Below the pieces are notes generated by a model. It saw nothing but the letters and a program-made list of their open reading frames with translations, was not told the origin of the DNA and ran no database searches. The position numbers and the translations under genes are program-made. DNA of 48,343 nt from Deltaproteobacteria bacterium (GTDB lineage: Bacteria; Desulfobacterota; Binatia; Binatales; Binataceae): contig JAKBMB010000005.1 of NCBI GenBank assembly GCA_021831785.1, forward strand, positions 1 to 48,343, read 5' to 3'. Shown piece after piece: positions 1 to 48,343 of this stretch (its first letter is position 1; every line of letters begins with the position of its first letter).

Positions 1-103
1 ATGATGCGCGGGCGCCACGCCCGCGCGACCAACGAATCAGGGCGACATGGCGGGCACGGCGGCCCGCCCCACTACTCAAAAATGCACAAACTCTCAGGGT
101 GAC
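1..103 (+). repeat. Interspersed inverted-repeat element, copy A (cut by window edge)
   Basis: The first 74 bases match 9125-9199 closely, including an internal palindrome (GCGCGGGCG, short loop, CGCCCGCGC) and the end sequence GGCCCGCCCCACTA. The flank that follows, 'cacaaactctcagg.tgac', recurs beside copy C at 15920-15945. The left terminus lies outside the window. It is non-coding and looks like a MITE or REP-type repeat dispersed by an absent transposase. Confidence 0.7.
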
Positions 104-200
104 CTAAAAACAGCCTTCGCCGAGCCTTTCGTACACGCACCTATGACCCACCACACTAATCTAATGTCATGTGAATAACCTGACGAAGGACCTGTACGGA

Positions 201-231
201 CCGTCATTCTTCGCTTCGCGAAGAATGACGG
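201..231. repeat. Perfect palindrome (13-bp stem, 5-nt loop)
   Basis: CCGTCATTCTTCG and CGAAGAATGACGG form a perfect 13-bp stem around CTTCG. It resembles the 'tcattcttcgc' type of REP-like intergenic palindrome seen in many GC-rich genomes. No T-tract follows, so I prefer repeat over terminator. A second inverted repeat, GGCGCCCG / CGGGCGCC, lies at 339-367 around a T-rich loop. The rest of 104-432 shows nothing I recognise. Confidence 0.55.
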
Positions 232-432
232 CAACGGCGCTTTTGTTTGTCATTCTACGCACAGCCTGCCGGAGCGAAGCATCGGGGAGACTGGCAATAT
301 TGGCGAAGTTTTAAATGGGACGGCATGCTAAAAGGGAAGGCGCCCGTTTTTTTCTTCACCGGGCGCCGGCCCGGTAATAAACATTAGGAGGCCTGCTGTC
401 GCGGCGCCGGCGCGCGGCGACGAAAGCCCCGG

Positions 433-1950
433 ATGACGCCTGGGCCGGTTTATGGCAGAATGCGGGGAATGGCCTCGCTAGCCGGAACCCCAACCAATGC
501 GGACGCCGCCGGGCGGCTGACCGCGGCCCTCCGCTTCTCATCGTCGAAGAGCGCCCGATCGGCGCTTTGGGTCGCCGGTATCATCATCGCGCTCAACCTT
601 TACGCGCCGGCCGAGCCCTCGCTTTTGGTCCGCGTTCTCGGCTCGGCGATAATTCTCGTCAGCGCCTTTGCGATATGGCTCTGGACCGTCGGCTACGACC
701 GCTATACCGCCTTTGTCCCCATCCTGACGGTCATTTATTCGATTCATTTCGCGCTGCCGGTCTTTACGTTTATGGCGTACATCTTTTCGCTCGGCGGCGA
801 GGTGGTCGGAGAAGTCTACGTGGAGCAGGCGCTGGCGCTGGCTTTGGCCGGTCTAATTTGCACGCTTGCGGGATACTACCTGGTTACCCTAACCACGCTG
901 CGCGATCGCTTGCCCAAGTTCAAGATGCAATGGCGGCCACAGGGCGGCCTTGAACTGTGGGCGTATCCGATCGGGGCCGTGGGCCTTGCCATCTACGTGG
1001 GCACGTTCGCAACCGAACTTCCAGACAGTGCCAAACGTTTCGCGGACTTGGGCGGCGAGTCCTGCATGCTGGCGATCCTGATCTTGTTTTTTTTGCAAAT
1101 GGCTAGGCGTCTTAGCTGGCTGGGCAAATTATATCTCTGGGGCATCCTGTTGCCGCTTAGAACGCTGCTCGGGCTGGGCACCGGGATGCTAGGCCACGCG
1201 GCTTGGCCAATTCTGGAGATGCTTCTCTTGTACTCCACAGTACGGCGGAAGATACCTTGGCTCGTATTGGCGATCGGGGTGCTGGCCGTGGGCTTACTGC
1301 AGCCTTTCAAGGCCACGTTTCGAAGCTTGACCTGGCGTGGCGGAGCAGCTTCGAATCGTTCTTTGACGCAAAAGTCACAACTCTTCTTGGAACTGGGCGC
1401 AACCTTCTGGCAAGCGCCGCCACCGCTTCAACTGGTGGTAACGGCTGCGATGCTTAGGCTGTCTTTTCTGACCGAGTTCGCCGACGTCGTCCGCGAAACT
1501 CCGGCCAACGTTCCCTACTGGAAAGGAGAGAGCTACTATCCCTTGCTCTCCAAGCCGATTCCCCGATTCCTGTGGAAGGACAAACCGAAAGAGGACATCG
1601 GAAAACGCTTCGGCCACCGTTACAACCTCCTCGCACCGGAAAACGATGTGACGGCATTGGCTATGACGCATCTAGGCGAATTTTACTTCAACTTCGGGCC
1701 GGCCGGCGTGATTATCGGGATGTTCTTCACCGGTCTTTTTTACGGCTGCCTGCAAGCCTGCTTCATTCATCGCGAAAGCGGCATCGGCGGCGTAATCGGC
1801 GCCGTTTTCTTGCTGATGACCTTGCTTGGCATCGAACAAAATTTGTCGGCTGTGCTCGGCGAAGTGTTTGATAAGGCGGTGGTGTTGGCCGTGCTGACTC
1901 CGCTGATGCGGATGCGCTGGGCTGAGATCCCCCAAAACGATCTGCAATGA
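433..1950 (+). CDS. O-antigen/polysaccharide polymerase-like (Wzy-type) membrane protein
   Basis: A 505-residue, very hydrophobic protein with roughly 10-12 predicted membrane segments and a long polar segment around residues 345-410 (YYPLLSKPIPRFLWKDKP). That segment precedes a conserved-looking HLGEFYFNFGPAG stretch typical of O-antigen or oligosaccharide repeat-unit polymerases. Such proteins polymerise lipid-linked repeat units on the periplasmic face of the inner membrane. The flippase, methyltransferase and glycosyltransferases downstream support this. The start is uncertain: ATG codons at 433, 460 and 469 are in frame and none has a clear Shine-Dalgarno site. Polymerases diverge strongly, so substrate cannot be inferred. 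Confidence 0.75.
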   Translation: MTPGPVYGRMRGMASLAGTPTNADAAGRLTAALRFSSSKSARSALWVAGIIIALNLYAPAEPSLLVRVLGSAIILVSAFAIWLWTVGYDRYTAFVPILTVIYSIHFALPVFTFMAYIFSLGGEVVGEVYVEQALALALAGLICTLAGYYLVTLTTLRDRLPKFKMQWRPQGGLELWAYPIGAVGLAIYVGTFATELPDSAKRFADLGGESCMLAILILFFLQMARRLSWLGKLYLWGILLPLRTLLGLGTGMLGHAAWPILEMLLLYSTVRRKIPWLVLAIGVLAVGLLQPFKATFRSLTWRGGAASNRSLTQKSQLFLELGATFWQAPPPLQLVVTAAMLRLSFLTEFADVVRETPANVPYWKGESYYPLLSKPIPRFLWKDKPKEDIGKRFGHRYNLLAPENDVTALAMTHLGEFYFNFGPAGVIIGMFFTGLFYGCLQACFIHRESGIGGVIGAVFLLMTLLGIEQNLSAVLGEVFDKAVVLAVLTPLMRMRWAEIPQNDLQ

Positions 1951-2030
1951 GCCGATGAGCGAGTCGTGCGCGGTTGCGCAGCCGCTCCGCGTGACCGCCG
2001 CAATTCGCCCCCGGTAACGGTTAAAGGCCA

Positions 2031-3527
2031 ATGCGGGGAGCCAGCAAGAATATCGCCTACAGCTACATCAACCGCGCGAGCGCCCTGCTTGCGGGGCTGG
2101 CTCTCGTTCCTCTTTTTACACGGCTTCTCGGGCCGCGCCTTTACGGCGAACTGTTGGTTATCTTCACCATCACGATGAACCTTTCCCTGGCTAATCTCGG
2201 CATCGATCAAACCCTGACGAATCGAGTAGCCGAGGCCAACGCGACCGGCAAGGCTTCGCTGATTCGCGCGCTGCTGTCGACGGCATTTTATGCCTACACG
2301 GTAATCGCCGCCGCGCTGGTTGTTCTGCTGGTGCTTTGCTCGCCGTGGGTTTGCCACAAATTCGTGTCGCAGGACGACCGCACGGCTGCGGACACCCTGC
2401 TCGTCGTGGGGACGTTTACGGCACTCGCGCTACCGTTTAGAACCTATCTGATACTGCTGCGGGGTTTGGGAAGAGTCAACGAAGAGCAGCAGATCGGGGC
2501 TTGTTCGGTCGCGGCCCGAGCCGTCGGGATTGCACTCGCGCTGGCCTGCGGCCTGAAGCTTCTGGCCATCGCGATAATCCACGGGGCCGCAACTCTCGGC
2601 GCCGGGCTCGCGGGATACCTAAGAGCGCGTACGCTTTTGCGCGAAATCGATCCAAGCATCTTGCGCTTCTCTTACAATGTCCTCAGCTCTTTGGCGGCGC
2701 CGAGTCTCGGGTTTGCGGTGCTGCAGGTCGCCGGCGCGGCCGGCTTCGGCATCGACAACCTGATCATCGGGTACACTCTCGGCCCAGAGCAGGTGACCAA
2801 GTACGCCGTGGCTTTCTCCCTGATCATGGTCGGGATCACCCTGTTCTCGACACTCACTGGGGCGCTGTTACCCTCGATTACAGCGCTTTACGCCGGGCAA
2901 AACGTACGGTTGCTCACGCGGATGTTATCCGTAACGACGCGGTTAGCCCTGCTTTACGGCGGAGCGGGGGCCGCGGGCTTGTGGATTGCCGGTCCATGGA
3001 TAGTGCGATGGTGGGCGGGGCCGCAGATTTATCCCGGCGACACCACCTTTGGTTTGCTGGTGCTGCTCTTCGTGACGCAGATCATGATCGAGCCGCCATG
3101 GATGGTTCTAGTAGCCACCACGCGCCATTACGGGCCGGCAGCCGTGCACGTGGCGGAGAGCGCGCTGAACGTCGCGCTGTCCGTGTGGTGGGCGCGGACA
3201 TGGGGTCTGCCCGGCGTGATAGCCGGAACTCTGGTGGCCCGCCTGATCACGAGCGCGTGGTACATACCTTTTGCCGCTGCGCGGACGCTGCATTATACGC
3301 TGGCGCGCGTCGCCAACGCGCTCGCTATACCGGCGGTGCTCACGGCGGGTTCGCTCATCGCGGCGTTCCTATTTTTGGGGCGAGACCTTCGAGCTTCCGC
3401 GGCATCTCCGATCATGGCAGCGATCGTCCTGTCCATCTTTGGCATTGTCTTCAGCTTTGCGACTTTCAGCCGCGAAGAACGCCGGGCGGGACTTAACTGG
3501 GCAACTACTTTCATAAGAGGGCGATAG
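2031..3527 (+). CDS. Polysaccharide flippase (Wzx/MATE-like, MVF superfamily)
   Basis: A 498-residue protein with about 12-14 membrane segments. The N-terminus (KNIAYSYINRASALLAGLALVPLFTRLLG) is typical of oligosaccharide flippases of the MOP exporter superfamily, which move undecaprenyl-linked repeat units across the inner membrane. The paired hydrophobic halves and a central GFGIDNLIIGYTLG segment fit the family, and length is normal. It starts 80 bp after the polymerase gene; AAAGG lies just before the ATG. It probably works with the upstream polymerase in a Wzx/Wzy-type pathway. MurJ is less likely given the context. Confidence 0.85.
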   Translation: MRGASKNIAYSYINRASALLAGLALVPLFTRLLGPRLYGELLVIFTITMNLSLANLGIDQTLTNRVAEANATGKASLIRALLSTAFYAYTVIAAALVVLLVLCSPWVCHKFVSQDDRTAADTLLVVGTFTALALPFRTYLILLRGLGRVNEEQQIGACSVAARAVGIALALACGLKLLAIAIIHGAATLGAGLAGYLRARTLLREIDPSILRFSYNVLSSLAAPSLGFAVLQVAGAAGFGIDNLIIGYTLGPEQVTKYAVAFSLIMVGITLFSTLTGALLPSITALYAGQNVRLLTRMLSVTTRLALLYGGAGAAGLWIAGPWIVRWWAGPQIYPGDTTFGLLVLLFVTQIMIEPPWMVLVATTRHYGPAAVHVAESALNVALSVWWARTWGLPGVIAGTLVARLITSAWYIPFAAARTLHYTLARVANALAIPAVLTAGSLIAAFLFLGRDLRASAASPIMAAIVLSIFGIVFSFATFSREERRAGLNWATTFIRGR

Positions 3528-3534
3528 TAGATTC

Positions 3535-4395
3535 GTGAGGCTCCCCGAAACGACGACGTCGGCGGCGCTGAGACCGGCCTCGACCAGGCGAGGCGTCTCT
3601 GCGAAGTATCCTTGGCGTGCCTCCCTGCGCGCCGCGGCAAGCATCCTGACCTCCGCTGAGCGGATTGGCAAGGGCCTCCGCGCCCTTCGAGCGGCAGTGC
3701 GGTCAATCGGAACGACGCTGCGCCAATATGACTTCGAGCGGACGGCGCTTCCGTTCATCCCAGAGGACTTGGCGATGCGCATAATCGCCCATGACGTGCT
3801 GATTCCACCCGCCACAATGGTCGGCAAGCGCGGCGCGCAGACCCTAGATGGGTTGCTGTGGCTGGCCTGCATCGCGAAGTCACTCCGAGCGCTTCGTATT
3901 TTCGAGATCGGCACACTCACCGGCTATACCTCCCTCGTGTTGGCTTCCAATGTGCCTCAAGCCACTGTGCACACCCTGGACCTTCCACCTGGAACCGCAC
4001 CGGAGCTGCCTATTTGGGGAAGCGATTCATGCAATTTTTTGCCGGGCGACACTCCCAGAGCATGGCACGGCCGGCCAGAGGAAAGCCGAATCATCCTGCA
4101 TCTCGCGGACTCAGCGCGTTTCGACTTCGAGCCGTTTCGCGGCATGTTTGACGTTGTCTACGTCGACGGCGCACATTCCTGGGAGTATCTGGCCAAAGAC
4201 TCGGACTCGGCTTTCACGCTCGTCTCAGCGCGTGGCGCAATTGTATGGGATGACTACTGGGAGGAAACTCCGGAGGTGGTGGCGTATCTAAACAGTAGGA
4301 AGGATCTGCGGCTTTTCCGACTTCCTCAGACTCGGCTTGTGGTCTGGCTGAGCGCGGGAGCCGAGGAGACGATCCGCAATCATGACCGACTGTGA
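3535..4395 (+). CDS. Class I SAM-dependent methyltransferase (Methyltransf_24-like)
   Basis: A 286-residue soluble protein. Motif I is IFEIGTLTGYTS (about residues 122-133), followed by an acidic post-I Asp in HTLDLPPG. A YVDGAHSWE segment near residue 207 and IVWDDYWEE further on are typical of the Methyltransf_24 group, which often methylates sugars or lipids in polysaccharide loci. The start is GTG, 7 bp after the flippase stop, suggesting co-transcription; the first 70 or so residues are low in recognisable features, so a later start is possible. The 108 bp after it are non-coding. Confidence 0.8.
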   Translation: MRLPETTTSAALRPASTRRGVSAKYPWRASLRAAASILTSAERIGKGLRALRAAVRSIGTTLRQYDFERTALPFIPEDLAMRIIAHDVLIPPATMVGKRGAQTLDGLLWLACIAKSLRALRIFEIGTLTGYTSLVLASNVPQATVHTLDLPPGTAPELPIWGSDSCNFLPGDTPRAWHGRPEESRIILHLADSARFDFEPFRGMFDVVYVDGAHSWEYLAKDSDSAFTLVSARGAIVWDDYWEETPEVVAYLNSRKDLRLFRLPQTRLVVWLSAGAEETIRNHDRL

Positions 4396-4503
4396 CACGG
4401 CGGTGAGAATTACTCTCGATGCCAGCCTCCTTGCTCTCCAAAGCATCGCCCCAGCGGTTCATAAGATATGTCTCGGTGCGTACCTGCTTAACTAACGGAG
4501 GCA

Positions 4504-5715
4504 ATGGCAATGGACAACTTGTCGGCGAAGGAGACTCCGCCTACGCGGGAGACTGAGCTCGCTCCTCTCGGGTCGGATCCGGAGCTTCGACCGATAAAAG
4601 CGAAGCTGCGGATTGGCCTCGAGGGCGAGTTTCTCCTGTGGCCCGAGAAACTTACCGGCATACAGCGATACGTGATCGAACTCTGCAGGGAGCTTGATCG
4701 GCTGCTGCCGCGCGCGGAATTCTTTCTCTACACTCGAAGGCCTGTCAAAGTTCCGCCGTTTTTTTCCTCACGGTGGACGATCAGAACGGACAAGTGCGCC
4801 TATTTTGGGCCGTTGGCTCAAACCCGCTGGCTTCTGTTTGGGATAAAGAGACTCTGCCGTCAAGACTGTCTCCATGTCTTTTGGGCCACCGGGACACCGG
4901 CGCCGTTTTTGCCAGGATCGATCAAGCTGGTCACTACAATATTCGATTTAGTCTATATAGTGTCTCCGCAAACGACGACTTTACGCGAGCGGCTGATAAA
5001 TCATTTATTTTTCAAACGGAGCCTCGAACGGGCTTCAGCGATCGTCCCCATCTCGCACGGGACGGCGCGAAGGCTATCGGACCTATTCCGTCTCGATAGC
5101 ACCGCAGTGGTGCGCCCCAGCGTGTCGACGGCTTTTTTTCCTCGATCGCAAAAAGAGGTTGACGCATGTTTGCATGGGTTGGGCGTGGCACCGCCTTACC
5201 TGTTAGCGGTAGCTACGCAGCAGCCGCGCAAAAATCTTGAGTTGCTGGTCAGGACGTTCCTAAAGATGAAAGATCGCGGCGCGCTCCCGCGTCACACGCT
5301 AGTACTCGCGGGTGCCCCGGGGTGGAAGAACCGCGGCCTCGAGAAATTGCTGGCAAGGGCCGATCACAGCACGATAATTTCGTTGGGCTATGTTCCAGAC
5401 GGCGATCTCCTGGCGCTGTACAGCGGTTGTGACGTGTTTGTCTTTCCGTCGAGCTACGAGGGATTTGGGATGCCGGTGGCGGAGGCGCGAGCGTGCGGCG
5501 CCCGGGTGGTCGCGAGTGACATTCCGGAGCTGCGCGAGGCGGGCGATGAGCACGTCGTTTACGTAACGCCAACCGAGGAGGCGTTGGCCAAGGGAATTCT
5601 CGAGGCGCTTTCGAGGCCGAAGCCGCCGGCGATGGCGGTTACGCAAGCCTCTTCCTGGAAGGCTTCAGCAGCGCTGCTCGCCGACGTCTTCGTCCGCGTA
5701 TGCGCGGCCGGGTAG
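4504..5715 (+). CDS. Glycosyltransferase family 4 (GT-B fold)
   Basis: A 403-residue GT-B glycosyltransferase. The N-terminal half contains GLEGEFLLWPEKLTGIQRYVIELCRELDR; the C-terminal half has the donor-binding signature PSSYEGFGMPVAEARACG with the E-x7-E pair of GT4 enzymes. The PRKNLELLVRTF segment matches mannosyltransferase-like GT4 proteins. It probably adds a sugar from a nucleotide-sugar donor to the lipid-linked repeat unit in the cytoplasm. GGAGG at 4497-4501 is only 2 nt from the ATG at 4504 but 8 nt from the in-frame ATG at 4510, which I favour as the real start. Confidence 0.88.
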   Translation: MAMDNLSAKETPPTRETELAPLGSDPELRPIKAKLRIGLEGEFLLWPEKLTGIQRYVIELCRELDRLLPRAEFFLYTRRPVKVPPFFSSRWTIRTDKCAYFGPLAQTRWLLFGIKRLCRQDCLHVFWATGTPAPFLPGSIKLVTTIFDLVYIVSPQTTTLRERLINHLFFKRSLERASAIVPISHGTARRLSDLFRLDSTAVVRPSVSTAFFPRSQKEVDACLHGLGVAPPYLLAVATQQPRKNLELLVRTFLKMKDRGALPRHTLVLAGAPGWKNRGLEKLLARADHSTIISLGYVPDGDLLALYSGCDVFVFPSSYEGFGMPVAEARACGARVVASDIPELREAGDEHVVYVTPTEEALAKGILEALSRPKPPAMAVTQASSWKASAALLADVFVRVCAAG

Positions 5716-5738
5716 ACCGCTGGAGCGTGTGGTCTTGC

Positions 5739-5792
5739 CTTTGGCGTCGCGCAAGCTGATTTCCATCGCCCAGTCCTATGTCGTAGCGCTCA
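5739..5792 (+). pseudogene. Relic of the 5' end of the glycosyltransferase at 7788
   Basis: These 54 bases match 7785-7838 (start of the downstream glycosyltransferase gene) with few changes, and also match 7197-7250. Homology stops abruptly near 'gcgctca'. It is therefore a stranded third copy of the gene start, left by duplication and deletion. From here to 6160 I see no convincing gene. Confidence 0.7.
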
Positions 5793-6160
5793 TCCGTTTC
5801 CGAGCGACCGGCGCTTCCCACTTATGGCGCGCGGGATAAGATTCTCGCTAAGCTGGCCCTACGCCAAGGCACGCCGGCGCGTCTTCTATGCCCTCTGGCT
5901 GCTCTTTCTGGGATGCGCCCCGCGCGCAGCTGTCCGTGCGGCGTGCGATCTGCACCACAGTATGAGGCAGCGGGCGCTGACGGGCAAATCTTCAGTGCGG
6001 GTCTTGCGCCGCCTGTTCGGTTCGGCATTGTGATGGTCTTGCTCGTCGGAAGGAATAGCGTCGACACGGTCGCGAACGCGGACAAAGCCCGAACCGTTGC
6101 GCTACACTGGGGGTTCGGCTACGAGCATCGCGCCAAACGGCATCAAAATGGAAATTCCCG

Positions 6161-6358
6161 TTGAAAGTAAGAGAATTGGTTAAGCTACTGGAGGACAAGG
6201 ACTGGCGTCCGGCGCGCGTCAGCGGCAGCCACCACCATTTCGCCAAGGAGGGCGAGCGAAACATCATTACCGTTCCAATCCATGCACGGGGCCGCGACGT
6301 TCCTCCGGGGCTGTTGCGTAGCATCCTGAAAGCGGCGAGGATCGAGGAGCGAAAATGA
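6161..6358 (+). CDS. hicA: HicA-type mRNA interferase toxin
   Basis: A 65-residue protein beginning KVRELVKLLEDKDW, with the double-stranded-RNA-binding-like core and catalytic His in GSHHHFA, then TVPIHARGRDVPPGLLRSILKAA, all diagnostic of HicA. HicA cleaves mRNA when free of its antitoxin. The start is TTG, chosen because the family begins exactly at this MKVRELI-like sequence and no in-frame ATG is available. It overlaps hicB by 4 bp (ATGA), so the two are translationally coupled. The pair sits inside the polysaccharide locus beside duplicated sequence, consistent with insertion. Confidence 0.9.
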   Translation: MKVRELVKLLEDKDWRPARVSGSHHHFAKEGERNIITVPIHARGRDVPPGLLRSILKAARIEERK

Positions 6359-6576
6359 AGCGATATTTAGCGATTTACGAGCGGGCGGCAGACGGTAGTT
6401 GGGGGGCGTATGTCCCCGACCTGCCGGGGTGTTTCACGCTAGGCGCGACGCGCGAAGAGGCCGAGCGCTACATCCGCGAAGCGATTGCCGCTCATGTAGA
6501 AGTGTTGCGGGAGCGCGGAGAACCTATCCCGGAGCCGAGCAGCGTTGCCGCCGATCTCATTGAAGTCGCGCTATGA
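6355..6576 (+). CDS. hicB: HicB-type antitoxin (short form)
   Basis: A 73-residue HicB protein. LAIYERAADGSWGAYVPDLPGCFTLGATREEAERYIREAI is the partial RNase-H-like fold of HicB/UPF0150 antitoxins, which bind and block HicA. It ends soon after this domain and carries no clear C-terminal helix-turn-helix or ribbon-helix-helix, so autoregulation may need another factor. The ATG overlaps the hicA stop. The 150 bp after it are non-coding. Confidence 0.9.
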   Translation: MKRYLAIYERAADGSWGAYVPDLPGCFTLGATREEAERYIREAIAAHVEVLRERGEPIPEPSSVAADLIEVAL

Positions 6577-6725
6577 GGGTCTTGGAACTTTATCCAGATG
6601 GGGTTCTGTGAGGCAAGCGATGTTCGCTTCGCCCAAATCACCCCTCGCGGGTAAAATCGCTGTGAAGTTCATTTTCGTGAGGGTCAGCGCGCGAGTACAG
6701 GAGTGGACGCGGGTCTCTAGTGGAA

Positions 6726-7085
6726 TTAACGGACAATGAGCAGCTTGGCCAAGACCGACGCGGTCAGGGCAAGGTTAAAGCCGAGCATCCAATAGAGCAG
6801 AGCGAGCTTCCCGCGCAGCTCGGTAATATCGGTACGCATCTCCGTACGCAGCTCGGCGATTTCGTCGTGCAACTCGGCGCGCACTTTGGCAAATTCAGCG
6901 CGCATCTCCGTACGCAACTCGGCAAGTTCGGTGCGCAGCTCGGCGCGATGGTCAGCAAGGTCGGCTTTTGTAACCGCCGCGCTCTCGAGGGCATCCTGGA
7001 TAGCTTCGGCTTGGGCTTCCGCCTGCTTAGGAGGCATGCCGGCCTCCTGGAGCTTGCGAGCAAATTTCAGGGTGTCGAGCGCCAT
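6726..7085 (-). CDS. DUF1640-type coiled-coil protein with C-terminal membrane anchor, copy 1
   Basis: A 119-residue protein. The N-terminal part (DTLKFARKLQEAGMPPKQAEAQAEA) is the usual DUF1640/CCDC90-type head; residues about 40-95 are heptad-like repeats of the ELRTEMR kind forming a coiled coil; the last 25 residues (LALLYWMLGFNLALTASVLAKLL) are one membrane helix. The function of bacterial members is not established. Copy 2 at 7359-7673 is nearly identical but lacks 15 residues of coiled coil. The gene is antiparallel to the surrounding polysaccharide genes. Confidence 0.8.
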   Translation of the reverse strand: MALDTLKFARKLQEAGMPPKQAEAQAEAIQDALESAAVTKADLADHRAELRTELAELRTEMRAEFAKVRAELHDEIAELRTEMRTDITELRGKLALLYWMLGFNLALTASVLAKLLIVR

Positions 7086-7199
7086 CGGTCGTTAGCTTAC
7101 CCGAGCCTGCGGGATTTCGCCAGATTGCCGCGCCGCGGCGAGTCGCGCCACCCGTCGAACCCCGGCCGCTCTTTCATGATAGCCTGGTAGGCACTGGCT

Positions 7200-7287
7200 T
7201 TGGCGACGCGCAAGCTGATTTCGATCGGCCAGTCCTATACCGTGGCGCTCAACCGCCGGTTGGCGCATAAGATGGCCCGTGCGGGCG
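7200..7287 (+). pseudogene. Truncated 5' copy of the glycosyltransferase in duplication unit 1
   Basis: Starting at the same TTG used at 7788, the first 29 codons match the intact glycosyltransferase (ATRKLISIGQSY...), after which the sequence diverges and reads antisense into the second DUF1640-type gene. It is a dead 5' fragment made by the tandem duplication. Confidence 0.75.
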
Positions 7288-7335
7288 GGAGTTCCTCTGC
7301 CGTCCGTTTCGATTGTGTCTGCAAGGGCAATAGAA

Positions 7336-7875
7336 GTGAACGCGGGTCTCAAGTGGAATTAACGGACGATGAGCAGCTTGGCCAAGACCGACGCGGTCAG
7401 GGCAAGGTTGAAGCCGAGCATCCAATAGAGCAGAGCGAGCTTCCCGCGCAGCTCGGTAATATCGGTACGCATCTCCGTACGCAGCTCGGCGATTTCGTCG
7501 CGCAGCTCGGCAAGTTCGGTGCGCAGCTCGGCGCGATGGTCAGCAAGGTCGGCTTTTGTAACGGCCGCGCCCTCGAGGGCCTCCTGGATAGCTTCGGCTT
7601 GGGCTTCCGCCTGCTTAGGAGACATGCCGGCCTCCTGGAGCTTGCGAGCAAATTTCAGGGTGTCGAGCGCCATCGGTCATTAGCTTACCCGAGCCTGCGG
7701 GATTTCGCCAGATTGCCGCGCCGCGGCGAGTCCCGCCGCCCGTCGAACCCCAACCGCTCTTTCATGATAGCCTGGTAGGCACTGGCTTTGGCGACGCGCA
7801 AGCTGATTTCCATCGGCCAGTCCTATGTCGTGGCGCTCAACCGCCGGTTGGCGCACGAGATGGCCCGCGCGGGCG
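7336..7875. repeat. Tandem duplication, unit 2
   Basis: Second copy of 6703-7287. It joins directly to the intact glycosyltransferase at 7788, so unit 2 probably represents the original context and unit 1 the duplicate. Confidence 0.85.
7359..7673 (-). CDS. DUF1640-type coiled-coil protein with C-terminal membrane anchor, copy 2
   Basis: A 104-residue paralogue of the protein at 6726-7085. Head and tail are almost unchanged; the coiled-coil middle lacks TEMRAEFAKVRAELH, a clean 15-residue loss that keeps frame and heptad phase approximately. This fits recombination between short repeats inside the gene. Same predicted topology: cytoplasmic or periplasmic coiled coil with one C-terminal membrane helix. 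Function unknown. Confidence 0.8.
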   Translation of the reverse strand: MALDTLKFARKLQEAGMSPKQAEAQAEAIQEALEGAAVTKADLADHRAELRTELAELRDEIAELRTEMRTDITELRGKLALLYWMLGFNLALTASVLAKLLIVR

Positions 7876-8942
7876 CCGGTAGATGGGAAGTGACCGCCGT
7901 CGCGCCGGCGTTTTTCCATGGTGACCTGCGGCCGATCCGGCTCGAACCGATGCCGGGCGAGGTCTGTAAGCTTGAAGTGGTACGCGCCATCCTGAGCCGC
8001 TGGCCGCACTTTTTCTTCTACGGTCTGCGCCTGAGAAAGCTTTTGTCTCGTCCCTTCGACCTCGTGCACTGCTGGCAAGAACCTTACGTTATCGTCGGCG
8101 GTCAAGTTGCGTGGTGGACCGGGCGCAGCAAGCCGCTGGTCTTTTATACGTTCCAGAATATGGCGAAGACCTACCCGCCGCCGTTTTCCCTGATCGAGCG
8201 CTACTGCGTTGAATGCTGCGCCGGTTGGCTGGCCTGCGGTGAAACGGTTCGGCAGACCCAGCTCAATCGGGGGTACGCGGCGAAGCCCCATCGCGTGATG
8301 CCGCTCGGCGTAGACGTCGAGCGTTTCCGTCCCGATCCCGCCGCGGCCAAGAAAGTCAGGGAGAGTCTAGGTCTTAAAGACAACGGGCCGCCGGTGATTG
8401 GCTTTGTCGGGCGCTTTGTGGAAGAAAAGGGGCTGCGAACTTTGATGAATGCGCTAGATCATCCTAGCTGCTCCTCCCTACGCGCCATGTTCGTCGGCGG
8501 CGGTCCGATGGAAAGCGAACTGAGCGAATGGGGACGCCGCCACGGCGACCGAATAAGAATTGTCACCGGCGTGGTTCACGACGAGGTGCCCGCCTACCTG
8601 AACGCAATCGACGTGCTATGCGCGCCGAGCCAGACCACCCCGCGATGGCGCGAGCAGTTCGGCCGGATGCTGGTCGAGGCGATGGCCTGCGGAACACCGG
8701 TAATCGCCAGCGACAGCGGAGAGATCCCGTACGTAGTGGGCGACGCCGGTCTTATCGTCGGCGAGCGCGACCAGGCCGGATGGGCGGCTGCTATCGGCGA
8801 GCTGCGCGACAGCCCCGCGCGCAGAAAAGACCTCGCGGCGCGCGGGCTTGAACGCGCGCGGGCAAATTACGCTTGGCCGATCGTCGCGCGAAGGCACCTT
8901 AACTTCTTCGACGAGCTGCTGGCCTCCCGAAAGCCGCAATAA
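7788..8942 (+). CDS. Glycosyltransferase family 4 (GT-B fold)
   Basis: A 384-residue GT4 glycosyltransferase. Visible landmarks are the acceptor-side segment RPFDLVHCWQEPY, the linker MPLGVDVERFRPD, GFVGRFVEEKGLRTLM, and the donor-site block REQFGRMLVEAMACGTPVIASDSGEIP with the E-x7-E pair. It likely transfers a sugar during repeat-unit assembly. The start is a TTG preceded by TAGG; an in-frame TAG at 7776 rules out an upstream start. Two truncated copies of its 5' end lie upstream (7200 and 5739). A hairpin follows the stop. Confidence 0.88.
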   Translation: MATRKLISIGQSYVVALNRRLAHEMARAGAGRWEVTAVAPAFFHGDLRPIRLEPMPGEVCKLEVVRAILSRWPHFFFYGLRLRKLLSRPFDLVHCWQEPYVIVGGQVAWWTGRSKPLVFYTFQNMAKTYPPPFSLIERYCVECCAGWLACGETVRQTQLNRGYAAKPHRVMPLGVDVERFRPDPAAAKKVRESLGLKDNGPPVIGFVGRFVEEKGLRTLMNALDHPSCSSLRAMFVGGGPMESELSEWGRRHGDRIRIVTGVVHDEVPAYLNAIDVLCAPSQTTPRWREQFGRMLVEAMACGTPVIASDSGEIPYVVGDAGLIVGERDQAGWAAAIGELRDSPARRKDLAARGLERARANYAWPIVARRHLNFFDELLASRKPQ

Positions 8943-8959
8943 GTCCCCTCGCGCCCCCC

Positions 8960-9000
8960 TTCCCAACCTTCCCCGCCGCGCGGGGGAAAGAGTTGGGAGA
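8960..9000 (+). terminator. Hairpin downstream of the polysaccharide locus
   Basis: CTTCCCAACCTTCCCCGC pairs with GCGGGGGAAAGAGTTGGGAG with small bulges, directly after the glycosyltransferase stop. No strong T-tract follows, so it may be a factor-dependent terminator, an mRNA-stabilising stem, or part of the intergenic repeat that follows. Confidence 0.4.
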
Positions 9001-9074
9001 GGCGGCGTAGCGCCGGAAAGAAAAAACCGGCGACTTGCCCTTTAAGGGAAGGTGAGAGTTGGTGAATTTTTGCG

Positions 9075-9199
9075 TAGTGGGGCGGGCCGGAGCCTGTTCT
9101 GAGCGAAGCCGGAGAATGCCCGCCATGATGCGCGGGCGCCAGGCCCGCGCGGCCAATGAATCACCGGCGGCCGGGCGAGCACGGCGGCCCGCCCCACTA
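9075..9199 (+). repeat. Interspersed inverted-repeat element, copy B (complete, MITE-like)
   Basis: Perfect 14-bp terminal inverted repeats, TAGTGGGGCGGGCC (9075-9088) and GGCCCGCCCCACTA (9186-9199), bound a 125-bp non-coding element with an internal palindrome. Related copies lie at 1-103 and, reversed, at 15810-15945. Outside the termini both flanks carry 'caaaaattcac'-like sequence in inverted orientation, so the repeat may be larger than the TIR-bounded core. No transposase is present. Confidence 0.75.
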
Positions 9200-9272
9200 G
9201 ACACATCTCGGGCGCGGCCTACGGCGGCATGCGGCAGCTTGCCAAAAATTCACCGGCTCTGAGAATGGCTAC

Positions 9273-9322
9273 AGACCGGCAGGATAGGTAACAGAATAGA
9301 CCGGCAACATGGGTGACAGATT
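9273..9322 (+). repeat. Two tandem 25-bp direct repeats
   Basis: AGACCGGCA-GATAGGTAACAGAAT-like (9273-9297) is followed by AGACCGGCAACATGGGTGACAGATT (9298-9322). Such 'ggtgacag' repeats can be ends of degraded insertion sequences, but no transposase is nearby. No gene is visible between 8943 and 9503. Confidence 0.45.
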
Positions 9323-9503
9323 AGATGTCACGGCAGAAGATCAAGCTCAGAGCCCGTCCCGGCGCGGTGGCGAGATAGGCAATTCAACGCTATACTAAGC
9401 GTCGCTTTTCGGGCAGCCGCAGCAAGCGCGGCATCGAGCCGTACTGTTTCGGCTGACCCTCCCCGTCGGGCAACTTGCCGCACGGTCGGAGCCGACAAGC
9501 GGG

Positions 9504-10580
9504 ATGAGTCCGTACGAAGCGTATTTCGAATTTGCCCCAGACGCCTTAGTGCTGGTCGACGAGCACGGGCGTATCGTTCGTTCGAACCTCTCGGCTGATA
9601 GGATTTTCGGCTATTCTCTGGGCGAGCTGCAAGGACAATCAATCGAGGTGCTCGTTCCCGAGGGGCTTCGCCGGACGCACGAAAAGCACCGCCTGCGATT
9701 CATGGCGGAGCCGCGCAGCCGCCCCGTGGGACCCAGTCTTAATCTTGCCGCGCGACGAAAGGATGGCAGCGAATTCCCGGTCGAGATAAGCCTCACCTAC
9801 GCTGAAACCGACGCCGGCTCTTTCGTTGTCTGCAACATTAGCGACATCACCGGGCGCCTCACTCGAGAGAGCGAAGACCGTCGCCGCGAAGCGCTAACCA
9901 TGTTGGGTACGACGGTGGCGGGAATCGCCCACGACCTCAATAATCCGTTAAGCGTGATCATCTCCCGCGCCGAGTTGCTCCTGGTACCGGGAGTCGAGCT
10001 GACTTCCCAAACCCGTTCCGACGTGGAGGTAATCTATCGCCATGCCCGGCGCGCAAGCCGAATCATCCAGGATCTGCTCGCGTTGACCCGCCAGGACCCA
10101 AGACCCCATGAAACGGTAAATTTGAACGAGGTCGTTAGCCGAGCCCTGCTGCTGGTCGAAGGCCAGATGCTTCGCGAAGGAAAGAAGATCATCGTTGACC
10201 TCACCGCGGATTTGCCGATGATGATGGGAAATCCGGTCTCGCTGGAGCAGGTCTTGGTGAATCTTCTGTCCAATGCGCGCGACGCCATGGCCGCAGGCAG
10301 CATCGTCAAGGTAAGGACGGCCCGCTCGAACGGTCAAGCCGACTGGATCGAACTGGCCGTTAGTGATAACGGCTGCGGAATCCCGCCCGACGCCCTCTCC
10401 AAGCTATTCAGGTTTCTTTATACGACCAAACCCGGTGGTACGGGCCTCGGCCTCTGGCTCGCAAAACGAACCGCGATTGAGCATGGGGGCACTATCGAGG
10501 TCGACTCCAAAGTGGGGAAAGGCTCTACCTTCATGCTGCGCTTCCCCGCGGCGCCTTCGCTCCACGCCGGTAATGCTTAG
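9504..10580 (+). CDS. PAS-domain sensor histidine kinase
   Basis: A 358-residue kinase without membrane segments. Residues about 1-115 are a PAS domain (YFEFAPDALVLVDEHGRIVRSN...IFGYSLGEL); the H-box is GIAHDLNNPL with phospho-acceptor His143; the HATPase domain has N-box NLLSNARDAM, G1-box DNGCGIP and GGTGLGLWLAKR. It is NtrB-like in architecture and should autophosphorylate in response to a cytoplasmic signal. The F-box region reads FRFLYTTK rather than the usual EPFFTTK. No response regulator is adjacent, so it is an orphan kinase here. Confidence 0.9.
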   Translation: MSPYEAYFEFAPDALVLVDEHGRIVRSNLSADRIFGYSLGELQGQSIEVLVPEGLRRTHEKHRLRFMAEPRSRPVGPSLNLAARRKDGSEFPVEISLTYAETDAGSFVVCNISDITGRLTRESEDRRREALTMLGTTVAGIAHDLNNPLSVIISRAELLLVPGVELTSQTRSDVEVIYRHARRASRIIQDLLALTRQDPRPHETVNLNEVVSRALLLVEGQMLREGKKIIVDLTADLPMMMGNPVSLEQVLVNLLSNARDAMAAGSIVKVRTARSNGQADWIELAVSDNGCGIPPDALSKLFRFLYTTKPGGTGLGLWLAKRTAIEHGGTIEVDSKVGKGSTFMLRFPAAPSLHAGNA

Positions 10581-10773
10581 TCGGACACGCCGAGCTAGCC
10601 GAGCAGGGATCGAGACGACCTTGCAGCTTCGATCGCGGCCGCGGAGCGCAAGAGCGCCAAGCCGCCGGGCGATGAAACAAGAGCTGCGGGTGCGCAAGCC
10701 GGCAGGCAAACAAGTCCCTTTTACCCGTCGATGCCCGCAAACAGACGCAACGCAAAATTTCCGCAGCCCGTAG

Positions 10774-11076
10774 CTACCGCTGCTCGGACTGCCCCGTCAG
10801 GTAACCTACCGCCGCGCCGCTGAGACCACCACCTATCGCTCCCACCAGCGGGCCGCCGGCGGCATACCCTACCAGCGCTCCCCCACCGGCTCCAACCGCC
10901 CCGCCGACCGCCGCGCCGTCGGTAGAAGATTTGGTCACGGCGCCCGCGGTGGCCCCGGCCCCAACACCGACAAGCTCGCCCAGGAAAAACGCGCAACCGG
11001 AAAGCAATGGAAGACAAAAGAGACTGAACGCCGCGACAACAACCCGAGTTCCATCGGGAAACATCTTGTGCATCAT
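10774..11076 (-). CDS. Glycine-zipper lipoprotein
   Basis: A 100-residue protein with a lipoprotein signal peptide ending in the lipobox LLSGC, followed by Gly/Ala-rich repeats (GAGATAGAV, GAVGAGGGALVGYAAGG, GAIGGGLSGAAVGYL) of the glycine-zipper type found in outer-membrane lipoproteins. I place the start at 11076 because GGAGG (11085-11089) lies 8 nt upstream; a longer open frame to 11169 lacks such a site and would bury the signal peptide. It probably sits in the outer membrane; role unknown. Confidence 0.75.
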   Translation of the reverse strand: MMHKMFPDGTRVVVAAFSLFCLPLLSGCAFFLGELVGVGAGATAGAVTKSSTDGAAVGGAVGAGGGALVGYAAGGPLVGAIGGGLSGAAVGYLTGQSEQR

Positions 11077-11262
11077 ACGAACAACCTCCACCACCCGTAC
11101 CGCTTCAGCGCCGCCAGCGCGTTCCCTGAAACGGACTGCCCTCCACTGCAATTCTAGGCCGGAACCCAAAGCGTGCCAATCAACATGCCGTTGCGTCCGG
11201 CGCGATGCGCAAGGTTCGCGAGAGGCGAAGGCCCGAGAGACGCCGCGGCGCGTGGTAACGCT

Positions 11263-12519
11263 CTACGCCGAGTAAACCGCGCGGCGAGGGGCCAGGCAGC
11301 GCGCGAAGTCGGCCGCCAGGCGCCGCGCTTCAAACGCTTGCAGATTGCCGATCGACACCCGGACCGCAGGCGTGCTCCTGATGCGAAAGCGCTCGCCCGC
11401 GGCAACCGCCCATCCGGCCTCGAGCAGCGAGCGCACGACGACGACTTCTTCCGCCACGGGAACCCAGACGTTGAGCCCCGACCTGCCGTAAGCCTCGATG
11501 CCGAGGCAAGCCAGCTCGCGGACAAGCGCGTCGCGGCGCGCTTGATACGTTTTTGCCGCCTTGCCGATCAGGCTCACCGTACCGCCTGTGGACCAGAGAG
11601 CCACCACTATCTGCTGAAGAAGGTTGCTGACCCAGCCCGTACCGAGCCGCTGCCAACCTTCGACCCGGCCACTCGTCAGCTCGTCGCCGGTGAGAAACGC
11701 CACCCGCAAATCGGGCCCGAGCCATTTGGAAAGCGAGCGCACGACGGCCCAGCGCGCGCGGCCCGGGCCGGTCAGCGTGAAGGCGGGAGTCCCGGCAATC
11801 GGGCCGGCATGGTCGTCCTCAATAAGCAAAAGCTCGGGATACGCCCTGATCACGCGGCGCAGCTCATCGGCTCTCGCGCGGTCCAGCGCGGCGCCGGTCG
11901 GGTTCTGCGCCCGAGGCGTCAAAATCAGGGCATCAAGGCCGCGCTTGAGCGCCTGCCCGAGCTGGCCGGGCAGAAGCCCAAAACCGTCAAGGCCGATCGG
12001 CACCGCGCTTAAGCCCAACGCCTTGAGCAGATCAAACACCAGGTGGTAGCCCGGGTCCTCGACACCGACGCGGTCACCCACTCGCAGTCGGGCCCGCAGC
12101 ACCCGCTCGACGCCGTCCAGCGCCCCGCCGACGATAGCGATCGGACCGCCAACGATGCCGTCCACGGCGAACATCCGCTGGGCAAGCTCAAGCAGCCTGG
12201 CATCATTGTATGGCTCCCCATACATCCGCGGATGCAGCCTCAGGTGGGCCACGACGCTGTCCAACGCCGGCAAGAGCCTGGGGTCCGGGCCGCCTTCGGC
12301 CAGATTGCGCGCCCCCACGGGCAGCGGCGGCGCAAGGCGCGTGGCCAGCGGCGGTTGTTGAGATACCGAGGTTCCCCCGCGGCCTTCGGCGACCACCAGC
12401 CCGCGTATCTTGAGATAACGATAGGCGGAAGCGGCCGTGGCCGCGCTCACGCGCAGCCTTGCGGCCAGAACGCGCACCGCGGGCAAACGTTCGCCCGGGG
12501 CCAACTCTCCGCGCAGCAT
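11263..12519 (-). CDS. MocR/PtsJ-type GntR regulator with aminotransferase-like domain
   Basis: A 418-residue MocR-family protein. A GntR winged helix (LAPGERLPAVRVLAARLRVSAATAASAYRYLKIRGL) is followed by a type-I aminotransferase fold with NPTGAALD, LLIEDDHAG and the PLP-lysine motif SLSKWLGPDLR. Such regulators sense PLP or an amino-substrate and often control vitamin B6 or amino-acid genes. It is divergent from a pyridoxamine-oxidase-like gene, the usual arrangement. The first recognition helix reads upstream of the ATG (SNAKEIAASVEHA in frame), with no ATG, GTG or TTG before a stop, so translation may start at a rare codon such as ATT at 12567, or the domain is trimmed. Confidence 0.85.
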   Translation of the reverse strand: MLRGELAPGERLPAVRVLAARLRVSAATAASAYRYLKIRGLVVAEGRGGTSVSQQPPLATRLAPPLPVGARNLAEGGPDPRLLPALDSVVAHLRLHPRMYGEPYNDARLLELAQRMFAVDGIVGGPIAIVGGALDGVERVLRARLRVGDRVGVEDPGYHLVFDLLKALGLSAVPIGLDGFGLLPGQLGQALKRGLDALILTPRAQNPTGAALDRARADELRRVIRAYPELLLIEDDHAGPIAGTPAFTLTGPGRARWAVVRSLSKWLGPDLRVAFLTGDELTSGRVEGWQRLGTGWVSNLLQQIVVALWSTGGTVSLIGKAAKTYQARRDALVRELACLGIEAYGRSGLNVWVPVAEEVVVVRSLLEAGWAVAAGERFRIRSTPAVRVSIGNLQAFEARRLAADFARCLAPRRAVYSA

Positions 12520-12610
12520 CGCATGTTCGACGCTGGCCGCGATTTCTTTTGCGTTCGAACCGCGAATGAAATATCGTAGTGTTATAGAAATATCTTTGTA
12601 TTAGTACAAA
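12520..12610. promoter_or_regulatory. Divergent promoter region with candidate MocR operator
   Basis: This stretch is AT-rich against a GC-rich background and separates divergent genes. It contains two 8-bp direct repeats GAAATATC at 12568-12575 and 12587-12594, spaced 11 bp. MocR regulators such as PdxR and GabR bind direct repeats in their divergent promoter, so these are operator candidates. TATTAG at 12598 could serve as a -10 element for the rightward gene. Confidence 0.45.
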
Positions 12611-12961
12611 ATGCAGCCGCGGACAAGAGCGCCGAGCACACGCGCGACGGTCAGAAGCCGGCCCGAGCGCGCTGCCTATGATCGCAGAACTATCGACGCG
12701 ATTCTCGACGAGGGCTTGATATGCCACGTCGGGTTCGCGATTGACTCGCAGCCATTCGTAATTCCCACGATCTACGCCCGGCGCGGCCGCCAGCTTGTGA
12801 TCCACGGCGCGCCGGGAAGCAGAATGCTGCGCGCGGCGAAAGCCGGCGCGCCGCTTTGCGCTTTTTTAACGTTAAGTCAAAATCGTCGCGGAGGTTGCCG
12901 AGCCCGGCTTAAGCGCAAAAACCCAACGCCTGCGGTTGCACGCCCGGCTCAGGATCGGTAA
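12611..12961 (+). pseudogene. 3'-truncated pyridoxamine 5'-phosphate oxidase-like flavin-binding protein
   Basis: The first 86 or so residues (AYDRRTIDAILDEGLICHVGFAIDSQPFVIPTIYARRG...HGAPGSRMLRAA) match the N-terminal half of the FMN-binding split-barrel family of Nim/PNPOx-related proteins. Homology ends near 12869; the remaining 30 residues are basic low-complexity read-through, where the family normally continues for another 100 or more residues. It is probably non-functional. It is divergent from the MocR regulator, its usual partner. Confidence 0.7.
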
Positions 12962-13023
12962 GCAATGAGGAACCCCGCGCGCCGGCCGGCACTCGGCCGC
13001 ACGGCACCGTCGAGATTTGTCAC

Positions 13024-13099
<76 letters not shown>

Positions 13100-13347
13100 G
13101 AACATCCGCGAAAAGTCCGCCCGGCAGCTCGACCAAATGGAAAGGGGCCGTGCCAAGCCAAGCGCACCAAGTTCCACGAAAAAGCCCGAAAACCCGCACA
13201 CCGCGTTGCAACCCGGGAAAACGGACCGTTTTCCGAAAAAGCCGCGCCTTTCCTCGGGCCTCGAAGTAGGCCAAAAAGGAATCGCGATATCCTGGCGCTG
13301 CATGAAAATTCCTGACTATTTTTGGAGTCAGCGTATGGAATTCCCAA

Positions 13348-13593
13348 GGCCGGGAAGAGATGAACCAAGCCGCCGATAATAAATTCGATGGCTACCGCTG
13401 CCGAGATTAGGCCTGGCAGTCGGGTTGCGAGGTTAATCCTCGTGCTGCCTAAAACTCGACGGATTGGTTCGGCCAAGCATAGGCAAAGCCATAAGGACGC
13501 CCCAGCGCCTCGGATGAGCTCTGGCACCCGGGCGCTTAGGGCCAGGTTCAAAAGCAATTGGTCAAGCTTGAGCCGGCGCGAGCTGGCCATAAC
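13348..13593 (-). pseudogene. MarC-family membrane protein, C-terminal relic
   Basis: Reading the minus strand, about 80 codons give LAEPIRRVLGSTRINLATRLPGLISAAVAIEFIIGGL and flanking hydrophobic sequence, matching the last two membrane segments of MarC/UPF0056 proteins. The larger N-terminal part is missing and the reading frame runs on through the tRNA region, so this is a decayed fragment. The sequence between tRNA-Phe and this relic, and 13594-13760, holds nothing else I recognise. Confidence 0.5.
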
Positions 13594-13760
13594 GTCGACG
13601 AACCGGCGTGGGAGATCACATTCGTTGCGAGCCACGCGTTGCTGGTCGGCCCCGCGATTCGTCGGCTCTCAGCTTTTTGTATTCGGGTTCGTACATGAAT
13701 TCTCAGCGTCACCAGCGCGGCAGCGATCTCTGATTTCCCTCACGGGGCTAACCACGGCGA

Positions 13761-15413
13761 TTATCTTCCGGGGTGCGCGTGAAGCTGGTGAAGACGTTCC
13801 AGCGCACGCTCGATCTCTCGGAGGACCTTCTCCCGCGCACGGCTCGTGTCAACGGTCAGGTGATTGCGCGCCGGAACTTCGCAAATCTCTTCGTACTCGG
13901 CGCGTTGCGACTCATATACCTCCACGGTCGCGTCCGACACTTCTTCAGGAGACATCTCTGCCCGGCACCGCAGCCGCCTAATGGCCTCCTCCCTGCTGAC
14001 CGCGCATTCGATGAACATAACCGGCATCCTCAGCTTCGCCGCGAGCGCGAGAGCCTTCAGCCGGTTCGCCGATACCTTGAAAGTCGCGTCCAGGATGGCG
14101 CCGCGACCATCTTTCAGCAGACTCTCGGCTTCAGCGAGTATCGTGTCATACGTGATTCTCGAAAAGTCATCGGAGTACACGCCTGTCTTGTAAGCCGCGC
14201 GCAAGCGTTCCTGGGCCGAAACGCCGGCCAGTCGTTTGCGCACCTGGTCGGAACTCAGAATTTTGAAGCCGGTCCGGTGCTGAAGCATGCGAGCGAGGGT
14301 CGATTTGCCCGTGCCCGAGAGCCCGCACACTACGACCAAAGCCGGAGCGCCGACGCGCGCGTAACCGCGCGCGAGGGTGAAATAGCGCCGCGCGAGATGA
14401 CGTGAGCGCTCGCGCTCCCCGGCTCCGACCTCCGGTTCCAGGCTTCGCAGGCTCTCGACTTTACCGCGCACGCAGGCGCGACAGCATTTGTAGAACGGCA
14501 CTAATAGCGCCAGGTCTTCGTCCCCCGTTATCTCGGCATAGGCCTCGACCAACTCCTCCGCTAGTTTATTTGCTTCCAACCGCTCGAGGTCCATGGCCAA
14601 AAATGCAATCTCCGAGGCCGCGTCGCCATAACGCAAGCCCTCGCTAAACTCGACACAGTCGATCACTTCGATGTGGCCGTTGCTAAGAGATATATGCTCG
14701 GCTCGTAAGTCGCCGTGACCTTCGCGCACCCGCCCCTCGCGCACCCGATCGTCGAGCAACTGCCGGTGCGAAGTAATGAACGAACGGCAAAAGCCCTCGA
14801 TCGCGGCAAATTGTTCTCGGCGAAGGGTCCGGCCAATAAATTCCGCGTCCTGTGAGAGCTCCACGCCGACACTGTGCCAAAGTGAATTCGCCGAACCGTA
14901 AGTTCTCGCGCGGGTTGTCGGAGCGGTCGCATGGAATTGCGCAATGCGCGCCGCGAGTGAGCGAATCGCCCTAGCGTCGACCTGGCGCGCCGCGACCAAA
15001 CGGTCAAGCATCCGATCCTCCGCGAGCCGGACCATCTTGACCGCGTATTCGACCGCCGCGGGATGCGCTCGCTCGACCCGCGGTCCAAGGGCGAAGCGGC
15101 CGCCGCGTTTGAAGATCGCGAAGACGCCGAGGTACACGCCCGGAGAAAGCCGCGAGTTGAGACGCACCTCGTCGAAGCAAAAGGAGCAGCGCCGGTCCAA
15201 CTCGGCGTAATCGATGAACGGGAACCGGACGGGCTTCTTCACTTTGTAAACAGAGTTGCCGGCGAGAAAAACGTAGGAAGTGTGAGTCTGCCGGAGTTCG
15301 ACCATGTTAGGCGCTTCCGGATAGAAGCTCGGCTGCATCATTGCTTCGACCAGAGCGGGAAGACCGATCCTCTGTCGTGCGCCACGGCCCGACCTATCCG
15401 GAGCTTCGCTCAT
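13761..15413 (-). CDS. Two-domain kinase: aminoglycoside-phosphotransferase-like plus AAA_33 P-loop
   Basis: About 550 residues. The N-terminal part is an APH-type protein-kinase-like fold (YKVKKPVRFPFIDY with the ATP-anchoring Lys, HGDLRAEHISL as catalytic loop, VIDCVEF). The C-terminal part is an AAA_33 P-loop kinase with Walker A GLSGTGKST and ILDATFK. This fusion is widespread and annotated as bifunctional aminoglycoside phosphotransferase/ATP-binding protein; its substrate is unknown and drug resistance should not be assumed. I prefer the ATG at 15413 over 15497 because a CBS-domain frame ends at 15424 immediately upstream. Confidence 0.85.
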   Translation of the reverse strand: MSEAPDRSGRGARQRIGLPALVEAMMQPSFYPEAPNMVELRQTHTSYVFLAGNSVYKVKKPVRFPFIDYAELDRRCSFCFDEVRLNSRLSPGVYLGVFAIFKRGGRFALGPRVERAHPAAVEYAVKMVRLAEDRMLDRLVAARQVDARAIRSLAARIAQFHATAPTTRARTYGSANSLWHSVGVELSQDAEFIGRTLRREQFAAIEGFCRSFITSHRQLLDDRVREGRVREGHGDLRAEHISLSNGHIEVIDCVEFSEGLRYGDAASEIAFLAMDLERLEANKLAEELVEAYAEITGDEDLALLVPFYKCCRACVRGKVESLRSLEPEVGAGERERSRHLARRYFTLARGYARVGAPALVVVCGLSGTGKSTLARMLQHRTGFKILSSDQVRKRLAGVSAQERLRAAYKTGVYSDDFSRITYDTILAEAESLLKDGRGAILDATFKVSANRLKALALAAKLRMPVMFIECAVSREEAIRRLRCRAEMSPEEVSDATVEVYESQRAEYEEICEVPARNHLTVDTSRAREKVLREIERALERLHQLHAHPGR

Positions 15414-15423
15414 CGCAGCTTGC

Positions 15424-15609
15424 TCAGAAAATCGCGTGGGCTGAGATTCGGTGTTGCGCACTCCGCGCGTTGAGTACATCGGTCGGAGTGACCGCACCGA
15501 TGAGCTTCCGGTCTTCGATTAGAGCGAGGCGATGATCGACGCCTGCACGCTTGGCCCCGGCAGCATGAACTGTGCTCCGTTTCACAAGGGGTACGATAGC
15601 GAGTGCCGC
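15424..15609 (-). pseudogene. CBS-domain fragment
   Basis: The minus strand encodes STVHAAGAKRAGVDHRLALIEDRKLIGAVTPTDVL before a TGA at 15424: the second half of a CBS domain (sequence D-R-K-L-I-G-A-V-T-P-T-D-V-L). The frame has no credible start and changes frame relative to upstream coding-like sequence, so it is a remnant. It ends 10 bp before the start of the two-domain kinase, implying a former operon. From 15610 to 15809 no gene is visible. Confidence 0.5.
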
Positions 15610-15809
15610 GCAAGATGCACACCTTTTTGCTGTCGAGCCGGCCGATATCGGCCACGGCGGGCTTGTCGGCGCCCTTTACGAGTCCAGCCTGTAGCAAAAA
15701 GCGACTATATCATGTTTTGTATCAGCTAACGATATTAAACGATAGCGTGACCGGCCGTCGCCACTCAACACACTCGACATCGGAACCAACTTTACTTCAA
15801 TACTACAAA

Positions 15810-15945
15810 GTGCCCACCCGGTCGCCGTGATTCATTGGCCGCGCGGGCGTGGCGCCCACGCATCATGGCGGGCATTCTTCGGCTTCGCTCAGAACAGGCT
15901 CCGGCCCGCCCCACTGGGCCAAAATTCACAAACTCTCAGGATGAC
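15810..15945 (-). repeat. Interspersed inverted-repeat element, copy C (reversed)
   Basis: Reverse complement matches copy B: AGTGGGGCGGGCC terminus, GAGCCTGTTCTGAGCGAAGCC, the ATGATGCG palindrome and CCAATGAATCAC. The flank 'aaaattcacaaactctcaggatgac' matches the flank of copy A. Its distal end is degraded. The next 90 bases before the ATPase gene are AT-rich and may hold its promoter. Confidence 0.7.
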
Positions 15946-16037
15946 AGGGAAAGTGAAAGCGGCATGACGGAAAAAGTGAACGTGTTCATGAGATAGGTTC
16001 TAGTGTTTTGATGATTATGTAATGATAAGTTTACCTC

Positions 16038-18527
16038 GTGGCGCCGCGAAAAAATGCGGTTCTGCCCGCGCTACATGAACTGATTAGACTGCTGCCACCA
16101 GCCCCGCAACGGATGAAGTTCGAGGCAGAGCCCAAAGCCCAGACGGTCGGCTGTTACGTTCTCACCGACGCGGCCACGCGCGCGTGGGAGGTAATCAATC
16201 GAGGAGCAAGCTCCGCGGCCGGCTCCTTTTTTTGGATCGGCGGTCCAGCCGGGGTCGGTAAGACCCATTTTCTCAACTACGTACTATCGTTGGAGCGCAG
16301 CGCCGGCGCGCGCTCGGCAGATGAGGAGCGGTGTCTGACGCTCACCTTGGCGGCCTCGTCAGGCGCGGGCCCGGCCCAGCTCGAAGCCGCGCTGCTTGAG
16401 CGCTTGGCACGCGAGCTCGGCAGCGACAAGCGCACGACGGCGCTATGGCGCGGACTGGGCAACGCTGAAGGGCTCCGTATCGCGCTGAGCGAAGCGCATC
16501 GCTTAGGCGTGCGCAGGCTGACCTTGGCGGTTGACCTGGGAGACTGCGACCCCAGCCCGGCTTTTGACTACCTTAAGGCGGTCGCGGCGATAATTAAGTC
16601 GAGCAGACCGCTGCCGGCAATGATGCTGGTGGCCGGGCGAAGCCGCGCTCCGGACTACGCCGTGAGCCTTGACGTTGCACCCCACGGAGAGCAGGAAGCG
16701 ATGCTTGCGGGGGTGGCGCGAGCGCGCGAGCTTATGCCAGCGGCGCACGAACTGATCGACGATTTTTACGGTGACGCGCAAGGCGAGTCAGAAGGGGCCT
16801 TTCCGTTTCGCTTTGACGCATTGCGCGCGCTGTTGGCGCTCGCCGCGCCCGGCTGCGGCGTCGGCGATTTAGCGCGGCTAGCCAGGGACGCGCTGGGTCC
16901 GAACGAGCATAGCCGCAACATGGCGCTGCGCCGGCTTGTGTTGCCAAGCGATCTAACCGCAAGCGGCGCGCTGGCGCGGCGCATCGAGTCGCTCTTAGGC
17001 GAGGCGGGCAGGACGGCGCTCAAGGCCGGCTATGCGGCGGCGTTGTCGGCAGGCGATGACGACGCGGACCTGGCAAGACGCATAGTTGATTCTCTGGCGC
17101 TCGCATATTTTGACGAGCGCGAGCTCGACCTTGAGCAGCTTTGCGCCGCACTGCCCAAACAGGTCGGCGAGATGGTGCCGCGCGTCCGCGTGCTGCTCGA
17201 GCGGCTCGCTCAAGCGGCCAAAGGAGCGATTCACTTTGACGGCCGCAGCGCGCGCTTTAATCCCCGATTGCCCAACGCACACCAGCTCGTGCTGTTTAAC
17301 GCGGCGGTGCCGGTGCTCCGGCGCTTGGACCCCTCGCTGGCAACGGCGCAGGAAGCCGATGACTTGGAACTGATGCTGCGCCGGCTGCGGGACGCGATGG
17401 CCGAGGCCCTTGAGCTAGCGCGCAACGTCGGCGAGAAGCTCACCGCCTCGGCTCTCGCCGAGCGCGCCGAGATTCCGCCGCGATATGCCCGCCGGCTCGG
17501 CGAATTCATCGCCCTGTTAAGCCAAGGACGGGCGGCACTGCTCGAAGCGGCCGCAGATCCGGGCCGCGCCGAGCAACTAACCGATACGTTCGAGGCCTTC
17601 CGCGCCTTGACCGGCGCGGCAGCGCTGGCCCCGCGACTGCTCGTGATGCGCCGATATTTGGAAGACACGGGTTTGCTCGACGGCGAGGGTCTGGGCCCGT
17701 CGGGTACGGCGAGTGGACAGATTGCGTCTGACACGCAAGAACAGCCTGGGTTGGACGAACCGGCCCCGCTCGCCGCGCTGCGTATACAAGCGCGGCTTTC
17801 GGCGGTTGAGCTCAATTTTCGACTGCTCTTCGCGAGCCAAGGCGCCTTTGACGCCGCCGAGGCGCGGTTTGCAAAATTCCGCGCCGAGTACGCTCAGCAC
17901 TACCACGCGGCCCACAAGCAATGGCGCGCGCAAATGACGCGGCTCGAACGTCTGGCGCATGACGCGTCAGCCTTACTCGAGGCGCTCACGCGGCTCAACT
18001 CGATCGCATCGCTCGGCCCACCCGACGGCGCGAACTTGACTGCGGAGCTTGCGTCATGCGCTAGGCAAATAGTGGTGTGCGACCAGCCTTCTCATTCGCC
18101 ACCGGAGCAAGGCGCGCGTTGCCCGCGATGCGGCTACGTGCTGGGCGCCACGCCGCCGCCGCTAGCCCATACGTTGGAGGCAATCCAGCGCGCAGTCCAA
18201 ACCAAATTAGCCCGGCTTTCGCAAAGCGCAATCCGGCGGCTGATCAAGGCGCACGACGATAGGGGTCGGATGGAGGGCTTCCTCAAGATCGTTCAGGCGG
18301 CACAAACCGACGCCCTAGCCCGGGTTCTGGACGACGAGCTAACAGCCTATTTGCGCCGGCTGTTAGACGAGGGTCCAGCGCTCGAACGTGCGTTGGTGGG
18401 TCAGACGCTTGCTCCGGCCACTTTGGAGACGGGCCTCTTTCGCGGCCGCCGCAGAGCTCGTGCCGTGTATCAGCGCGCGGCCGCGGTCCATCGCTTGCGG
18501 CAGAAACCCCCACCGCACCCGAAGTAA
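16038..18527 (+). CDS. Large P-loop ATPase, possibly BrxC/PglY/DUF6079-related
   Basis: An 829-residue soluble protein. Walker A is GGPAGVGKT (residues 68-76) and a Walker B-like LTLAVDLGD lies near residue 160. The pattern before Walker A (a CYVLTDAATRAWEVIN helix) and the long helical region resemble the large ATPases of BREX/Pgl systems and DUF6079 proteins, which I infer rather than establish. Near residues 675-705 the Cys spacing (SCARQIVVC ... CPRCGYVLG) could bind zinc. No methylase, phosphatase or nuclease partner is adjacent, so it is an orphan. The GTG start lacks a clear ribosome-binding site; an ATG at 16113 is the alternative. Confidence 0.65.
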   Translation: MAPRKNAVLPALHELIRLLPPAPQRMKFEAEPKAQTVGCYVLTDAATRAWEVINRGASSAAGSFFWIGGPAGVGKTHFLNYVLSLERSAGARSADEERCLTLTLAASSGAGPAQLEAALLERLARELGSDKRTTALWRGLGNAEGLRIALSEAHRLGVRRLTLAVDLGDCDPSPAFDYLKAVAAIIKSSRPLPAMMLVAGRSRAPDYAVSLDVAPHGEQEAMLAGVARARELMPAAHELIDDFYGDAQGESEGAFPFRFDALRALLALAAPGCGVGDLARLARDALGPNEHSRNMALRRLVLPSDLTASGALARRIESLLGEAGRTALKAGYAAALSAGDDDADLARRIVDSLALAYFDERELDLEQLCAALPKQVGEMVPRVRVLLERLAQAAKGAIHFDGRSARFNPRLPNAHQLVLFNAAVPVLRRLDPSLATAQEADDLELMLRRLRDAMAEALELARNVGEKLTASALAERAEIPPRYARRLGEFIALLSQGRAALLEAAADPGRAEQLTDTFEAFRALTGAAALAPRLLVMRRYLEDTGLLDGEGLGPSGTASGQIASDTQEQPGLDEPAPLAALRIQARLSAVELNFRLLFASQGAFDAAEARFAKFRAEYAQHYHAAHKQWRAQMTRLERLAHDASALLEALTRLNSIASLGPPDGANLTAELASCARQIVVCDQPSHSPPEQGARCPRCGYVLGATPPPLAHTLEAIQRAVQTKLARLSQSAIRRLIKAHDDRGRMEGFLKIVQAAQTDALARVLDDELTAYLRRLLDEGPALERALVGQTLAPATLETGLFRGRRRARAVYQRAAAVHRLRQKPPPHPK

Positions 18528-18618
18528 GTCGGCGCCGCCGCGCCCAATCTTGGCGCTGATTCTTAGCTGATCCTTAAGACGACGCAAAAAAACGGCGGCC
18601 GCAATGCCGTCTTATGAT

Positions 18619-18831
18619 TCACGTTTTGTGCACCCGGGTCGGTCCGGGCGGAAATGGGCTCGCCTTGGAGCGACGCCTCTCGGGTACGTGAAACCGGTCT
18701 AGAACACGAAAAAATCTGTCGCGCACCGCCTCCATTGACCACAGCAGAATAAGCCCCAGTGATACTGCGACCCCGCGGATAACCTGGCACAGGAAGTCGA
18801 ACAGCGTCAGCTCCGACTTCTCGTGATGCAT
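18619..18831 (-). CDS. Hypothetical small membrane protein
   Basis: A 70-residue frame with one membrane helix (VIRGVAVSLGLILLWSMEAV) followed by a basic tail (RDRFFRVLDRFHVPERRR). I do not recognise a family. There is no clear Shine-Dalgarno site before the ATG at 18831, and the frame remains open upstream. The call is tentative; 18832-19066 holds nothing else I can support. Confidence 0.3.
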   Translation of the reverse strand: MHHEKSELTLFDFLCQVIRGVAVSLGLILLWSMEAVRDRFFRVLDRFHVPERRRSKASPFPPGPTRVHKT

Positions 18832-19066
18832 GCGATCAGTTTGAGCGGATTGCATATAAGCGAGCTTAATTGGCTTGGACTTGCGACGCAAGCAAGGCGC
18901 CGAAGCGCTTGGCCCGCGCACTTAGCCGAGCCGGCCTCGCACTTGTTGCTCACCCTCCCCGCCGCTCGCTTGCCGCACGACGGCGGCGCCACGCCGCAAC
19001 GATCATCGCGCCCTGACGCCAGGACCATAGCCTTCAACGCAGGCCCCCGGCCTTGACGCGACAGCC

Positions 19067-20062
19067 TCATTTGAGCGGCCCCACCGTGACATTGTCAAAT
19101 CTCGCTTGCGCGTCCGCGCGCGCCCATAGACCGACCCGGCCCGCCCGCAGCCGGCCGGCGTTCACCCGCAAGACCACTCGCCCGTCCACGTAGCACGTTA
19201 CGCGCGGGCCCACGGCGTCGAGTCTAAGCTTGTACCATCGTTCCAAGGCTATCGTCACCACGGTCTGTCCGAGAACGTCGTAGCGCTCCCGGCCCGCTCG
19301 CGCGACGGAAAAATAGTCGCTCGGACATCCCGCCTCCATCACGTAATAGTCTTTAGGATTTTGGTAGCCGAAAACCAACCCTCCGGAGCAGTTGAGTCGG
19401 CCGCCGACCGTCTTGAACCACGCTTCGAGCACGAAATCCCGGTACTGCGGAGGGTCCACGGCCACCGCTAACGGATAGTAATTGGACAGTCTTACCAGGG
19501 AGGTGAAAAACCTGCCGGGGCTGAGGCCGAACGTGTTGGGCAGTGTCGGAGCCGTCGGGTCCGGAATAACCCCCCAGTGACCGGTCACGCTTGACCATCC
19601 CCTGGGCGTTCGCCCGGGGCGGTCCTGGTCGAAGTCCCATGTGCGGGTTTCGAAGGTGGAGCCGGGCGCTGTCGCCGTGCGCGCGGCCGCGGGCGCCTCG
19701 GTCGCAGGCAGCGTGGCCGCGCCGGCCAAAACCGCGGCCAACGGCGTCGAGGCACGCTCGGCTGATGGGCCAACGGCAGCCGAGGCAAGCCCGTCCGGCA
19801 CAACCCCAAGCGTTGCAAAGGCAGACGTACCGCCATGCACCGCCACCGCCGCCATAGCCGCGGCGAGCGCAGGCCAGCTAAACGTGGGCCGCGCCTGCCC
19901 GCTGGCTAAAGCGTGCGCCAACACCAAAAAAAACAGATACTTAAGAGGTCTAACAAGGCGAAAGCCGCCGTTTCTTGCGCGCCTTCTCACGGCTCGGAGT
20001 CGCTTTTCACTTAGGCCGCCCGTTTTTTTTCCCCACCCCTTCCCACCGATATGCATGATCAC
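19067..20062 (-). CDS. Secreted concanavalin-like (jelly-roll) domain protein
   Basis: A 331-residue protein with a basic N-terminus, a hydrophobic segment YLFFLVLAHALASGQA (about residues 42-58) that may be a signal peptide or anchor, an Ala/Pro/Thr-rich linker to about residue 140, and a C-terminal beta-jelly-roll of the DUF1080/LamG kind (WDFDQDRPG, DFVLEAWFKT, GGLVFGYQNPKDYYVMEAG, ERWYKLRLDAVG, GRVGLWARADAQARFDNV). These folds bind or hydrolyse carbohydrates. No catalytic pair is evident, so lectin-like binding is more likely. It is divergent from the dcw operon. Translation may start at 20062 or slightly later. Confidence 0.7.
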   Translation of the reverse strand: MIMHIGGKGWGKKTGGLSEKRLRAVRRRARNGGFRLVRPLKYLFFLVLAHALASGQARPTFSWPALAAAMAAVAVHGGTSAFATLGVVPDGLASAAVGPSAERASTPLAAVLAGAATLPATEAPAAARTATAPGSTFETRTWDFDQDRPGRTPRGWSSVTGHWGVIPDPTAPTLPNTFGLSPGRFFTSLVRLSNYYPLAVAVDPPQYRDFVLEAWFKTVGGRLNCSGGLVFGYQNPKDYYVMEAGCPSDYFSVARAGRERYDVLGQTVVTIALERWYKLRLDAVGPRVTCYVDGRVVLRVNAGRLRAGRVGLWARADAQARFDNVTVGPLK

Positions 20063-20309
20063 CTAAGGCAAGCATAAATGGCCGTAACAATCACGCAATC
20101 GGCGGTAAACTGATTCGTTGTAGCCGATTTCTGCCGTCTTCATGCCCGGCCTTGAGCGCCGGGCCGCAGGCAATCGGTGCATCACGTCAATTTAGCCAAA
20201 CGACCGCCAATTTACCTTATCTTGAATAAAGGTTTCACTAATGGGCTTAAGCTACTCTAACTCGGAGCATGCCGGTTCAAATATTCGCTCAAAATCACCG
20301 CATGACGCC

Positions 20310-20353
20310 TTGACTAAAGTGGGCGAGAGTGGGATTTTGTGGGAGCATTGGGC
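20310..20353 (+). promoter_or_regulatory. dcw operon promoter with MraZ operator repeats
   Basis: Three direct repeats with exact 10-bp period, TGGGC (20320), TGGGA (20330) and TGGGA (20340), followed by a fourth TGGGC at 20349 one base out of phase. TGGGN boxes with 5-bp spacers are the known MraZ binding repeats in E. coli and Mollicutes. TTGACT (20310-20315) with a weak GATTTT 17 bp later forms a possible sigma-70 promoter overlapped by the boxes, fitting autorepression by MraZ. The 20063-20309 stretch has no gene. Confidence 0.8.
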
Positions 20354-20362
20354 GACATTTCG

Positions 20363-20812
20363 ATGTTTTGTGGGCGCTATGATCGCGAATTGGATGAGAA
20401 GGGGCGCGTCAGCCTGCCCGGCCCGTTTCGCGATGCCATGCTGGCGCACAAGTTTGACCGGGTTTACGTTGCCAACTCCAAAATCGAGAGCGAGCGCTTT
20501 TTGGAAGTGTATCCCCCGGATGAATGGCAGCGGCTGGTCACCATAATCAAGCAAAAAAGCACGTTCGACGTAAATCTCCAGCTCTTCCAGGTTTTCTTTA
20601 TCGGCGGCACCCATGAGGTCCAGTTCGATCGGCAGGGGCGAATTCTGATTCCGTCGAAGTTGCGCGAATTTGCTGGGCTGGGCCATGAAGTCGCGTTTTC
20701 GGGCATGCCCGATTATTTCCAGCTTTGGGATCGGCGCGCCCTGGATCGTACGATCAAGTTCGCGGAAGACCGTGTCGGTGATCGGAGTTTTCGCAATAGT
20801 TTAGGACTCTGA
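20363..20812 (+). CDS. mraZ: Transcriptional regulator MraZ
   Basis: A 149-residue MraZ with the two AbrB-like SpoVT half-repeats: FCGRYDRELDEKGRVSLPGPFR near the N-terminus and THEVQFDRQGRILIPSKLREFAG in the second half. MraZ binds TGGGN repeats and represses its own operon. I choose ATG 20363 because the family begins MF-x-G-x-Y; the frame is open to a GTG at 20339, but that lies inside the operator boxes. First gene of the dcw operon, 15 bp from rsmH. Confidence 0.93.
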   Translation: MFCGRYDRELDEKGRVSLPGPFRDAMLAHKFDRVYVANSKIESERFLEVYPPDEWQRLVTIIKQKSTFDVNLQLFQVFFIGGTHEVQFDRQGRILIPSKLREFAGLGHEVAFSGMPDYFQLWDRRALDRTIKFAEDRVGDRSFRNSLGL

Positions 20813-20827
20813 GTCGAGTCGCCCGAA

Positions 20828-21769
20828 ATGAGTACTCCAAGCCACTCAACGGTACAGCGGGACAAGGCTGCGGGCGAGGCGCGGATTCACGAGCCCGTGA
20901 TGGCGGGTGAGGTGACGCAAATCTTAAGCCTAGGACGGCCCTTGCGCATCGTTGACGCAACCGTTGGCACCGGCGGTCACGCCGCGGCCTTGTTGGCAGC
21001 GGCGCCGGCGTCGGCGTGCCTGCTGGGGCTTGACCGCGACCGGACGGCGTTGACGGTTGCGGCGCAAGTGCTGTCTCGCTTCGGCTCACGCGTAATTTTG
21101 CATCATGGCGATTTTGCCGACCTGGCACCGGCGCTGGCACGGGCCGGTTTCGCTGAGATCGACGCGCTTTTGGTCGACCTGGGAATGAGCAGTTTCGCGC
21201 TAGACAATCCGGCGCGCGGCTTTAGCCTAAGGCTGGACGGCCCGCTCGACATGCGCATGGACCAGGAGTCTCCCGATTGCGCCGCCGATCTGGTTAACCA
21301 AGCGAGCGAAGCAGAGTTGGCGCGGATCATTTGGGCCTATGGGCAAGAGCCCGCGGCCCGCCGAATAGCGCGCGCGATTGCAAGCGCGCGCCGGCGCCGT
21401 CCGATTACGACGACGGGTGAGCTGCGTTCCGTCGTTGAGCGCGCGCGCGGCCGCGCGCGGCACGGCCGTATCCATCCCGCTACTCGAACTTTTCAAGCGC
21501 TGCGGATCGCCGTAAACGGCGAGCTGGAACGGCTCTCTTGGCTGTTGGAGAAGGCCCCCGGCCTATTGTCTGCGGGAGGACGAATGGCGGTTATAGCCTA
21601 CCATTCGCTTGAAGACCGTCCGGTCAAAAAGCGCTTTTTCGAATTGGCCGCGAGCGCCGGCTTTACGATGCCGGCCGGCAGGCTTTTGCGCCCGGGTGCC
21701 GCGGAGATGGCGCGAAACCCCCGAGCTCGCAGCGCGCGGCTAAGATGTCTGGAGCGAGTCGCGGCATGA
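20828..21769 (+). CDS. rsmH: 16S rRNA (cytosine-1402 N4)-methyltransferase RsmH
   Basis: A 313-residue RsmH (MraW). HEPVMAGEVTQIL and the SAM motif VDATVGTGGHAAALL open the protein; DLGMSSFALDNPARGFSLRLDGPLDMRMD and the C-terminal AYHSLEDRPVKKRFF are diagnostic. It methylates N4 of C1402 of 16S rRNA in the decoding centre. Normal length. Its stop overlaps ftsL by ATGA, so translation is coupled. Confidence 0.97.
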   Translation: MSTPSHSTVQRDKAAGEARIHEPVMAGEVTQILSLGRPLRIVDATVGTGGHAAALLAAAPASACLLGLDRDRTALTVAAQVLSRFGSRVILHHGDFADLAPALARAGFAEIDALLVDLGMSSFALDNPARGFSLRLDGPLDMRMDQESPDCAADLVNQASEAELARIIWAYGQEPAARRIARAIASARRRRPITTTGELRSVVERARGRARHGRIHPATRTFQALRIAVNGELERLSWLLEKAPGLLSAGGRMAVIAYHSLEDRPVKKRFFELAASAGFTMPAGRLLRPGAAEMARNPRARSARLRCLERVAA

Positions 21770-22050
21770 AGAATGCGCAGGCATCGCTCAGACGGTCACG
21801 AGCGCCGGAGGCGATAGCTGTGCTCGCGCTGCTCGCGGCATGTTTTGTCATGCTGCTGATGCGGCTTGAAGTGCTGCGCGAGGGCTATGAATTGTCGGCG
21901 CTGAAGGGGCAAATGGTCAGTTTCGAACAGCATAACCGAGCGCTTAAACTTGAGGTCGCAAAGCTAGGCTCGCGCGAGCGGCTTCGTGCGCTCGCCGCCA
22001 AGTATGGCATGGCGCCGCCGACGCCCGCGCAGACCGTGGTCGTGCCATGA
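21766..22050 (+). CDS. ftsL: Cell-division protein FtsL
   Basis: A 94-residue single-pass protein: short basic N-terminus, membrane helix (AIAVLALLAACFVMLLM), then a coiled-coil stretch (LREGYELSALKGQMVSFEQHNRALKLEVAKL) and RLRALAAKYGM. FtsL forms the FtsQLB complex that activates septal synthesis. The start at 21766 overlaps the rsmH stop; an open frame to 21745 lies inside rsmH. Its stop overlaps ftsI. The identification rests on topology and position. Confidence 0.88.
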   Translation: MKNAQASLRRSRAPEAIAVLALLAACFVMLLMRLEVLREGYELSALKGQMVSFEQHNRALKLEVAKLGSRERLRALAAKYGMAPPTPAQTVVVP

Positions 22051-24113
22051 TCAGCGGGCGGCGGCACGAACGCCGGCGACGAATCGGGCTACTCAGCCTC
22101 ATCGTTTTGGGGCTGTTTGCCGTGATCGCATTGCGCCTAGTGATGCTGACCATGTTCGAGGGTCCGCGCTTAAGCGGCCTCGCCCGCGCCGAGCACACCG
22201 AGACCGTTGAGCTTAACGCCGCACGGGGACCAATAGTCGACCGCTACGGAACCCCTCTGGCGCTGTCGGCGGAGAGCCGCTCGGTCTTCGCGCGCCCGGG
22301 CGTGCTGCTGCGCCGCAGTTCGGCGGCCCAGCGGGCCGAACTCGCGCGGGTGCTGAACTTGACCCAGGGCAAACTCGAGGCGCGTCTGGCCACGCGCGCG
22401 CACTTCGTTTGGTTGGCGCGCCAAATCGAGCCGAACGTCGCGCAGGCGGTCGAGGGGCTCAATCTAGCCGGCGTCGGCTCGGTGCCCGAATTCAAAAGAT
22501 TCTACCCGGAGAGGAACTTGGCGGCGGTGGTGGTGGGTATGGCGGGGGTCGACAGCCAAGGCCTCTCCGGTGTAGAGCTGCGCTACGACAGCTTGATCCG
22601 AGGCGCCGCGCTTAAGCTTGAGTTCGAGCACGACGCGCGCGGCCGTCCCCTGTTGGACAACCCAGCCGCGCTCAAAGAGGCCCAGGCCGGCGCGCGGGTG
22701 ATGCTGACCATCGACGCCGCGATTCAGGCGCTGGCCGAAAATGAATTGAGCCGCAGCGTGCGTCTATTCGGCGCCAAACGTGGCACCGTGGTCGTGCTCG
22801 ACCCCTTCACCGGCGAAGTGCTGGCGATGGCGGCGGCAGCACCTCACGAGCAAGCCGGCTCAAGCCGTCTGCACGAACCGGCGATCGAAACTACGTTCGA
22901 GCCCGGCTCGACGATCAAAGGCTTGCTCGCCGCGGTCGCGCTCGAAGACCGAGTTGTCGACCCGCACACCAAGCTTTTCTGCGAAAATGGCCAGATGAAG
23001 CTCGGCAGCCTCACGATCCACGATCACGGGGCCCATCAGTGGCTCGACCTGGGCCAGATTGTCGCCGTCTCGTCCAATATCGGCGCAGCCAAAATAGCGC
23101 TCGCGCTGGGCTCGGACCGCTACTTCAAAGGGCTTCGCGCTTTCGGCCTCGGCCGCCCAACCGGTATCGACCTGCGCGGTGAAACCGCAGGGCTGCTGCG
23201 TCCGGCGGCGGCCTGGAAGCCGATTGAGCTTGCAAATCACGGCTTCGGCCAGGGACTGGCGGTCACGCCGCTGCAGCTCGCGGTAGCCTACGCGGCGCTC
23301 GCCAACGGCGGCCTGGTGATGCGTCCGTATGTGGTAAAGGAGGCTTACGATCCTTTCGGCCGGCTCATTTTCAGGCGGACGCCCCGGATAGCGCGCCGCG
23401 CGATTTCGCCCGTAACCGCCCATGAAACGAGCGTACTGCTCAGAGGCGTGGTCGAGAGCGCCAACGGAACCGGGCGCCTGGCGGGAATCCAAAACGTGGG
23501 TGTGGCCGGCAAGACCGGTACCGCACAGATGGTCGACCCGCGGACGCGCGCCTATTATCGAGACCGGCTGGTCGCCTCTTTCGTCGGCTTTCTACCCGCC
23601 GAGGATCCGCGCTTAGTGATTTTGGTGGTGCTCGAGGACGTCGGCCACGGCCGCTTTGGCGGACTGGTCGCCGCGCCTGTGTTCAGAACGATCGCGTTGC
23701 CCACGCTGGAGCGCCTGCGCATCGCGCCGAGGCCCGCACCTCAGGTCACAGCCGGTTACGAAAGCGCGGAGCTGCTGCCGTTGGGCTCGCTTGCCGGCAG
23801 CCGGCCGCCGGTGCCGCCGGACGATCGCTCTATCAGGCCTGGGTCCGGGCACGCCGAAACACCCGCCTTCACCGGCCTCAGCCTGCGCCAGGCGCTGGCG
23901 CTTGGGCGGCGCCTGGGGCTTGACGTTGAAGCCGTGGGAAGCGGCTACGTTGTGGCGCAGAATCCGCCGCCGAAAACGCCGCTCGCAACACTGCGCCGGG
24001 TAGAGATCGAGCTGCAACAGGATGTCAACCGGCTGGCCGACGACGCGCGCGGTGTCTCACCACCCACGCGAGGTACGGCCAGCCCCTCCGGCCGGGTGCG
24101 CGGTGCGCCATGA
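22047..24113 (+). CDS. ftsI: Septal transpeptidase FtsI (PBP3) with C-terminal PASTA domain
   Basis: A 688-residue class B penicillin-binding protein. N-terminal membrane helix (residues about 13-35), dimerisation domain with RGPIVDRYGTPLA, then transpeptidase motifs: STIK (catalytic Ser, in FEPGSTIKG), SSN in VSSNIGAAKIA, and KTG in VAGKTGTAQ. A single PASTA-like domain (FTGLSLRQALALGRRLGLDV) follows near the C-terminus, giving a SpoVD-like architecture. It cross-links septal peptidoglycan with FtsW. ATGA overlaps join it to ftsL and murE. Confidence 0.95.
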   Translation: MISGRRHERRRRIGLLSLIVLGLFAVIALRLVMLTMFEGPRLSGLARAEHTETVELNAARGPIVDRYGTPLALSAESRSVFARPGVLLRRSSAAQRAELARVLNLTQGKLEARLATRAHFVWLARQIEPNVAQAVEGLNLAGVGSVPEFKRFYPERNLAAVVVGMAGVDSQGLSGVELRYDSLIRGAALKLEFEHDARGRPLLDNPAALKEAQAGARVMLTIDAAIQALAENELSRSVRLFGAKRGTVVVLDPFTGEVLAMAAAAPHEQAGSSRLHEPAIETTFEPGSTIKGLLAAVALEDRVVDPHTKLFCENGQMKLGSLTIHDHGAHQWLDLGQIVAVSSNIGAAKIALALGSDRYFKGLRAFGLGRPTGIDLRGETAGLLRPAAAWKPIELANHGFGQGLAVTPLQLAVAYAALANGGLVMRPYVVKEAYDPFGRLIFRRTPRIARRAISPVTAHETSVLLRGVVESANGTGRLAGIQNVGVAGKTGTAQMVDPRTRAYYRDRLVASFVGFLPAEDPRLVILVVLEDVGHGRFGGLVAAPVFRTIALPTLERLRIAPRPAPQVTAGYESAELLPLGSLAGSRPPVPPDDRSIRPGSGHAETPAFTGLSLRQALALGRRLGLDVEAVGSGYVVAQNPPPKTPLATLRRVEIELQQDVNRLADDARGVSPPTRGTASPSGRVRGAP

Positions 24114-25630
24114 GGCTGCGCTCGCTGCTCGATTTGAGCCACGGCGTGCGTTTTTACGGCAACGCCGAGGCCGACGTTCGCGCTTTGAGCTGCGATTCCC
24201 GCGCCGTCGGCCCGGGGTGTCTGTTTTTCGCCTTGGCCAGGGATCCGAAGCAGCGCCGGCTTCACCTCCAGCAGGCCTTGTCGCGCGGGGCGTGCGCCGT
24301 GGTGATGAGCGGCGGCTGGGAGGAATACGCGCGCCCCGCGGCGACGATCGTCGAATGCGAGCAGCCGCGGCTGGCAATGGCGTACGCCGCCTCCCGCTTC
24401 TACAATGCCCCGAGCAAGCGGATCGACCTGGTCGGCATCACCGGAACCAGCGGCAAGACCACGGCCGCCTGTCTGGCCGCCGCGGTCTTCGAGGCCGAGA
24501 GCGCGCCGGCGGGACTTATCGGGACCCTCGGCGGCTTCGTCGGCGGCCGCAGGCTTTATGCCGGTCTGACCACGCCTGAGGCTATCGACCTTGAGTCGCA
24601 ACTGGACGCGGTCGAGCGCGCCGGGGCGCGCCGCGCGGCACTCGAGGTCTCATCCATTGGCATCGCCGAGGGTCGGGTCGAAGCGCTGCACTTCAAGATC
24701 GGCGTATTCACCGGCCTGGGACGAGACCATCTCGATTACCATGGTGAGATCGCCGACTATTTCGCGGCCAAACTTCGATTCTTCACGGAGATTCTGCCGC
24801 GCTCGGACCGCCCTGACACGGTGGTCATCGCCCGCGGTGATGAACCCTACGGCCGGCGCTTGTTGGAAGCGGTAAAGCTGCGCAAGCTGAGCTTCGGCTT
24901 GAGCGAGGACTGCGATGTGCGGCCGCTCGCCTTCAAGGCAACGCTCGACGGAATACAAGCCGAGATGTGGGTCTGCGGCCGAAAGCTTGCGCTCTCTTCG
25001 CCGCTGATCGGCAAGCTAAATCTGCTCAATCTGCTGGCCGCGGCGGCAATTTGCGCGGCGTTGGAGATTCCCGCCGAGGCATTGGCGCAAGGCTTACAGC
25101 GATGCGCGGGAGCGCCGGGGAGAGCCGAGCCAGTGCCCAACCCGGGCGGGGCCACGGTGCTGGTCGATTACGCCCACAAGCCGGACGCGCTCGAAATGAT
25201 CCTCAACAGCGTTCGCGCGCTCGCCGCCAGGCGGCTCGTATGCGTGTTCGGATGCGGCGGCGATCGCGACGCGGGAAAACGGCCGCTGATGGGAGAGATC
25301 GCCGGGCGTCTGGCCGACCTGACGGTCGTGACCTCGGACAACCCGCGCAGCGAAGACCCGCTCGCCATTATTCGCCAAATCGAGAGCGGGCTGGTAAGCC
25401 TCAACGCGCGCAAGCTTCTGTCGGCGCAAGCGTTGGGCGGTGGGCACGCCGGCTACTTGGTTGAACCGAATCGGCGCAAGGCCATCGAACTGGCGCTACG
25501 CGCCGCCGGCGCTGGCGATATAGTGGTGATTGCCGGCAAAGGCCACGAAGCATATCAGCAAGTCGGCGACAACAAACTCGACTTCGACGATCGGCAGGTC
25601 GCGCGCGAAGTCCTAAGCGAACTCAAGTAA
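24110..25630 (+). CDS. murE: UDP-MurNAc-L-Ala-D-Glu:meso-diaminopimelate ligase MurE
   Basis: A 506-residue Mur ligase. ATP-binding loop GITGTSGKTTAA, central HLDYHGEIADYF-type segment, and SDNPRSEDP in the C-terminal domain; the DNPR motif marks enzymes adding meso-diaminopimelate rather than lysine. It performs the third amino-acid addition to the cytoplasmic peptidoglycan precursor. ATGA overlap with ftsI; 5 bp to murF. Confidence 0.96.
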   Translation: MRLRSLLDLSHGVRFYGNAEADVRALSCDSRAVGPGCLFFALARDPKQRRLHLQQALSRGACAVVMSGGWEEYARPAATIVECEQPRLAMAYAASRFYNAPSKRIDLVGITGTSGKTTAACLAAAVFEAESAPAGLIGTLGGFVGGRRLYAGLTTPEAIDLESQLDAVERAGARRAALEVSSIGIAEGRVEALHFKIGVFTGLGRDHLDYHGEIADYFAAKLRFFTEILPRSDRPDTVVIARGDEPYGRRLLEAVKLRKLSFGLSEDCDVRPLAFKATLDGIQAEMWVCGRKLALSSPLIGKLNLLNLLAAAAICAALEIPAEALAQGLQRCAGAPGRAEPVPNPGGATVLVDYAHKPDALEMILNSVRALAARRLVCVFGCGGDRDAGKRPLMGEIAGRLADLTVVTSDNPRSEDPLAIIRQIESGLVSLNARKLLSAQALGGGHAGYLVEPNRRKAIELALRAAGAGDIVVIAGKGHEAYQQVGDNKLDFDDRQVAREVLSELK

Positions 25631-25635
25631 CAGCA

Positions 25636-27090
25636 ATGCGCATGAGCTTGGCTCAAGCCGCGCAAGCGATGCAAGCGCAACCGTCGGCAGGCGACCTGGC
25701 ACGCACCTTTTGCGCCGTCAGCACGGACTCGCGCAAGGTAGCCCCGGGCGAGCTCTTCTTCGCCCTGCGCGGCCCCAAGCACGACGGGCATAGCTTTCTC
25801 AGGCAGGCCTTCGCTCGCGGGGCAGTGGCGGCGGTGGTCGAACGATGGCCGAACGGAGGCCTGCCTGAGAAAGCGGATGCGACGCTGCTCAAGGTTCACG
25901 ATTCACTTCGCGCGATAGGAGAGCTCGCCCGTCAGGCGCGACAAAACCTCGCCGCGCGCGTCGCCGCGATTACCGGCACCGCCGGCAAGACCGCGACCAA
26001 AGCAATGAGCGCCGCGGTCTGCCGGCGCGCGGTGGGCCAAGTGTTCAAGGGCCCGGTCGCCGCCACCGCGCGCAGCGAGAACAACCTGGTCGGCGTGCCG
26101 CTGACGCTGCTTAATCTTAAGGGCGACGAGGAAGTGGTGATTCTCGAGATGGGGATGAACGCCCTCGGCGAAATCGCGCGCCTGACCGAGATTGCGGATC
26201 CCGATTTCGGACTCATCACCAATATCGGCCTTGCGCACCTTAAGCCTTCGGCCCAATCCATCTCGCTCGACGCAAGCCCCTCACCCCTGCTTTCGCTGGA
26301 GGGCGTCACGCAAGCCAAAGGCGAACTGTGGCGCGGGATGCGCCCTGAGGCGACCGCGGTGGTCAATCTCGATGATCCCCACGTCGCCCGTCTTGCCGCT
26401 GAGCGCGGCGGACGCCAGGTGCGCTACAGCGCTCGTCCGACCGAGCAGGCGCAAGTATGCTGCCGCACCGCCCGCGGCCTTGGGCTCGCAGGCCAGGAGC
26501 TTACGCTCGCCGCGGGAGGCGGCTTCGCCAAGGTAAACCTCGCCGCTGCCGGCGCGCATCAGCGCGCCAACGCGGTCGCGGCCTGCGCGCTGACCTTCGC
26601 GCTCGGGGTCCCGTTGACGCTAATCGCGCAGGGCCTGGCCGAGTTTGCTCCGCTCCCCATGCGCGGAGAGACGCGCACGCTCGGAGCCGACACGGTGGTT
26701 ATCAACGACGCCTACAACGCCAACCCGGTCTCGATGGCGGCGGCGCTGCAAATGCTCGCCGAGCTGCCCGGGACACGCCGGATAGCGGTGCTCGGCGACA
26801 TGCGCGAACTAGGAGATATGTCCGATGAAGCCCATCGCGAGATCGGCCGCCTCGCCGGCGCTCTCAAGCTCGATCTCCTGCTGGCGGTGGGCGATTTTGC
26901 CGCCGAACTCGCCCTGGGAGCGCGCCGGGCGGGAATGGAACCTTCGCAAATCGTGGTGTTCGAGACACGCGCGCAATTGGCCGACTACTTGGTCTCGGTC
27001 CTTGAGCCCGGCGATCGCGTCTTGCTGAAAGCTTCGCGAGCCGTCGCCTTGGAAACCGTGTTGGAACGGCTGGAGAAGGCGCAACTTTAA
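25636..27090 (+). CDS. murF: UDP-MurNAc-tripeptide:D-Ala-D-Ala ligase MurF
   Basis: A 484-residue Mur ligase following murE. The ATP loop reads ITGTAGKTATK, with Ala in place of the Thr usually seen in GKTTTK; the catalytic Lys and first Thr remain. MGMNALGEIARLTEIADPDFGLITNIG and INDAYNANPVSMAAAL are typical MurF motifs, and AVLGDMRELGDMSDEAH confirms the family. It adds D-Ala-D-Ala to complete the pentapeptide. The ATG has no strong Shine-Dalgarno, so it is probably coupled to murE. The stop overlaps mraY as TAATG. Confidence 0.95.
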   Translation: MRMSLAQAAQAMQAQPSAGDLARTFCAVSTDSRKVAPGELFFALRGPKHDGHSFLRQAFARGAVAAVVERWPNGGLPEKADATLLKVHDSLRAIGELARQARQNLAARVAAITGTAGKTATKAMSAAVCRRAVGQVFKGPVAATARSENNLVGVPLTLLNLKGDEEVVILEMGMNALGEIARLTEIADPDFGLITNIGLAHLKPSAQSISLDASPSPLLSLEGVTQAKGELWRGMRPEATAVVNLDDPHVARLAAERGGRQVRYSARPTEQAQVCCRTARGLGLAGQELTLAAGGGFAKVNLAAAGAHQRANAVAACALTFALGVPLTLIAQGLAEFAPLPMRGETRTLGADTVVINDAYNANPVSMAAALQMLAELPGTRRIAVLGDMRELGDMSDEAHREIGRLAGALKLDLLLAVGDFAAELALGARRAGMEPSQIVVFETRAQLADYLVSVLEPGDRVLLKASRAVALETVLERLEKAQL

Positions 27091-28166
27091 TGCTTTACAT
27101 GCTGCTGTTTCCCCTCCATACCGCCCATCCGGGACTCAATGTGCTTCGTTACGAGACGTTTCGCTCGGTAATGGCCGGATTGGGCTCGCTGGTGCTGTCG
27201 CTGGCCCTCGGACCGGTGCTGATTAGCCGTTTTCGCCAGGCCCATCTGGGCCAGACGATTCGGGTCGAGGTGCCGAGCGCCCATCAGAAGAAGGCCGGCA
27301 CTCCAACCATGGGGGGACTGCTCGTGCTGGCGGCAACCCTGATAGCGACGCTGCTTTTGGCCGACCTGCGCGATCCTTACGTGTGGGTCGCCGTGGTGGT
27401 GACGCTCAGCTTCGCCACTATCGGACTCACCGATGACCTGCTCAAGCTGCGCCGCGGGATGGGACAGGGCCTTAGCGGGCCGCAAAAGCTTTTCTGGCAG
27501 GCCTCGATCGCGCTTGCGGTCGCTCTGGTGCTATTTGCCGTGTTCAAGTTCGACACCCATCTGATGGTGCCGTTCCTGAAAAAGGTGAGACCCGACCTCG
27601 GATGGCTGTACGTGCCGTTCGCCGCCCTGGTGATAATTTCGTGCTCCAACGCGGTCAATCTCACCGACGGTTTGGACGGGCTGGCGATAGGGCCAGTGAT
27701 GACCGTGGGCTTCTGCTACTGGGTCTTCACCTATGTCGCGGGCAACGCCAAGTTCGCGGAGTACCTACAGGTTCCCCACGTCGCTAAGGTAGGCGAGCTG
27801 AGCATTTTCTGCGGTGCGTTGGTCGCTGCTTCGCTGGGTTTTCTCTGGTACAATGCTTATCCGGCCTCGATGATGATGGGCGATGTCGGCGCGCTGTCGC
27901 TGGGCGCCGCGCTCGGCGTGGTAGCGGTGCTATGCAAGCAAGAACTGGTGCTCATCATCGCGGGCGGCGTCTTCGTGGTCGAGGCCGCCTCGACGATTAT
28001 TCAGCGCTACTACTTCAAGCTCACCCGCAGACGGATCTTTCGCATGGCCCCGATCCATCATCACTTCGAGTTGGCCGGATGGCCGGAAACGCAGGTAGTG
28101 GTGCGTTTCTGGATCATCTCGGTGGTATGCGCGTTGTTGGCGTTGAGCACGCTTAAGCTGCGATGA
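27090..28166 (+). CDS. mraY: Phospho-MurNAc-pentapeptide translocase MraY
   Basis: A 358-residue integral membrane enzyme with about 10 helices. Diagnostic motifs: TPTMGGLL near the first loop, GLTDDLLKLRR (catalytic Asp pair), NAVNLTDGLDGLA, MMGDVGALSLGA, and MAPIHHHFELAGWPE. It transfers phospho-MurNAc-pentapeptide to undecaprenyl phosphate, making lipid I. The TAATG junction with murF and ATGA junction with murD indicate coupled translation. Confidence 0.97.
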   Translation: MLYMLLFPLHTAHPGLNVLRYETFRSVMAGLGSLVLSLALGPVLISRFRQAHLGQTIRVEVPSAHQKKAGTPTMGGLLVLAATLIATLLLADLRDPYVWVAVVVTLSFATIGLTDDLLKLRRGMGQGLSGPQKLFWQASIALAVALVLFAVFKFDTHLMVPFLKKVRPDLGWLYVPFAALVIISCSNAVNLTDGLDGLAIGPVMTVGFCYWVFTYVAGNAKFAEYLQVPHVAKVGELSIFCGALVAASLGFLWYNAYPASMMMGDVGALSLGAALGVVAVLCKQELVLIIAGGVFVVEAASTIIQRYYFKLTRRRIFRMAPIHHHFELAGWPETQVVVRFWIISVVCALLALSTLKLR

Positions 28167-29491
28167 TCGAGCTTTGCGGCAAACGGGTGCTGGTAATCGG
28201 CCTGGGCAGAACTGGCCGCAGCGCGGCGCTCTTCCTAGCCGCGCGCGGCGCGCAACTGGTTCTCACCGATCGGCGCGCTGACCTCGAGGCGGGCGGCTTG
28301 CCTGCCGGCGCCGAGATTTACACGGGCCGCGAAGACCCCGGCTGGCTCGACGGCGTGGACCTAGTCGTGCCGAGCCCGGGCGTGCCGCGCGACAATCGAT
28401 TGCTGCGGCGCGCGTTGGCTCTCGGCGTTCCGGTAGTGGGCGAAATCGAGCTTGCGAGCTGGCACATAAAGCGCGACTTGGTAGCAATTACCGGCACCAA
28501 CGGCAAGAGCACGGTCACGACCATGCTGGCGGAGATGTTGCGCGCCGGCGGGGCGCGCGCCTTCGCAGGCGGCAATTTGGGGATTCCGTTGATCGAGGCG
28601 GCCGGCAACAACTGCGACGTGGCGGTGGCCGAGGTCTCGAGCTTTCAGCTCGAATGGGTGCGCAGCTTCCGGCCGCGCGTGGGGATTTTCCTTAACTTAA
28701 GCGAGGACCATTGCGAGCGCTATCGAGACCTCGACGAATACGGCGAGTTCAAGGCCCGCCTGTTCGAAAACCAACGAGCAGACGACTGGGCCGTGCTTAA
28801 TCGCGATGACCCGCGCGTGTGGGCGTTGGCCAAGCGGGTGCGAGCCCGCGCCGTGAGCTTCGGCGCCGCGACTGCGCGCGAAGATGCAGCGATATGGCCG
28901 CAGGACGGCGCTCTGCGCTTCGCTCTCGGCGGCCGCGCGGGCGTGATAAGCATGAGCGGCTTCCGCCTGCCGGGACGGCATAACTTGAGCAACGCGATGG
29001 CGGCGGCGGCAGGCGCGCTTGCCTGCCGCGTCGCGCCTGAAGCGATCGCGGCGGTGCTCGCGGAGTTTCGCGGCCTACCTCATCGCTTGGAGTTCGTTCG
29101 CGAGCGGCGCGGCGTCGTCTTCCTCGATGATTCGAAGAGCACCAACGTAGACGGCGCGGCGGCGGCGCTCGCCGCGTGCGGCGGCCCGGTGATTTGGGTG
29201 GCGGGCGGAATCGACAAGGGCGGCGACTACGCGCCTTTGCGTCCGCTTTCTCGCGAGAAAGTTCGGGCGGCGATTCTGATGGGACCGGCGCGCGAGCGCA
29301 TGCTAAGCGCGCTCGAGGGCGCCACCGAGGTCAAACTAGTCGAAACCTTGAGCGAGGCGGTGGCGGCGGCGGCTGATGGCGCGCGCGGCGGCGATATTGT
29401 GCTGCTTTCGCCGGCTTGTTCGAGCTTCGATCAGTTCAAGGATTATGCGCACCGAGGACGAGTCTTTAAAGAGCTGGTTATGGCGCTGTGA
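28163..29491 (+). CDS. murD: UDP-MurNAc-L-Ala:D-Glu ligase MurD
   Basis: A 442-residue MurD. N-terminal Rossmann start VLVIGLGRTGRSAALFL, PSPGVPRDNRLL, ATP loop ITGTNGKSTVTTML, NLSEDHCERYRDLDEY and C-terminal DDSKSTNVDGAAAAL plus LSPACSSFDQF. It adds D-glutamate to UDP-MurNAc-L-Ala. The 3' end overlaps the likely ftsW start by 47 bp. Confidence 0.97.
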   Translation: MIELCGKRVLVIGLGRTGRSAALFLAARGAQLVLTDRRADLEAGGLPAGAEIYTGREDPGWLDGVDLVVPSPGVPRDNRLLRRALALGVPVVGEIELASWHIKRDLVAITGTNGKSTVTTMLAEMLRAGGARAFAGGNLGIPLIEAAGNNCDVAVAEVSSFQLEWVRSFRPRVGIFLNLSEDHCERYRDLDEYGEFKARLFENQRADDWAVLNRDDPRVWALAKRVRARAVSFGAATAREDAAIWPQDGALRFALGGRAGVISMSGFRLPGRHNLSNAMAAAAGALACRVAPEAIAAVLAEFRGLPHRLEFVRERRGVVFLDDSKSTNVDGAAAALAACGGPVIWVAGGIDKGGDYAPLRPLSREKVRAAILMGPARERMLSALEGATEVKLVETLSEAVAAAADGARGGDIVLLSPACSSFDQFKDYAHRGRVFKELVMAL

Positions 29492-30593
29492 GCTGCTGCC
29501 CACGCTGCGCTCGGAGCCTTGGCTGTGGGGAGCGGCAGGACTGCTGCTGCTGCTCGGACTGATGATGGCATTGAACACGACCTATTTTATCAGTCTCAGC
29601 AAGACCGGGGCGCCCTTCCACCTCTTCAAGCGCCAGCTCTTAAGCATCGCGCTCGGGCTTGCGACGATGCTTCTGTTCGCCCGCATACCGGCGCGCGGTT
29701 GGCAGCGAATCGCGCTCGGCGCGTTCGCGGTCAGCGTAATTTTGCTGTTGGCGCTGTGGGTCCCCGGTCTGGGAATCACTAAGAGCGGCGCGCGGCGCTG
29801 GCTCAGCCTGGGACGGCTTACGATCGAGCCTTCGGAGCCGGCCAAGTTTGCCTGGGTCATCTTTCTGGCCGATCTCCTAAGCCGCAATGAAGAGCGGATT
29901 GAGGATTTCCGGCGCGGCTTGCTGCCCGCGCTGCTGGTCTTCACGCCGTTGGCGGCGATCGTCTTGAGCCAGCCGGATTTCGGCGCCACCGTGGTCCTCG
30001 CCCTGCTTCTATTCGCGATGTCGTTCGCCGCGGGCGTGCCTCCCAAGCAGCTCGGCGCGGCGGGCGGCGGGCTCTCGGCGCTGTTTGTCTATCAAGCGTG
30101 GCACAAGACTTATCGCGCCCGCCGCCTGTTCGCCTTCGCCCATCCGTGGGCGCTCACGCGCAGCGCCGGCTTTCAACTGGTGCAGTCCCTGATCGCGCTC
30201 GGCGCGGGCGGGAACTGGGGCGTTGGTCTTGGCGCGGGCGAGCAGAAAATGTTCTACCTGCCGCAAGCGCACACCGACTTCGTGTTCGCCGTCATCGGCG
30301 AGGAGCTGGGTCTGGCGGGCGCGCTCGCGGTAGTCGGCCTGTTTGCGACCATCGTGGTGCGCGGCATGCGTATCGCGCGCAACGAGCCGGAGCCGTTCGC
30401 GAGCCTGCTGGCCGCGGGGATGACCGCCCTTTTAGCTTTGCAGGCGGCAATCAACATGGCGGTGGTCACGGGCTTGCTCCCGACTAAAGGGCTGGCGCTA
30501 CCGTTTTTAAGCTACGGGGGAAGCGCGATGGTGGTTTCGCTAGCCGCGCTAGGCGTGCTTTTGGGCCTGGGCCGGCGGGCCGAGGTGCAATGA
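29445..30593 (+). CDS. ftsW: Septal peptidoglycan glycosyltransferase FtsW
   Basis: A 382-residue SEDS protein with about 10 membrane helices. GITKSGARRWLSLG, the EPSEPAKFAWVIFLADLL segment, SQPDFGATVV, the long-loop motif GAGEQKMFYLPQAHTDFVFAVIGEELGL and ALPFLSYGGSAM are all diagnostic. It polymerises glycan strands from lipid II with FtsI. I start at ATG 29445 (AAGGA just upstream), inside the murD 3' end; the frame is open to 29376, but that would lie deeper within murD. ATGA overlap with murG. Confidence 0.95.
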   Translation: MRTEDESLKSWLWRCELLPTLRSEPWLWGAAGLLLLLGLMMALNTTYFISLSKTGAPFHLFKRQLLSIALGLATMLLFARIPARGWQRIALGAFAVSVILLLALWVPGLGITKSGARRWLSLGRLTIEPSEPAKFAWVIFLADLLSRNEERIEDFRRGLLPALLVFTPLAAIVLSQPDFGATVVLALLLFAMSFAAGVPPKQLGAAGGGLSALFVYQAWHKTYRARRLFAFAHPWALTRSAGFQLVQSLIALGAGGNWGVGLGAGEQKMFYLPQAHTDFVFAVIGEELGLAGALAVVGLFATIVVRGMRIARNEPEPFASLLAAGMTALLALQAAINMAVVTGLLPTKGLALPFLSYGGSAMVVSLAALGVLLGLGRRAEVQ

Positions 30594-31720
30594 AGGTGGC
30601 AATCGCAGGCGGAGGAACCGGCGGCCATCTTTTCCCCGCCGTCGCGCTGGCGCATGAACTGCTGCGTCAACATCCTCGCGCGCAGGTACTTTTTGTCGGC
30701 GCGGTGGGCGGTTTTGAGGCGGCATGGCTCGCGCGCCACGAGTTCAGCTACGAGTTGCTCAACGTTAGCGGCTGGCGCGGACATTCGGCGCGCGAGCGGC
30801 TTGCGGCGGTTGTGAAATTTATGCGCGCGGTAAAGGCGGCGCGCGCCGTGCTGCGCCAATTCGGCGCCGAATTGGTGGTGGGCGCCGGCGGCTATGCTTC
30901 GCTACCCACCGCGGCGGCGGCAGTTCTCGGCCGGATTCCTTTGCTGCTGATGGAGCAGAATGCCAAGCCGGGTCTCGCCAACCGGCTCTTGTCGCGCTTC
31001 GCGCGGGTTATCTGCGTCGGCTTCGAGCCCACAGCCGCGTTCTTTCCACGGGCCAAGGTGCGGGTGACCGGAAACCCGGTCCGCTTCAAGCCGCAGGCGC
31101 CGGCGCCGCAGACCTGCTCGTCTGCGCTTCGGCTGCTCGTAGTGGGCGGCTCCACCGGGGCGCATCGCCTTAACCTCGGCGTGCTCGGCGCTCTCGAAAA
31201 GATCGGCCGGCAAGCCGCTTCCATCGCTATAGTCCATCAGACCGGCGCGGCTGACGAAGCGCCGGTCAAGCAGGGCTACGCCCGGCTCGGCCTAGCGGCC
31301 CAGGTGGCGGCTTTTATCGAAGACATCGGCAGCCAACTCGCGCAGGCCGACCTGGTAATCAGCCGTGCCGGCGCGATGGCGGTCTCCGAGATCGCGCTGT
31401 TCGGCCGGGCGGCAATCTTCGTCCCCTACCCGTTCCATCGCGACCGTCAGCAGGAGCTGAACGCGCGCGTGATCGAGCGCGGGGGCGGCGCAATCGTGCT
31501 TCGCGACGACGAAGCTCTGGCACAGAACCTGGCGCGGGAGTTGACCTTGTTGACCGCCGACCCGCAGCGGCTGCGCGAGATGGGCCGACGGGCGGCAGCC
31601 GCGGCGCGCCCCGAAGCGGCGGCGGAGATCGCCAAGCTATGCGCCGCGCTGACCGATCGGAGACCGTTTCCGTCGCCGCCGCGCCGGCGCAGCCGGCGCC
31701 TCCACGCGGGTGCGCACTGA
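30590..31720 (+). CDS. murG: UDP-GlcNAc:lipid I N-acetylglucosaminyltransferase MurG
   Basis: A 376-residue GT28 enzyme. N-terminal GGGTGGHLFPAVALA, acceptor-domain ELVVGAGGYASLP, EQNAKPGLANRLL, GNPVRF, and donor-domain GGSTGAHRLNLGVL plus SRAGAMAVSEIALFG. It makes lipid II on the inner face of the cytoplasmic membrane. The last 25 or so residues are a basic tail beyond the normal end. The 32-bp gap to murC holds a repeated 'taggacg' tract. Confidence 0.96.
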   Translation: MKVAIAGGGTGGHLFPAVALAHELLRQHPRAQVLFVGAVGGFEAAWLARHEFSYELLNVSGWRGHSARERLAAVVKFMRAVKAARAVLRQFGAELVVGAGGYASLPTAAAAVLGRIPLLLMEQNAKPGLANRLLSRFARVICVGFEPTAAFFPRAKVRVTGNPVRFKPQAPAPQTCSSALRLLVVGGSTGAHRLNLGVLGALEKIGRQAASIAIVHQTGAADEAPVKQGYARLGLAAQVAAFIEDIGSQLAQADLVISRAGAMAVSEIALFGRAAIFVPYPFHRDRQQELNARVIERGGGAIVLRDDEALAQNLARELTLLTADPQRLREMGRRAAAAARPEAAAEIAKLCAALTDRRPFPSPPRRRSRRLHAGAH

Positions 31721-31752
31721 GCAGGAGCGAGAGGCATAGGACGTAGGACGAC

Positions 31753-33159
31753 GTGAGACATTCCGCCGGTAAAGGACTGCTCGCCGAAGCGCGCCGCCTA
31801 CATTTCGTCGGCGTCGGCGGCGCCGGTATGAGCGGAATCGCCGAGTTGAGCGTCAGGCTCGGCTTCGCTGTCAGCGGATGCGATCTGCGCCAAAGCTCGG
31901 TCACCACGCGCCTGGCCGCAATGGGCGTCAAAGTAGCCATCGGGCACGACCCGGAGCACATCAACCGCGATCTCAGCGCGGTGGTTTTTTCTTCGGCGGT
32001 GAACGACTCCAGCCCGGAGCTGATTGCCGCGCGCCAAATCGGCGTACCACTGATCCCGCGCGCCGAAATGCTGGGGGAACTTTTGCGCCTCGCCCGCTTC
32101 GGCATCGCGATCGCCGGTGCACACGGCAAGACCACGACCACCTCGTTCGCCGCCGCGATTCTAGAGGCCGCCGGGCTTGACCCCACGGTCGCGGTCGGCG
32201 GCAACCTGCGCAGCAGCGGCACCAACGTTCGCCTGGGGAGCGGAGAAGTAATGGTCGCCGAGGCCGACGAGAGCGACGCGTCCTTCCTCTTGCTGCTGCC
32301 CACCGTCGCGCTGGTGACCAACATCGACGCCGAGCATCTCGACCATTATGGGACTACGGAACGGCTGCGCGAGGCGTTTTTAAGCTTCGTCAACCGGGTT
32401 CCGTTCTACGGCTTTGCCGTGCTCGGCATCGACAGCCCCTATGTGCGCGGCCTGCTCGGCAAGATGCGAAAGCGTGCGGTGACCTACGGCGCCGCTTCGG
32501 ACGCGGACTTTCGCGCCGTCGACATCGAGATCCATGGCCTGTGCACCGAGTTCGCCGTGCTAGAGCGCGGTCGGCGCTTGGGCATGGTGAACATGCCGCT
32601 GCCCGGGATCCACGTTGCGCTCAACGCGCTTGGCGCGATCGCGCTTGCGCGCGAGATGGGGATAGGCTTCGATCTGGCCGCCGAGGCGCTGGCGAGATTC
32701 CCCGGCATCACCCGCCGCTTCGAGCTGAAGGGCGAGGCGCAGGGCCGCTTGGTTCTCGACGACTACGCTCATCATCCCGCCGAGATTCGCGCCACGCTGG
32801 CCGCGGCGCGCGCGGCTTTCGGACGCCGCTTGGTGGTCGTCTTCCAGCCCCATCGCTACACCCGGCTGCGCGACCTTTTCCAGGATTTCGTCGGCGCCTT
32901 CGAGCTGGCCGACAGGCTCTACCTTATGGACGTGTACGCCGCGGGCGAGCAGCCGATCGTAGGCATCAACTCGCGCGCGCTCTACGACGCTTTGACGCAG
33001 CGCGGCCATCCGCCGGCGCGCTATCTGAACGGCGCGGCGGATGGCGCGGATGAAGTGGCCGCCGAATCAGCGGCAGGCGATCTGATCGTCACGCTCGGCG
33101 CGGGCGACGTGTATACGCTCGGCGAAGCGGTGCTCGAGGCGCTGCGGGCGAGGGTTTAG
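31753..33159 (+). CDS. murC: UDP-MurNAc:L-alanine ligase MurC
   Basis: A 468-residue MurC: HFVGVGGAGMSGIAELSVRLG at the N-terminus, ATP loop GAHGKTTTTSF, EADESDASFL, TNIDAEHLDHYGT, and C-terminal DDYAHHPAEIRATL and FQPHRYTRLRDLF. It adds the first amino acid to UDP-MurNAc. The start is GTG with AGGAC upstream. murB follows after 5 bp. Confidence 0.96.
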   Translation: MRHSAGKGLLAEARRLHFVGVGGAGMSGIAELSVRLGFAVSGCDLRQSSVTTRLAAMGVKVAIGHDPEHINRDLSAVVFSSAVNDSSPELIAARQIGVPLIPRAEMLGELLRLARFGIAIAGAHGKTTTTSFAAAILEAAGLDPTVAVGGNLRSSGTNVRLGSGEVMVAEADESDASFLLLLPTVALVTNIDAEHLDHYGTTERLREAFLSFVNRVPFYGFAVLGIDSPYVRGLLGKMRKRAVTYGAASDADFRAVDIEIHGLCTEFAVLERGRRLGMVNMPLPGIHVALNALGAIALAREMGIGFDLAAEALARFPGITRRFELKGEAQGRLVLDDYAHHPAEIRATLAAARAAFGRRLVVVFQPHRYTRLRDLFQDFVGAFELADRLYLMDVYAAGEQPIVGINSRALYDALTQRGHPPARYLNGAADGADEVAAESAAGDLIVTLGAGDVYTLGEAVLEALRARV

Positions 33160-33164
33160 CCGTC

Positions 33165-34067
33165 ATGGAGAATCTGGAGCGAGAACTTCGCGCGCGCTTC
33201 GGTTCGCGGCTTAAACTAAACCAGCCGCTGGCACCGCACACGTCGTTCCGGATCGGCGGACCTGCCGACCTGATGCTCACGGTGGAGAGCGAAGGCGAAC
33301 TGTGCGCCGCTCTCGACGCAGCCCATCGCCATCGAGTGCCCGTGTTTTGCCTCGGCGGCGGGACCAATGTGCTGGTCAGCGACCGTGGCATGCGCGGGCT
33401 GGTGCTCAAGCTCGGCCCCGCCTTCGCGCGCATCGAAATCGACGGCGCGCGCATAAGGGCGGGCGGTGCGGCGATATTCCGCGCACTGGTGTTGACGGCG
33501 GTTGAAGCGGGTTTGACCGGTCTTGAATTCGCCGAAGGCATTCCCGGCACGGTCGGCGGCGGACTTTTGATGAACGCGGGCGCTTTCGGTAGTGAAATGT
33601 CCGCGGCCGTCGCCACCGTGCGCGGGGTCAGCCGCACGGGTCTATCGAAGACCTTGCGCAAAGACCAGCTTCGCTTCAACTATCGGCACGCCGCGTTGCC
33701 CGAGGAGTTGGTCATCACCGCGGTCGAGTTCGCGCTTGAGCCGGGCGATAAGGCCGCGCTGCGCGCGCGCGTGGCGGAGCTCAAAGCCAAGCGCGCCGCG
33801 CGCCAGCCGGCCGGCGCCCCCAACGCCGGATCGGTGTTCAAAAACCCTCCCGGCCTGTTCGCTGCGCGCTTGCTGGAAGGATGCGGGCTCAAGAACCAGC
33901 GCTCCGGCATGGCGGCGTTCTCCGAGCGCCACGCCAACTTCATCGTCAACCTAGGCGGCGCTAAAGCCGCCGACGTGCGGACGCTGATCGAAAAGGCGCA
34001 AGCGACGGTGCGCGCGCAAACCGGAGTTCAGCTCGAACCCGAGGTCAAGCTGGTCGGCGAATGGTAG
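33165..34067 (+). CDS. murB: UDP-N-acetylenolpyruvoylglucosamine reductase MurB
   Basis: A 300-residue FAD enzyme. TSFRIGGPADLML, GGGTNVLVSDRGMRGLVL, and EFAEGIPGTVGGGLLMNAGAFGSEM form the FAD-binding domain; GSVFKNPPGLFAARLLEGCGLK contains the catalytic Ser region of the shorter type-II MurB enzymes. It reduces the enolpyruvyl group to give UDP-MurNAc. Between murC and ftsQ; no ddl gene follows, unlike many dcw clusters. Confidence 0.95.
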   Translation: MENLERELRARFGSRLKLNQPLAPHTSFRIGGPADLMLTVESEGELCAALDAAHRHRVPVFCLGGGTNVLVSDRGMRGLVLKLGPAFARIEIDGARIRAGGAAIFRALVLTAVEAGLTGLEFAEGIPGTVGGGLLMNAGAFGSEMSAAVATVRGVSRTGLSKTLRKDQLRFNYRHAALPEELVITAVEFALEPGDKAALRARVAELKAKRAARQPAGAPNAGSVFKNPPGLFAARLLEGCGLKNQRSGMAAFSERHANFIVNLGGAKAADVRTLIEKAQATVRAQTGVQLEPEVKLVGEW

Positions 34068-34082
34068 GCGGGCGGACGGACG

Positions 34083-34820
34083 ATGGCGGCAAGGCGCGGC
34101 AAGCGCACGGAGTTGAGCGAATGGAGCAAACGGCTCCTCGGCGTCGTGTTCTGCGCCTTTTTCGGCCTCGGCGTGCTGGTCGGAGGCCGGATGGGCGTGC
34201 GGCGGACCTCAGGCTGGTTGGAAGACGGAGTGCGAAAAATGCGGGACATGGTTGGCGGATTGGCCGGCCAAGGCGGCGACCAGCGGCCCGGTTCTTTTGC
34301 CGCGGCGTCGATCGCGCTGGTCAGGCGGGGAACAAAATTTTACGCCCTTGCCGCGGACGGCGGCCTGTCGGGTCCGGCTTCGCTTAGTAAGGAGGGCGAC
34401 CTGCCAATCTTGAGCGGAGCCGGGATCGAAGGCGCGCCGGGGCCCGCGATGCTGGATTACGCGGCGCTGATCGTGCGCACCGAGGCGGCGCTTTCGCAGA
34501 CGGTCTCGGAATTGCGCGTGGCGCCCGACGGCACCGTGAAGGTCTATCTTGCCGCGTCACCCACCGAGGTAATCGTTGATTCAAGCAAAGCGGCCAGCGA
34601 GCTTGAACGGGCGGCATGGGTGATGCGCCGCTGGCGCGGACGCGAAAAGCTTATCGCGGCGCTCGACGTTACGCCGGCGGACGCGGCCGCGGTGCGCTTT
34701 CATTCTCAAGCCCGCGCTGCGCAAACGCGGCGCGGCCAGACGCGCGCGGGCCGGGTAAGCGCAACTGAAGGAGCCGGCCGCGAGCCGACAGCGGCGACGG
34801 GGAGCTCGGCGCGTCGATGA
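34083..34820 (+). CDS. ftsQ: FtsQ-like division protein, apparently lacking the POTRA domain
   Basis: A 245-residue bitopic protein: basic cytoplasmic N-terminus, one membrane helix (VVFCAFFGLGVLVGG, about residues 21-35), then a beta-domain-like region (KFYALAADGGLS ... EGDLPILSGAG ... SELRVAPDGTVKVYLAASPTEVIVD) and a basic tail. Between helix and beta region only some 35 residues remain, too short for the roughly 70-residue POTRA domain of canonical FtsQ/DivIB. Position between murB and ftsA and the ATGA overlap with ftsA support the identification. The tail (TRRGQTRAGRVSATEGAGRE) looks disordered. Confidence 0.75.
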   Translation: MAARRGKRTELSEWSKRLLGVVFCAFFGLGVLVGGRMGVRRTSGWLEDGVRKMRDMVGGLAGQGGDQRPGSFAAASIALVRRGTKFYALAADGGLSGPASLSKEGDLPILSGAGIEGAPGPAMLDYAALIVRTEAALSQTVSELRVAPDGTVKVYLAASPTEVIVDSSKAASELERAAWVMRRWRGREKLIAALDVTPADAAAVRFHSQARAAQTRRGQTRAGRVSATEGAGREPTAATGSSARR

Positions 34821-36034
34821 AGAATTTGCGCGTCGGATTAGACGTGGGTACCAGCAAGGTGTGCGCGTTGGTGGCGGAAGTTTCGCTGGACGGCGGGCCC
34901 GCGCCCGTCGGCTACGGAATCGCGCCCTGCACCGGGTTGCGCAAGGGCGTGGTGGTCAATATCGAAGCGACCGTAGAGGCGATCCGCGCCGCCGTGGCCG
35001 AGGCCGAGAAAACCGCCGGCGTGAAAATCGGCGCCGCGGTCGTGGGGATCGCGGGCGCACACATCGACGGCTTCAACAGCCACGGGATCGTGGCCGTGCG
35101 CGGCGGCGAGGTCGGCGCGCGCGACGTCGACCGCGTGATCGAGGCGGCGCGCGCCATCGCCATCCCGCTCGATCGCCAGATCATACATATCCTGCCGCAG
35201 CGCTTCACGGTCGACGATCAAGCCGATGTTCGCGATCCGATCGGAATGGCCGGCGTGCGCATCGAGGCCCATATCCACGTCGTGACCAGCGCGCAGACCT
35301 ACGCGCAGAATCTGATGAAGTGCTGCGAGCGGGCCGGCGTTGCCGTGCAGCAATTGCTGCTCGAGCCGCTAGCCGCAGCGATGGCCACTTTGTTTCCCGA
35401 CGAACGGGAGCTCGGCGTGGCGCTGGTCGATATCGGCGGCGGCGCGACCGGAGTCGTGGTAATGGCGGGCGGCGCCGTGATGCACACCGCGGTGGTGCCG
35501 CTGGGCGGCAACCATCTGACCGGCGACCTCGCTGCCGGACTGAGGACGCCGATGGCGGAGGCCGAGCGCCTTAAGATCGCCTACGGCGTGGCGACCAACC
35601 TAGTGGTCAAGAGCGACGAGATCGTGCGGGTGCCGGGGATCGGCGGACGCGAGCCGCGGCCGATCGCGCGGCGGCTTCTGGGCGAAATCCTCGAGCCGCG
35701 GATGGAAGAAATATTCGTCTTGGTCCAACGCCAACTTATCCGTTCGGGGGTGGCCGACAAGCTGGCCTCGGGATTGGTCCTCGCCGGCGGAAGCTCGCTT
35801 TTGGAAGGCGCCCAGGAGCTGGCCGAGCGCGTGTTCAACGCGCCCGTCCGGCGCGGCCTGCCGGTGAACCTCAAAGGGCTGCCCGAAGAGTTGATGAAAC
35901 CGATGTACGCGACCGCGGCGGGGCTGATTCTCTATGCTGACGCCCAGAAGGCCGCCGCCAACGGCGCAGGTCACCGGCGAAGATGGGAGAAAATACGCTC
36001 ACGCGTGAGCGAATGGGTCAGAGATTTCTTCTGA
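34817..36034 (+). CDS. ftsA: Cell-division ATPase FtsA
   Basis: A 405-residue actin-like protein. Phosphate-1 motif GLDVGTSKVCALVAE, SHS2/1C region (EGVV-like GVVVNIEATVEAIRAAV), DIGGGATGVVVMAGG and VLAGGSSLLEGAQELAE. The C-terminal RWEKIRSRVSEWVRDFF is the amphipathic membrane-targeting helix. FtsA tethers FtsZ to the membrane. The ATGA start overlap with ftsQ suggests coupling. Confidence 0.96.
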   Translation: MKNLRVGLDVGTSKVCALVAEVSLDGGPAPVGYGIAPCTGLRKGVVVNIEATVEAIRAAVAEAEKTAGVKIGAAVVGIAGAHIDGFNSHGIVAVRGGEVGARDVDRVIEAARAIAIPLDRQIIHILPQRFTVDDQADVRDPIGMAGVRIEAHIHVVTSAQTYAQNLMKCCERAGVAVQQLLLEPLAAAMATLFPDERELGVALVDIGGGATGVVVMAGGAVMHTAVVPLGGNHLTGDLAAGLRTPMAEAERLKIAYGVATNLVVKSDEIVRVPGIGGREPRPIARRLLGEILEPRMEEIFVLVQRQLIRSGVADKLASGLVLAGGSSLLEGAQELAERVFNAPVRRGLPVNLKGLPEELMKPMYATAAGLILYADAQKAAANGAGHRRRWEKIRSRVSEWVRDFF

Positions 36035-36048
36035 CGCTTTTATTAACT

Positions 36049-36075
36049 CGCGGCATCGACGACCAAGATGCCGCG
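36049..36075 (+). promoter_or_regulatory. Hairpin in the ftsA-ftsZ gap
   Basis: CGCGGCATC (36049-36057) pairs perfectly with GATGCCGCG (36067-36075) around a 9-nt loop, 38 bp before the ftsZ start. No T-tract follows. It could be an mRNA-processing or stability element that raises ftsZ expression, or half of an attenuator. This is the only sizeable gap in the later part of the operon. Confidence 0.4.
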
Positions 36076-36112
36076 ACCGACAGCCAATGTGGAGTGGCGG
36101 GGAGAGTGCCCA

Positions 36113-37366
36113 ATGATCGAATTGATTGACAATCCCGACCCAGGAGCGCGAATCAAAGTGATTGGGGCAGGCGGCTGCGGAGGCAACGCGGTCAACCATA
36201 TGATCGCGGCAGGCCTCAAGAATGTCGAGTTTATCGCGGCCAACACCGACCTTCAGGCGCTGCAGCAGAGCCGCGCGCCACTGAAAATGCAGATCGGCGC
36301 GACTATCACGCGCGGACGCGGCACCGGGGGCAACCCGGAGATCGGACGCAAGTCGGCGCTCGAAGACGAGGACCGCTTGCGCGAATGCCTGGCCGGCGCG
36401 GAGATGGTCTTCGTCACCGCCGGCATGGGCGGCGGCACCGGCACCGGCTCGGCGCCGGTGATCGCGCGTCTGGCGCGCGAGAGCGGAGCGCTTACCGTAG
36501 GCGTGGTCACCAAGCCGTTCCAGTTCGAAGGACGGCGGCGGATGGCCCAAGCCGAGCAGGGACTGCGCGAGCTCAAGAGCACGGTCGACACCGTGATCAC
36601 GATTCCGAACCAGCGGCTTTTGTCGATCGCCAGCCGCACCACCCCGCTCGGCGAGGCCTTTCAGCGCGCCGACGAGGTCCTGCTGCAAGCGGTGCGCGGA
36701 ATTTCCGAGTTGGTGACCGTCCCCGGGCTAATCAACCTGGACTTCGCCGACGTGCGCTCGATCATGGCCGAGATGGGGATGGCGTTGATGGGAGCAGCGG
36801 TGGCCGCCGGAGAGAACCGCGCGGTGGAAGCTGCCCAGCGCGCAATCTCTAGTCCGCTGCTTGAGGAAGTGTCGATCAAGGGCGCACGCGGGCTTTTGAT
36901 TAATATCACCGGCGGCGCCGACCTGTCGCTGTACGAGGTCAACGAAGCGGCCAGCTTGATTCAAGAGGAAGCCCACGAAGACGCCAATATTATCTTCGGC
37001 GCCGTGATCGACGAGCAGCTCACGCAGGAACTGCGGGTGACCGTTATCGCTACCGGCTTCGGCGACCTGAGCACGCCCCACCTTCTAGCAGTACCCCTGA
37101 GCGCGCCCGCGCGGGTCACCGCGCCGGTACGCGCCGCGGAGACCTTTCCGGTCGAGCCGCCAGAGCCCGCGCCGCCGCTGCAAATGAAAGCGCCGCCCAA
37201 CCGCCCGACAAGGCGCCTAGGGCTCATCGTGGGTGACGACTTGGACATCCCCGCCTTCAAGCGCCAAGGCGAAGACCCGGGCTATCCGATGGTGCATCTG
37301 GAGCCGAGCCACCTAGTGGAAACCGAGGAGAATCTAGACATTCCCACCTTTCTCCGAAAACAGTAG
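36113..37366 (+). CDS. ftsZ: Cell-division GTPase FtsZ
   Basis: A 417-residue tubulin homologue. [13 protein letters not shown], the tubulin signature [13 protein letters not shown] and synergy loop [11 protein letters not shown] are intact. The tail contains LDIPAFKRQ and, at the very end, [10 protein letters not shown]; the latter is the conserved C-terminal peptide that binds FtsA and other partners, and the former looks like a second copy 35 residues upstream. Start ATG 36113 has GGGGAG (36099-36104) 8 nt before it; the frame is open to 36068 but that lies across the hairpin. Confidence 0.97.
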
Positions 37367-37379
37367 CAGCGCGCGCTAT

Positions 37380-37433
37380 AACAACGCGTTCCCGCCGGTG
37401 GTCACATATTCGAACCGGTGGGAACGCGTTGTT
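37380..37433 (+). terminator. Strong hairpin ending the dcw operon
   Basis: A 20-bp stem (AACAACGCGTTCCCGCCGGT with ACCGGTGGGAACGCGTTGTT, one G-T pair) around a 14-nt loop, starting 13 bp after the ftsZ stop. Only a short T run follows, so termination may be assisted. The 37434-37553 stretch has no gene. Confidence 0.65.
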
Positions 37434-37553
37434 TCGATGCCACCACGACGAGCTGCAAAGTGTTCCGCGCACGGCGCTGTCGTGACCCTCGCCGCTTAGG
37501 CAACGACTCAAGCGGCGGCGAATTCATAAGCGAGAAGCGGCTTTGAGACCTGC

Positions 37554-38033
37554 TCAGCTCAGGATCAATTCAGTGCGTACGAAGTCTTTGTGCTCGGTGT
37601 CCCATACAAAGGCGGCGACATCCGCAAAGCGACCGCCCTTGACCGACAGAACCAACTGGGCGGTGTCGGGATAGTCGGGCTCGGCGGGATCAAACAAGCA
37701 TGCCGCCGCGCGATCAGTGGCGGAAAAGTACGCGTCATGCTCGGGATGGGAGTGGTAAATTATGGAGACCGGCAGGCTTTGCCGTTGAGCTTCTTCGAGC
37801 ACCGCCCGATGCTCGGCCGGATCCATCAGGAAGGCTATGCGCGCGTCGCGGGAAAAAGCTTTGGGATTTTCGCGATGCTTTTCGTTCTGGATATTGCGCA
37901 CCGGGTGGACCCTCTCGCTCAAGCCGGCGCCGACGACAAAGCCGCAGCATTCGTAAGGATAGGCCTGCTCAGCGTGCTCAACCAGAAGCGCGAAACTAGC
38001 CGCTCGTATGTCTACGGTCGCTTGCCGTTTCAT
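37554..38033 (-). CDS. JAMM/MPN+ metallopeptidase (Mec-like)
   Basis: A 159-residue JAB-domain protein. The catalytic set is complete: Glu in YPYECCGFVVG, then YHSHPEHDAYFSATDRAAA, which is H-x-H-x7-S-x2-D. Bacterial members cleave C-terminal extensions from ubiquitin-like sulfur carriers, such as Mycobacterium Mec acting on CysO, or deubiquitinate-like substrates. No ThiS/MoaD-like or E1-like gene is adjacent, so the partner lies elsewhere. It converges on the dcw operon. Confidence 0.85.
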   Translation of the reverse strand: MKRQATVDIRAASFALLVEHAEQAYPYECCGFVVGAGLSERVHPVRNIQNEKHRENPKAFSRDARIAFLMDPAEHRAVLEEAQRQSLPVSIIYHSHPEHDAYFSATDRAAACLFDPAEPDYPDTAQLVLSVKGGRFADVAAFVWDTEHKDFVRTELILS

Positions 38034-38647
38034 ATTTTAGAGGCCGCAGCTACGTCGCGACGCGCCGCACACGCCGTCGTGCATCGTGCTCGATTACCGC
38101 TAAGCAAAGTTGCCATTACACGGTTTGCCGGTGCCGACGACCGACCTCACATCACGGGCCTCGCGCAAGACGCCGTTTCGGCTCGGCATCATGCTCACCA
38201 TCATACTTAATACGCACCAGAGCTACAAAACCATGTTCCCTGTCACGCTTCTAGCCAACGCGCTACAAGTCCCAACGGTCGGCGCTGAGCGCGCCACGCC
38301 TCGCCGGTCCGCGACTCAGCGCGCCGGAACGATGCGGCTGCTCACGCTATCGGACGCCGCCAACGAAGTGATCCGGTTAGGTCCCGGCGAAGCCTCCCCG
38401 CTATGGTGCGATAAAGGGTCTGCAGGCGTTGCGGCCCACGTCGAGCGGCGGGGCGCTGACCTACCTGAATTAATTGGTCGGCAGCAAGCCTACGCCGGCG
38501 CATTCGGTGCCAAAAGCAGGTCCTCACTCAAGCTGCCGAGGTTCGGTCGTTAAGGGGCGCCCGGCATTGAAACCGGCGCTTGCGTTGCCTTAGCTGCGTT
38601 TGCTAGCGTGCGAACCCGGTCTGTTCACCGCAAGTCTTGAGCACAAC
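38034..38647. other. 614-bp stretch without a recognisable gene
   Basis: I see open frames here on both strands but none with family similarity, coding-like composition or a ribosome-binding site. The promoter of the JAMM gene should lie at its left end. Confidence 0.5.
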
Positions 38648-38722
38648 GTCCCCGTCGTCTAGCTCGGCCTAGGACACCGGCCTTTCACGCCGGTAACACG
38701 GGTTCAAATCCCGTCGGGGACG
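38648..38722 (+). tRNA. tRNA-Glu (TTC), CCA not encoded
   Basis: Acceptor GTCCCCG/CGGGGAC, anticodon stem CCGGC/GCCGG around loop CTTTCAC (anticodon TTC), T-arm ACGGG-TTCAAAT-CCCGT, discriminator G. CCA does not follow. Confidence 0.96.
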
Positions 38723-38852
38723 CGGACGAAAAAAGCGTTGTATTTGCTAGGGCTGGTGGCCGTTGAGGTCTCCCGCAGCGCGTCCCCGATAGGTGGTTTG
38801 ACAGCCACGACGCCTAAAAACTGCCCGTTTTGTCGGTTTTCCCCCCTGCTGA

Positions 38853-38966
38853 GCACCTGCGGGCGAGCTCAAACCAGTCATCCAGACTGCGTACATTACC
38901 GGATGGCGGATCGCGTCCGAAATCCTGACCCGGCAAAAGCATCACGTTAATCTGGAAAGCGCCGAT
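38853..38966 (+). pseudogene. Tyrosine-recombinase (phage integrase) fragment
   Basis: After a TGA at 38850 the frame reads ELKPVIQTAYITGWRIASEILTRQKHHVNLES, the box-1 region of tyrosine integrases with the catalytic Arg in TGWR. The rest of the catalytic domain (H-x-x-R, Tyr) is not found; the frame stays open to 39198 but continues as sequence I do not recognise. It is a remnant of a mobile-element integrase between tRNA-Glu and the tRNA-Leu fragment. From 39199 to 39431 nothing else is visible. Confidence 0.6.
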
Positions 38967-39431
38967 TATGCCGTAAACGGTCAGATCCGCGTCACCGACG
39001 AGGTCTTTCTAGGGGATGTCATGGTTTTGCGACGGTCATCCGAACGGCATCTCAAGAAAGGTGATGCGACCAACCGGGCGAACGCTGCGCGAGTCTACTT
39101 GGATACGATCGAGCATGGGGGACGACGCTTCGTGGCGGTGTTATACTGTGGACCGCGCCCGACGACAAACTTCGACGCCCGGGTAAATCTTCCGATATGA
39201 TTCTGATCCATTCGCTGCGCCGGCATCACTTGCGCGCCCTCTCTTTGAGCCGCCGATCCTCCCGGCCCCATAGCATTCGAGCGGTCAGGGGACTCACCCA
39301 GCGGGAGCGAATTGCTTCGACGATTCCAGAGAACAGCCAAAGTTGAGCCAAAGTCGGCCGCGATCTCCGCGCGGGGGGTGACAGCCAAAGCCGTTCGCGC
39401 TGGCAGGCGCGGCACTGTCGCGGGGGTTTTA

Positions 39432-39489
39432 TGGTGCCGAGGGCGGGACTTGAACCCGCATGTGGTTGCCCACGGAGGATTTTGAGTCC
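39432..39489 (-). other. 3' half of tRNA-Leu (CAA): attachment-site remnant
   Basis: Reading the minus strand: GGACTCAAAATCCT (anticodon arm, CAA), a class II variable arm GTGG-GCAA-CCAC, T-arm GCGGG-TTCAAGT-CCCGC, acceptor strand CCTCGGC, discriminator A and CCA. The 5' half (GCCGAGG acceptor strand and D-arm) is absent. A 3'-half copy is the usual product of integration into a tRNA gene; its polarity puts the element on the right (higher coordinates) and chromosome on the left. Confidence 0.8.
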
Positions 39490-39750
39490 CATTTTCGGGC
39501 TTTTGAAAAAGTCAGTAAAAATGGGGAGGTTTCGAAAAAGTGCCCGAATTTACTGCGATCTTTGCGAGGCTCCGACTGCCCACAATTGACCTCTTTTGCC
39601 CCGCTCTGTCGATCCGCAGTGTGACAAATTTGTGACAAGCTCCATGATGCGTCGGTTCGCATCGACGGGGCACCGCGCGTCCGCAACTGCTTTCTCTGAT
39701 ATTCGGCCGGGAGCTGACCTGCATACCGGGATGCAGTAGTCTAGAGACGT

Positions 39751-40029
39751 GTGATTCGTTCTTTCGGGGACAAACGGACCGAGGCATTGTTCGGCGATGA
39801 GTTCGTGCGCGACTTTCAAGGCGTGGCGCGGCGTGCGAAGCGCAAACTTGAGGCGCTCAACGCCGCGAGCTGCATTGAGGACTTAAGAGTGCCGCCCTCC
39901 AATCGGCTTGAAAAGCTCAGCGGTCAACTCAAGGATTTTTACTCGATACGAATCAATGACCGGTGGCGCGTAATCTTCAAGTGGCGCTCCGGTGACGCCT
40001 ATGAGGTCAGGATCGTAGACTATCATTAG
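39751..40029 (+). CDS. higB: HigB-type RelE-family toxin
   Basis: A 92-residue RelE/ParE-fold toxin: IRSFGDKRTEALF, RRAKRKLEALNAASCIEDLRVPPSNRLEKLSG, and YSIRINDRWRVIFKW...VRIVDYH, the classic HigB (plasmid-maintenance killer) pattern. It would cleave mRNA at the ribosome. Start is GTG. It precedes its antitoxin gene, the usual inverted HigBA order, with a 10-bp gap. It is the first gene inside the island boundary. Confidence 0.92.
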   Translation: MIRSFGDKRTEALFGDEFVRDFQGVARRAKRKLEALNAASCIEDLRVPPSNRLEKLSGQLKDFYSIRINDRWRVIFKWRSGDAYEVRIVDYH

Positions 40030-40039
40030 GAGGGAACCG

Positions 40040-40339
40040 ATGAAGAATGAGTTTGCGCCAGTCACACCGGGCGAGATGCTGAAGGAAGAATTTCTTCTCG
40101 AATATGGGCTCTCGCAGAACCAACTCGCCAAGGCGATTGGCATTTCTCCAAATCGGATCGCCGAGATAGTAAACGGGCGACGTCGAATCACTGCCGACAC
40201 GGCTCTGCGCCTGGGACTCTATTTCGGCAATAGTCCGGAGTTCTGGCTAAATCTCCAGACCCACTATGATCTCAAACGAGCGCGCAAGAAGCTGCCGCCA
40301 AAAGCTGTCGCACGCATCAAGGCCCAGCGGGCAGCCTGA
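40040..40339 (+). CDS. higA: HigA-type XRE-family antitoxin
   Basis: A 99-residue helix-turn-helix protein: TPGEMLKEEFLLEYGLSQNQLAKAIGISPNRIAEIVNGRRRITADTALRLGLYFGNSPEFWLNLQ is the VapI/HigA pattern. It should neutralise HigB and repress the operon. AGGAGGG immediately upstream of the ATG (spacing about 5) is a strong ribosome-binding site, stronger than that of higB, as expected for an antitoxin. Confidence 0.93.
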   Translation: MKNEFAPVTPGEMLKEEFLLEYGLSQNQLAKAIGISPNRIAEIVNGRRRITADTALRLGLYFGNSPEFWLNLQTHYDLKRARKKLPPKAVARIKAQRAA

Positions 40340-40467
40340 CCGCCCATTTCTATGTTACCGGCCGCCTCGTCTGGTCGGAGTGACCCAGAACCGGAAAAGT
40401 AGGCCAGGGATAAGTAGAGAGCGCGGCGTCGGATGTGGTCTTCTGGAAGCAGAGAGGAGGACCGGAG

Positions 40468-40734
40468 ATGCCGAAGAAGGGTCACAGCGAGGAGCAGATC
40501 CTGCGTGCGTTGCGGCAGGCTGAAGTGGGCGCGGAAGTAGGTGACATCTGTCGCGAGTTCGGAATCAGCGAGGCGGCCTTTTACATCTGGAAGAAAAAGT
40601 ATTCGGGGTTGGCATTGAGCGAGCTGCGCGAGCTACGGCAGCTGCGGGAGGAGAACGGCAAGCTCAAGCGGCTGGTGGCGGACCTCTCGCTTGACCGGCA
40701 CATCCTGCAGGAGATTGTGCAAAAAAAGCTCTGA
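40468..40734 (+). CDS. IS3-family transposase OrfA (helix-turn-helix subunit)
   Basis: An 88-residue OrfA: KKGHSEEQILRALRQAEVG...VGDICREFGISEAAFYIWKKKYSGL is the HTH_8 domain, followed by a leucine-zipper-like region (LRELRQLREENGKLKRLVADLSLDRHIL). GGAGGACCGGAG precedes the ATG at 40468. The gene ends just after a run of seven A residues (40721-40727), where a -1 slip would join it to OrfB. Confidence 0.9.
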   Translation: MPKKGHSEEQILRALRQAEVGAEVGDICREFGISEAAFYIWKKKYSGLALSELRELRQLREENGKLKRLVADLSLDRHILQEIVQKKL

Positions 40735-40811
40735 GGCCTCGCCAGCGGCGCGAGCTGGGGCGCTGGACCCAGGCGGTCTTCGCTCTGAGTGAGCGCCGAA
40801 CGGCGGGGCTG

Positions 40812-41741
40812 ATGAAAATCACGCGTAAGACTCTGGTCTACCGCAGCCGCCGACCACGGCAAGACGCTTTGCGCCAACGGCTGCGCGAGCTGGCGGCGAG
40901 CCGGGTGCGCTTTGGTTATCGAAGGTTGACGGTGATCCTGAGAAGAGAAGGCTGGCGAGTGAATCCCAAGCGCGTATATCGCCTCTATGCCGAAGATGGG
41001 CTTACGGTGCGCACCAAGACACGCAAGAAACTGGCGCGGCGCCCGCGGGTGGTGACGCCCAAGGCGACGCGGCTCAATCAGAAGTTGAGCATGGACTTCA
41101 TGAGCGCAAAACTCCTTGATGGGCGCTGGTTTCGCGTGCTGACGGTAATCGAGCAGTTCACCCGCGAATGTTTGGCGCTGGCCGCCGGCCGTGCGCTCAA
41201 CGGCCACAAGGTCGCGCTGGCACTTTCTCAGGTCGTAGCCGAGCGCGGTGCACCGGAATCAATTACGGTCGACAATGGGAGCGAATTTGCTGGTCGGGCA
41301 ATGCAAGCGTGGTCATATCAACACGGCGTACGGCTGGAGTTCATTCGGCCGGGAAGACCGGTCGAAAATGGCTATATCGAATCCTTCAACGGACGTTTGC
41401 GCGATGAGTGCCTGAACGTCGAAACCTTCTTCGACTTGGCCGACGTCCGCGACCAGCTCGAGCGCTGGCGGCAGGACTACAACCAGGTCAGGCCGCACAG
41501 CGCATTGGCCGCTCGCGCTCCGGAAGAGTTTGCGCGCGCCTGGCAACAATCGAGCGCGACATCGCTGCGCACGGCTTGGCCGGCAAACCAATTGCCGTCC
41601 GGCGCCGTGCAGAGCAGCGCTGCCGCGGATCCAAAATCTGAAAGCTTTTCGCCCCACCCTTATGCAAGTGTGAAGGGTGAGGGGGCGAAAAGCTGGTCAA
41701 AGACAGGGCAGAAAAGGAAGTGCCCATCAGCCAGTTGTTAG
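40812..41741 (+). CDS. IS3-family transposase OrfB (DDE catalytic subunit)
   Basis: A 309-residue rve-type transposase. DDE residues appear in LSMDFMSA, TVDNGSEF and NGYIESFNGRLRDECLN. The OrfB frame is open back to the A7 run (KALRPRQRRELGRWTQAVFALSERR), so the active product is probably an OrfAB fusion made by -1 frameshifting, the known IS3 mechanism. The C-terminal 40 or so residues are encoded over a large hairpin (41643-41694) and look non-native, so the natural stop may have been altered. Confidence 0.88.
   Translation: MKITRKTLVYRSRRPRQDALRQRLRELAASRVRFGYRRLTVILRREGWRVNPKRVYRLYAEDGLTVRTKTRKKLARRPRVVTPKATRLNQKLSMDFMSAKLLDGRWFRVLTVIEQFTRECLALAAGRALNGHKVALALSQVVAERGAPESITVDNGSEFAGRAMQAWSYQHGVRLEFIRPGRPVENGYIESFNGRLRDECLNVETFFDLADVRDQLERWRQDYNQVRPHSALAARAPEEFARAWQQSSATSLRTAWPANQLPSGAVQSSAAADPKSESFSPHPYASVKGEGAKSWSKTGQKRKCPSASC
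41643..41694. repeat. Long inverted repeat at the OrfB 3' end
   Basis: AGCTTTTCGCCCC (41643-41655) pairs perfectly with GGGGCGAAAAGCT (41682-41694), extended inward by ACCCTT/AAGGGT. It could be a repeat captured by, or the terminator of, the insertion sequence. Confidence 0.55.
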
Positions 41742-41763
41742 AGGTTGTCAATCGAGTCTGTAG

Positions 41764-42237
41764 AGTGCAATAAACGCCGGAAATACCGGCACCAACCGAC
41801 CACACCACGCCGAAATCTCTATTGCCGGTCGGCTCACTTTCGCGGGGCAGGTCACACAGGCGACGGACTCTACCTCAAATTGGCCGAGTTTTCGGGGGGC
41901 AGGCCAGGATGTCAAACGCAAGTTCGTCGAATCCGCATCTGAGTGGTCGCAAGGGTGGGATGACGACGATCCCGAGTGGCTGCGAGAGGTTGCTGGCGAT
42001 CTGGACAGCGTTGCCGAAAAATTCGAAGTGGACGCGAAGCGCTTGACGAGTCCCTTGCGTGAGAGAGCGGACGAAATTGAGGCTGAAAGAGCCGAGAACG
42101 AGCCGGAGGACGATCGGGACGATCGCGACGATTGGGAGCCGTCGTCTTACCGAGACGACGTGGACGATATGTTTCAAAATCTGCGAGAAGATCTCGAAAG
42201 TCAGCCGGAAGGCGAATTTCACGGGAACCGGACCTGA
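41764..42237 (+). pseudogene. 5'-truncated acidic protein fragment beside the IS
   Basis: One frame stays open from the TAG at 41761 to the TGA at 42237 but has no ATG, GTG or TTG before GTG 42028. It encodes coding-like sequence (DVKRKFVESASEWSQGWDDDDPEWLREVAGDLDSVAEKF) and ends in an Asp/Glu/Arg-rich tail (EPEDDRDDRDDWEPSS). I recognise no family. The IS at its 5' side probably removed the start. The GTG at 42028 would give a 69-residue peptide without a ribosome-binding site. Confidence 0.45.
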
Positions 42238-42258
42238 ATTTGGCGTGTCCGGCGCTCA

Positions 42259-42876
42259 TCAGGGGCGGGGCTGCAGAGCGGCGTGTCTTTGGCGGAAGGC
42301 GGCCAGCTTCATCCGGTTGCCGCAGGTCTTCATGCTGCACCAGCGGCGCTGCCGGTTCCTGGCGATCTCAAGGAAGAAGAGCCCGCAAGTCGGATTTGCG
42401 CAGCGCTTGATGCGGTTCAGTTCCCGGTTGCAAAGCAGCTCGGTTGCCGACTCGGCGATCGGCGCCAGCAATTGGCTTGGCTGATCCGGTCGCCGGCGAA
42501 ATTCCTGGGCGAAACCGCTTTTGGTTCGGACTAGCTCAGAACGGCCCGCGCGCGCGGAGAGGTATCTGTTTATCGCGGCGATCGCGTGTTCGGGTACGCT
42601 TCGCCCGGCGATGACCCGTTCAAGCACGGCGAGCAGGTGCTGGCGGAAGATTAGCGCGTCTCGGTAGATCTGTTGCGCTTCAGGTCTGCCAGCCCATCGG
42701 CTGGCTGCATCATTTAGCTCCGCTCTTGAAAGCAGCCGGGCCTCGGATAGCCATTCCAGCAAATCGTCGAAGTTATGAAGCGCTTCGGCCCGGTCGGCGC
42801 CGGGAGCGGTGTTCACGAAGTCGAGGCATGGATGTGCCCCGAGAAAAGTGAAGTGTTCGGTTCTTGCGCGCGCCAT
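42259..42876 (-). CDS. CGNR zinc-finger protein (ABATE/DUF1470 type)
   Basis: A 205-residue protein. The N-terminal ABATE-type domain (FTFLGAHPCLDFVNT ... LLEWLSEARLLS) is followed by a C-terminal treble-clef CGNR finger: CANPTCGLFFLEIARNRQRRWCSMKTCGNRMK, with the four cysteines C-x4-C-x15-C-x4-C and the CGNR signature. Such proteins are stress-linked transcriptional regulators. I start at ATG 42876 (GGAGA just upstream) because the family begins at this point; the frame is open further without homology. Divergent from the sigma-54 activator remnant. Confidence 0.85.
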   Translation of the reverse strand: MARARTEHFTFLGAHPCLDFVNTAPGADRAEALHNFDDLLEWLSEARLLSRAELNDAASRWAGRPEAQQIYRDALIFRQHLLAVLERVIAGRSVPEHAIAAINRYLSARAGRSELVRTKSGFAQEFRRRPDQPSQLLAPIAESATELLCNRELNRIKRCANPTCGLFFLEIARNRQRRWCSMKTCGNRMKLAAFRQRHAALQPRP

Positions 42877-43014
42877 CGGTCTCCATCGATGGCAAGAAGC
42901 AAAAATTCTTCCGAAAACAGACGCTCGGTTGTTGACAGGTTGCGGCGAAATATCCGAGAGTCTCATCAATCCTGAGCAGACAGCGCGGCGGGGGGTGTCT
43001 GATGCGAGCCGGCC

Positions 43015-43626
43015 ATGATTATCGGCACGTCGCTGGAAATACGCCGTGTGCTTCACCTGGTCGAGCAGGTCGCGGCGACGAATGCCCCGGTCCTGATCAC
43101 CGGTGAGAGCGGCACCGGCAAGGAACTGATCGCACGGAGAATTCACGAACTGTCGCCGCTGCGCCATCGGCTTGACGACCTGCCGCCGCTGGCCGAGCAT
43201 TTCATCGAAGAATTCAACCGCGAACACCGCAAGAGCGTACAAGGGCTGGAGCAGGACTTCCTCGACGCGCTCAGAGCACACACCTGGCCCGGCAACATCC
43301 GCGAACTGCGCAACGTCATCCAGCGGGCGGTTATCGTATGCCGGTCGCCCATGCTCTCGCTCCGAGACTTGCCGTTGGAACTGGCTTCGCGCCACGGACT
43401 AGAGAGCAGCTTCACCGTTCGATTGGGCTCGTCAGGGTCCGAAGTCGAGCGCGAGCTTCTCTTCCGGACCGTCGAGTATGTCAGAGGCAACAAGGCTCGC
43501 GCGGCGGATATCCTAGGAATGAGCCGGGGAACTCTCTACAATCGGCTCAAACGGTACGGCCTGCCCGAAACGAACGGGCACGTGAACGGACGCGTATATC
43601 GCAACGGTCGCAATGGACTGACGTGA
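43015..43626 (+). pseudogene. Sigma-54 enhancer-binding protein with internally deleted AAA+ domain
   Basis: A 203-residue product that begins IIGTSLEIRRVLHLVEQVA and has Walker A GESGTGKE (residues 30-37), then jumps near residue 50 to the late AAA+ segment HRLDDLPPLAEHFIEEFN, WPGNIRELRN and a Fis-type helix-turn-helix (ARAADILGMSRGTLYNRLKRYGL). Walker B, the GAFTGA loop and about 110 residues are missing, and no receiver or sensor domain precedes it (in-frame stop 12 bp upstream). It cannot activate sigma-54 polymerase but may still bind DNA. From 43627 to 43941 nothing coding is evident. Confidence 0.8.
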
Positions 43627-43941
43627 TGGCAGGACGGAGCCGCAAGTCGTGCGGTCTCCGCGGTCGGTCGAATTCAAGCACGGGCGCCGATCGATAAGGA
43701 CCGTCATCGCCCCGAATGTTTTCTGGCGACGCGAGCGGTTGAGACAATCGCGGCGGCGTCGCAAGACGCGCGCTGTTTGGGCAACGCATGATGAGGTGTG
43801 ATTGGGTTATTGCGGTGGGCATCGTGATGATCGACGAGCAAGTCCAAGGTGGCGAAACGGGCGCCGGGACTGTGCTGAGGCCATTTCGATTGGCATCGCC
43901 CGAATCCATGGGTACACTCCGGAGCGTCGTGGAGGTGCGAG

Positions 43942-45327
43942 ATGGAACGATCGGTGTCGAGGCGCTGGACGAACAAGTCCGTCCTCTCACTCGCTGGAAC
44001 CCTGGACCCAATAAGCGCAATAGAGCAGCGAGCACGTGACACCGTCCTGAAGGCCCTTGATAGCGGTTGGTCCGGACCGCCGTTCGATCCTATAAAGCTA
44101 GCCGATATCCTGGGTATTGTGGTGCGTCCGCGAGCCGATATCGTGGACGCGAGAACAGTCCCAACGGGACCTACTGAATTCGCCATCGAGTTCAACCCGG
44201 GACAACCGCGGGAGCGGGTCCGATTTTCCATTGCTCACGAGATCGCCCACTCGTTTTTCCCCGATTGCGCCCAAGAAGTTCGCAATCGCGGAGAACACGC
44301 GAACGCACGAAGTGACGACTGGCAGCTTGAAGTCCTTTGTAATATCGCTGCATCTGAACTCGTGATGCCGATCGGCAGCTTCGGAGAGATCGGAGCGAAG
44401 CCGCTCTCATTGGAGAGATTGATGCGCTTGCGGCTTGAGTTTGACGTGTCATCTGAGGCGATTCTGATACGAGCGATCAAGATGACGCACGAGGCCGCCT
44501 TGATGTTCTGCGCCTCCGCTCATTCTCGCCATGAAAGGCCATCATATGCTTTAGACTACTTCATCCCGTCGCGCACTTGGACCTGTGGGCTTCCGGCGGG
44601 CCGGGCAATCGGTGCCGACACAGTGTTAGCTGAGTGTACGGCCATCGGCTACACGTCCCACGGCATCGAGCAGTGGCCCGTGCTCAAAGATCCGTTAGAC
44701 GTGCAGTGCGTGGGACTGCCGCCTTACCCAGGCAGTCGTTTTCCTCGCGTGGCCGGATTCGTGCGGGTCGCCAATGGAGACATGAGCGGCTCGGTCGGAC
44801 CCATAGGTTACGTGGACGGCAACGCGCTTGACCCCAGAGGAACGGGCGTCCGTATGATCTGCCACATAGTCCCAGATCGGTCTTACATTTGGGGCGGTAG
44901 CGGGTTTGCTGCGAACGTCAGGCGGAAATTCCCAAATGTGCAGCAAGACTTCAAAACTTGGGCACAAAGTGGTGGGCGCAAACTACAGCTCGGGAACGTG
45001 CACTTTACTCTCGCGGCAGATTCAATTTGGATTGCGAGCATGATTGCCCAACACGGCTTCGGAGCTTCGGAGACTCCTCGCATCCGTTACGAAGCGCTGG
45101 AGCGTTGCCTCGAACAAGTTGCGGCGAAAGCGTCCGCTGAAAGCGCGTCCGTGCACATGCCGAGGATCGGAACCGGTGCGGCTGGCGGATCCTGGGAACT
45201 TATCGAAGAGCTCGTAGTTGATAAACTATTTAGATCTGGGATCACAGTTACTGTATACGATCTTCCACCGCGAAGCTCGCACTCAATACAGAGTGATTTG
45301 TTCGCGACTCTGAGCAGAGCTCAATAG
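43942..45327 (+). CDS. ImmA/IrrE-type metallopeptidase fused to a macro domain
   Basis: A 461-residue protein. Residues about 45-200 form an ImmA/IrrE (COG2856) zinc peptidase: FSIAHEIAHSFF with H99-E100-x-x-H103 and the distal Glu in AASELVMP (about 139). The C-terminal part (about 285-450) reads as a macro domain of the ALC1/TARG1-like kind: GGSGFAANVRRKFP, WIASMIAQHGFG and VHMPRIGTGAAGGSWELIEELV. Macro domains bind or remove ADP-ribose. GGAGG at 43931-43935 is 6 nt before the ATG. First gene of a tight operon, 11 bp before the next. Known ImmA proteins cleave repressors after DNA damage; the target here is unknown. Confidence 0.8.
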   Translation: MERSVSRRWTNKSVLSLAGTLDPISAIEQRARDTVLKALDSGWSGPPFDPIKLADILGIVVRPRADIVDARTVPTGPTEFAIEFNPGQPRERVRFSIAHEIAHSFFPDCAQEVRNRGEHANARSDDWQLEVLCNIAASELVMPIGSFGEIGAKPLSLERLMRLRLEFDVSSEAILIRAIKMTHEAALMFCASAHSRHERPSYALDYFIPSRTWTCGLPAGRAIGADTVLAECTAIGYTSHGIEQWPVLKDPLDVQCVGLPPYPGSRFPRVAGFVRVANGDMSGSVGPIGYVDGNALDPRGTGVRMICHIVPDRSYIWGGSGFAANVRRKFPNVQQDFKTWAQSGGRKLQLGNVHFTLAADSIWIASMIAQHGFGASETPRIRYEALERCLEQVAAKASAESASVHMPRIGTGAAGGSWELIEELVVDKLFRSGITVTVYDLPPRSSHSIQSDLFATLSRAQ

Positions 45328-45338
45328 TCGGGCACTCG

Positions 45339-46946
45339 GTGTTGGGGGGCAAGATCGTTTTGCTGTCCGGGCCGATTTGCTCGGGAAAATCGACGCTCGC
45401 GGAGCGACTTGTCGACCGCTATAAGGCGACCCTCTGCAAGACACACGAACTGATTCAGACGCTCAAGCCCAGGGTCCCCAACGAGCGCGTCGCGTTACAG
45501 AAAGCCGGCGACGCTCTTGACCGCTCCACAAACGGCAGATGGATCCAAGAGGCGCTGGCGCGTCGCATCGATGGCCAGCCGGCCGAATCGGTCGTAGTTG
45601 TCGATGCGGTTCGGATCACTTCCCAAGTTGATGGCGTCCGCGAAGCGTTTCCTACGCGCGTTTACCATATCCACCTAACGGCCTCCAGCAGTGAACTGGC
45701 TAGACGTTACGCATCACGGAATAGCCAGGTTACCGAAGTCACCTCATATGATCGGGCTCGGGTCAATCGGACCGAACGCAATGTCGAACACTTGACGGCC
45801 ATTGCGGATATCGTTGTAAAAACTGACCAGTGTACGGCCGACGACGTTTTGATCCGTGCGGTGGCACAACTGGGACTTTACCCTCGGACTATTACACGAA
45901 TCGTCGATGTCCTTGTGGGCGGACAATACGGCAGCGAAGGCAAAGGTAACATCGTTGCCCACATTGCGCGCGAATATCAGTATCTTATGCGAGTCGGCGG
46001 CCCGAACGCAGGCCACAAGGTCTTCGGCGATCCTGTCCAGACATTTCATCATCTGCCGTCGGGTACTACTCGATCTGACGCCAAGCTTCTCATAGGCCCG
46101 GGTGCGGTCCTGAGCGTTCCAAGAATCCTTGACGAGATTGCGCAGTTCAAGGTGCCGCACGACAGGTTATCCATCGATCCTTCCGCGATGATCATCAAAC
46201 AACAAGACGTCCGGCGAGAGCAGAAGCGACTTGGAGCGATTGGTTCAACCGCCCAAGGCGTTGGAGAAGCGACTGCGAGGAGGATCAACGACCGCGGTCA
46301 GGTCGACACGAAAGGCAGGCCGCGGGTGGTTCTCGCGAAGGACATGCGCGAATTGAGACCCTTTGTACGCGAAATCGCGCCAATCCTTGAACTTGCTTAT
46401 CTGCGGAATGAGAAAGTGTTGCTTGAGGGAACGCAGGGAACCTCGCTGAGCCTGTATCACGGCTTTTACCCGCACGTGACGTCACGGGACACCACAGTAT
46501 CCGGTTGCCTGGCTGAGGCGGGTATCTCGCCTACTCGTGTCCGCCGTGTCGTCATGGTGTGCCGCACCTATCCGATCAGAGTGGGTGGGACCTCCGGCCC
46601 GATGAGTCAGGAAATCACCGTGGAGGAGATCTCTCGGCGTTCTGGTTTGCCAGTTGAAGAAGTGAAAAACACCGAAATCACTTCAACTACACACAGGCCC
46701 AGACGCATCGCAGAATTCGATTGGATGCAGCTTCGGCGGTCCGCAGTCTTGAACGGCCCAACGGATATTGCGCTCACCTTCGTTGACTATCTGGACGCCC
46801 GAAACCAGAAGGCTCTCAGATTCGAGCAACTAACGCTGGACACTTTGAGGTTCATCGAAGAAGTGGAACGAGTATCGGGAGTACCTGTCACCCTGATTTC
46901 AACGAGATTTCACTGGCGCAACATTATAGATCGGCGGTCCTGGTGA
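45339..46946 (+). CDS. P-loop kinase domain fused to PurZ-like adenylosuccinate synthetase homologue
   Basis: A 535-residue fusion. Residues 1-180: nucleotide-kinase-like fold with Walker A GPICSGKST (11-19) and VVVVDAVR (85-92). Residues 187-535: adenylosuccinate-synthetase fold. The PurA loop GDEGKGK reads GSEGKGN, so catalytic Asp is Ser199; the catalytic His is kept (NAGH, His226). The GTP-selecting TKLD motif reads TFVD (480-483). VTSRDTT, YPIRVGGTSG and STTHRPRR match the phage PurZ style more than PurA. PurZ makes the 2-aminoadenine precursor from dGMP and aspartate. GTG start; the stop overlaps the next gene as GTGA. The substrate is inferred, not shown. Confidence 0.85.
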   Translation: MLGGKIVLLSGPICSGKSTLAERLVDRYKATLCKTHELIQTLKPRVPNERVALQKAGDALDRSTNGRWIQEALARRIDGQPAESVVVVDAVRITSQVDGVREAFPTRVYHIHLTASSSELARRYASRNSQVTEVTSYDRARVNRTERNVEHLTAIADIVVKTDQCTADDVLIRAVAQLGLYPRTITRIVDVLVGGQYGSEGKGNIVAHIAREYQYLMRVGGPNAGHKVFGDPVQTFHHLPSGTTRSDAKLLIGPGAVLSVPRILDEIAQFKVPHDRLSIDPSAMIIKQQDVRREQKRLGAIGSTAQGVGEATARRINDRGQVDTKGRPRVVLAKDMRELRPFVREIAPILELAYLRNEKVLLEGTQGTSLSLYHGFYPHVTSRDTTVSGCLAEAGISPTRVRRVVMVCRTYPIRVGGTSGPMSQEITVEEISRRSGLPVEEVKNTEITSTTHRPRRIAEFDWMQLRRSAVLNGPTDIALTFVDYLDARNQKALRFEQLTLDTLRFIEEVERVSGVPVTLISTRFHWRNIIDRRSW

Positions 46947-47620
46947 ACGCAGAAGAACTGGAGCGGTTGATTTCGCGTCATCCCGTTCTTTTTCATATGG
47001 CTGAGCTCGGAAGCTGGCCCAGCATCCGCAAGCACGGGCTCCTAAGCACGTCAGCGCTGCTGGATCTGTTTGGTTACGCTGGCAGGCAACGTCACGATCT
47101 GGAAGCGAGACGGCGTCCCGAAAGTGTCGCTATCAAGCATTCAACTCATGGGCAGGCGGTTGTCCGTGATCAAAAGCCGATAACGGACGCTGCTCTGGAG
47201 CGGTGCTTACTCGATGGTCTCACGCCATCGGGCTGGTACCGAATGTTAAATGCGAGGGTCTTCTTCTGGCTCACTGAGGAGCGACTGCAGCGGCTACTTA
47301 ATGCCGGTCCATATGCTTCCTCGAATCATGATGTTCTTTCTGTCGAGACGCGCGCGCTGATCGAGAAGTACCGCGAACTGATCACCCTGGCTCCCATAAA
47401 CACAGGAAACACGAGGCCCTACGCGCAACCGCGCGGCCGGGCAACGTTTTCGTCGATCGAGAACTACCCGTATGAGGAGTGGATGGCGAAACGACGCGGC
47501 ATCGACCCTGCCGTAGAATTGGCCGTGATGGGTGGCGTCTCTCAAATTGAGCGGTTTACAATATCCGTAAGAGAGATGCGCGGAAACCAGATTGTTCGCG
47601 TTATCTGGACGCGCCCATAA
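46943..47620 (+). CDS. DUF7002-type protein, possible ADP-ribosyltransferase-like toxin
   Basis: A 225-residue protein. HPVLFHMAELGSWPSIRKHGLLSTSALLDLF opens the domain, followed by RDQKPITDAALERCLLDGLTPSGWYRMLNARVFFWLTEERLQRLL and the TLAPINTGNTRPYAQPRGRATF block, a pattern I associate with DUF7002. The opening (FHMAE-x-GSWPSI-x-x-HGLLS) resembles the NAD-binding start of DarT/DUF4433-type ADP-ribosyltransferases, but I infer this and cannot show catalytic residues. Its GTG start overlaps the preceding stop, so it is made with the other two proteins. The macro domain two genes upstream would be a logical antidote. Confidence 0.65.
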   Translation: MNAEELERLISRHPVLFHMAELGSWPSIRKHGLLSTSALLDLFGYAGRQRHDLEARRRPESVAIKHSTHGQAVVRDQKPITDAALERCLLDGLTPSGWYRMLNARVFFWLTEERLQRLLNAGPYASSNHDVLSVETRALIEKYRELITLAPINTGNTRPYAQPRGRATFSSIENYPYEEWMAKRRGIDPAVELAVMGGVSQIERFTISVREMRGNQIVRVIWTRP

Positions 47621-47742
47621 ATTCTGACACTGCGGCCAGGGAGTGTCCTGGAGCGTGTGGAATTTGGGAGAGCGGTGCGGCCTTGCTGATGCCGATGGGC
47701 GTGAAGGCCGATGCGTCAAGGCGGAAAGAGAATTGATACGAT

Positions 47743-47773
47743 GGCGCGCCCGCGCAACAAGCGCGGGCGCGCC
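47743..47773. terminator. Bidirectional hairpin terminator
   Basis: GGCGCGCCCGCGC (47743-47755) and GCGCGGGCGCGCC (47761-47773) form a perfect 13-bp stem with loop AACAA. On the minus strand the stem is preceded by a T-rich stretch, and on the plus strand it is followed by AAAACTT. It lies between convergent genes and probably serves both; the T-tract criterion is poorly met on the plus strand. Confidence 0.6.
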
Positions 47774-47780
47774 AAAACTT

Positions 47781-48343
47781 CTATTGCTCGCACGATTTGC
47801 GATTGAGTATGAAATCGGCGGCCTTCTGTGCCTGGGCGGCTGCATGGATCAGAAGCTTGCGGTCATCGCGGAGCTTCTTCAGCCATCCAGCCACATACGC
47901 GGCCTGGTTGGTGAGAACCGCGTTAGAGATTCCGGCTTCGGCGCAAAGGAAAGCCGCTCCCATCTCGGCAACCAGTTCCTCTTTGGAATAGACGGGCGAC
48001 CCGAAGGGCGCAGCTTCGCAGATGCCTTCTCGCGCAAGCCGCTTCTCGTGGCCGACGCTGTGGATCAATTCGTGTGTTTCAGTGGCGGCTTCCTCTTCAG
48101 CGCTGATGAATAGCTCGCGCGGCGGAAGCGTAATGCGATCGGTGAGTGGCGAGTAAAACGCTTTCGAGCCTCCGCGTACTATTTCGGGCGGGTTAGGCAT
48201 TCCGGCGATGATCTTTTCGACGGCTTCAATCGGATCGTGATGATGCGTTTGGATCTTCGGAAGCTTGTCGAGAACCGTTTCCGGCAGTTCGCATTGTTCG
48301 AGGTTCCAAACCCGATATAATCTGAGTAGGAATCGACGGCGCG
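47781..48343 (-). CDS. ArdC-like antirestriction protein, C-terminal part (cut by window edge)
   Basis: The minus-strand frame continues open to the right edge. Visible sequence includes RVWNLEQCELP, the end of the ArdC linker (YRVFNVEQ-like), then the zincin-like domain: THELIHSVGHEKRL (HExxHxxGH zinc site) and SKEELVAEMGAAFLCAEAGI, NQAAYVAGWLKKLRDD. ArdC proteins carry an N-terminal ssDNA-binding domain and protect incoming conjugative DNA. The N-terminus lies outside the window; an internal ATG at 48200 is not the true start. Its presence supports a conjugative or integrative origin for the island. Confidence 0.85.
   Translation of the reverse strand, partial: RRRFLLRLYRVWNLEQCELPETVLDKLPKIQTHHHDPIEAVEKIIAGMPNPPEIVRGGSKAFYSPLTDRITLPPRELFISAEEEAATETHELIHSVGHEKRLAREGICEAAPFGSPVYSKEELVAEMGAAFLCAEAGISNAVLTNQAAYVAGWLKKLRDDRKLLIHAAAQAQKAADFILNRKSCEQ

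Follow-up and report, generated by a model that had tools for sequence, protein, structure and literature searches.

The 3' half of a tRNA-Leu(CAA) gene as one border of a probable integrative element in a Binataceae draft genome

In the Islander catalogue, 2083 of 3919 islands are centred on the anticodon, 3760 carry 3' fragments and 159 of the 3919 are of the type that displaces the 5' half (PMC4383910). The 7-bp anticodon loop with its palindromic stem matches the overlap region of the sites used by tyrosine recombinases, according to a review (PMC8371274). The element described here is most probably a new member of this well-known kind, an Islander-type tDNA island.

The window analysed, 48,343 nucleotides long, takes in contig C5 of the draft genome G000 from end to end (34 contigs, 3.68 Mb, 96% complete); other G numbers, such as G001 and G015, label related genomes. 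The nearest named relatives of the FtsA encoded in the window, at 69-72% identity, belong to the metagenome-assembled Deltaproteobacteria YP3.bin70, FK5.bin86 and palsa_1115. Cell-division genes (named by eye from the open reading frames, ftsZ being confirmed by search), a gene for an MPN-type protein and tRNA-Glu lie to the left of the tRNA-Leu fragment. For comparison, 41 genomes of the family were searched for tRNA-Leu(CAA); 37 gave a match, and the set compared comprises 35 full-length genes from 34 genomes, G000 included. For a bacterial family that has been little studied, the result gives the position of one mobile-element border to the base.

Table 1. Features of the locus (contig C5 unless another contig is given)
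Feature	Location	Strand	Basis or remark
tRNA-Glu(UUC), next gene left of the fragment	38648..38723	+	ARAGORN
Stretch from tRNA-Glu to the flank of the fragment, possibly debris	38724..39313	.	TGWRIASEIL peptide; TTGACAGCCA at 38798
Probable flank behind the original gene; three ACTTTGGCTG-type direct repeats	39314..39431	-	Smith-Waterman scores, repeats, identities
3' half of tRNA-Leu(CAA), no 5' half	39432..39489	-	58/58 nt as in the 3' half of 5/35 genes compared
16-bp core GGACTCAAAATCCTCC, anticodon arm, presumed crossover region	39474..39489	-	identity before the halves diverge
Probable left part of the integrated element, continuing off the contig	39490..48343	.	between fragment and contig end; polarity
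Arm-type repeat TTGTCACAAATTTGTCACACTG, 22 bp	39617..39638	-	once in window, expected 0.00
HigB-like toxin	39751..40029	+	PF05015, E 4.9e-20
HigA-like antitoxin, HTH_3	40040..40339	+	E 1.1e-12
Transposase, presumably IS3-type, two ORFs	40435..41741	+	40435-40734 HTH_Tnp_1 PF01527 E 6.8e-17; 40812-41741 rve PF13683, PF00665
ORF with ABATE and CGNR zinc finger in C-terminal half	42259..43395	-	Pfam
M78 (IrrE-like) peptidase and Macro domain protein	43942..45327	+	PF06114, PF01661; CapP profile E 1.2e-20
P-loop kinase-adenylosuccinate synthetase fusion	45339..46946	+	PF00709 E 2.6e-56, AAA_33 E 7.6e-08
DUF7002 protein	46943..47620	+	PF22531, E 3.9e-68
ArdC-type C-terminal part (MPTase-PolyVal), cut by contig end	47781..48341	-	PF18818, E 8.9e-34
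Intact tRNA-Leu(CAA), sole one found in G000	C24 16020-16105	-	match to fragment, anticodon call
Tyrosine integrase, Phage_integrase PF00589	C24 14949-15950		E 3.6e-28, 98.9 bits
tRNA-Leu(TAG) of the second island (L241, G000:C15:52500-70100)	C15 68572-68655		tRNA-Leu match
tRNA-Leu(TAG) 3' half, 56 nt	C15 54046-54101	as gene	identical to gene
Integrase piece beside tRNA-Leu(TAG)	C15 67631-67789

The isolated 3' half and its partner on a second contig

The original prediction held that a 58-nt piece of tRNA-Leu, from the anticodon arm to CCA, is preserved without the 5' half. This was confirmed, on the minus strand. Read from 39489 to 39432, the fragment opens with GGACTCAAAATCCTCC and continues through the variable arm, the T arm and the acceptor strand to the CCA end. 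Its start, GGACTCAAAATCC, is the anticodon stem and loop with the anticodon CAA, and each of its 58 nt agrees with positions 29-86 of the query, which was the gene in its family form. Neither ARAGORN nor Rfam at the gathering threshold called the fragment, as expected for half a gene; at a relaxed threshold, cmscan aligned the anticodon arm and the T arm with 18.4 bits (E 0.4) against a cut-off of 29 bits. The fragment and the intact gene on contig C24 are 91% identical over 58 nt (E 2.2e-17), and this match, together with the identity to positions 29-86 of the family gene, excludes a chance resemblance to tRNA-Leu. Two minus-strand ORFs that overlie the fragment (85 and 88 aa) had no Pfam match at E 1. 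Eight places in the genome match tRNA-Leu(CAA): the intact gene, the half in the window, three intact leucine genes with other anticodons, the tRNA-Leu(TAG) 3' half at 54046 of C15 and two short, weak matches. The other full-length leucine genes matched in G000 have the anticodons CAG, GAG, TAG and TAA.

The intact tRNA-Leu(CAA) with an adjacent integrase that had been predicted beyond the right edge exists, and in the predicted orientation, but it stands on a separate contig, C24, because C5 ends 8.9 kb to the right of the fragment. The integrase ORF starts about 70 bp beyond the CCA of this gene. The missing 5' side of the fragment points right on C5 and the 3' side of the tRNA points left on C24, so that the right end of C5 and the left end of C24 face each other. 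Both tRNA sequences are on the minus strand of their contigs and would have the same orientation if the right end of C5 leads to the left end of C24. So joined, the element would comprise at least 8.9 kb of C5 and 16.1 kb of C24, with a gap between them. The forecast that the two 3' halves would be identical failed: they differ at 5 of 58 positions.

The halves are identical over the core, which consists of the 7-base anticodon loop with flanking stem and has its counterpart at C24 16062-16077, within the intact gene. The window holds one exact copy of the core, and a copy with two mismatches lies in tRNA-Phe at 13052. Close to the core, on the element's side, is the repeat TTGTCACAAATTTGTCACACTG, in which TTGTCACA occurs twice in direct orientation at a spacing of 11 bp. 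Its counterpart on C24, with one mismatch, is at 15921-15942 on the minus strand and occurs once in the first 20 kb of that contig (expected 0.00). The distance from repeat to core is 127 bp on C5, inside the element, and 119 bp on C24. In a circular form of the element, copies of TTGTCACAAATTTGTCACACTG would stand on both sides of the core, as integrase arm sites do, and the C24 integrase may bind these putative arm sites of the TTGTCACA type. Elsewhere, the repeat pattern (two substitutions and spacers of 1-4 allowed) gave one imperfect match, at L158 of G010, among 33 stretches scanned.

The following history would account for these observations. An integrative element with a tyrosine integrase would have entered the tRNA-Leu(CAA) gene by recombination in the anticodon arm. 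The attP of the element would have carried a tRNA-Leu 3' half, leaving the gene whole as a host 5' half with a donated 3' half, the present gene on C24, and the host's own 3' half would have been displaced with its downstream flank (39314-39489) to the far end of the element. The element would extend from 39490 rightward off C5 and, beyond a gap in the assembly, resume at the left end of C24 and close there with an HTH protein and the integrase, followed by the tRNA. We consider it highly probable that a single integrative element displaced the host 3' half and that C5 and C24 are joined through it. Reading the fragment as an island border is supported by the gene and integrase on C24 and by the uninterrupted form of the joined site in relatives, described below.

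A rather unlikely variant of this history is that C5 and C24 are the outer ends of at least two elements stacked in one tRNA gene, the fragment in the window belonging to the outermost alone and more fragments being expected in the gap between the contigs. Several attempts to bridge the two contigs failed, which leaves room for it. The only piece of HmaC found covers 58 positions and lies inside C1, and the only ArdC N-terminal domain is part of a separate, complete ORF on C25, 6.5 kb from that contig's end, whose product shares stretches 60-67% similar with the ArdC end in the window. The ends of C5 and C24 matched nothing in the last 11 kb of C25 by blastn, and only the ArdC similarity and weak matches by tblastx. 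Stacking would also agree with the repeated targeting of tRNA-Leu(CAA) in the family, where many genomes hold isolated 3' pieces, and with a flank left of the fragment that resembles the arm region of an older element. What argues against it is that each end contains the same 22-bp repeat, the two distances to the core being nearly equal, as if derived from one attP, and that the G000 assembly contains no second 3' half of tRNA-Leu(CAA).

Two further explanations were weighed. That C5 is chimeric around 38.7-39.5 kb, through an assembly or binning artefact, is very improbable: G000 is a draft in 34 contigs with a gene order unlike that of sister genomes, but flank, fragment, core and arm repeat form one att structure across the supposed join. 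It is scarcely credible that the fragment is a decayed tRNA pseudogene produced by duplication and not by integration. Relatives do contain several isolated tRNA-Leu pieces, and one of them has nearly the C24 form of the gene with no integrase detected; yet the fragment starts in the anticodon arm, stops exactly at CCA and keeps a flank that is found behind intact genes, and an intact gene with an integrase and a matching repeat exists.

The original 3' half and the uninterrupted site

Over its 58 nt the fragment is identical to 5 of the 35 genes, and differs at no more than one position from 15 and at no more than two from 25. Four of the five positions that distinguish it from the C24 gene are two base-pair swaps in the variable stem, and one is in the T loop. 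The stem-loop GTGGG(C/T)AACCAC occurs in 27 of the 35 genes, and the T-loop G of the C24 gene is absent from all the others. When the C24 5' half through the core is joined to the 3' half in the window, the product is identical to the G012 gene at 86 of 86 positions; against seven genomes tested it has 0 to 4 mismatches (1 to 4 for the six other than G012). The present C24 gene is 94% identical to that of G012. One relative speaks against taking the fragment as the original form: G051, of another genus, has an uninterrupted gene with the C24 variable stem, whose 3' half is 1 of 58 positions off the C24 half, and no integrase was detected within 2.2 kb of it, so a C24-like stem can exist apart from this element.

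The 120 bp beyond the CCA of the fragment were set against 34 flanks of intact genes, that of the C24 gene among them. Smith-Waterman scores were 68-107 for five of the 34, G003, G011, G012, G022 and G051, the largest among 200 mononucleotide shuffles for each being 33-38; for each of the remaining 29 flanks, 3 or more of the 200 shuffles scored as high, with the best 10 of the 34 listed. Global alignment gave 76/113 to 88/114 identities for the five, against 72-74 identical positions in the largest shuffle; G011 is marginal (76 against 73), and the flanks of G002 and G010 did not exceed their shuffles. In these five genomes the tRNA gene continues directly into the flank, which in the window is joined to the displaced half. 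Comparison with related genomes had been proposed as a check; it was made for the att site rather than for neighbouring genes, and on that basis an uninterrupted version of the joined site is present in relatives. The 3' pieces of G001 (C9) and G012 (C41) are not followed by this flank, that of G012 having one marginal match, to G002.

The identity to five of the 35 genes and a left flank like those of uninterrupted genes suggest that the host's original 3' end is most likely preserved in the fragment, the C24 gene carrying a half donated by the element. This direction depends on the flank, the model and these five relatives. Within a genus the flank may be present or absent: of two genomes of one genus, G051 has it and G014 lacks it. 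This patchiness and the ACTTTGGCTG-type repeats raise the possibility that the flank is the arm region or end of an older integrated element. What ends at position 39432 is therefore this element, and not necessarily the foreign DNA as a whole.

We put forward tentatively, and as less likely than not, the more general idea that integrating elements rewrite the tRNA-Leu(CAA) of the family, each newcomer replacing the 3' half, so that variable arm, T loop and encoded CCA would change horizontally in one step. The variable stem of the G000 gene is new, and one base of its T loop recurs in none of the 34 other genes; the G015 gene has another variable stem and no encoded CCA, and remnants of a related element follow it. 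A general link between non-consensus variable arms and a neighbouring integrase was not supported: an integrase-profile match within 2.2 kb accompanies 1 of the 8 genes whose stem-loop is other than GTGGG(C/T)AACCAC (that of G000) against 2 of the 27 others (G045 and G023), counted with less than 2.2 kb of sequence beside the gene in G012, G050, G023 and G043. The integrase remnants of G015 are seen by tblastn only, not by the integrase profile. A limited literature search yielded no recognised precedent for a chimeric tRNA of this sort, though one may exist.

Gene order around the locus gives a more complicated picture. Relatives with the same genes and no fragment had been named as a finding that would count against the border, and formally G001, a sister species, and G015 are such genomes: both keep the order ftsZ - MPN - tRNA-Glu, and no tRNA-Leu piece was found beside it. 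They are not taken as a refutation because gene order beyond tRNA-Glu is not conserved and because tRNA-Glu is itself an integration site in G001, as is shown by a 48-nt tRNA-Glu 3' piece on another contig of that genome; there, an ORF 28% similar to the C24 integrase follows tRNA-Glu. Since the genes beyond this 3' piece map to C24 123-141 kb in G000, gene order has changed by more than one insertion. When ftsZ, MPN and HAD-UbiA were followed in G001, G009 and G015, no uninterrupted tRNA-Leu was found between the genes that flank it on C5 and C24. G009 has a tRNA-Leu(CAA) 6.6 kb from ftsZ, with no MPN gene, possibly a coincidence. Among ORFs of at least 120 aa taken 3' of tRNA-Leu in G001 (C144) and G015 (C26), only element genes had a partner at E 1e-25 in the window or in C24 1-142 kb, and at E 1e-10 the two sets had no partner in each other. 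Gene order at the locus is rearranged.

The 0.7 kb that separate tRNA-Glu from the fragment are perhaps not plain chromosome but debris of integration. Its TGWRIASEIL peptide is one that we take to resemble an integrase box; the integrase remnant read there by eye is only a suspicion, unconfirmed by Pfam, which gave no match at E 1 between 38724 and 39313. The tRNA-Glu of the window has no encoded CCA, unlike those of G001 and G015, and its 3' end has perhaps also been replaced by an element. An 18-bp match of tRNA-Glu at C24 49976-49993 (E 0.02) was set aside as due to chance; its orientation is wrong for the end of a tRNA-Glu island coming from C5.

Element genes and related islands

The change described to the right of the fragment holds for its genes: a HigBA pair, a transposase and the C-terminal part of an ArdC-type protein are present. 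The Pfam domains of the transposase are rve, HTH_21 and HTH_Tnp_1, and IS3 is the type to which we presume it belongs. The G+C content is lower there as stated, but its fall begins earlier: values are 0.66-0.68 between 28.5 and 36 kb and 0.56-0.61 beyond 39 kb, but 0.60 is reached as early as 37.5-39 kb, and the window also opens with 7.5 kb at 0.59-0.61. Base composition is therefore weak evidence for an island border.

The element carries candidate defence genes. The C24 part encodes an HmaB-like methylase, a 711-aa protein with no Pfam match, an HmaA-like helicase, an AAA protein, a Toprim/LPD7 protein and Mob_Pre-like pieces, before the terminal HTH protein and integrase. The methylase ORF (L023 1-1944) contains an in-frame IS200-like (Y1_Tnp) segment with the peptides GTGFQPV and RQDACAT, which are presumably linked to REP-like repeats. 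On C5, in a sigma-54 activator ORF at 43015-43626, the first part of the ATPase is joined to lid and Fis domains, and the core is largely missing. The M78-Macro protein also matches the DarG profile. On plasmids it has relatives in 22 records; those listed (20 of 22) match no more than 36% of its length, namely the Macro part. They are from Streptomyces, Deinococcus, Bacillus and Nocardia, and none is in the records that hold the kinase-synthetase fusion. In all eight plasmid records where a relative covers 80% or more of this fusion, a DUF7002 relative is directly adjacent; the records are from Rhizobium, Agrobacterium, Sinorhizobium and Methylobacterium, and Abi-type genes lie within 5 kb in two of the three records inspected. 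Fusion and DUF7002 possibly form an unnamed two-gene module; the literature searched contained no mention of DUF7002, nor, for three of the four terms tried, any link to defence.

G015 carries a related element at the same tRNA gene. Amidase, HAD-UbiA and tRNA-Leu(CAA) are ordered there as on C24, and integrase remnants, relaxase-like and primase-like pieces follow. G001 probably carries one too: one of its contigs breaks off within an integrase 80% identical to that of C24, at what corresponds to a distance of 0.55 kb from the tRNA on C24, and another starts within HAD-UbiA, so that the missing stretch would hold the tRNA. Integrase matches at E 1e-40 occur in 2 of 148 genomes of the class, G000 and G001.

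G000 has a second island of the same build, at tRNA-Leu(TAG) on C15, which serves as an internal control for C5 and C24. Its displaced half starts at gene position 29, as does the C5 fragment, and lies 14.5 kb from the gene, all on one contig. Isolated tRNA-Leu 3' pieces are found in G001, G002, G010, G012, G023, G042, G051 and others; the one at L155 (G001:C9) has a primase-like remnant beside it and, farther out, ORFs that by eye resemble type III CRISPR-Cas. Isolated 5' halves of tRNA-Leu(CAA) also occur, at L158 (G010:C4:39852) and L160 (G011:C145:3388), pointing to the rarer, 5'-half-displacing type of integration.

Comparison with known systems

The element can be set beside three described systems. 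With the Hma defence system (HmaA, HmaB, HmaC; PADLOC models) it shares HmaA (567 bits) and HmaB (158 bits) on its C24 part. It differs in that HmaB is cut by the contig end and contains the IS200-like segment, and in that the search for HmaC gave no full gene, only the piece on C1.

Elements of the class that we take to be named integrative and mobilizable elements with a Mob_Pre-type relaxase are similar in having an integrase, an HTH protein, Mob_Pre-like pieces and a Toprim/LPD7 protein, here within the integrase-proximal 5 kb. Unlike in such elements, Mob_Pre scores 19.0 and 21.3 bits, below the Pfam cut-off of 25.5, in pieces split over two ORFs, and no intact relaxase was found on the C24 part. 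The element could conceivably be mobile at present; because of these low and split scores we make no claim of transfer.

The closest likeness is to the islands of the Islander catalogue. As described in PMC4383910, these also have an intact tDNA, a displaced 3' fragment, an integrase inside the island beside the tDNA and a crossover in the anticodon region. The present element departs from them in the differences between its two halves, in the relatives that indicate which half is ancestral and in having its ends on two contigs. The finding suggests which half of the tRNA is the older and probably connects two contigs of a draft genome; and, as the halves need not match exactly, a search for exact direct repeats would miss an island of this kind.
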